NCBI RefSeq assembly: GCF_002234675.1
Contig: NC_019865.2
Location: 965,958 to 1,029,957, forward strand
Length of the DNA: 64,000 bases
Origin: Oryzias latipes
Lineage: Eukaryota; Chordata; Actinopteri; Beloniformes; Adrianichthyidae
Reading direction: 5' to 3'
Below the pieces are notes generated by a model, which was given only the letters and a program-made list of their open reading frames with translations, did no database searches and was not told the DNA's origin. Below are positions 1-64,000 of this stretch, in pieces. A program made the position numbers and the translations under genes. Within the stretch, counting starts at the first letter, position 1. Each line of letters begins with the position of its first letter.

Positions 1-87
1 TAGTAGTAGGTTTAGGGGTTGTCATCTGGACTTAGTTTTTAAAGTTAGAAAACGTTTCACCTCTTATCCAAGAGGCTTTGTGTAGAG

Positions 88-667
88 CAGGGTTCACCAA
101 CCTTTTTGAGGCCAAGGGCTATTTCATGGGCACCAAGTGGTATGAAGGGCGCCACTAAAAACCTCCTAGCCCCCCCCCCCAAAAAAAAAAAAAAACCAAC
201 ACAATTTGAGGACTTCCTTTTGTGTGGCCTATTTAAGCTAAACTTTTAAACCTTTAAAACTTTAACTTAATTTTAACTTTTTAAACATAAATGTAAATAA
301 AAACAGACAGGAATATTAATCCTCACATTAATCTTTACATTACATTAATCATAAGAATGTCCAGAAATTGTGTAATTTATTTGATCTATTTAAACTTTTG
401 TAATAGACCCTTACTTTTAGTGATTATTTTTTAAGTTATATTTGTTTACATATTTGGGTTTTCTTTGTCTACCTTTATCTCAGAATTGATATTGTTGTCA
501 TTGACAGACATGCCGTGGTTGTTTGTTGAATATTTGCTTCAATAAAAAAAAATATATATATTTTTTTGGGTGCATTCCCTGCGGGCGCCACAAGGGGTGC
601 TCGCGGGCGCCACAAGGGGTGCTCGCGGGCGCACTGGCGCCCGCGGGCACAGGGTTGGTGACCCCTG
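88..667. mobile_element. Non-autonomous hAT element inside the PLE
   Basis: Terminal inverted repeats CAGGGTTCACCAACC (from 88) and GGTTGGTGACCCCTG (to 667) are typical hAT ends. A perfect 8-bp target duplication, GTGTAGAG, lies at 80-87 and 668-675. The interior is AT-rich, with no transposase and a short tandem GC-rich segment (about 576-650) near the right end. It interrupts the PLE endonuclease sequence, so it is younger than the PLE. Confidence 0.9.
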
Positions 668-740
668 GTGTAGAGGTTGTTTGGTTTCTCCTACATACTG
701 TTCATTGCAGTTCTCTTTGCAGTGGATAGAAAACACAACA

Positions 741-1532
741 TTACTCTGTAGCTGGGAATTTTGTCCTTTGGATGAACCAGTTTTTGTCTGAGAGTATTAA
801 CTGGTTTGAGATGAACAGGTATGTTATGTTGTCTGAAAATCCTTTTAAGTTTTTCAGCCAGGCCTGAGATATAAGGAATTGAAATACTGTTCCCTTTCGG
901 CTCTTGTTCCTTCTTGTCTTGTTTTCCTGTATGTTGGGATCTGGTGAAAGCCCAGTCTGGATATCCACAGGTTCTGAGGGCGTGGCTGATGTGTTGCTCT
1001 TCTTTCCGTCAGAGCTTGTGGGCACCTCCTGGGCTCTGTGATGTAGTGTCCTGATAACGCCTAGTTTGTGCTGTAAAGGGTGGTTTGAGTCAAATAACAG
1101 GTACTGATCTGTGTGAGTCGGCTTCCTGTACACTTCAACCTGGAGCTGTCTGTCCTCTCCAATAATCACAGCACAGTCCAGAAAGGCTAGGGTGTTGTCC
1201 TTTGTGTCTTCCCTGGTGAACTTGATGTTATTGTCAACTGCGGTAATATGATCCGTGAAGGTCTCCAATTCCTGGATTTTGATCTTGACCCAAGTGTCGT
1301 CCACATATCTGAACCAGTGGCTTGGAGTGGTACCTGGGAAAGAGTCCAGGGATCTTCTCTCGACTTCTTCCATGTACAAGTTGGCCACAATGGGCGAGAT
1401 TGGAGAGACATCCAGTTTCAGGTCTGACTCCTCCCCCATGAGCGTATATATACCAGCTCTTTTACCAGCTATTTCCGAATTGACAAAGCCTTTTGGATAA
1501 CAGGTTAAACGTCTTCTAACTTTAACAACCAA
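741..1532 (-). pseudogene. Penelope-like reverse transcriptase fragment
   Basis: A 263-codon open stretch with RT palm features: the SPISPIVANLYMEEVE block, then the catalytic FRYVDDTW box (YVDD), then the YRKPTHTDQYL and HPLQHKLGVIRTL blocks shared by Penelope-like RTs. The N-terminal fingers region is absent and the open frame stops before the GIY-YIG piece. It is therefore a 5'-truncated, decayed remnant, not an active gene. Confidence 0.8.
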
Positions 1533-1562
1533 GTCCAGATGACAGCCCCTAAACCTACTGCT

Positions 1563-2070
1563 ATGATGGAATCAACCTGGATGAATCAGTCTTCATAGAC
1601 ATAATCAGACTACTGTCATTGTGTGTCCGGCTCAGTTCTGGACAGAAGATCAGGCGTTTCTTTAGTTCTGTGGAAACACACATGCTTTCATTTCTTCTGC
1701 TGCTATAAAGACAAACATGAGTGCAGCGTCTTCCCCTCTGTGCCCCCCCCCCCCCCCCCCCCAAACCCGCCCCCAGAAGGCGGAGTCGCAGAAAGAAAGT
1801 GTAGTCCTGCTCACAGCAGTTTCCTCCAACAATTAGAGGTTGTCTTTAAAATACAAACCTGATAGTCTAGATTTAGAGCAGGGGTGTCTGCTGCTGATTA
1901 CCTGGATCAGGTGTATTTAGCCAATGAAGAGCTTCAGGCTCAGGTGGAAGGCCGGCGGCGCTCGAGGCTTGGATTCTGACGGTGCAGCCGTAGAGGGAAC
2001 GTCACGCCTCCGTCTGACATCTTAGATTAAAAATGTTGACTTTCTTTCTGCCTCTTTGTTCTGTTTGCAG
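1563..2070 (+). other. trim33 intron segment, no gene seen
   Basis: Follows the PLE; contains a poly-C run near 1743-1763 and ends in the pyrimidine tract and acceptor TTTGCAG of the first visible trim33 exon. I see no other coding or RNA feature. Confidence 0.5.
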
Positions 2071-5000
2071 GTAATCTGGTCATTGAGAAACCCCCCCCAC
2101 CGACACAGCCCCACAGTGTGATGGTGGCGGGACCCCCCATCTCACCGGGTCAGGGTCTCCCCGGCAAACACCCGGGTCAGATCAACCTGGCTCAGCTGCG
2201 GCTGCAGCACATGCAGCATGCGGCCTACGCGCAGCAGAAGCAGCAGCAGCAGCAGCAGCAGCAGCAGATGCAGCAGCAGATGCGGTTGGCCTCTCAGATG
2301 TCCCAGCAGCACGCCCGGCAGGGCGGGGGCGGCCCCCCCCTGGTTCAGCAGGTACGGCAGGCGGTGGGCTGGTTGGACGTCACTGCAGGGTTCGGTTCCG
2401 TTTTCACGCGCCTCTTGTTTCCTCCCAGCCCCCGCGACTCATCAGTATGCAGCAGCTTCAGCGAGGACCCGGGGGCATGAACGGGGGGCCCGGCCCCCCC
2501 ATGTACCCTTCCTCCCATCACATGCGCCTGCCCGGCCCCCCCCAGAGCCGGATGGCGGCGGCTCAGCCCAGACCCAACGGCCAGCAGTATTCCTCCCTGA
2601 TGCAGCCTCAGTTACAGAGACAGGTCGGTACCGGGGAGGGGGGGTCAAAGCTCAGACTGCTGACAAGACAATTATTTACTGATTCATCTGTTTCCAAATC
2701 AGTTCAAACGAAGCGTCTTTAGTCTGAAAAGTCTCTGTTTTGTTCGGCTCCGTAGATACTATTTAATATATAATATAGTAAGGACTCTCCCTAATGATGT
2801 CATCAGTTTAACATCTGAACAACTAATGTGTAGCATTAATGGAGCAGCAGATTCATGCTCACTCATGCATTTTCTACATCACTATGTGCATGTAGTGTGT
2901 CACAGTTCTAGTGTAGAAAGTCCTCTGAACCCTTTCCTCGCGATGTGATGAAGGAGGAAGAACCTCAGCGGTCCAGCCCCATAGACAAACTTCAAAAAGC
3001 TGCTCCAACAAGAACGTTTCAGGATCCAGATGGAGAAACGATCACTGCAACATCTCGGGATGTTCAGCTCCATACTAAAACCGACAGAACGGGTCATTGA
3101 TGTCTCTATGACAGACCGCCCTCTGCAGGTCACTAGGGGTATTACAGAGATGCAAAAGGCTGAAAACGGATCATTAAAGCCCCACTTGGAATCCGGCGGT
3201 GTTGTCTGCACCAACGGGTTGCGCCCACAACTCAGAGGGGAATTTCTGATGAACTCCTGCCGTTCTGCAGAAACTATGTCCTGAAAACGACACAGGTTTT
3301 TGGATTTTGGCATAATCATAACTTAAAGACCAATGGGAACACTTTAACCCTTGTGCTATCCTATGGGGTCCAGATGACCCGATCCTTCCATTGACGTGTT
3401 CTCCCTACCATGACAAAGGTGGATAAAGGTGGAAAGATTTCATGTAATCCATGGACACCAGTGAAGATCACAAATCATTGAAGAAAAAAGGTTCAGAGCA
3501 CTGTCTAGTGGGTCTAGATGACCCAACTCCCAACGTTAAAGTGCCTAGGATAGCACAAGGGATACAGAAAGATCAAAGATGATCGGAGTGGGACTTTAAG
3601 GAACAATGAGCTTGATTAAAATCCCTTTTTGTCTTTTAAGTGGGTTTTTGCTTCTGTGCCATATAGGATTTCTTTGTCTGATCATGTAAAGCAGTAGCTG
3701 TGATCACGTGTAGGGACATGCACGTCTAAAATGGCATTCATGTCAAACGTCCCTCATCTCTAACGGTGAAATCCAACTTTTGACAGAGACAAATCTGTTT
3801 GTGAGGCTCTTCAGGACAAACCTGAGAACATATTTTAGGAACCAGACCTAAAAAGTGAATTCCCCCTCTTGCTTCAGCCTTGGAGCCTGAACAGCTGGTG
3901 CTGGTACATGACAGACCCACCGCAGAAAGCAGACCTGCTACATTTCAAACATCAGCTGCTGCTTTCACTGCTGCTCCGACAGTTTCCTCCAGACACAGCA
4001 TGACAGAGGTTTTCTAGATGTGGGACGGGGACAGTGAAACCTCCATGACATCCTTTTCTTGTGTCCAGATGTCTGTAGAATCTGAGATGAGCCACCAAAG
4101 GTTTCGTTTCTTACTTCAATCAGGGGTTTGGCACCTTTCCTTTCTTGTCATTCGTGTTTGTTGTGTAGCATGTGCGCTCGCTCACCTGCATGATCATCAA
4201 TCTTTTTCCTGCGCCTCCATTTCGTCGTCGTGTGTTCAGAGGAAAAGGTGACGCTCCTCATACTTTCTCTCCACCCTCTCTTTCACGCGCAGCATTCCAA
4301 CCCGGGGCATGCTGGTCCCTTCCCGGTGGCATCTTTGCATAACGCCAACCCCACCAGTCCCACCAGTGCCAGCATGGCAGGAGCCCACGCTCACCGCGGA
4401 CCCGCCAGCCCGGTCATCGGCCCCATCGAGCTGATCCCCTCCGTCACCAACCCCGAGAACCTTCCCTGCCTTCCAGAGATCCCACCCATTCAGGTCTGCA
4501 CCACTCTGGAGCGTGTGCACGACACTGAAGAGAGGGAAGGGAGGCGTCGGACGCTTTTGTCATGTCCTGAAGAAGCACAGAGACCCTCCTCCTCCTCAGA
4601 GCTTCCTAACCTCCTCTGGCAGCTTTGCTAATTCTTCCTCTGACATTTCCAGCTGGAAGACGCAGGTTCCAGTAACCTTGGACACATCCTGTCTCGTTAC
4701 ATCACGGCGAGCACGCAGCTTCACCTGGGCGCCGCCGACCTGAACACGTCTCCAGGGTTACCCACTCTGTCTCCCGGGTCCTCGGGTACGTTGAGGCAGC
4801 TTTGTGAGCTTTGCTCAGGTGAGCAGCTGCATGACCTGCTGCACTTCTGCCTGCAGGTGTGTCCAACGCTCACACGCCAGCACGGCCCTCCAGCACATCC
4901 AGCACAGGAAGCAGGGGCAGGTACGGCATGCAGCTGTTACCATGACAACAGCCTAACCATTGTTTTAGCTAACGCTCATTACATCTTATTCAGTTCTTTA

Positions 5001-8000
5001 AAAAAATAAACAAATTGGGGTTTTGCACAATTTTCTCCCTCGTGATGCAATATTTACAGCTTATTATGGGATACATGGGACATTTCCGAATCCCGCGGTC
5101 ATGGGAAAGACGTTAATTTACAAAACAGGCGTTGTTGGTTAACTGAAACCTATGGTTGGATTTTGGTTCCTGTTCAGACTCCTAGAACGGACAAAGGAGC
5201 AACGTTGATGATTTTTCAAAGCGTTGGTGGTTGGATGAGCAGAAACGAAAACGTTTGACCACTGAAGCTGCAGGACAGACGTGAGCCAAGCCATTACAAC
5301 TATCAGGACCTCCTGAAATGTTTCCCCCATAAAGACGATGTATAAAACCAAGAACGACGGCGACCGATGAAGACAAAAGCGTCGGTCAAAGATGCTCCTC
5401 TGGTTGTGAACATAGAAACGTCCAGGAGTGGAATGAGATTTTACAAACCCTTCTTTGTTTTAGCTGTAGTTCTGCGGGAAGGATGGGACCTGGAGGCGGA
5501 GCCACTGCAGACCCGGTCAGAGTGAAGAAGGAGCCGGGTTCAGAGGACAGTTCCAGCTGCACGGCGTCGTCTCTGAAGACGGAGCGGGGCAAAGACTCTG
5601 GCAGGAGTGCCTGCATGGTACCGTCGTGTCTGAGAATGACATCACGTATGACGCCTTCCAGGTGAGCTTCAGCCGTAACGCAGGTGTGTCCGACTGTCCC
5701 TGCAGATGAGCAGTCCAGAGAGCAGCCCGCGGGGGGCCGCATCCACGGGCCCGGACGGTTCCAGGGGACTCGGGGAGCGGATCAAAACCGAGCCAGAGAC
5801 GGAGACACCGTGTTCTGAGCTGAACGGCATCGGCGCCGCCTCCACCGCAACCACGTCTACCTCCACGGAGCGCAGCCACGGCAAGCCCAAGCTTCTGCTC
5901 ACCAACGGGAACGCAGGCAAGGAGGCGGAGACCAGCAGGGGCGGAGCATCTGAGGGGAACCATGGGGGCAGAGAGGACGACCCCAACGAAGACTGGTGCG
6001 CAGTCTGCATCAACGGGGGCGACCTCCTCTGCTGTGACAACTGCCCCAAAGTGTTCCACATGAAATGCCACGTCCCCACCATCAAAATCTTCCCCAAGTA
6101 AGCCCCTCCCCTCTGTGTCCACGCCTGGCGGCTCACACCCAGATGCCTCCAGCCTCCTCACTTCGTTCTGTGTTGCAGGGGGGACTTTCTCTGCACTTTC
6201 TGCCGGAGTCTGAGCGTCCCTGAAATCGAGTACTGTGACGACAACAAAAGAATCAAAGGGGAGCAGAGCCTGAACCCTGAAGACCAACGGGTGAGTCCAC
6301 GCCTCCCGGAAGAAGCTCCTCTGGAATATTGCAGCCTTTGAAACATCTGTTCTGTCGTTCTGCAGAGATGTGAGCGCGTCCTGCTGTACATCTTCTGTCA
6401 TGAGCTCAGCATGGGCTTCAGGGAACCCGTTCCCAGCTCTGTAAGTTCTGCCGCTCCTCCCTGTAAAGTCCAGGCTGCTGCTTAAATGGCTTTTTCAGGC
6501 CTTTATTTGCCAGTTTTAGTTCACGCTATAGCATGTGCTAAGCACAAACCCAGAAGACGGAGAAAGAACGTCTCAGCTTTTCTTCACATTCAAACATTAA
6601 ATGTCGTCCAGAATTGTTGTTTATTTAGCTTCTTCTCAAACCTAAACATCCGTTTCTCTTTGTGGTTTTGCTGTAAAAAAACAGACCGTCTCTAACCTGC
6701 TGGTTTGAACTTAGGTGCCCAACTACTACAAGATCATTAAGCAGCCCATGGACCTGAAGAAGGTGAAGAAGAAGCTGCAGTTACGGAGCTCCCAGTACTA
6801 CAAATCTGTCCAGGAGTTTGTGTCGGACATGCGCCTTATCTTCAAAAACTGTGCGGAGTACAATGAGGTGAGCAGCATGAGTTTTCAGGGAATGCCTTTC
6901 CTCCTGAGAGCATGCTAACAGCAGACCATGAATGAACCCGTCCTCCATGGAATGAAGGTCTTCTTCTCTACCTGCTCCTACTGACGCAGCTGAAGCTGTC
7001 CTCTAGCTTCATGCATGTTCTAACACAGGATTTCAAGAGGCAGCATCGCCATGACTTCGTTAACCGCCCCACTACTAGGGATGGGTACCATGTGGATCTT
7101 AGCCGGCGCTGGACTGGTACTTTTGAGACGGTTCCAGTCCATAACTGGTGCTTGAAACTGTGCTTCAAAAATGAATTGGGAAAAAAACAAAACAATGTTT
7201 GAAAATGATTCGCTGAAATGAAGCACCAACATCTGCATTTGTACCAGTAGTTCCGTTATACATCTGTACTGGTAGTTCCGTACACGTCAGTACCGGTAGT
7301 TCCGTTATACGTCTGTACCAGTAGTTCCGTTATACGTCTGTACCAGTAGTTCCGTTATACGTCTCTACCAGTAGTTCCGTTATACGTCTGTACCAGTAGT
7401 TCCGTTATACGTCTGTATCAGTAGTTCCGTTATACGTCTGTACCAGTAGTTCCGTTATACGTCTGTACCAGTAGTTCCGTACACGTCTGTACCGGTAGTT
7501 CCGTACACGTCTGTACCGGTAGTTCTGTACACGTCTGTACCGGTAGTTCAATACACGTCTGTACCGGTAGTTCCGTTATACGTCTGTACCGGTAGTTCTG
7601 TTATACGTCTGTACCGTTAGTTCCGTTATACGTCTGTACCAGTAGTTCTGTACACGTCTGTACCGGTAGTTCTGTACACGTCTGTACCGGTAGTTCAATA
7701 CACGTCTGTACCGGTAGTTCCGTTATACGTCTGTACCGTTAGTTCCGTTATACGTCTGTACCAGTAGTTCTGTACACGTCTGTACCGGTAGTTCAATACA
7801 CGTCTGTATTGGTAGTTCCGCACACCTCTGGATTGGTAGTTTATACACGTCTGTACCGGTAGTTTTGTATACGTCTGTGCCAGTAGGTCTGTACGCGTCT
7901 GTACCGGTAGTTCTGTACACGTCTGTACAGGTAGTTCCGTACACATCATTACAGGTACGTCTGTACTGGTAGTTCAGTGTATTTCAGTACCAACCAGGTT

Positions 8001-10861
8001 ATGAGTCTGGGTACCCATCCCTACTCATCCCTACTGGAGGGAGGGGCTGCCGTGCCTCTGCACCAGAACATGTTTGATTCGTCCGTTTCTGATTTAATGT
8101 GATGTTGTTTCCTATTTGAATTTTCTGTTTGAGGCATCAAAGAATTGAAGACCTCATCTTAACTAGACCACGCTGATACCAAACAGAACCCGTTTAAACT
8201 TTAGCACGTCTGGAAACAGACCAAAAACAGTCCACTGGCCACATGGTGCACTAAATCATGAGGAAATGCAGACTCGGCCTTCAAGCAGATGGACTCGGCG
8301 TCTCTACTGGTTTGTGGAACAGCGGCTCAACAAACGAGATTTTTAACCAAAGAAAACCAAAGATCTGACCCAAATCTCCAGAGGATCCAGAGGTAGAGAT
8401 TCTAACTAAAGAATAGAGGTGTTTATTCTTAAACCGCTGAAGTTTTGTGGGAAAGCTGCTGCTCTGGGTTTCATTCCTTCCTGTCAGTAGTTGTTTTCTT
8501 CCTGCAGGGCCTTTGGTGTCAAATTGTTGGAGTTTGTTTCCTAAATTGTTTTTCTCTCTACCGTCAGCGTTTGCTCTAACACGTCCCTTTAATCCGGTAA
8601 AATAATCTGTTTGAACCGGAAGGGTCTGGGTTGAGCTGTTGGTCTTCAGCTTGATGTTTTATAAACAAACTGACGTTTACAGGAACCGGCGGTGGCGTCT
8701 GTAACGCACCAACGCGTGTGAAACGGTCGGTTCATCTCGATTTAAAACCTCTGTGACGATGAAAAACAAGCGGCAGCACTCTGAGAAGCTGCTTTGTGCC
8801 GAGTCAGGATGCTGTCGCCGCGTCATGCTAAGCCGTAAAGAGAAACATCCAGCAGACCGTGGCGAGGTTAGAAAACACAAACTGAAGCTGCGGCTCAGCT
8901 GATGGGGCGGAGCTTCTCCTTTCTCTGTGGAGGAGGACCGGAGGAACAGCCTCAGGAGCCCGGTAGAGCCTGGACCGCGGGTGGGAGGAGAACCAGCAGC
9001 CTAACCGTCTCAGGACCTGAGCTGGCATTTGCTGTTGTCTGTAGGGTGGGGGCTTTCTGTGGAAGAGGTTGGAGGATCAATTCCCCTTTATTTCACCAGA
9101 TACCTTTCCGAAGAAGGGCAAACCGCGACAGGCCCTGGGGCCGTTTTAAAGCTTTTGCTGTAGATTAGAAAATGGTTACGGAAGATTTCCAGAACTTCTG
9201 GAGCTCGATCCAGTACCTAAAATAACAGAACTTCTGTAAAATAAAAGGGAAAAGGTCAACAGATGAAAACAAGTTGATTTAATTTCAATAAAAAGCCTCA
9301 TGGACGTTGAAAACGTCCGGAGAAAGACTTTCAAAATAAAAGTCCTGCAGCACCGTTTCATGTTCAGAACTTTGCTGATGGTTCTCTGAACATGGTTTCA
9401 AGCATTGCTGTGGAGAAAGCGTCCGAACAGACGAACCGCCCCATTGTGGGTTTGATCCTGCTGTTAATGCTGCTGGTTTGGTGTCCTCAGCCTGTCCTGC
9501 AGCCCCCCCCTGCAGAGACAGACGTCCCTCCTGTGATGATCTAACCTGCTTTTGCTGTGACCTTCTCTTCCTCGCTGCTTCACGGTCTTTGATGTAATGT
9601 CGTTGCCCCCTTTAGATGTCTCGAATAATCCAGGTTTATGATGAGGAGAAAGAGATTAATCCACAGGTAAGCTCAGGTACCTGTTTCCTCCCACTGAGGC
9701 TCCTAGAAAGGTTTTTCCACTTCAAACTGTGATGAGGGGGGGGGTCGGGAAGGGATGCCGTGAATTAATAGTCGTCCTTTCAGGGTCCGTTTGACCCGTT
9801 TGATGAAGCGGGATCCGTTTTTGATCCCGTTAGTTTGATTCCAACCCCTCCGAATCGCTGGTTCTGCCAAAGCCACGAACCAATCAGATTAATTCATGTG
9901 AGGTTATGAAACCAGCAAATATGGTGGTTGGTTCTGATCCAAATCCATCTAAGTCATGATTCAAAGGGAAATTTACACAAAGAAAAGATGCATTCTAAAA
10001 ATAATAAAAGAATTTGGTTTATATCAGAATAGTTTATTTTCCATCTTTTACCTGAGGATTGATTTGATCTGATGCACTGATTATTATTGGATGTCGTCCC
10101 GATCAGTGGTGACACTGAGCATGTGCAGTAGCCTCCTGGTTCCTCTGCGCTTCAGTTGAGCCTTTCTTTCTGTTTGAACACATCTGGTTCCTGTATTTTC
10201 CATCATTCCAGAGAAACGAAGGCGCTCTGCTCTTTGTCATCTTAGTTCAGTTGTGACTCCGCCCACATCAGTGAAGGTTGACTTCTTCCTCAGATGAAGG
10301 AACTTCAGCCGCATCTTTTGGGCGCTAAAGCTAAAAACCTTTTTAAAGGTTTATGTTGGAACAGAAGGAGAGAAAATGAAAATGCTGCAGATGGATGAAG
10401 GTCTGATGGTGGAAAAACGTCATGGAGCCGCAGTGGGACAGGAAGGCAGAATATTCCTGCTCTGCTCAGCAAGGTTGAGGTGGGGCCGCCTCCCCGCAAG
10501 ACTTTTAACCAGGTTTAATTTGTCTCCTCGTTCTCCTCCTCCTCACCCTTCCTCTCCAAACCCACTCACTGGTGCTCTCAAACCTTCTCCCTCCTCTTTC
10601 ACCGCTCCCACTTTCTCCTCCCTCCTCTTCCTCCTCCGGCAGGCCGGGTCGGAGATGGCCATTTCCGGGAAGGCGGTGGGTCTGTACTTTGAGGAGAAGC
10701 TGCAGGAGATGTTCCCGGGCCAGAACTTCCCCGAAACTCCAGAAGCCGAGCCCCCGGATGAGAAGGAGCGGGAGGAGGAGACGGAGGACTCGGAGGACGA
10801 CTTCATACAGCCCCGACGCAAGCGGTTGAAAACGGACGAGAAGGTGGTCCACATCAAATAG
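2071..10861 (+). CDS. trim33: TRIM33 (TIF1-gamma) C-terminal two thirds, 12 exons in view
   Basis: Transcriptional intermediary factor: a nuclear E3 ligase and chromatin reader acting on SMAD4/TGF-beta signalling. Exons: 2071-2351, 2429-2623, 4293-4493, 4653-4785, 4857-4920, 5464-5617, 5706-6097, 6179-6290, 6366-6440, 6715-6867, 9616-9666, 10643-10861. All junctions are GT-AG and phases match, giving about 675 residues. Seen in order: the linker block [20 protein letters not shown] with a Gln run; [14 protein letters not shown]; sumoylation-type VKKEP and IKTEPE; a C4HC3 PHD finger (EDWCAVC, LLCCDNC, FHMKCH, CTFC) in exons 7-8; a bromodomain ([14 protein letters not shown]) in exons 9-12; and the basic tail [11 protein letters not shown] ending VHIK. 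The 51-nt exon favours TRIM33 over TRIM24. The 5' exons (RING, B-boxes, coiled coil) are outside the window. Confidence 0.95.
3174..3599. mobile_element. MITE family A, copy 1 (trim33 intron)
   Basis: Ends TTAAAGCCCCACTTGGAATC and GATCGGAGTGGGACTTTAA are imperfect inverted repeats. Interior words such as CACAACTC..GAGG..AATTTCTGATGA and GTTCTGCAGAAACTATGTC recur on the opposite strand in the copy at 49982-50589. No coding capacity. A second MITE lies inside it at 3348-3561. Confidence 0.7.
3348..3561. mobile_element. Small MITE nested in MITE-A copy 1
   Basis: Near-perfect inverted ends CCCTTGTGCTATCCTA and TAGGATAGCACAAGGG bound 214 bp with no coding capacity. The left end is preceded by TTAA; the right flank is not TTAA, so the target duplication is unclear. 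Confidence 0.75.
7076..8023. mobile_element. Non-autonomous DNA element with internal minisatellite (trim33 intron)
   Basis: 14-bp inverted ends, TAGGGATGGGTACC at 7076 and GGTACCCATCCCTA to 8023. Most of the interior is the tandem array at 7236-7985. No transposase and no clear target duplication, so the superfamily is not assigned. Confidence 0.65.
7236..7985. repeat. 24/25-bp minisatellite
   Basis: About 30 tandem units of the type GTAGTTCCGTTATACGTCTG followed by TACCA (25 bp), mixed with a 24-bp variant GTAGTTCCGTACACGTCTG plus TACCG. Variant types alternate in blocks. The array lies wholly inside the element at 7076-8023. Confidence 0.9.
8024..9615 (+). other. trim33 intron, no further feature seen
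   Basis: Unique-looking intronic sequence between the repeat-bearing element and the 51-nt exon. Short open frames around 8900-9170 have no recognisable motif or splice structure. Confidence 0.4.
9616..9666 (+). other. trim33: trim33 alternative 17-codon bromodomain exon
   Basis: A 51-nt, phase-0 exon (acceptor TTTAG, donor GTAAGC) encoding [17 protein letters not shown]. It sits where the mammalian TRIM33 alpha isoform carries an extra 17 residues in the bromodomain that the beta isoform lacks. Being a multiple of three, it can be skipped without changing frame: 6715-6867 joins in frame to either 9616 or 10643. Confidence 0.85.
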
Positions 10862-11199
10862 TGACTGAACCAGGAGTGAAGACCGTCTTCCCGCCTCCCT
10901 CACTCCCGTTTCTTCAGGAAGAGGAGGAGAGCTCCTCACAAACAGCGGTTCATCCTACGGTTGCCTTTGGAAGAACTCCCATCTACAACATTGTACAGAC
11001 GATGAAGCTGGACTGGTTTTGCAGTAGTGGACTTTGGGTTGTTTTTCTTATCCCTTTGTAGATTCATGTGATTCTTTTCCCTCAATCCCGTGTTCTGTTT
11101 GCTGTATCATACGCTTTGAGATGACTGTGGAGATGTTCTGTAAATAAGAGACGGCCCCTCTGAAGATATTCTACGCTATGGATGTTTTAGTGCGTCGTC

Positions 11200-11205
11200 A
11201 ATAAA
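11200..11205 (+). other. trim33: trim33 poly(A) signal
   Basis: AATAAA about 340 bases after the trim33 stop codon, followed by a T/G-rich stretch. This implies a 3' UTR of roughly 10862-11225. Confidence 0.7.
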
Positions 11206-11215
11206 ACTTGTTGAG

Positions 11216-11900
11216 ATATATGGCAGTCGGTTCAGATGTCAGCATGCTGTTCCCGTCTTTGGTGGATCCAGAGGAGCTGAAGATGCTCCGTGAAGGACGG
11301 CCCGGTTCCCTTCAGCCGTAGACCCGTCACATCCGGACCGCCTGCAGAAAGGAGCTCTGATTCTGCTGGGCTGACACAAACTTTGGGGTTTTTGTTGTTT
11401 TCGCTGACATCAGCATGATGAGTCGGCTGATTTTCTGCTGACCTGAAGATCTTTTGAAGAAAATGCTGAAATCCTTCCTGGACTTTGTCTCTGCCGCTCC
11501 TCTGGTTCTGCTCGGTTTTATTGCATTTGTGTCCAAATGTCTGCAAACTTCACAGGAACTGACGGACGTTTGGCTCCGGGTAAAGTTGACCCGTTTAGCG
11601 TCTTTGATCTGAACGTTTGAGGAACCTCAGCGACTGTTTCTCAGAACTGATCACAGTTGTTTTACAGACGAAGGCGAGTTTAGCGAAGCCTCTTGAAATG
11701 TGAAGCGTGTGTGTGAAAGGATTTGTTCCACGAAAGCGCTTCCACTGCAAAACTTTAATAATTCCAGTATGACCTGATTCAAATGTTTAATGACAACAAA
11801 AACATTTAAAAATCATGAAAGGCGTCATTTTTTTCTAAAACATTAAAGAAAATACGATTTTTAAATGGCAGAACGCTCTTATTTTGAAAGTCCCGTTTGT
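11216..11900. other. Intergenic spacer trim33-slc66a1, no gene seen
   Basis: Short unsupported open frames only. AT-rich toward the right, then the slc66a1 promoter region. Confidence 0.4.
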
Positions 11901-11925
11901 TTTAAAGGACTGTCACATGAGCCTC

Positions 11926-11935
11926 GTCACGTGTC
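11926..11935. promoter_or_regulatory. slc66a1: CLEAR-like E-box upstream of slc66a1
   Basis: GTCACGTGTC differs by one base from the palindromic CLEAR consensus GTCACGTGAC bound by TFEB/TFE3. It lies about 90 bp before the donor of the presumed 5' UTR exon, next to CCAAT (11945-11949). A CLEAR site suits a lysosomal gene; function is inferred. Confidence 0.6.
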
Positions 11936-11949
11936 AGAGGATCGACCAA

Positions 11950-12025
11950 TCAGCTCTCAGCAGCTCCGGGCTCTTTCCTCCGTGAGGTTGACGGCAGATT
12001 CCGTCGTTTTTTCGGCGACTTTCAG
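11950..12025 (+). other. slc66a1: Presumed slc66a1 5' UTR exon
   Basis: Sequence ending TTTCAG|GTAAGA forms a strong donor at 12026. The matching acceptor CTCCTCAG precedes 12514, 21 bases before the ATG. The left edge (transcription start) cannot be located from sequence. Confidence 0.5.
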
Positions 12026-12429
12026 GTAAGAAAGGCCAAAGTACTTTTTTTTCTTTCTTTTTTGTTCAATTTGGAGACATTTCCTTACAAACGTTTCCTT
12101 AAAAAAATTGTCGGGAATTGTCGGTGAGGCTCTTCGTCTGCGCTCGCGCCACAACAGCTGCTGTTCACCTGTCTTTGTTTCTAAGCTTTAATTTGACTTT
12201 TTGTAAAACTCGAACTGCCGAGACAAAAATACGGAAAGAAACGTGATGTTTGTTTGTTTGGATGTAAGAATCTTCGCAAACATCGTTGTTGGAGCCATTT
12301 TTACGTCATAAATTCGCCACATTGGAATTTTTTCCCATGGAAAGTGTCTTTCTGTTTCCAGCTGACGTGGATTTTTGTGTTTATTTCCTCTTCTGTTCCC
12401 TTTGCGGGTCTGTGTAGGTATTTTGAAGT

Positions 12430-12441
12430 GATCACGTGATC
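12430..12441. promoter_or_regulatory. slc66a1: Second palindromic TCACGTGA E-box (slc66a1 intron 1)
   Basis: The palindrome GATCACGTGATC contains TCACGTGA, the extended E-box preferred by MiT/TFE factors, about 100 bp upstream of the coding exon. Two such sites within 0.5 kb of a lysosomal gene are suggestive. Confidence 0.45.
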
Positions 12442-12534
12442 AGAAGACCTCTGTTCTGTGGATTAGGACCTGATGCTCTGCGGCCTCAGGTCTGTAACTG
12501 ATCTGCTCCTCAGGACCGTCTCCTCCAGCGGAAC

Positions 12535-15040
12535 ATGGCCACAGACGGGGTCCTCGCTCGTGGGACCCTGGGGTGGACCTCCGGGGGAAACTTCACCTCC
12601 TTGTGTCCCAATGGAACCAAATGGGTTTGGGACGGGCTCGGGGAGTGTGCCCAGGATGGGCGGGACATGGCCAGCGTCTACCTGGGGCTGCTGTCCATCG
12701 TCTGCTTCATGGTGTCCTCCCTCCCGTAAGTGTCGCGTCCAGGGGCCGCGTGAGGAGCCGTCAGGGGCCCATGTCTGTCCTCCTCCCTCTGCAGGCAGTA
12801 CTGGAACTCGTGGAAGAAGGGGAACATGGACAGCGCGCTGTCCGTGTGGTTTCTGCTGCTCTGGCTGGCAGGAGACTCCTGCAACCTGGTGGGCTCGTTT
12901 CTGGCAGACCAGCTTCCCCTTCAGGTGACCGACTGAGCAGAGGACGAGCGTCTTCCTGCCGCTCTGTTAGGATTTAGGAACGCTCCCCTTTGAGCTGCAA
13001 AGTGTTGAGAGCAGTAAAAGAAAAGTCCTAAAATGTGAATGAATCCAGATGAAGCTGGTTGTGAATGTTCTCTGAGGAGCCGTGGTTTTGGGTCCTCGTT
13101 GATCCGTCTGGTCTTGTTGGTCCTTCTGGTTCAGACCTACACAGCTGTTTACTACGTTCTGGCGGACCTGCTGATGCTCACCATGTACACCTACTACAAG
13201 CTGAGGAACCGCAGAGCAGCAGGTGAGTCCGTTAGCCCAGACGGGACGTTTTGGCCCGCTCCACCAGAAAATTACTTTAAAGGCCTTCAGGTTTCTCGCC
13301 GTGGTGACCTCGTAACCTTTAAACTAGGTTTGCACCGTCCTCATCAAGCAACCACTTTCTAGGAAAACTCTTCGTAAACACGCGTCAATGTGTGCGTTTG
13401 CATGTTTTTACAACCATTTTCAGGCTCTACGGCCAAAACGAGCGGCCATTGAACGCGCCTTAAAGTTAGACGTATGGACGTATGGATGGCGTCCTTTTGA
13501 ATTCAAGTGCCAACATTTGAAAATAGATCATGGAGGAGAAAGTAATGTTCTCACTTCGAGTCGCTCATGCGGTTTGGCAGACATTTTTACGCCTGATGCC
13601 CTTCCGGACACAATCCTGTGTTTTATCCGGGCCGGGGACGGGCACAGGGTCCCTGATTGGTCAAAGTCCAGCCTGGTTTCGACACCTGCTCAATGGCCGT
13701 GCGTTTTGTACGCACAGGTGGTAGAAACCTGCGCAGCGACGCGTGACCGTGAGAGTATTGAACACGGCGGCCTCAAACGCGCTTGTACGCGTTCACGTGG
13801 GCTTTCCGTTGGTCGCTTGAACGTGCGTTTCTGAGTGCGGTGTGAACGTCACTGAAAACCACAGTGTTTCTGAAAGAACAAGGTTTCAGCGGCTGACTCC
13901 GGCTCAGAAAGACGTCCTGGGCGGAATCGAACGTTTGGGTTTGACGCTGGACCTTGCTGTGTCCTCAGGTAGGACGGCTTTGAACGCGGTGGGCGTGTCC
14001 TGCATCCTGGGCCTCTCTGCCAGCCTCACCCGTCTTCCTGGACTGAGCCCCCAGCCGGAGATGAGTCCTTCCGGGTTCAGAAGTCGCTCGCTGCTGTCGA
14101 CGGCCGACGCGGGCGCCATCGCCGTGAGCCAACCGGCCGCCTCCTGCAGGTCTGAGGGGGAGGAGCCGCCTCGGTTTGTTGACACGTTTCGCTTTTCCTC
14201 TGGCAGGCTTTCACCACTAAGGAGATAGTGGGTTTCTCCATCGGGTCGCTGTCCTCCGTCCTCTACCTCTGCTCCAGACTCCCACAGATGTACACCAATG
14301 TGAGTAGGACGCGGCGTGGGAGGGGGTGTGGCCTCCTGCTCACTTGTGAAGCTGCATGAGAAACATCTGTTTTATGATTAATGTTAGTTAAAAAAAGAGG
14401 CTTGTAGATAAATTCATCAATAGATGATTGATCGGTTTGTCTTTAACCACGAAAGCCTAAAGTTTGTAAGATCCAACATTTTCATGTCAACCAACTAAAG
14501 GAGGAAAGAAATACTGAAATGGATCATTTTTCCGGTTTTTAACCGAAGCTCATGTGTTCCACCAGAGTTCAGGCTTTGGGGGTTAAATGTCACCTGGAGA
14601 ATTGAAACATGCCAGTGTGACTCAACGCTCCAGGTTTTTTACAACCCCCCCGTCTGCTCCTCACAGTTCAGGAGGAAGTCCACGGAGGGCGTGTCCTACT
14701 TCCTCTTCGCTCTGGTCATCCTGGGAAACGCCACGTACGGACTCAGCGTACTGCTGAAGAACCCGGACCAGAGTCAGGGGGAGAGGAGCTACCTGGTCCA
14801 CCACCTGCCCTGGCTCATCGGCAGCCTGGGAACCCTCAGCCTGGACCTCATCGTATCCTTCAGAGCTGCTGGGGGGGGTGGGGGCTCCTCCTTCTGAGGC
14901 GCCAGCAGACAGATGAACCGCCTGTCCCGGCTTTCCTAAACTTTGGGGTTCAGATATCCATACAGTTCCTGATTTATCGGAACCCTCCGGACCAGAACCC
15001 GAGCCTCCACCAGGAAGAGTCGGCGCCGCTGATCGGCTGA
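12535..15040 (+). CDS. slc66a1: Lysosomal amino acid transporter 1 (PQLC2/SLC66A1)
   Basis: PQ-loop protein that exports cationic amino acids (Lys, Arg, mixed disulfides) from the lysosome. Coding exons: 12535-12725, 12795-12924, 13135-13222, 13969-14123, 14207-14299, 14667-14852, 14954-15040; 930 nt, 309 aa, close to the human length. Seen: luminal N-terminus with NFTSLCPNGT (N-glycosylation sequons), WVWDGLGECAQDG; first PQ loop PQYWNSWKKGNMDSALS; GDSCNLVGSFLADQLPLQTY; second PQ loop RLPQMYTNFRRKSTEGVSYF; LVHHLPWLIGSLGT; tail ESAPLIG, fitting a [DE]xxxL[LI] lysosomal sorting signal. The donor at 14124 (GTGAGC) is needed: the alternative GT at 14150 shifts the frame into a stop. Confidence 0.95.
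13230..13968 (+). other. slc66a1 intron 3, no gene seen
   Basis: CG-containing sequence with open frames that lack family motifs. It may hold an unassigned MITE, but I found no convincing inverted ends. Confidence 0.35.
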
Positions 15041-17380
15041 AGCTTGACGGACTGGAGTTCAGACTCTCCTCCTCCTAAAATCTGATCTGATCTGAGTTTT
15101 TTCTTGAAGGTGAATCCTGATCCTGTTTGTTTACAGCAGATCCTAAATCTGCCCCCCCCTCTCCAGCCGTTTGGGTTTCTGTCCTTCATGAAGGACGCAG
15201 CAGTTTCTCAGCTGGAGGCTCCTCTGATGGAGCCGTTGGTGCCGTCAGACCCGGGTTCTGCGGGTTCTGATGTTTGGCTTCATGCGGGGGTCCGGCCAGA
15301 ATCTCTAAAGGGTGGATCTCATTTTCCTCCATGAGTGTTCTGGTTCCGAAGGTCACGGTTCTACTCCGTTTGCACAAAAGCACTAAAGACTTTCAGAGGA
15401 GTTGGACGGTTTTCAGTTTCCTGTAAAGATTAAAGACCTGACTCCGCCTCCTCGCCTCTTTCTGTTCTGCTTTTTCTGTCGTTCCTGTGATGAAGAGGAG
15501 CTCTTCCTCAGTCCCGCAGAGGTCGGGGTCTGCCCCCATGTTGACCCCCCCCCCCCCCCCCCCCCCCGACATGAACCTCCTCTTTGACCTGCTCCTGGGG
15601 GGCCCTGACAGCCGTTTTTCTTCATTAGCACAGCATCTTTGGCCTCTCATGGCCCCCCCCCCTCTACAGGAAACACACATTTCCCTTCCCTACACCCTGT
15701 GTGTGTGTGTTTGGGGGGGGGGCTTGCTGTTGTGAAACAGTGGCAGAGAGATTGAGGAGTTAGCGGGACGATCCATCACCGGGACGGACTGGAGGCTGTT
15801 TATAAACACGGCATGCTGGGAATTTCCTAATGAGATGCTCGGGGGCAGGGGGGGGTGCACACAGGCGCCATGCGGCGGCGTGTTTTCGATGTGTTTGCAG
15901 TCAACATGACAAAGCGGCCCCGCTTTGTGTGTTTGGGGAGGGGGGGGTTCAGCTCCCATAGAGGATGTGAGGAACAAACCTGAAGGAAGGAGCGCGATGC
16001 TACAAACCTTCAAAATAAAAGCCCCTGCAGCTTCAGTGAAAGCCGCAGACATGCTTCCTGTGAGAGGAAAAAGAATCCAGAGCTTCTGCTACCAGATAAG
16101 AACATGAGCTGATCACAGGCAGGAGGGGGTCCTCCCTGGATTTATGAAGTGCTGAACCTCTGAGGGGCTCAGGACGAATGAGCTGAGGGCTGAAACCAGC
16201 CACCCTCGTTCAGTGCTCGTGTCAGGAACCACGTTTCCATGACGACGTCAGCGCACGTTCACAGGAATCGCTTCTGCTGAGCGGTCAGCAGTTTTTGGAG
16301 TTCGGCTCTTCCTCTCCCCGCCGCCCGTCTCCCATGTGGTGAGCCCCCACAGCGAGGGAAACGTCCAGAAGATCCATGGTGACATTTGCACGCGCTCAGA
16401 CGAGACCGCCATCCTTTCCGTGCTCACTTCCTGTTGTCCTTTTGCTGGTCGCATGTCAGAGAGGGTTAGTATGACGGTTCATCGGCGGTGTGAAGCTCCT
16501 CTGACCCAACAGAACATTTCATCTCCATGGAAAGAAACCCATCAAACTTCACTGCTTTCCTAAAATTCCCTGCTGCAGCATTACTTCCTGAGATTACTTC
16601 CTGTCCAATAGTAATCCCTTTTCATTTAGTCTGTATTTGTGGAACATCTAAACGGCTCCCTGGGATCTGGAGACTGTTAAAGACGAGTACCAGAAGAGAG
16701 GGAACACTGAAGTTGCTGCAAAAGGTGAGATGTTACTGTAATAGATTACTTTTGTAATGCATTACTTCCAGCTGTGGTGGAGTAACAGACGCAGATTAAA
16801 AGAGAATAAACATGCAACAAATGATCATCAGCTGGAAAGACAAACCCGAGTCCTCCATGACGATGAAGTTAGAGCTCGCTGTCGCAGGATGTGATGAACG
16901 TTTTAGTTTTGGTTGAGATGAGGAGGTCAAAGCTTTGGAGCTCTGCAGGGTGCGGAGAAATCCCAGCACCACCCCAGAGTCAGGCGGACACGATTATGGG
17001 ATGGACAGACAGACGAGTGCAGACTGTTGATCCCAACCGACTGTTTCATCCGAGCCTGTGAGAAAAGCCAAACGGCCATCAGCAGTAAGTTTTCTAGAAA
17101 TAACAAACAGGTCACAGGTTCTGCAGGTTCTGGTCGTAATGCTCATCACAGAAACAACTGAGAGACGGAACAAGGAACCCAGGAACCGGAGCGAATTGGA
17201 ACGTCACCACTTTGGCCCAAACGCTGGCGGTGGCTCCACAGCGCCGGCCGTCAACAATGTGGGGTCGTTCCCTGAGACTCTTTGATACATGGGGGGGCTA
17301 GGTGGGAACCGGACCAGCAACCTTCAGATCAGAGGTTGACCGCTCCACCACTGTCCCGCCATCATCATTGCCCAATTCTC
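15041..17380. other. slc66a1 3' UTR and intergenic, no gene seen
   Basis: Candidate poly(A) signal ATTAAA near 15429. A 23-base C run at 15545-15567 and a GT-rich/G-rich segment near 15700-15725 explain the proline- or glycine-rich open frames. At about 17300-17360 a short segment resembles part of a tRNA-derived SINE (ACCAGCAACCTTCAGATCAG). No gene is supported. Confidence 0.4.
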
Positions 17381-18270
17381 AAAGATTCCGTTATTACAGC
17401 AGAGCAGAAAACAAGTATTCAGTCAATAGCAAATGTTCACCTGAACGTAACGTGACCCTGGTTGCAGTGACAGAGGTCAAAGGTCACCTGCAGGTCTGCA
17501 GCAGGTTTGGTCCATTCTTCATGCAGATCTTCTCTAGAGCTGGGATGTTTTCAGACTCCCTCCAGAGCATCTCTGATGGATTGTGGACCAGAAACGGGTC
17601 AAAAACACCCCAGAACCCTGAAATGCTTTTTTTCTTGAACACTTCTTGGTTGCCATGGCGATGCGTTTGGCGTCACTGCTGGAAGATGCAGCCACGTTTC
17701 GTCTTCAATGCTCTCACTGATGGAGGGAGGTTTTCACTCAGAATCAGATCAGTCAACCAATCATGATGCTTCCACCCCCATGCTTCACAGTGGGTCTGGG
17801 GGTCTTCATCCTCCAAACACGGGGACTGGCGTTTATATCAAAGAGCTCCATCTTGGTCTCATCTGACCTCATGACCTTCTCATCTGGATCATCCATGGTC
17901 TGTGCAGAACTGTAGACGGTCCTGGACGTGTTCTGGTTCAGGCAGGATGAACCTGTGGAGCTCTGCAGGATTTGGGTCCGTGACGTTGTGAGTTCCCGTA
18001 GCGGCCTTTGTTTCTGTGGTTCCAGCTCTCTTCAGGACCAGTTCCCCCGTGTAGTTCTGGGCTCTAACATGCAGATGCAGGTGGAGGGAGGTTGTCCCTG
18101 CTCCTCTAAGAATGGCTCCAACGGTGGATCTCTTCTCTCCAAACTGCTGTTTATAGTAGATGGGTTCATCCCAGTCTGGTTCAGGTCTACAGTCCCTGGT
18201 GTCCTCAGACAGCTCTTTGGTCTTGGTGCAGTCTGATGTTGACAGGTGTCTTTGTACAGATATTGGCTGT
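17380..18270 (-). mobile_element. Tc1/mariner transposase relic
   Basis: On the minus strand, broken frames show Tc1-type blocks in the right order: TKELSEDTRD, then GEKRSTVGAI (helix-turn-helix region), and further on DETKMELFDI, PRVWRMK and [11 protein letters not shown] (around the catalytic DDE core). Frameshifts separate the blocks and no clear terminal repeats are visible. An old dead copy. Confidence 0.75.
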
Positions 18271-18390
18271 TTGTCATTAAGAAAACACAATAAAATGATG
18301 TCATTGTGTTGTTTTTGTAAAAACAAAAAATTTCCTCCATTTCCTTCACACGTCTTCTGCCTACCGTCTCCTTCATTCAGACGTTTTCTG

Positions 18391-19125
18391 CAGATGTGGG
18401 CTTGGGTGGTGGTCCTCCACACAAGCATGTTCCCGTGTGGGTTTGGGTGGTGGTCCTCCACACAAGCATGTTCCCGTGTGGGTTTGGGTGGTGGTCCTCC
18501 ACACGCATGTTCCCATGTGGGTGGAGGACCTCCACACACGCATGTTCCCATGTGGGTGGTGGTCCTCCACACACACATGTTCCCGTGTGGGCTTGGGTGG
18601 TGGTCCTCCACACACATGTTCCCGTGTGGGTGGTGGTCCTCCACACACGCATGTTCCCGTGTGGGTGGTGGTCCTCCACACACACATGTTCCCGTGTGGG
18701 TGGTGGTCCTCCACACACGCATGTTCCGTGTGGGTTTGGGTGGTGGTCCTCCACACACATGTTCCCGTGTGGGTGGTGGTCCTCCACACACGCATGTTCC
18801 TGTGTGGGTGGTGGTCCTCCACACACACATGTTCCCGTGTGGGTGGTGGTCCTCCACACACGCATGTTCCCGTGTGGGTGGTGGTCCCTCCACACACGCA
18901 TGTTCCCGTGTGGGTTTGGGTGGTGGTCCTCCACACGCATGTTCCCATGTGGGTTTGGGTGGTGGTCCTCCACATGCATGTTCCCATGTGGGTGGAGGTC
19001 CTCCACACACGCATGTTCCCGTGTGGGTGGTGGTCCCTCCACACACGCATGTTCCCGTGTGTGTTTGGGTGGTGGTCCTCCACACGCATGTTCCCATGTG
19101 GGTTTGGGTGGTGGTCCTCCACATA
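18391..19125. repeat. ~33-41 bp minisatellite, open in several frames on both strands
   Basis: About 20 units built on GTGGTGGTCCTCCACACACG followed by CATGTTCCCGTGTGG, with a GTTTGGGTG insertion in some units. Each unit contains CCACAC...GTGTGG, so single strands can fold into a stem. Stop codons are absent from several frames, producing 235-411 residue artefact proteins; none is a gene. It abuts the Tc1 relic. Confidence 0.9.
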
Positions 19126-19847
19126 CACAGATGATCCCTGCTGACCCGTTCTGGAGAGACGTTCTGAGACGGGTCGCGCCTGTACCAGTGGAGGTCCAGC
19201 GGGAGTGAGAGTCAAGGCTCTCCCTCTGACCTTCTGCCATCCACTGCTCAGTCCTGGTTCCCACAATGAGCCGGTGAAAGGGATGATGGGAGAGTGGGAG
19301 GACACCATCAATCCTCATGAGCACGCTACCCGTCAGCCGCTGCTGCTCACAGATTTACGGGCTGGCGTCTGGGTCACTCCTCCGTCTTCTTTGGGCTGCT
19401 GGGGCCTCGACTCCCTTTGCTCCATAAGCTGTCTTTGGAGGGGGCGGAGCCTCACCAACCCTTTAAATCCAACTGCTGTTCAATATTAACTGCAGCTCAA
19501 ACAGAAGGCAGAGTCAACAGACTTCCAGGACGAACGGCAGAAGCTCCACCAGCCGACCCCGCTCCTGATGTGAGGTCAATCCAGACGTTGGGGCCCCAGT
19601 CCCAGCTTGTCTCCATGAGCGTCCAGACTTTCTTTTTAGGATCCCCCCCCCCCCGGGACTCTTAGGTCCTCCTCCAGCACTCCAGATCTTCAGCTGCGCT
19701 CCTCTTCCTCACTTCTCTGAAAGCTGTGAGGAACGTCAGAGACCTGAGGAGCGTCCCCTGGTCTTCCTCGTCCTTCACGTCTGCACGGATCCTGTTTGTT
19801 CGGGAGGCGGGAGACGCTCACCCCCCCCAGGAGGCTTCTCGGTCCAG
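19126..19847. other. Region upstream of nr1h5, no gene seen
   Basis: Unique sequence between the minisatellite and the first nr1h5 coding exon. TCGGTCCAG immediately before the ATG could be an acceptor, so 5' UTR exons may lie here but cannot be placed. Confidence 0.35.
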
Positions 19848-22800
19848 ATGAGAGAGTGGAGCGAACCCGAGATGAGCTTCTCGGCCGGAGGAGTCCTCTC
19901 CAGCTCTGACGGCTTCTGCTCCACGGAGCCTCTGCAGTACTACGGTGAGTCCTCAGCCGCTTCTCCTCTGCCTCACAGACCCCCCCAGAGCTTCGTTCTG
20001 GGGGGGGGGGGGGGGGGGGGGTGTCGTCTGTCAGATCTGGCGTGTTCGTTTGGCGTCTTTGTTTTCTCGTAAGTGAGACTTCCTTTTGAACCTTTTGGGC
20101 TTTTCTGCCTTGGTTCTTGAACTCAACAGACACTGTCAGTAAAAACCGAACAAAAAACCTTTGAGGTCAACTTGAAGTTGAGTCATGACATCTGGACTTC
20201 ACGTTGGAACGCTCACCGCTGACCCTGAAGACTCGGCTTCAGGACGACATCCTGGAAGAACCAGAACTTCACTGATTCGAGGGAGAAGACCACCCAGTTC
20301 TGAGAGACAGATGTTGACCCGACCCGTCAGCACCAACCAAGAGAAAGCTAAACTACTGAAAAGTTCCTGGAGCTCTCACTGAGGGTTCCCTGGGGGGCTG
20401 ATGGACAGATCTTCCCTGGGGGGGGGGGGGGGGGGGGGGGGGTGATGCTCCCCAAAGACGTGAGCTGTGACCCTCAGAATAAACATGATGAAGATGAAAG
20501 CCTGAAAACGGGTCCTTTGGAACATCTATGTCTCTGCAGCTCAAACCATCCTCTCTTTTTGCCGTTTCCCCCCCGTCAGCTGTTGCTGGGGGGGGGTCAG
20601 CCTCCCCGCACGTGGGAGGCAGAGCGTCCTCCACAGGCTCTATTTATAATGTCCCCATCATCAACAAACTGTCCCTGCTGTTGGGGGGTGAGGAGTGTTT
20701 AGACAGCGTTCAGATGGTTTACAAACAGCTCTGTCACACGCCGGGAAGGCCCCGCCCACCCGGCCAGAGGGGTCTGATGGAGACGAGAAACATCTGGACT
20801 GAGAGTCACAGAATGGTTCCAGGAGAGTCCAGAACACTTCCCGTCTATCGGATCCTTCAGACATGCCCAGGAACGTTCTGGACCTTTAAAGGTTCTGGAA
20901 GGTCCTCCTTCATCATCCGTCGCTTTAACCCGGGTCAGACTGTGACGTCAACTAGAGATCCGTGTTGCTGCTGGATAATCCACAAAAACCCCAAACTGAG
21001 TCCTGATTCCTGCTTCTAATCCTGGTTTTTCTGATCTTTCCCAGTAAATCTGTTATAAAAACCAGAATTTCTGTCCTTACTGTGATGAATGAAGGATCTT
21101 GTTACCATGACAACAAAACACCAGGGGGAGGGGGTTTCTGTCTAAAGATGTATAGCTGTTTTTTTAAAGAAATCACATTTGAATTTTAAAATCCTGAATT
21201 TTAAAGTCGGATTCTCCTCAAAGATCATTTAAAAATGTTAGATTTCTTTTTGAAAATAAAGTCTCCAGAGTTCAGTCAGAAAACTCTGACGAGTCCAAAG
21301 CTGACCTGGAAAACTCCGATCCAGGCTGATCAGAACTACTTTACTTATCTCATCAAAGTAGAACAGCCAGCGAAGCTCAGATTTGACCGTCACCATGGCA
21401 ACAGCTAAATAGATATCAGTGGACCTGAAACTAAGAATTCAATAGAAAGGCAGAGGCAAAGTCATCAATAGAAACTAGTGATTGATCCTGATCAACCAGA
21501 CCTCAGATCATGAAAGTGGGATTCATGGAAATCCCACGGATCACAGAAAACGAGAAGCCTTCGTCTACCTGAGCAGACCTTCTCAGAGTCTTCCTCACTC
21601 ACAGAAGATGAAGAGGCTAAAGAACTTAGAAAAGCTTTGATCCTGAGGAGCATCTGCAGGATGACGTCAGGATCGTGAATCCGATCGGAATTCAGGGAAT
21701 GAGTGAAGCTCAGTGGGAGGAGCCAGAACTGTTCCTGACCAGGTGAGGCTCACTCACTCGCAGCTCTCTGACACTCCAGCAGGAACATCTCAGGATGTCC
21801 ACCGTCTGATTCCCTCCTGCTTTGGTAGTTTCCATGGAGACGTGCCGGTTTCTGTTCTTCAGGAGGTTCTGACGGGTCGTTCAGCTCGCTGCTGCTCAGT
21901 CACCAGGTTCCTCTTATCCATTTTTACCTTCAAAAGTAGGAGGAAGCTCCAACCCAGAAGGTCCGAGGTGACCTTCAGAAACAGCAAACATGGAAGATTC
22001 AGGAATTCAGGTGGAGGTCAGTTGTACAAGCTCCGCCCCCTCCTGTGCTGGCTCCTGTGAGCCGTCAGTTCAAAGGAAAAACTCAGCCTTTCTAAGTACA
22101 ACCCCTCTCTGCCTCTGGGACCCCCACCCCGTGGGTGGGCCTTCTTTTTCATCAGTGCAGGTCCCACAGGAGTCCGCTTGGATTTTCACATGTTTCCTTC
22201 GGGGAGGGGGTGTGGCCTGAACTGCTCTCCAGGAAGATCGGCCTTCCGAGACCATCGAGCACCTTTGAAGTTCTCAGCTGCATCCTGTTTCAGCTGCAAC
22301 AAGCTTCTCACGGCGTCCTGCAGGAGCAGCAGGAAACCGCCATGTCTGCGGCGCCGTGGCGGGTTCCTGCTGCTCCACTTCCCTGCAGACATGACCCAGA
22401 ACCTGGCAGAAACGGGTCTTCAGCACAGATTGTTTCTGGTTTTCTACTGTTGTCGGTGAAGGTTGTGGCTTCCCGACCCGCTGACCTCCTGAACTGAACG
22501 GGTTTTAGGGCTGGAAGCAGTTTCTCCATCCTCACTCTGTGGTCTTTTCATGTTCTGGCTCCATTTCCTCCCATTTGAGACCAACTCAGAAAATAACATT
22601 TTTATTTCTCATACTTTTTTGGAAACTGGGATTTGGGGATTTTTGTGATTGTCGGCTGCAGATTTGCAGAAACTGAAGAATTTGTGTTTAAATCCAAAAC
22701 GGATTCAGTGAAAACACACGACGGTGATTCTTAAACCATCTACTGATCTGGATTTCTGGCTCCTTTTCTCCTGCAGACCTGCTGCCCGACCCTCTTGGCT

Positions 22801-25318
22801 GTCCGCTGCAGGACCCAGATCTCCAGCTGCTCCCGTTCAGCCAGCAGCAGCACCACCCTGCAAACCTGCCCTTGTCCTTTCACAGCGCTCCACCCTCCTC
22901 CCCCTCCTCCTCCCAGCTCTGCCACCCATCGTACCACCCTTCATACCCCGTCTGCCTGGTGGGGCCCTGCGAGCCGGGCCCGGAGCCCCTCTGCGGGGGC
23001 CTGGCTCAGGGGTGTGGAACCGTGGAGCTGCCCCTCGGGCGGAGGTCCCGGGTGGGAATGGGGGGCAAGAGCAGAGGCCAGGATGAGCTGTGTGTGGTTT
23101 GTGGGGATAAAGCGTCGGGGTATCACTACAACGCCCTCACCTGTGAGGGGTGTAAAGGTACCCAAGGTCACCTGTTGGCTTTTGTTTGGATTCAAACCTA
23201 GGTGAGCTGCTGATGCCCCCCCCCCCCACAGGTTTCTTCCGGCGCAGCGTGACCAAAAAGGCCGTTTACCGCTGCAAGAGCGGCGGCAGCTGCGAGATGG
23301 ACATGTACATGAGGAGGAAGTGCCAGGACTGCCGGCTCCGGAAGTGCCGCGCGGTGGGGATGCTGGCGGAGTGTGAGGACGTCTGCCTCCGTGCACAAAC
23401 CTGGAAACACGAACCCGCGGCTGAAACTGTGATTTCTGAACCTCGCAGGCCTCCTTACAGAAGTGCAGTGCCAGTCCAAGCGCCTGAGGAAGGGGATCAA
23501 GGAGGAGGACAGAGCAGGAAGCAGGAGCCTGACTTCCACTGTCAGACTACCTGGACAGGTAAAACACAGGATGCTTTCCTGTTGGCCACTAAAGCCACAC
23601 CCACACAGCACACACAGGTGGAGTTTTAGCATCTGTGCCAATCACAGTAAATACGTCAGACAGGAAGTACTTCCTTCCAAACCTAAACCTGACTGTTCTG
23701 CCCTCCACCTGCTCCAGGCTCCGCCCACCAGCTTGAACAGAGAGGAGAGGTGCTTGGTGGACAGGATGGTGGAGGCGCAGCGCTTCTGCAGGGATCAGGG
23801 AGACGGCGGCTGGACGGTAGGTCAGCGGAAAGCTTGACGTCCACACAGTTCCTCCGCTGTCCTTACGGTTGCCGTGACTGCGGCAGGTCTCTGAGTGGGC
23901 GTGGTCAGAGGACGGGGGAGGCATGCCTGCTGCGGTGTCGCCACAACTCCACAAGCTGCTGCAGTTTGCCAGGACGGTGCCAGGTACCTTCAGCCTTCAC
24001 CCTCCACCCGGTGAGAGAGAATGCAGGTAGAGGCGCGCCTGCTGGGAGGGAAGCAGCAGGCGCGCCTCTATTCTGACGTAACAGTTTAAAGACGTCCAGA
24101 AAAACATCTGCCAGCAGGTGAGGGGAGGATTTCCAACGCCAGGTGGGGGTCCCTGATGGAGGTGGAGGTCTGCTGTTCGTGGCGTCTGTGATGTCATATT
24201 TATGCCGCCATGTTGCAAATCAAAATATATATATTTTTTTCCCTCCACTTTTTCCTTTGCTTTCAACAGTTTTATTTTTGCTCAGAAAATACATTTCCGT
24301 TTGCAACACAAATGTTTTCCGTCTCTTTGTTTCTCATCTCACTCTTTTCCTATCTTTGCTTTTGTTCTCACAAGTTTCCGGGTTTTTTCTTGTCCAACAG
24401 CTGAGAGCTAAATCAAAGATAACACAACGCATACGAAAACATTTGTGTTGCAAACAGAAATGTATTTGAAAGCAAATCTTTCGTGTTTTCATTTGCAGCT
24501 TAGAACATTTTGCAGCGTGGTGGCATAAATATCACTCCATACTTCTGCTGGTGTTTCCCCGTGTCGGCAGGGTTTGACCTCCTGGACTTCTCGGAGCAGC
24601 ACGCCCTCCTGTCCGCTTCCTGGCTGGAGCTCGTCTTCCTGCTGTCAGCTCAGCAGTTTTCCCTCAACCCATCAAGCCCCAGTCCAGGTGAGCAGACGGC
24701 GCTCAGATGACGCAGCCTGACCTGCAGAAACCCCGTGCACAGAAAGCACGGTCTGATTGTCCTGGTCGTCAGCTCTGCAGCTCTTCGGCGTTTCCGCACA
24801 GAGCTGGTTCAGACACGCAGACGCCACGGACCACATGGCGGGGAGGGCGCCGACGTCCTCAGGTGAGCTCAGAAATCCTCCTCCAGAAAGGGAAAAACTT
24901 TCTGATGGACTTCCTGGTGTGAACAGGAAGCAGCGAGGAACTCCGCAGGCCCGTGCTGGGTTTCCTGCACAGCATGGCGGCGCTGCAGGTGACGGAGGCG
25001 GAGTATGCGCTGCTCACCGCCACAGCGCTGCTGTGTTCAGGTGAGACACCAGAACCACAGAAACCTTTAGACGATCACCTGAGCTGAAGCGGCGTTTCCT
25101 GTGCGTCTGCAGACCGAGCATCCCTGCACGCAGCCGGCTGCGTTGAGCAGATGCAGGAGCTGATCCTGGACCTGCTGTCCCGGCTGTGTGGGGCCCGGGC
25201 CGGGGCCGCACACGGGGGGGCACAGCGCTTCGGCTGCCTGCTAGGCCGACTGACGGAGCTACGAACTCTTCATCACAACCACCTCATTCTGATTAGAGGG
25301 CAGCACGGACGCCGATGA
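19848..25318 (+). CDS. nr1h5: FXR-beta-like nuclear receptor (NR1H5), LBD lacking helix 12
   Basis: Ligand-regulated transcription factor of the FXR group, expected to bind DNA with RXR. Exons: 19848-19944, 22777-23157, 23232-23372, 23449-23558, 23718-23816, 23887-23983, 24571-24687, 24927-25040, 25113-25318; 453 aa, no internal stop. DNA-binding domain: [77 protein letters not shown], with the usual split after EGCKG. LBD signature: [20 protein letters not shown], later EAEYALLTA and [18 protein letters not shown]. It then ends in [11 protein letters not shown] and a stop, where FXRs continue with MLMSW and the helix-12 PLLCEIWDV. The helix-3 clamp lysine position reads R. The start could also be Met 19872. 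Human NR1H5 is a pseudogene. I did not find an H11-H12 exon downstream. Confidence 0.88.
19945..22776 (+). other. nr1h5 intron 1
   Basis: Contains two long poly-G runs (20000-20021, 22 G; 20418-20442, 25 G), which explain the proline- or glycine-rich frames. No gene recognised; a small additional N-terminal exon cannot be excluded. Confidence 0.4.
24028..24070. repeat. Perfect 17-bp GC-rich hairpin in nr1h5 intron 6
   Basis: TAGAGGCGCGCCTGCTG (24028-24044) and its exact reverse complement CAGCAGGCGCGCCTCTA (24054-24070) flank a 9-base loop GGAGGGAAG. The arms are uninterrupted and lie just downstream of the exon-6 donor. Confidence 0.9.
24193..24534. mobile_element. Near-palindromic MITE in nr1h5 intron 6
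   Basis: Left end ATATTTATGCCGCCATGTTG (with CAAAT) mirrors the right-end GGTGGCATAAATAT. A second inner pair, TTGCAACACAAATG near 24302 and CATTTGTGTTGCAA near 24441, is also inverted. The whole block can fold back on itself. TA on both sides may be a mariner-type target duplication. No coding capacity. Confidence 0.65.
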
Positions 25319-25442
25319 AGAGCAGACGTAGGAATGACCTCTTTGACCTTTACAGGATTATTTCTCCACGATGAAAAACATGTTTTCATATTTTTAGTTC
25401 CTGTAGACAAACTTTCAGCACCTTTATTGTTTTTTTATTCCA

Positions 25443-25448
25443 AATAAA
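25443..25448 (+). other. nr1h5: nr1h5 poly(A) signal
   Basis: AATAAA about 125 bases after the nr1h5 stop. Its closeness argues against a further distal coding exon. The remaining spacer to brpf3 (25450-26141) is AT-rich with a poly-C run near 25821 and no gene. Confidence 0.6.
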
Positions 25449-26141
25449 GTGATGAATCCTGTTTGTTCATCTTTTACTTACATTGTTCAAAAACAGATCT
25501 GAAGAGACATTAAAAGTTCTCAGAGTTTTTAATAAATCATTTTCCAAAAAGAGGAAATACTGACAGGAGAAAATAGAAGTTATTATCACTATGTGTTGTG
25601 GGAATAAATAAAACCTTGAGTGACGGTTCGGACTTCACAAACAGTTTTCTATCAAATTTTTGTTGCAGGTTATTAAAACTTTTCATTTAAATACGTTGAT
25701 CTCTGTATTTAACCAATATAGCTTTATTTCATCTTTTAAATCTTTCATAAATAAACTATCTTTCTCTGTATCAAAAAGAGGATTCAAATATAAAGAACGG
25801 CTCATTGTTGTTCGCCAAGAACCCCCCCCCCCCCCTCTGTGACGTAACACTTGTCAGCTGATTGAAATACGCATTTAAAACAGCAACGTTAAATTAAAAG
25901 GATTTTATAATACACCTTCATCTGTACAAAAGCGCGTCGTTGAAATGTCCATGAGTTCTTTAGGAAAGCGTAGAAAAGGTCGGGTAAAAAAGACGGCAGT
26001 GATCATCTGTCGCTAGGCAGACATTCCTCCGACACTGGCAGAAAAATCCAAGACCTTCAAAAGTCCCTGACTGGGAGATACCATTCCAACAGGGGGGTTC
26101 GGCGACTTCACTTACAGCTCCGCTGTGTGGGACGCCAGTGG

Positions 26142-29100
26142 TTAAAAGAAGCTGGGGGCCACGAAGCAGTGGCTGTGGCTGACGCGGCTCAGGTGGATCA
26201 TGGCGCGGTCGTACGCCACCTGCACGGACTTGCGGATGCTGGACTTGCGACCTTCCATAATGCGCAGCTTGTCAGCCGTGTCGTCCACACCCAGAGGGGT
26301 CACTTTGTCCCGGGGGAGCCACTGCCTGCAGAGCCGGACAGACCGGAGTGAGGTCTCTCTAAACGCTAACGGGTACCGCTGATGGCGTTGGCACTCACCA
26401 CGTCCGCTTGTTGTCAAAGAACAGAACCAGGTAGAGTTTTTCATTGGCTTCCTCCTGTCTCTGCTCCCCCAGGTGGAGGACGTCCCTGGGGGGGACAGGT
26501 ATGGGAACTCCGTTGTGCAGCAGGCCCTCTTGTGGCATGTCTGGATCAATGATCTGAAAAAACGCAGGGTCACGTGAGCTCAGCGTCCAGGCGGCTCCAG
26601 CTGAGGGGAAACGTTCGGTGTTTACCAGCGCCGGGTATGATGGGTATCCGCGGCATTTAGCCCACACCAGCTCCAGAGGCTCCAGCTCCACGTCCTGCTC
26701 CGGCGTCTGGCCGCCCACGCCTGAAAGACGAAACATGCGGGAGTCGCTTGATGGGAACAGAGACAGCTGCTCCAGAGAAGACAGAAACCAGAGAATACCA
26801 GAGTAATCCGAGTCTCCATTGAGCATCTCAAAGAGAGGAACTCTGGAAAGAGCCGGTTTTCCAAGGCTTCGTTTAGGGGGAGAGTTGCTGGAAGAAAAAA
26901 CAGAAAACTATATTATACAGCAGTCTTCAACTCCAACGATTTTCTTTTGTCAGGAATCACAACTTTATTTTATTTATGAAAATATGACAGAACACACAAG
27001 TGTTTGAAAAGACAGAAAGCTAAAAGCACCAACCAGAGAGAACGTCCTTAATTTTCAAAATAAAATAAAAAACTAACCGAATTTCTTGTGCTTTGTTTTT
27101 CTAGCCTTGTTGATTTAGTGAAATATAGGATCAAACTACATATTTGGAGATATTTTAACCTTTGATTTACTGGTTCTGTTTGTGAGACTTACGTTTCTTT
27201 GTGCAGAACCGGACAGGACTCGGAGTCAGACCCATCGTCTTTGTGGACATTAAAGCCGTTCGTTAGTCCTGAAAGAAAACCAACTATGAATCATAAACAT
27301 TAAAGAGTAAAATATGGGAGAGAAAAAAGCTCAAAAGTTCTTTAACTGCATTAGACAATAACCTAAAAATGTCCTGTGTTCTTAGGAAACAAGAAAGAAC
27401 GACAAAGCTCAATTTCTACAAAAATGAGAGCAAAGTCTGAAGTAATCCAGAGGATAAATGTCTAACGTCCAGTAACAGCCGGTCGTGTTCTGGATGCATC
27501 CTGTGCTCCGTTTTAACCTGCAGTGCTGTGGGCAGCAGCAGGAAACCATCTCAAAAAGGAGGCAGCCTCACTCCTTCCTGACCGGCGTGAGCGACGCCAC
27601 GCCCAGCCTCACCAACAGGGCGGCGCTCACATACAGCAGCAATTTTTTAAGTTCAGGAATGGATTTTGTAAAAAATGATTTTCTCATTTCAGACCATAAA
27701 AATGGATCCATACGTCTGACCTACTTTAGAGAAATCAAAGCAAGAATAATGCACAAAACAACACAACCAGCAGCTGTACATCCATATAAAGAATTCAGCA
27801 AAACTAAATTCATTGAATGAGTAAAGAACTTACATTTACTGTAGTCACTGATCTCCATTAGCATTGATTTGTAACAGTTGGCCCTTAAACATTTTCTTTC
27901 AAACGCAGATCTGAACTCAAGTGCAAACTTTAAGCTCAGTGTATAAAATAATTCCATTAACTTCTATTTTTTTGTTGTGACATTTGTGATTTAAACTAAA
28001 AAGTGGAACTCCATCACTTAAACTGTTTTTCCCCTGACCTTGTAAGGAAGTTACTGTGTAGAATAGATTTGGCGTTTTCTAAGTCCAGACTGATGAACGT
28101 GTTTCTTGGTCCGTCCTGAAATCTATCGCTTCTTCCCAAACAGACGGCAGCAGGAAGACAAACGGCTGTTTGACTGAAGCTTCTTACCCGTTTGCAGCGT
28201 CTGAATCCTGTCCAGCTCAGGCTCTGAGCACAGGTCCTGGGTGGACAGTTGGGACAGGGTGGGGGGTCCTGGGCTCCTCTGGGGGGTCTTGGTTGGAGTG
28301 GACAGAGGAGTAGTGGACGGGGTTGTTGAGGAGGAGTCCTGTTCATCCGGCGCTCCTTTTCCATGCCGTAAAGTCCTGTCTCTTTCTCGGAAAAGCTTGG
28401 CACCGTTTTTTGCTTTCTTAAATAATACGGACGTCCGCCGTCCCACGCCGCCGGTGGGAGGACACGGCGGAGGGTTGGACGCCACGTGACCTTCTCTGTG
28501 CAAATGTTCACACGGCGCCGCAGCCTGTTCCTGGACCTCAGAGCTGTGGGAGGGGCCGCTCGGCACGCCGCCGTCCGTCTTCGGCCGCTTGCAGGGCCAA
28601 TAGGGGGGCTCCGCCGTGATGGGGCGCAGGGTGGGGGGCTCCAGAGGCGCATCCCCCCGTCGCGGAGGAGGAGCCGGGCCTGTTGGTTCCAGTGTCGGGG
28701 GGGACGTGGACTTGAGGTCTTCTGAAAGATGAGGACAGAAAACTTTATTTCAGCCAGAGTGAGTGTGAAATGGCGGCGGGGGTGCAATGCGGTGGCGCTG
28801 AATTCACACGTCAGGGCGTCGGAGCTAACCGGCACCCAAAGTTGGAGAGTTGGGGAAAACATGGAGGACCGTTTCTGTCAGCAAACGATAATGCTCTCAC
28901 AACTGTACAGCAGCAACATGGCAGAATGACACGTCCTCTGAGTCACGACTGTCATCATCATGCTTTGCTGTCGTCTGTCAGGCGTGTGGTCAGAGGTGGG
29001 ATGGTACATGGCATGACTGCATGTGGCCAATGGAGAGTGGTGAGTCCATGGGAGGGATGCAGAGAGGAGGCGCAGACACTGGGAGAGAGGAGGCCAACCA

Positions 29101-32100
29101 GACTCTGTGGGCCCCTACTTACTAGACTGGAGACAGTGGGGTGGTTGGGGTTGGTGCGTGGGGGGGGCCCTGGCTCAATTACCTGAGGACAATGTTCCAT
29201 TAGCTCATGTTCACAAGCGGGTCTCAGTGGCGTCAAAGGCTCGTGCTTCGGAGACATCATTCTGTCGTAAACGTGCGTCTTTCTCACCTTTGTCGGAGGA
29301 CAAACGGCCGTTCTCTGTCTTTGCTTCTTTTTCATCACCGTCCTCTTCATCGTCGTCCTCCTCCTCCTCCTTAAAATGGCCGTTAAGGAGGCTGTGCCGG
29401 GGGGGCTGACCCTGCCTGTAGCGAATGCTGTTGATCTCACGGCGGAGGAGGCGCATGCGTCGAGTTCGGGCGCCGCTGCACCGCATGGAGGTGACGAAGT
29501 CCAGCTTCTCCAGGAGCTCCTTCAGCTGCTCGTCCGCGCTCATGTGGAGTCTGTTCCTGGGATCCAGCGCGCTGTCGACTGAGCGCAGCCAGGCGTTAGT
29601 CCCACCGCAGGATCACAAAACACATGTCCAAAGGCAGCGGGACACTTTCAGCAGCTGTACTGAAAAGACTTCAGAGCTGAAGCAGTCCAATTTACAAGCC
29701 ACAAGAAATCAATCAAAACTAGTCTTCAACCAAAAAAGACGACTTCTATCAAACTCAGGTTGCATCTGGTCCAAAAGACAAAAAAAAAGCTCATGTCGGT
29801 GTCTTACCGTCCTCCCAGGTGCAGCTGTAGAAGTCTCTCTTCTGGGGAGACTCTGGGAGGTGCATGCCAGTGTCCAGGTCCAGGCCGATGTTTGTGGCTT
29901 GTCGTTGAGCGTGACGCAGAATGGCGCCCCCTAGGTCCCGGAGATGTAGCGCAGCCCTGTGGAAGACGGTGTCCCTGGCGTTGTAGAGGAGGCAGTTGGA
30001 CACCATGAGGTTGAAGTCGGCCTCCAGTTCGGACACTGAGCAGTAGAGATGGCTTTCCAGCTTGGAGCGCATGGTGGTGAAGTCCATGGGATGGCTGATA
30101 AACTCCAGGTAGTCAGGAACCTGAAAACAAACCAAAGCTGCTCAGGAGAATGAAGACAAATGAAGAAAGAAGAGCTTAGTTTTCTTTTGTCAAAAGTCAT
30201 TGAGGATAAAATAAACAAACCCATCAACGGAACCCTGAGGACCGCCAGCAGGTGAACAGGGTGCTGTGGCTTCAGTTAGCCACCAGGTGTCCCTGTTCTC
30301 TGTTGGATTGAAGCCTCAAAGTTGATCTTGTTCCTCTTGTCATTTCCGAGCCATTTGACCTACTTTTGAGATCTCTCACTGATGTTTTGTGCCCCGGAAC
30401 AACAACAAACTTCAAAAAGAGTCGGACTTTGAGCTGCAGAAGTTTTCCTAAAGTCTCAAAGATGCTGCACTTTGAGGGATTCATGTTTAGACCAACACGC
30501 ATTTAGAAAAGCTAACCTTTTCTGCATGATTTTACTGTGGTTTTGAATTTAAAATACTCATTTTCCATAACATGTCTAAGTTTCCGCTAAATTAAATTCA
30601 TGTTATTTATAAAGAACTTATATTGTAAAACATTATTCTAACTTAAGGTTTTTATTCCAGTGCTGAGCAGGGCAAGAGCGGTCAACCTTTGATCAGAGGG
30701 AGGCGGGTTTGGTTGCCGTTCGACCTTCATATGTACCAAAGTGTCCTTGGGCAAGACACATTCTGAACTTCCTGCTCCCCATCAGTGTGTGTTGGGCTTT
30801 GATAACGACCGAGGACATTAAATGATAATAGTTCATCTGATCATAGTTCTGCTTTCTGGTGGGAACTCAAACATCTTCACACCTGCATCCTAACGTCTGA
30901 ACAGCTCTTTCTTCTTGTTCTTAATGGCAGAAGAAAGCGGTCTCGCCGTCACATTTTCCTCTGAGGGAAAGCTGTGTGTGTGTGTGTGTGTGTGCATCAC
31001 TTTTGCAGCCAGAAACAGGAAAATATCATTTAATGTTGTTAAAAGCTGGTCAATAATGTCTAATGGCAGTTCAAATCCCCACTGTAAACACTGTAATAAT
31101 AGATGATCACATATGTAAACTAAACCAGCTAATGAACATCTGATCCGAGATGACCTTTGACCCCAAAGTCTTTGAAATTACTGCCTGCAACCCACTGATT
31201 TCCGTGACGGTGATTAGCAGAGGCAAACATGAACTCTGAAGTTCAGCATCTCCACCGGATCTATTCCGTTTCCATCAGCTCAGAATGTGAGGCTGCATGA
31301 ATACTTTTTATCATTCGGGTCGTGTTTTCCACTGCACTTGTAAAGCCCTCATTAGCTCCCACACAAACACACACACTATGCAGCTCAAACTGAGGACAGA
31401 GGGTCTGGCCTCAGAAGACTTCCATGTGTAACTGCACTACATAGATTTGAACCACCAACCCTCCAGCTCTGAGCCACAGTATGCATCCTACAGCCAGCAT
31501 GCCAGCCAGGCAGCAGTGATTGAAACAAAGGAAAATGAATGCAGCCCAGACCGTCTGAACTCGGTTACACGTGACTGAACCTCGTCAGGAAAACGGCAAC
31601 GAGCAAAGACTGACAACGTTTACATTTGTAATCCTACTTCTTTTATGCAAACTGGCTGGCCAAAAATGTGGGCTGTGTCCTTCTCTTGAAGTTGGTCCAG
31701 AGTTGTACGAAGCAGCATCAGCATCGGAGTCAGCTGCATCTCCAGAGCTGCCTGCTGAACTTTGACCTGCAAAGACCACAGAGCACGACCGTTTAGGAGG
31801 AGAGCAGCTATTCACCAAATACTAAAACCTGCTGGGAACACATGAGGAACTACAGCTTTCCTCACTAAACCTGGCTTACTTTATTATTATTTATGTTCTG
31901 ATTTCCATTTCAAGACCAAAATCTAAGGTCTGACTGTGGTCGTTGTAGTGAATCCATGTACGCTGTCTTACCTGCTCTCGTTTGAGTTTTTCTCTCTTGC
32001 GGATCAGCTCCACCAGCAGCCGCGCCTTTTCCAGATCATGCCGCAGCTTCTGCCAGTATCTCAGAGCTTCTCGTGCCGCAGAAATCTTTTCGTCCACTTC

Positions 32101-35100
32101 AGGCTACAGAGGAGAATTCGCTTTAGAGCCACAAACCTTTTTGTACAGCAATCAGTTTTTCCTGTTTTCTTTAAAACATTAAAGGGCCTAGATGATGCAA
32201 AATCAAGTTTTAGAGCTTTTAGAGCTTTACAGTGTTTTATAAAGTTAATTTCTCAGAAAAACAACCCCAAAGCGGTATTTTGAGCTGAGGATTCCTCTAA
32301 AAACCGGGGGGGGGGGGGTAAATCCACCAAATGGTTCCTGAGTGCGGCTGTGTCTGCAGCTCACTGCTTCCCCAGGGGAGGGGTCAAATGCGGAGAACAA
32401 CTTTTGCACACCTAGGTGTGTGTCAGATGCTGGGACTTTATCTTTACATTACTGACAACGCGTAATATTTTATCTCCCGTTTACTCTTGAGAAAAGCATG
32501 AAAAAGGCCCTTTAACAGTCTGGTAGCCTAACATTTTTGGCCAGACCTGCTCTATATTCCTTTGGGGATGGACATTCGAGTGCAGGCGCCGGACCAGCGC
32601 CACGCCGTTTCTTGACTGGCGCTTCAGTCGCCAATAGTAATACAAGCGCTGTATGAAGTGGTTCTTCCTTTGGAGGAAGATTCCTTTGCATATGCTATTC
32701 AACCTGAACAAGAGAAAACAGCAAACACACATTTTTAGCATTTTCAGCACATCAGACGTTTACATTGAACATCGCAGCTTCTACAGAATGGGTTATAACA
32801 GGGGTCGGCAACCGGCGGCTCTTTCCTCCCTGAGCTGCGGTTCTCTGTGTTTTTGTAAAATAACTATCATGTTCTAAGATAGTCGTGGTGCCTTTAACAC
32901 CATCGGGTAGCGTAAGCGGGCAGGAGGAAGACAGCAGCAGGAGCGTCTGCAGCTGTGAGTGCGGACCAGTCTATTATGGGATGGATGGAAAGTTCTTCTG
33001 GTACCTGGTAGGGGTCACATGGACACCCCAAAAAAGCCCGTTTTTTTCTCCTAGACTAAAACCACCCATTTCCGCGTAAAATTAAATACATTTTTGTTAG
33101 GGCGCCCCTACATTCCTGTCAACTATCTGCTTCGATGACCGTATGTTGCGTTGTCTGTGTGGAACAAGCTGGGGGAGGGGGGGGGGGGTTGCACGCAGGA
33201 GAAAACAACTTGGAGCTGCAGAGGTGTGAACAGGTAGAGAGACGGGGGCGGGGCTTAGACTCACCGCTTATGATTCCAGACCCGCAACAAACTAAAAGCT
33301 GCTTTCTAATAAAAAATAGTTCTCATCCATTAAATTAATTTACTTTACTGGGTTTAGGGCTGCCCAGTGGTACAGTGGTTAGCATTCTTGCCTCACCGCA
33401 ATTAGGCCCCCAGTTCAAGTCCCAGCAGGGGGACCTTTCTGTGTGGAGTTTGCATGTTCCCCCCGTGTACGCGTGGGTTTTCTCCGGGGTCTCCGGCTTC
33501 CTCCCACCATCCAAAAACATGCTTCATAGGTTAATTGGCAACTCTAAATTGTCCATAATTGTGAGAATGATTGGGTGTGTGATTGTGTCTGCAACAGACT
33601 AGCGATCTGTCCAGGGTGTCCCCCGCCTTCGGCCACAAGTGGCTGGGATAGGCTCCAGCAGCCCCGTGACCCCAAAAGGGACAAAATGGGAGAAGATGAA
33701 TGAATTTATTGCGTTTACTGGATTTAAAGGGAAAAAAATAGAAAGGAGTCCACATCAAAGTGAATTTATTTCCATCATCTCACTCATCAAACACCTCTGG
33801 GTGTTTGACAGACGGAAAAGTCTATTCAAGGTTGTGTAAACTGGACAAAAGATCAAAGGAAACATAGCGCTCATAATTAATTAAAATAAATAATTAAATA
33901 AATATCCTGACAGCATTTTGAATCAATACAAGTATCACCAAATGAACTATCGTGTATCCTATATATATTTCGGCGAAACAGTTTTTTTTCTAACACCCGT
34001 AGTGTTGCGGCTCCCTGTGCTTTCATTTCTGTGGGAAACTCCAAAATGAGTGGTACAGGTTGCCGACCCCTGGGTTATAACAAAAACCTTTGCTTTATAA
34101 CATGTACGTTTAACACTAGTCGGTTTAAACTTAGAGTGTGTCACCACTCTAATGCTTCTGAAGGACTAGAATGGTTTATTTACACAGGAAACACCGAGTC
34201 GTCCTTCATGGAGAAGATCAGCACAGTTCTGCTGCCACGTTTGAAGAGATGGAACTTATCCAGATGTCAGAGGCATTAGTTTCTTTGATGAACATCTAAA
34301 GTGAACCCACTTTAGGTGGAATATTAGTGTAATCCTTGATAGAAACACTTGACAGCTGACTGCAGGTTCCCGCTGCAGGACTGTGATCTTCTCCAGTGAA
34401 TTCAGACTTTTAAACAACGTTGACAGCTGGATGTTCTCCAGGTAGTTAAAGAAAATGTGCTGACATCGAGATAAAAGGGAAAAAAGGGGTTTTGAAAATT
34501 AAACTGGACTGCAAGTTCTATTATAAACAGAAATACATGATATTGACTCTGTTCTAGATCAACCTGAAGCTGCCAGAGATCAGAATCCTGTGAACTAAAC
34601 CCTCAAACTCCCAGCTGAAAACAAATAATATAGATGTAATCTGACCTGTTGGTGGGGATCTGAGGAATTGCCACCTGTAATGAACCTGTGTGTTTAGGCG
34701 ATGCTTCTTCAGCCTTCTTGCCTTTCTTTTTATCACTCTTCCCATCATCTTCAGGCTTTCTGCCTTTTTTTGGCGTGGTTGGACCGACAGTGTAGGCGCT
34801 CTGTCCTCTGCTGGCCCTCCCTCGGCTCCCCACCACCCGTCCTTCAGTCTCCTCGTCTGACCCCGCGTCCTGTCCCGGCGGAGAATGGGCCTCGCAGAAC
34901 GCCGTCTTCTTCACCGAGAACGTGGTTCCGTTGACGTTTGTTTCCCTCACCGGCTCAATCTTCATGAACAAACCAGCGCGCTGAGCACACGTGACGTGAA
35001 ATGCCGTGTAACAGTTGGCCTTGTGACACTGGATGGATGCGCCGCGGCCTTTCTGTTTGCACAGGTAGCAGGTCAGCTTCCAGCGCGCTGGGGGAATATT

Positions 35101-36180
35101 ACTCACTCCTTCCACTGGCTCCAGAAACACAGTGTTGGCAAAACAGACCTCGGGTATCCATATAGCACAGACCACATGGGCCCATCGGCCGTCGCTGGTT
35201 TGTTTAAAGGCGCCGCCTCGATTTGGACACAAAACACAGTCAATTGGTTTCTGAGGAGACTGCAGACAGCAGCGGCACAGCCACTGGCCCTCAGGGATGT
35301 AGGGGACCCCGTAACACTCCTGGTGCACAGCCAGGTTACAGGAGTCACAGAAGAGAATGACATTACTGTTGAGACATTCATCATCCAGGCACACACAGCA
35401 GAAGGCATCGTCATCGATAGAGCTCTGAGATGGCGCCCGGCTGCGGGCTTCGCGGTACGCCTCTTCCTCCAGCCGATCTACCAGCAGCTCAAAAGTGTCC
35501 GGTGAGATGGCCGAGGAACCGTCGGATGTTCGGCCAGCATTGACCATCTCCAACCAGGCAGTGTCTTCTTCATCCATGTCGTATTCTGCCGTTCCTTCAT
35601 GCTCCTCACTGGAGGGTTCGATATAACGATAGTATGCTGCTGGTAGAGGAGGAGCTTCGACCGGTGTGAATGTCTCCTGGACACGGAACTTCGGTTCGGG
35701 GAGAGTCACATGGTTACCGTGTGATGAATGTAGCTTTTCTAAGGACTGTGGCCGAGAACTAGGGCAGTGGTTCTTGGAGGGCTGCGTTGACCTGACGGAG
35801 AAACATTTGGAGTCTTTCTTGCGACCTCTTGGTGTGATGCGTTTGCGGGTTGTTTGGGCACTGCTGGTGGGGCCTGATGACTGCTCGCTGTTCTCTTTGT
35901 TGCTGTTACACTCGCTGATGTCCTGAGCCATCATTTCGTCCTCTGTAATGACCTCCAAAGGCTCAACGATGGAAATACGGTGGAGCCTTCCATCCAATTC
36001 CACCTCCACCACTTTCTGAGCCTGAGAATAAGAAAGAGTCTCTCGGGTTGGAGACGCTTTAAGGCTATAAGGAGAAGGAGATCGCTGGCGGGCGGCTCCT
36101 CTCCCACCAATCGCTCCATTGGACCTAACATCTACTTCACCTCCTGGGCCCGCGTGGCCTTTTTGACGTTGTTTCCTCAT
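26142..36180 (-). CDS. brpf3: BRPF3, PZP-bromodomain-PWWP scaffold of MYST acetyltransferase complexes
   Basis: Scaffold of HBO1/MOZ histone acetyltransferase complexes. Exons, transcription order: 36180-34646, 32703-32547, 32103-31972, 31766-31638, 30120-29808, 29578-29288, 28721-28188, 27268-27193, 26887-26799, 26720-26626, 26553-26399, 26325-26142; 3690 nt, 1229 aa (human 1205). Seen: [13 protein letters not shown] and [18 protein letters not shown] (~43-82); PHD1 from ~258 ([28 protein letters not shown]); Zn knuckle [16 protein letters not shown]2 to ~430 ([24 protein letters not shown]); coiled [20 protein letters not shown]; bromodomain ~610-760 ([44 protein letters not shown]); [20 protein letters not shown] from ~1098 ([39 protein letters not shown]), ending [34 protein letters not shown] and the [15 protein letters not shown] blocks favour BRPF3 over BRD1/BRPF1. 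Confidence 0.95.
30655..30835 (+). repeat. SINE-like repeat in brpf3 intron
   Basis: Contains GGGTTTGGTTGCCGTTCGAC and GTGTCCTTGGGCAAGACACA, words of a widespread fish tRNA-derived SINE family. No coding capacity. Confidence 0.55.
32330..32455. repeat. Dispersed repeat, copy 1 (brpf3 intron)
   Basis: GTGCGGCTGTGTCTGCAGCTCAC, then GGGAGGGGTCAAATG, GGAGAA, CACACCTaGGTGT and TGGGACTTT recur in order at about 48628-48715. Short SINE or SINE-derived fragment, preceded here by a poly-G run. Confidence 0.6.
32799..34072. mobile_element. Non-autonomous hAT element in brpf3 intron 1 of the coding set
   Basis: Ends CAGGGGTCGGCAACC (32799) and GGTTGCCGACCCCTG (to 34072) with a perfect 8-bp target duplication GGTTATAA at 32791-32798 and 34073-34080; 1274 bp. 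No transposase frame. A SINE-like unit sits inside at 33345-33705. Confidence 0.92.
33345..33705 (+). repeat. tRNA-headed SINE-type repeat inside the hAT element
   Basis: Starts with a tRNA-like head (CAGTGGTTAGCATTCTTGCC as A-box region, AGTTCAAGTCCC as B box). It then has the common fish body TGGAGTTTGCATGTTC, CTCCGGCTTCCTCCCACC, GGTTAATTGGCAACTC, CTGTCCAGGGTGTCCCCCGC, GCTGGGATAGGCTCCAGC, and ends in GAATGAAT-type sequence. Probably pol III-derived and nested in the hAT element. Confidence 0.75.
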
Positions 36181-37023
36181 AGGCCGCTCGTCCCACTCCT
36201 TCCTGAATAAAAAGAGATAATATCAAGCAATAAATATTAGAAAAGTATTATTTAAAAAAAAAACCTTTAGGAAAAATGTTTCCCAAATGTGAGGCAGAAC
36301 TTTTGTTATGATGCTCTATATTGCAGCTTTAAAAACAGATTTTATCTGGAATTTTAAAAAACTGTCATAGAATTAAGCACTAATGCAAAAAAAACAAAAA
36401 AACACTTGTTCTGTTTGTAATTCCCCTAAATGTTTGTTGGTATGTGGCACCTAGCAACAAGGTACGATTACAAACACTATTTGACTTCAATCAGGAAGCG
36501 CTTTACATGAGAAACTACAAAGAAAACTTGGTAAAATAAAGTTAAGTAACAATAGTAGATTTTTCTGGAGCTATCGAGCATTACCGCAACAAATCATGAA
36601 CATCCAATCAGCTTACAGCTAAGATTGATTGATCTGTCAAAGAGCCAATCAGAGTCACGAAAACCGCGGCGTCCACACAGTCCTTCCTAACATGTCAGCC
36701 ATATTTCCAGTTCTAAACACTGTTAACTCAGACAGATTTCATTCTGACAGCACTTTAAGGAGCGATGCAGTTTTTACCAAGTTAGAATAAAATCAACGAG
36801 CTTAACGTGTCGGCTAACTGACACAAACTACTGAGGAAAACAAGCAGACTAGCCGATCTGCTAACTTTCAGCTTGACAGAATCTTGCGTTAGTTCTTGTC
36901 TTATTTTTATTTTCAAACGGTGGTTAAAAACCATTACGAGACTAAACACATGAAAGTTTAAAATCGTTCGACAACAGCGTAGAAGTTAAGAGAGCAGAAC
37001 ATTTCCGCTGTCTTACCTACCGA

Positions 37024-37330
37024 CTGACAGCCGGCGCTCGGAGCCACTCTCACAGAAATGGTCGCCAAACCGGGCGCCTCCGCTACCCTCTCGGGGCTAA
37101 CAGCTACCGCTAGCCCGTCTTAGTTCGCTTTTCCAGCCGGTATATTTCGTTATAACACAACACTTCTGTTTCTTCGCAAATCGGCGCCTTGGAAGCAGAC
37201 AGCAGCACCCCGGACACGCAGAATACACTAATGCTATATCTGCAATATCTACGGAAGAAAGCGGTTCTTGTCGTGTAATTTTGTTACATTTACTAGCTTT
37301 TTCAGCTAGTTAGCTAGCTGTTTGGGGATT
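37024..37330 (-). promoter_or_regulatory. brpf3: brpf3 promoter / first non-coding exon region
   Basis: On the minus strand, CAGTCG|GTAGGT at 37023 is a donor, paired with the acceptor TTATTCAG just before 36202, 22 bases upstream of the ATG exon. CG dinucleotides are enriched here compared with the AT-rich flanks. The transcription start is not resolved. Confidence 0.55.
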
Positions 37331-38912
37331 TGCGCTTCACAAGCCAAAATAAAACAACTTCCGGTTGTGGGTTATAAAATAATTTCATTTTAACTTTAGC
37401 TTGGAAGGTTCCTCACTTTAATGCGCCTTAAAACTACAAACTAAATGAAATAAGATACCAGTTTTATTATTTAATAACTTAATACATAAGAAGTAGAAAG
37501 AAACACAAATCGCAGTAATCGAAGGGTGCAACCAAAAGCCCAAAAAAAAGTATGTATATAGTGAAATAAATAGGCAAACACATTCAAGCACATAAACCTA
37601 CATATGGGGTTCAAAAAACATTCATCACATTCTAACAACAAAAATATACCTTAATCTGGGAAGGCTGCGGACGTTAAAAATGCCTTTTATTATGTAGCTT
37701 TATTTTGACAGCGGGGCTCCTTTGCTTCCGCTCGGAAACTTGCGGACATTGTTACGCTAACTTGATGAAACCGGATTGGTAAAAGTTCACGAAACCCATC
37801 TGACGTCACCAGTCATTTCTTTTCGCGCGCAACTGCTTCGCGGCATCGGCCACGAGCAGCTGGATCGACCCGTTTTTCTATTTAAATTTTGGTTAATTTA
37901 TAACCCAAACACGTTTGTCTGCACTGATCATTGTTAAAATTATTTTTATTTTCTCTCTTTGTTATTTCATGAGGATTTAACAAACAATTATGGCATGGCC
38001 AACTTTCACATTATTATTATGGGATGTTGAAACAACAGCAGAGGAAAACACATTAAAAGAACAAAAATATACACTTTTACAAGAGAGGAAAATACAATAA
38101 TTGCTTTGAGGGGTTTGCACAAATCTAATAAATGGCGAGTTTTTGGGGAACTTTTATTTTTAGTGTGATGTAAGGATCTGGAATATAGTTTTTAGATCAC
38201 TCAGAACCCAGTTTATTAGGCCTTTCACCTTTACAAATGTCTAATTATGGATGAAGTATTTGTTAATCAAATCAATACGTTAATTAAATAGTCTTCATTT
38301 TATCAGTCATCCTAGTTTCAATGGCCGTCCAATTTATCGGCCAATATTTTTTACCTGTCAGCCAATTCTGAAAGGCAGACCAGCATATTTGCACTGATCA
38401 AAAGGTAAAAGAAGTGAAGACAAGTCCAGATGCCTGTGATCCAACTTCAAGACAAAGTGACCACACAGTATGACGGAGAATCTTCATCCACACATCTCGT
38501 GTTCATAACTAGCTGCCTCCTCTGAAGCATTTATACCCTCTTTACCTTCATTTCATCCATAATGTATGTCAGAATTACAAAAATAGCTCTTCAAATGTTT
38601 GGTTTTATTGTTTATTTGGAAACCATTATAACAGGAAGTCTGCATGAGAGATCCCTGCAGTACAGTCAACTCATTTCTGACACAATTTACTGATGGACAC
38701 TTAATTCAATTCAGTTTCTTTATAAAGCACCAGAGGACAACAAAGGTTGTCTGAAGGCGCTACACAAAAGGCAGGATGTTTAGTAAAGAATTTCACAAAG
38801 AGGATGGATATGAAAAACAAACAAACCCTAAAAAAACAGCGGCTGGAATATACAAGGGCACCCTTGGCTGTCTGAGGGGGTGGGAGGGTTGTGTAACATC
38901 ACATTGAGAGAA
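37331..38912. other. brpf3-mapk13 spacer, including mapk13 3' UTR
   Basis: AT-rich, with no coding exon. Minus-strand AATAAA motifs around 38604-38616 are plausible mapk13 poly(A) signals. ATTCAATTCAGTTTCTTTAT and following bases (38703-38770) resemble the tail of an L2-type LINE inserted in the minus orientation. Confidence 0.45.
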
Positions 38913-53146
<14,234 letters not shown>

Positions 53147-53259
53147 GATGAAGAGGAGCAGCGAGGAAGCAGCAGAAACTTCACCTCCCTCCCACAGCCC
53201 GCCTGTCAGCCTGCCAGCAGAGAAACACGACCACACGTGACTTCCGGAGAGACCTTTCA

Positions 53260-53734
53260 AAATAAGTCACCGGGCCACAAAGCAAACCATCATAGATAAT
53301 TGATTGATTTATTGATTGATTTATTGATTTTTTTCAAGCATTGTAGTCGAAGCAATAAATAATTTACACATAGTTATCAAACTCATTACAGAAATGATGA
53401 AATGTATAGATTAAAAAGACAGGAAATAAAACAAAACAAAAAAGTCACTTAAATCCCATTTGCTTAATTAAATACATTATTATGATTATAATTAATATTA
53501 TTATTATATTATTATTATTACTGTTAGTGTGATAATGTGTCATTAAAACATGGATGGTAGATATTGGGGTAAAAGCTGCGATATTTTTAAAAAACAAACT
53601 TGTGGAAGGACCTCAAACCCAAACTTCATGATAACGTTAAAAAATGATGGGAAAAAACATTGCAACCAACGAAACAAAAAGTAATTTTAAATTAATGTAC
53701 ATTTTTTGTTTTTATTTCTAAAGGTAGACGGGGT
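53260..53734. other. Upstream of mapk13, no gene seen
   Basis: AT-rich flank with GATT and ATT repeats. mapk13 has an ATG at 53146; its promoter presumably lies in 53150-53300 but no TATA or initiator stands out. Confidence 0.35.
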
Positions 53735-55261
53735 CAGAATTGCACAGAGAAAGTACGGCCCCCCTCCCTGTCACTCATAGTTGAGAGTTGTTTGTTTACA
53801 CCCTCTCCTGCTAGCTTACAGCCCGTTGATGAAGCCGTCGGTGTCCCTGCAGATGTCCACTTCAGTCCTTTCTTCCTCCACCAAAGACCAGATCTCTACG
53901 TCTGTGTGACGCTTCCGTCTGAGGAGGAAGAGCACTTTGTGGCATTTTTTGTTGTTTTATGCTGAGGAACAGGACGTTTCATCTGCAGGAGGGGCCGTAT
54001 GGAACACTGTTTACTTCTGCATTGGTGTTCGGATGACAGGTTCATGACGTTTTGACAAAAATGGACTTCTGTGTGTGAATGAAAAGGAGAATAAAGTAGT
54101 GGTCCTCTACACCCAAACGTGACTCTGAGCTCCTTATTTTACAGATGAAACTCTGCTTTACCGCCACGGAACCCTGGAAAGACGGCTACACTGGCAATAA
54201 TTTGATTTTGAGTCGCCAAAAGGTTCAGAATCTCTTAGTTTTTTAAACCTATCCGGAAATAAAGCTTCACAAAAGGCTTCACATATTTCAGCTTCAAGCA
54301 CGGCTCAGATAAACGGAAAACTTTGGTGTTTTCTCCTTGTAAATTTACGACTTAAAATCTCGTAATTTAACAGTTATGACTTATTTTTCTAGTAAATTAA
54401 CGACTTAAAAGTTGTAATAAAAAAATTACGACTCTATCGTATTCTCTACATCACAAATGCAATCTTTTTCAAGTGACTTTTTTTTCCGTCTGCTCCTGAT
54501 TCACAATGATTTGAACAAAGTAATACTCAGAAATGCAATCGTCTTTATATCTATTCTCTACGGTGGCCCTGAAGTGCAAAGCATTCAACAAATCACTCGA
54601 TACAAAAACATTTTTAAGATCACAACAACAATTAAAAAAAAAAAAAATTTTTTAAAAAGCAGCATTACATTTTAGAAAACAAAACAAAATTTCAGAAACC
54701 AAAACTTGAAAAACAAAAATGACAAAAAAAAAAAACATTTCAGAAAACAAAATTAATTTCCAGGAAAAAAATAAATATTAAAAAATGAAAACATTTCAGA
54801 AAAAAAAAATCCAGAAAAAAAATGAAATATTAAAAAATGAAAAACATTTCAGAAAAAAAAATTCCAGAAAAAAATGAAATATTAAAAAATGAAAAACATT
54901 TCAGAAAAAAAATGAAATATTAAAAAATGAAAAACATTTCAGAACACAGAATGAATTTCCAGAAAACAAAACGAAATCTTCAAAAATGAAAAACATTTTC
55001 AAACCGGAAGAGGCAGGTACTATGGGACAACGCTGATTGGATGATGATTTTTGTCAATCATTTGAACTGAAAAGTATTTTAAATGAAGCGATGACGGATT
55101 TTATCGTCCAAACAACAATGTACTATAATAATCCACGTATTTCCCATTTATATATCAAATAAAAAATGCAGCAAACTGTTAATGAACTTTAAAATTATTT
55201 TTTTAACATTTCGCCTGACACACGGTCACCCGGAAGTAGTTTGTGAGCACTTTTACTTTGA

Positions 55262-56330
55262 ACGCTGTGCGCTAATGTCTACGGCTGCGAGGTTCACGCT
55301 GTCAATCATCTTTAGGTAAGAATCAATTCTGTGATCTTTTCTTTTGTCAGTCACATGTCTCTAAGGATGTTAATTTTAGGATGTTAAAGTGCTGCTTTGA
55401 AAAGATAATTTATTTTTATCTTGCGCATGCGCAAAAAGAACCCGATGGAGACGAACCGTCTTCACATGATAGCCGTTCCCGTTTTCGGTGACAACATGAG
55501 AGAAAAAGCTCCGAGCCAGCCTGATTCTGTGATTTATACAGTAATTACAGTAATTATATGGCATCAGTGTTGCTAAAAATCGACTTTAAGACTGAAATCA
55601 GTAAACAAGTTCTTATGGGAAATAATATTTAAGTGCATTGTATATTTTTGAACCATGCATATACACATATACTGAAACTTAAAAATGAACTTTAAAGTTT
55701 ATAAAATACTTAATTGAATTAACATGTGATATTTCTGCAGGTGAAGTTTCTCAAAGCGAAGTTCCAGAAAGGTTTGTGCTGCAGAAGAACAGATGGCAGC
55801 TCTACATGGGAATACAAAAAGACTAAAGTCATTCAGATCATTGTGCAGTGTACAGGCAAGTCACCATGATTTATGTGCAATGTAATCAATAAATATTATT
55901 TAACCTTAATATCTAATTTTTTTTTTAAATTGCAGGTCCTTTAAAAAAAACGTCTTTAACCTGCTGCATAAGCCTGATTAGTTGTAAATGATGCAGTGGG
56001 GAGTGAAAGACGAAGCACAATTCCTGGCTTTAGCGTCGGGCTGATGATCTGGAAATCACATCTATGAGGAACCGCATCAAACACTTGTACAACTCCAAAC
56101 AACTTAATGTTCCTTTAAGCAAAACTCCAGTTTAAAATGTTCATATTAGACTTGCTTCATTTAGGAGTTTTTCCATGTTTACCATTTTAGGTTTTAAAGC
56201 TTTATTAACAAAGATGATGTTTGATTTTCAAAGCTGTTGTTTAGAAATGTATTTTTGTCAATGAAAAAACTGAATGCTGATGTGAGGATTGTAATAATGG
56301 ATATGAAAATAAACAAATTTGTTTCATAGC
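55262..56330 (+). other. Exon-like transcription unit 1 in the long-arm element
   Basis: Candidate exons: ~55262-55315 (ATG at 55275, donor TTTAG|GTAAGA), 55741-55855 (acceptor TTTCTGCAG; donor TACAG|GCAAGT, a GC-type donor), 55936 to ~56330 with AATAAA at 56308-56313. The ATG of the first exon meets a stop at the start of exon 2, although exon 2 is open in other frames. Either the transcript is non-coding, the true start differs, or the gene has decayed. No family recognised. Confidence 0.35.
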
Positions 56331-56334
56331 AATG

Positions 56335-57440
56335 CAGTATATTTATTGAAAACTTAACATGAATACGTTATTCAGTAACAGAAACAAAGAAACTGTTGTT
56401 GATTTCCCTTTATGGGCTTCTTCATGCAGTCAATCAAATGTTGCGTTTACATTCAGCATTTACTCAGCGTACCTGTCAGTCACATTTATTAGAGGAAAAA
56501 ATGCATCTGGGAAAAGTCTGTTTGTGCTTAACAACTATATCAAAAAGAGTCATGTCAGGGAAGTTTTGTCCACATTGCTGCTCAGCATCACATCCAGAGG
56601 AAGATGCACAGGTAAGGGACCCCAGTTCCTGCTCGTACATGCTTGCAGCTTCCTCTGCACTGGACTCCAGCTCCAGCTCTTGAAATCCCTGACAGAGATA
56701 AATTAATAAATTAAAAATCCCTGACAGAAAAACATCAGCTGCCGTTCAGCTTTCATTCAGGAAAAAGTTGAGTTCATCAAAATGAGGAGAAAATGGGTTA
56801 AACCAGAAATTCATTAGGGAGGGGTCAAAACACCAAACTCAGAATAAAATACATTATTTCAGTCTTATAAAAAATACATTCTAAAACAATTTGGTATTCC
56901 TCCTCTGCCTGAAAGACTAAAACGTTTTTTTTAAAGATTTATTTTACACTACAGACTTTGCCACCTTTAGTTACACACCTGGATGTGTCTGATGATGTGC
57001 ACATCCAGTCATTTACTGTCATGTTTCTGTGCACTGACACACTCTAAAGTCACAGATCTTAATAGTGTGAATAAGAAGCATTCATAAATGTTATTCTGAG
57101 ACACAAACTGCTGCAGTTTACCTGACAGCTTTGCTGATTTATGCTGCTGGTACACCTGTCTGTGAATCCTGCCCACGTGACCCCCCCTCTCCAGCTGATG
57201 AGGTAACCTGTCATTAACGTATGACTGAAGGATCTTGGATCTGTCTGTAAACACCCACCTAGAAATCACGTTTAACGCTACATTTATTAGATCAAACAAA
57301 TGTGCCTCCATACCTTATCTGTGGATGGCGGGACTGCATTTCCTGATGTGCGCCGTCTTTAACACCCGTTTCTTCGCAGCTGCTGCTTTAGACAGAATCC
57401 TCTCACGACATTTCGAAACATTTGTAAACCTGGTTGGTGT
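56335..57440 (-). other. Exon-like transcription unit 2 in the long-arm element
   Basis: Minus-strand candidate exons: ~57440-57314 (donor ATAAG|GTATGG), 57258-57122 (acceptor TTTCTAG, donor TCAG|GTAAAC), 56689 downward (acceptor CTGTCAG), with AATAAA read from 56347 to 56342. Exon 2 is open in two frames. Exon 3 is open as GFQELELESSAEEAASMYEQ and onward for about 70 codons, an acidic segment. The frames do not join cleanly in my hands. No known domain recognised. Confidence 0.35.
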
Positions 57441-58744
57441 TGATATTTCTGCGTGCGTTCTGTCATCACATCCACTAAATATTCAAAGATTAAAGTTTAT
57501 GTTAACGTTTTACCGTCCCTTTCTTTGTTTACCTGCAGAACGGACGTCATCCACACAAACTACTTCCGGGTGACCGTTCTGCTTCAGACGAAATATTCAA
57601 AAAATAATTTAAACCTTCATTATCTGTTTGCTGCATTTTTGATTTAATATGTAAATGGGAAATACGGGAATTATCATGGTACATTGTTGTTTGGACGATA
57701 AAATCCGTCGTCGCTTCATTTAAAATACTTTTCAGTTCAAATGATCGACAAACATCATCATCCAATCAGCGTTGTCCCATAGTACCTGCTTCTTCCGGTT
57801 TGGAAATGTTTTTCATTTTTGAAGATTTCGTTTTGTTTCTGGAAATTCATTCTGTGTTCTGAAATGTTTTTCATTTTTTAATATTTCATTTTGTTTTTCT
57901 GAAATGTTTTCATTTTTTTTATTTCATTTTGTTTTCTGGAAATTAATTTTTTTTCTGAAATGTTTTCATTTTGTAATATTTCTTTTTTTTCTGGAAATTA
58001 ATTTTGTTTTCTGAAATCTTTTTTTCTTTTTTTCTTTTTTATGTTTTGGTTTCTGAAATTTTGTTTTGTTTTCTAAAATGTAATACGCTTTTTAAATTGT
58101 TGCTGTGATCTTAAAAATGTTTTTGTATCGAGTGATTTGTTGAATGGTTTGCACTTCAGGGCCACCGTAATTCTCCACCAGAAAAATGCCCCAAGAACAT
58201 GTTAAAAACACAATTTCCATCGGAGTGGGACTCTACTCTGTCTCTCTTCTGGAATAAACACTTTTGTAACGACACGAAGCTTTATTTTGAAGGAAATGTC
58301 ACGTGGATCCGGTCGAAGATCGTGTTTGACTTTATCACGTCGCTCCTGAACCGTCCAATGACTGCTGAGCCGTGATCTCCGCTTTCCTGTAAACACGCAG
58401 CCTGGATTGAAGGTGCAGACGTTCAGCAGCAGGACGCGTCCTGACGTCACTCAAAGTTTTCCCCGCAGAATTTCCGAACTTCCAGGTGTGATCTGCCGCG
58501 CGCGCGGAAGCCAACTCGCAGAAACATGTCCGCGTGACGAACCTTCCTCCTCCCACATGCAGGAGGAGGAGGAGGTGTTGACATGAAGTGATCCTGAATC
58601 CCTGCAGCTTCACTCACAGAACAGGGTGAAACAGGAGCCTGCAGGTGAGTTCCTGCACAAATCCACAGCAGTTTCTCTTCCACACATCCCCGTTCAGGTA
58701 ACAAACACCTGAAATGTGAGGGGTCTGGATGATTTCCCTCCAGA

Positions 58745-58915
58745 GGTGCTGGGCAGAGTATTCAAACGTTTTACTCAAGTATTGTTACTTTAGCAAAATA
58801 GTACTCAAGGTAAAGTAGAGACTGAGTAGGCATCCAAACGATTACTTGAGTACGAGTAATAAAGTACTTTGATTAAAATCTACTCAAGTAGTGAGTAATT
58901 CATGAGTAATATCCC
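58745..58915. repeat. TACTCAAGTA-rich MITE fragment
   Basis: Repeated ACTCAAGTA, ACTTGAGTACGAGTA and CTACTCAAGTAGTGAGTA words in both orientations are typical of a common fish hAT-derived MITE. Ends not resolved. The surrounding 58237-59616 holds no gene. Confidence 0.45.
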
Positions 58916-59616
58916 ATTTATGACACAACAACAGAAAGAGGGTTATTCAAAAAGGATGCAATGATTTCGCTTTTACCGAGGCTTGAAGTAAGTACATCCA
59001 TGTTTTTAAAATAAAACACCAGGCAACATTTGCTGCAGCAAATAAATAAATTGTTGGTAACCATTCTACGGCGGCCCAGAAGGCTCACAACACACTTTGG
59101 ATTTTGCAACAAAACACAAAATAAAACACTACAATTTGTCACAACACAAAAAGAACTTACAACACAAAAACAAAATCTCACAACACTTTAACTCACAACG
59201 GTAGTCCGTTGCAGATATACTGTCACTAGAATAGTCTGTTATGAGTTTCACAGCTCTCAGGTAATTGGTCTGGTTTCCACGGCGACTCATGAACATCGAA
59301 ATTCCCTACAAGTCTATATTTTTGTCTTTTTGACATTTCAATGTGCATTTTCATTCGAATTGTGGTACCAAAAAGCTCCGACAATTTAAAACGCAAATGA
59401 TTTAGCTTTTATTCAAAATTTCATTTGTAAAATTGTAAGGCTGAATTGTTGAAATGTCAGTTGCAAAATGCATTTTCAAATTGCAAATTGAAGTGTCAAT
59501 AGAGAATTGTATATCGCTTTGAATTATGGGTGAAAAAACTTCTATCAGACTCACCGGCCAGAGATGTAAAGTTGATCTCCTTATTAGTGTTGTGTTAGTC
59601 AAGAGCTGTTCTGAAC

Positions 59617-61226
59617 TCCATCCATCCATCCATCCATCCATCCATCCATCCATCCATCCATCCATCCATCCATCCATCCATCCATCATCCATCCATCCAT
59701 CCATCCATCCATCCATTCATCATCCATCCATCCATCCATCCATCCATCATCCATCCATCCATCCATCCATCCATCATCCATCCATCCATCCATCCATCCA
59801 TCCATCCATCCATCCATCCATCCATCCATCCATCCATCATCCATCCATCCATCCATCCATCCATCCATCATCCATCCATCCATCCATCCATCCATCCATC
59901 ATCCATCCATCCATCCATCCATCCATCCATCCATCCATTCATCATCCATCCATCCATCCATTCATCCATCATCCATCCATCCATCCATCATCCATCCATT
60001 ATCCATCCATCCATCATCCATCCATCATCCATCATCCATCCATTATCCATCCATCCATCATCCATCCATCCATCATCCATCCATCCATCCATCCATCCAT
60101 CCATTCATCATCCATCCATCCATCCATCCATCCATCCATCCATCCATCCATCCATCCATCATCCATCCATCCATCCATCCATCCATCCATCCATCCATCC
60201 ATTCATCATCCATCCATCCATCCATCCATCCATCATCCATCCATCCATCATCCATCCATCCATCCATCCATCCATCCATCCATCCATCCATCCATCCATC
60301 CATCCATCCATCCATCATCCATCCATCCATCCATCCATCCATCCATCCATTCATCATCCATCCATCCATCCATCCATCCATCCATCCATCATCCATCCAT
60401 CCATCCATCCATCCATCCATCCATCCATCCATCCATCCATCCATCCATCCATCCATCCATCCATCCATCCATCCATCCATCCATCCATCCATCATCCATC
60501 CATCCATCCATCCATCCATCCATCCATCCATCCATCCATCCATCCATCCATCCATCCATCCATCCATCCATCCATCCATCCATCCATCCATCCATCCATC
60601 CATCCATCCATCCATCATCCATCCATCCATCCATCCATCCATCCATCCATCATCCATCCATCCATCCATCCATCCATCCATCCATCATCCATCCATCCAT
60701 CCATCCATCCATCCATCCATCCATTCATCATCCATCCATCCATCCATTCATCCATCATCCATCCATCCATCCATCATCCATCCATTATCCATCCATCCAT
60801 CATCCATCCATCATCCATCATCCATCCATTATCCATCCATCCATCATCCATCCATCCATCATCCATCCATCCATCCATCCATCCATTCATCATCCATCCA
60901 TCCATCCTCCATCATCCATCCATCCATCCATCCATCCATCCATCATCCATCCATCCATCCATCATCCATCCATCCATCCATCCATCCATCATCCATCTCT
61001 CCATCCATCCATCCATCCATCCATCCATTCATCCATCCATCCATCCATCCATCATCCATCCATCCATCCATCCATCATCCATCCATCCATCCATCCATCA
61101 TCCATCCATCCATCCATCCATCCATCATCCATCCATCCATCCATCCATCCATCATCCATCCATCCATCCATCCATCATCCATCCATCCATCCATCCATCC
61201 ATCATCCATCCATCCATCCATCACCC
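59617..61226. repeat. (CCAT)n satellite, 1.6 kb, with duplicated block
   Basis: CCAT tetranucleotides with interspersed 3-base phase slips (CATCATCC), giving long Pro-Ser-Ile-His or Met-Asp-Gly-Trp frames on both strands that are not genes. A distinctive ~150-bp segment starting CCATTCATCATCC at 59935 recurs at 60721, 786 bp apart. The array runs directly into an L2 tail. Confidence 0.95.
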
Positions 61227-61781
61227 ATCAATTCAATTCAATTCAATTCAATTTTATTTGTATAGCCCAAATTCACAACAACAGTCGTCTCGATGGGCTT
61301 CGAAGTAAAACATGAACTCAAAAGGATCATGAATACAAAGAGTTCAATAGAAAAATACTAAAATAAACTAACAAACTGACTAAGCTATACTGGCATCCCT
61401 GCCCTTAGACCCCCCTTCGCGGTAAGGAAAAACTCCTAAAAAAACTGGATTCCGGAAAAAACGAAGAAACCTCAGGGGTGCCCACATGAAGGAGGGATCC
61501 TCCCCCAGGACGGACAGGCGATGTACCAGAACTCTTAGAGAAGAATTAACTTATCTAAAGCTACAACTACACATTTAAAGTCCAGCAGACGAGCTTCATC
61601 CAGCTGGAGTTGGGGGGACAGTCGGGGGCGCGAGTCGAGCCGGAGACAGGAACCACAGCCAGGTGTAGGAGCAGGAGCAAAGGCGAGGCACTCGGTCAGG
61701 AACAGGAGCACGGATGAACCAACTGGAGTCTGGAAGCACTCCCACTCCCCAGGAGGGGAAAGAGGGAAAGAGGGACAATAC
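61226..61781 (-). mobile_element. L2-type LINE copy B, 3' part (minus)
   Basis: Starts with (ATTCA)n and AATTTTATTTGTATAGCCC, the reverse complement of the tail at 63680-63716, and runs through the 3' UTR in the minus direction to GGGACAATAC. It resumes at about 63717. Confidence 0.88.
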
Positions 61782-62857
61782 AAACAGATTAGAGCAGGAC
61801 ATAGGGATCAGAGGATCTGCTCTCCAGTGGTTTAAATCCTATCTGTCCGATAGGTATCAGTTCGTTAATGTAAATAGCCATTCCTCTCAGTGCACTCGAG
61901 TCAACTATGGAGTCCCACAGGGCTCAGTCTTGGGACCGATCCTGTTTACGCTTTATATGCTACCCCTAGGAAACATAATCAGGAAACACAGCATTAATTT
62001 TCATTGTTATGCCGACGATACGCAGTTGTATTTATCCATGAAGCCTCACCAGAATGACCAGATAGAGAAACTGAACGCCTGCATCAGAGACATCAAGACC
62101 TGGATGACAATTAATGACCTCCTCTTGAACCCAGAAAAAACTGAGGTCATTATACTTGGTCCTAAAAACCTCAGAGATGCTCTGTCTGCTCAGATAGTCT
62201 CCCTGGATGGCATAAGTATAGCCCCCAATTCCACAGTTAGAAACCTTGGGGTTTTATTTGACCAGGATTTATCATTTAAGGCTCACATATCTCAGGCGTG
62301 CAGAACTGCCTTTTCACCTGCGGAATATTGCTAAGATCAGAAATCTACTTTCTAAGAGTGATGCTGAAAAACTCATCCATGCATTTGTTACGTCGAGGCT
62401 GGATTACTGTAACTCCTTGTTAGCAGCGTGTCCTAAGAGTTCCTTAAGAAGTCTCCAGCTTGTTCAGAACGCAGCAGCTAGATTGTTAGCTGGAACCAGC
62501 AGAAGAGATCACATCACTCCTGTGTTAGTTTCACTTCACTGGATCCCAGTTGATTCTAGAATCCAGTTCAAGATCCTCCTGTTAACCTATAAGGCCTTAC
62601 ATGGAATGGCCCCGTCCTATATTAAGGACCTCATAGTCCCTTACCATCCAATGAGAACACTTCGCTCGCAAAATGCAGGACTGCTTGTGGTTCCTAGAAT
62701 TAGTAAAAGTACGGTTGGAGGTAGAGCGTTTAGCCACCAAGCCCCTGTCTTATGGAATAAACTCCCAGCTCATGTAAGAGAGGCCGACTCAGTTTCTACA
62801 TTCAAAGTTAGACTTAAAACATTCCTCTGTGGACAGGCTTATTGTCAGACTAGTTAG
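61782..62857 (+). pseudogene. L2 reverse transcriptase, 5'-truncated and frameshifted
   Basis: Begins at [20 protein letters not shown]. Motif B region [20 protein letters not shown]; catalytic YADDTQLYL (ADD box); [13 protein letters not shown]; then after a frame change near 62305-62325, IRNLLSKSDAEKLIHAFVTS, RLDYCNSLLAACP, AARLLAGTSRRDHITPVL, LHWIPVDSRIQFKILLLTYK, and the C-terminal FSHQAPVLWNKLP. The frame break and missing 5' half mean it is not functional. Confidence 0.88.
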
Positions 62858-63716
62858 TATTCAGAGATTATTTAACTTAATGTTAGTTTGTTTAAATTAA
62901 ACTTAATAATAACTATTTCTTTTAAAAGGCTGCTAGAAGTTGAAGCTGGGGTAACTATGGTGCACTGGGGTTCTGTCCTCTTTCCTTTTTTTACTTCTAC
63001 CCTTCCTTTCCTCTATTCTTGATCATTATTCATCATTTAGTTCTCCATGCCTCTGTTTGCTGCAGTGATTCATGTATTGTCCCTCTTTTCTTCTTTCCCC
63101 TCCTGGGGAGTGGGAGTGCTTCCAGACTCCAGTTGGCTCATCCGTGCTCCAGTTCCTGACCGTTTACCTCGCCTTTGCTCCTGCTCCTACACCTGGCTGT
63201 GGATCCTGCCTCTGGCTCATCTCTGGCTCGTCTCTGCTCTGTGCCTGACCGAGTACCTCGTCTCTGCTCCTGCTCCTACACCTGGCTGTGGTTCCTGTCT
63301 CCGGCTCGACTCGCGCCTTTGACTGTCCCCACAACCACGGCTGGATGAAGCTCGTCTGCTGGACTTTTATATATGTAGTTGTAGATTTAGATAAGTTAAT
63401 TCTTCTCTAAGATTTCTGGTACATCGCCTGTCCGTCCTGGGGGAGGATCCCTCCTTCATGTGGGCACCCCTGAGGTTTCTTCGTTTTTTCCGGAATCCGT
63501 TTTTTTTGGGAGTTTTTCCTTACCGCGAAGGGGGGTCTAAGGGCAGGGATGCCAGTATAGTTTAGTCAGTTTGTTAGTTCATTTTAGTATTTTTCTATTG
63601 AACTCTTTGTATTCGTGATCCTTTTGATTTCATGTTTTACTTCGAAGCCCATCGAGACGACTGTTGTTGTGATTTTGGGCTATACAAATAAAATTGAATT
63701 GAATTGAATTGAATTG
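61782..63716 (+). mobile_element. L2-type LINE copy A (plus), inserted in copy B
   Basis: 5'-truncated plus-strand L2: RT C-terminal half, then a 3' UTR (62860-63680) and an (AATTG)n tail after GCTATACAAATAAA. Both flanks are one interrupted minus-strand L2, so this copy is the younger insertion. Confidence 0.88.
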
Positions 63717-64000
63717 AATGAATCACTGCAGCAAACAGAGGCATGGAGAACTAAATGATGAATAATGATCAAGAATAGAGGAGAGAGGAAGAGTAGAAGT
63801 AGATGAGAAAAGAGGACAGAACCCCAGTGTACCATAGTTACCCCAGCTTCAACTTCTAGCAGCCTTTTAAAAGAAATAGTTATTATTAAGTTTAATTTAA
63901 ACACATTAACATTAAGTTAAATAATCTCTGAATACTAACTAGTCTGACAATAATCTTGTCCACAGAGGAATGTTTTCAGTCTAACTTTGAATGTAGAAAC
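63717..64000 (-). mobile_element. L2-type LINE copy B, continuation (minus)
   Basis: ATGAATCACTGCAGCAAACA and onward is the reverse complement of copy A from about 63070 back to about 62800, so the minus-strand element continues beyond the window toward its RT. Confidence 0.88.

Follow-up and report, generated by a model that had tools for sequence, protein, structure and literature searches.

A young family of non-autonomous DNA transposons with IS3EU-type ends in the medaka genome

To which group of mobile elements does a 3.6-kb block of medaka (Oryzias latipes) DNA belong that has long inverted arms, is bordered by a 6-bp direct repeat and carries two AATAAA signals facing each other in its centre? 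An earlier note on this DNA had suggested a transposon of a possibly undescribed kind with two convergent, spliced-looking genes, perhaps non-autonomous or gene-capturing. We addressed the question in the window (the whole stretch of DNA analysed, 64,000 nucleotides of contig NC_019865.2) and in the medaka genome (734 Mb, 25 contigs).

Boundaries and Architecture of the Element

The block comprises 3611 bp (window positions 54559-58169) and its boundaries are exact. Its outermost sequence is TACGGTGGCCC..GGGCCACCGTA, enclosed by a 6-bp duplication, ATTCTC; it opens with TACGGTGGCCCTGAAGTGCAA and closes with the exact reverse complement of TACGGTGGCCCTGAAGTGCAA, and just two sites of this type (up to 3 mismatches) were found in the window, the chance expectation being none. 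The 21-bp termini are identical at both ends (two matches in the window vs. none in 100 shuffles). The inverted arms (54559-55245 and 57554-58169) are 83% identical over 692 columns, and both contain tandem arrays with units of about 52-56 bp. The inverted arms, matching termini and ATTCTC borders proposed in the earlier note were thus confirmed, and both AATAAA signals were found where it had placed them. The features of the element are as follows.

54553-54558, no strand: left copy of the target duplication, ATTCTC, by sequence
54559-55245, plus strand: left inverted arm, 687 bp, with the 21-bp terminus outermost, a tandem array at 54724-54912 (units of about 52 bp) and an inner part
55004 and 55230: two CCGGAAG sites in the inner left arm
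55246-57553, no strand: unique centre of 2308 bp with a GC content of 37%, in which no domain was recognised and stop-to-stop ORFs reach at most 118 aa
56308-56313, plus strand: AATAAA, possible poly(A) signal (a 10-mer containing it is kept in 33 of 34 copies)
56342-56347, minus strand: AATAAA, possible poly(A) signal (a 13-mer containing it is kept in 34 of 34 copies)
57554-58169, minus strand: right inverted arm, 616 bp, with the same layout as the left arm
57563 and 57792: CTTCCGG sites in the right arm
58170-58175, no strand: right copy of the target duplication, ATTCTC, by sequence

Sites of the CCGGAAG/CTTCCGG type, which we take to be ETS-core-like, occur 12 times in the window, and four of them lie within the arms, where they would suit inward promoters without proving them.

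Insertion and Target Duplication

When the flanks were joined at the duplication, they matched two other repeats of the window across the join (50419-50588, 75%; 39245-39386, 69%), so the block represents an insertion into a repeat copy, as the earlier note had argued, and the empty site could be reconstructed from these paralogous copies. The length of the duplication was surveyed at 40 loci (L001 and L009-L047; L002-L008 were omitted as repeats of L009-L015), 34 of which have both ends (L029, L037, L041, L042, L045 and L047 do not). The comparison of copies, which had been suggested as a check, revealed an exact 6-bp direct repeat in 32 of the 34 two-ended copies (all except L021 and L040), and none was longer. 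The target sequence changes from one locus to the next with few exceptions, and T/A is weakly preferred in the middle of the duplication.

Copy Number and Age in the Medaka Genome

In a search with the whole element, the best 40 of 2147 candidates were scored, and over 30 of them proved to be near-complete copies. A central 40-mer was found at 145 places (up to 1 mismatch) and an inner-arm 40-mer at 220 places, and 600 exact matches to the 21-bp terminus were counted (290 in forward and 310 in reverse orientation; reversed control 0), a result of the genome-wide terminus search that is clearly at odds with a single-copy sequence. Together with the missing transposase (see below), the 600 termini and the 145 central matches agree with the earlier view of a non-autonomous DNA transposon present in many copies. 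The 21-mer is followed by AT at 280 ends, by AA or AC at 174 and by bases without A at 19, which gives 127 ends with AG by subtraction. In the 3.6-kb element the left terminus is followed by AG and the right terminus by AC; the 127 AG ends and at most 174 AA/AC ends are therefore consistent with about 145 two-ended elements, and the AT-type ends examined belong to shorter or unresolved elements (L050-L052, L054-L057). The 34 aligned copies diverge by only 0.6-1.5% from their consensus, which indicates that the spread was recent.

Comparison with IS3EU Transposons

According to the text available from PMC10045372, TA..TA termini are found without exception in complete IS3EU families, whose duplications are usually 6 bp long, and IS3EU and GingerRoot are grouped with IS3/IS481-like DDD/E enzymes; a fungal IS3EU set is described, in the part accessible of PMC12730594, with TAYGG..CCRTA termini, 6-bp duplications and inverted repeats of more than 30 bp. 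The medaka element ends with TACGG..CCGTA, in agreement with both signatures (the latter being that of fungal families), it shares the 6-bp duplication, and its arms of 687 and 616 bp are well above 30 bp. Unlike the autonomous members of IS3EU, it has no recognisable transposase, which is in keeping with a non-autonomous member, and its arms of 0.6-0.7 kb hold an internal tandem array. Judged by its ends and its duplication, the element is very likely a DNA transposon of the IS3EU/GingerRoot type that moves by cut-and-paste and is non-autonomous. The suggestion of an undescribed superfamily is not supported, because the terminus and the duplication length match those printed for IS3EU in the available parts of these two sources; the family looks new within a known superfamily, and not like a new kind of transposon.

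A transposase of the IS3/IS481-like DDD/E type, supplied in trans, would bind the conserved terminus, excise the element and insert it at a target cut with a 6-bp stagger. More tentatively, the inner arms might serve as inward promoters, and the centre might be transcribed into spliced RNAs, non-coding or relic in nature, with their ends at the facing AATAAA signals.

Search for the Source of the Transposase

Integrase-core matches to PF24764 (presumably the IS3EU transposase) were found in the medaka genome; the best 150 of 858 candidates were scored, some of them with long open frames, and the control genomes gave 0 of 14. When these places were compared with the listed termini and inner arms, no transposase gene was linked to the 21-bp terminus. 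Between the 150 scored places and 270 of the 600 termini, the nearest pairs are 10.2 and 10.7 kb apart and the next 49 kb, and we calculate that chance alone would place about one pair within 11 kb. From C1 to C4:25.67 Mb, for which the terminus list is complete, a terminus lies within 20 kb of one of the 30 PF24764 places. The comparison of inner arms with 89 of the 150 places revealed two neighbours within 30 kb, on C20 and C16, and the C20 neighbour, read between its arms, proved to be a copy of the 3.6-kb element into which other DNA has inserted. The stretches downstream of five PF24764 genes contained no convincing terminus. A motif beside one PF24764 gene, TACGGTCG (58 occurrences), was rejected as a terminus because five of its pairs face outwards, and a fragment-bearing family, read at one locus (L066), showed no clear ends.

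An autonomous partner was also sought with exact inner-arm 40-mers (98 and 51 of the two types), which were paired by distance. Ninety of the 149 sites could be paired (59 were unpaired within the lists), and in 41 of the 45 pairs the two sites lie at the usual distance of about 2.6 kb. Three of the four abnormally spaced pairs (L047, L064, L065) turned out to be 3.6-kb copies with nested inserts and not longer partners; the fourth, on C6 and 15 kb long, has a listed match to the centre between its arms. L065 contains a long LINE-like frame. Among the widely spaced termini, those 14.7 kb apart belong to one diverged copy that holds two large inserts, and one of these has frames that resemble reverse transcriptase by motif. 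The termini 17.4 kb apart come from a short element and from part of a second one, respectively. Nested inserts aside, the longest form with the 21-bp terminus is 3.6 kb among the arm and terminus pairs read.

The terminus is also carried by short elements of about 0.5-1 kb, visible in L053-L056, with another in L057. In the sample L050-L056, made up of five termini read singly and two short pairs, the similarity of the subterminal sequence to the arms of the 3.6-kb element is 66-86% (96% in one match of 25 bp). The short elements of L053-L056 carry the identical terminus at one end or both, together with related subterminal stretches that are mostly 66-82% similar; nothing matching the 2.3-kb centre was seen, and these elements appear to consist of two directly joined arms. 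An exact 6-bp duplication is absent in L055, L056 and L057, in which both ends were read (4, 5 and 4 of 6 bases agree, respectively); such inexact hexamers are expected for decayed copies and do not independently establish a 6-bp duplication for the short forms.

Because none of the integrase-like genes found in this genome is tied to the 21-bp terminus, the terminus might mark a lineage of its own, inside IS3EU or next to it, that is mobilised by a so far unrecognised enzyme and has a 3.6-kb form whose convergent non-coding units are functional and aid its spread; we regard this combination as unlikely.

Coding Content of the Centre and Alternative Interpretations

A Pfam search with 15 ORFs of the element gave no match above the cut-off and no transposase domain, and nothing in the window reached the gathering score in Rfam. 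The best Pfam score was that of Kazal_C6 in a minus-strand ORF (E 0.0011, 19.4 bits, cut-off 27), which would be the trace of a host gene if the element were a gene-capturing (Pack-like) one with its centre copied from such a gene. Two other frames of the centre score E 0.006-0.008, the Kazal_C6-scoring ORF matches no solved structure, and, with the scores of unrelated frames differing by no more than about sevenfold, the weak hits to Kazal_C6, TackOD1 and OTOS were dismissed as noise. The best 40 matches to the 82-bp terminus all lie in elements: 37 are accompanied by a listed centre in the expected position, and the remaining three are accounted for by a fetched copy (L044) or by an arm and the far end. 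Gene capture, as the earlier note had considered it, was not shown by this search of the best-scoring candidates (which a diverged host parent would escape), and it seems improbable.

Similarly doubtful is an element of the MuDR/MULE type with genes driven from its long arms, a resemblance that the earlier note had drawn from the two-gene layout. Long arms do flank a unique centre, and they contain the ETS-core-like sites, but the Pfam, third-position and frameshift tests gave no coding evidence for two such genes. MuDR-type duplications measure 8-9 bp, vs. 6 bp in 32 of the 34 copies, and no mudrA-like or MULE transposase domain was found in the 15 ORFs, although a non-autonomous member would lack one too. 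The length of the duplication alone cannot exclude MuDR, because the text available from PMC10045372 gives duplications of 4-10 bp for MuDR together with IS256. A MuDR affinity fits poorly, disfavoured by duplication length and missing domain (neither is decisive for a non-autonomous element), and has little probability.

If the 3.6-kb element were itself autonomous, two convergent spliced genes would encode an unrecognised transposase and thereby define a new superfamily. A donor-like site at 55315, the facing AATAAA signals, the best-kept frames (p71 intact in 31 of 34 copies, p114 in 27) and the fact that no longer form remains once nested inserts are explained would be in its favour. However, the longest ORF has 118 aa, and the 15 ORFs are without a Pfam match above the cut-off. 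The variants shared across the 34 copies showed no consistent third-position excess in seven ORFs, and frame-breaking indels are present in 3-16 of the 34 copies per ORF (13-16 in four of the seven). Convergent AATAAA signals within 40 bp appeared in 61 of 1000 order-1 simulations of the centre. The 2.3-kb centre is also small, given that a normal DDE enzyme plus a second gene would need more. The exon-like blocks that had been described on both strands are the weak point of the earlier description: a few splice-like sites are present by a simple pattern, but no clear coding constraint was seen in the ORFs tested. In view of the missing Pfam match and coding constraint, the frameshifts and the simulated AATAAA pairs, a transposase encoded in the centre is unlikely on sequence grounds, and the autonomous, new-superfamily interpretation as a whole is very improbable.

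Other superfamilies and families were compared in the same way. hAT6, named among the superfamilies in the accessible part of PMC12730594, agrees in its 6-bp duplication, and no hAT domain was found in the 15 ORFs (the comparison being based on length and domains alone). Izanagi, a medaka-specific non-autonomous P element (PMC2820524, in the text available), is likewise a non-autonomous medaka DNA transposon with a relic gene, but it was rejected because its CAATG termini and 8-bp duplications differ from those of the 3.6-kb element. The 27-bp Izanagi terminus occurs at 688 places in the same genome (up to 1 mismatch). Dada elements, with which the earlier note had made a comparison, are present in medaka and make 6-7 bp duplications, but in the available description (PMC3706591) they have no terminal inverted repeats and target U1, U6 or tRNA genes, so that the long arms and the target sites differing at nearly every locus refute a Dada-type element on both features and leave it practically no chance.

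Significance of the IS3EU-Type Family in Medaka

The IS3EU-type assignment concerns a little-studied superfamily. The IS3EU row of a 2016 survey of four teleosts has a single entry, taken to be zebrafish (PMC4746887, in the part accessible), and low IS3EU activity is described for killifish in the available text of PMC12763893. No medaka report of the 3.6-kb family was found in the literature searched (mostly at the level of listed entries), and the matches to the letters of the terminus were unrelated by title. The medaka element represents a young non-autonomous family with IS3EU-type ends that is apparently undescribed in this species. A recent IS3EU-type burst, with copies about 1% from their consensus, would make a little-studied superfamily testable in a vertebrate, and the conserved 21-bp terminus and the clean 6-bp duplication provide ready substrates for transposition assays.

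Element copies and neighbouring sequences

Two genomic copies of the 3.6-kb element, L013 (contig C24) and L021 (contig C18), have an identical left flank (100% over 300 bp), and flank and element together align at 98.6% identity. The alignment ends precisely at the right end of the element and the target duplication is absent from L021, a pattern that may reflect a one-ended event, recombination or an assembly artefact. Another copy, in the genomic stretch L065, holds a nested open frame, which is probably LINE-like, judging by its motifs.

Features of the window and of the L065 copy
L065:1612-4656, minus strand; open frame of 1015 aa nested within a copy of the 3.6-kb element
Window 34606-36222, minus strand; host-gene exon with EPL1 and PHD-type zinc-finger domains
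Window 45342-48165 and 59523-61312; extended tandem repeats in which several reading frames are open
Window 61669-62331, plus strand; LINE-like open frame with a reverse-transcriptase domain

The host gene to which the exon belongs is presumably BRPF-like. In translation, the tandem stretches give a repeated peptide and HPSI-like peptides. Window positions 43936-45334 resemble, in pieces (about 89-94% similarity), repeat sequence that adjoins an integrase gene in the genomic stretch L062, part of which, when translated, we assume to be a Tc1-like fragment.

Repeats associated with integrase genes

Two integrase genes, on contigs C19 and C12, are each followed downstream, at a distance of about 1.2 kb, by the repeated motif TACGGTCGATAAATTGTTTCCCGTATTAT (L063:1017-1045 and 57 further places; 58 in all, with up to two mismatches allowed). 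Five pairs of this motif are outward-facing, spaced 1.1-1.4 kb apart.

Among the 150 scored matches to the integrase-core profile PF24764 (the best of 858 candidates in the host genome, G000), 52 are near-identical fragments, of which a single copy, L066, was read. Their frames are 76 or 96 aa long and cover profile positions 132-135 to 187; these fragments are a high-copy family bearing the end of an integrase gene.
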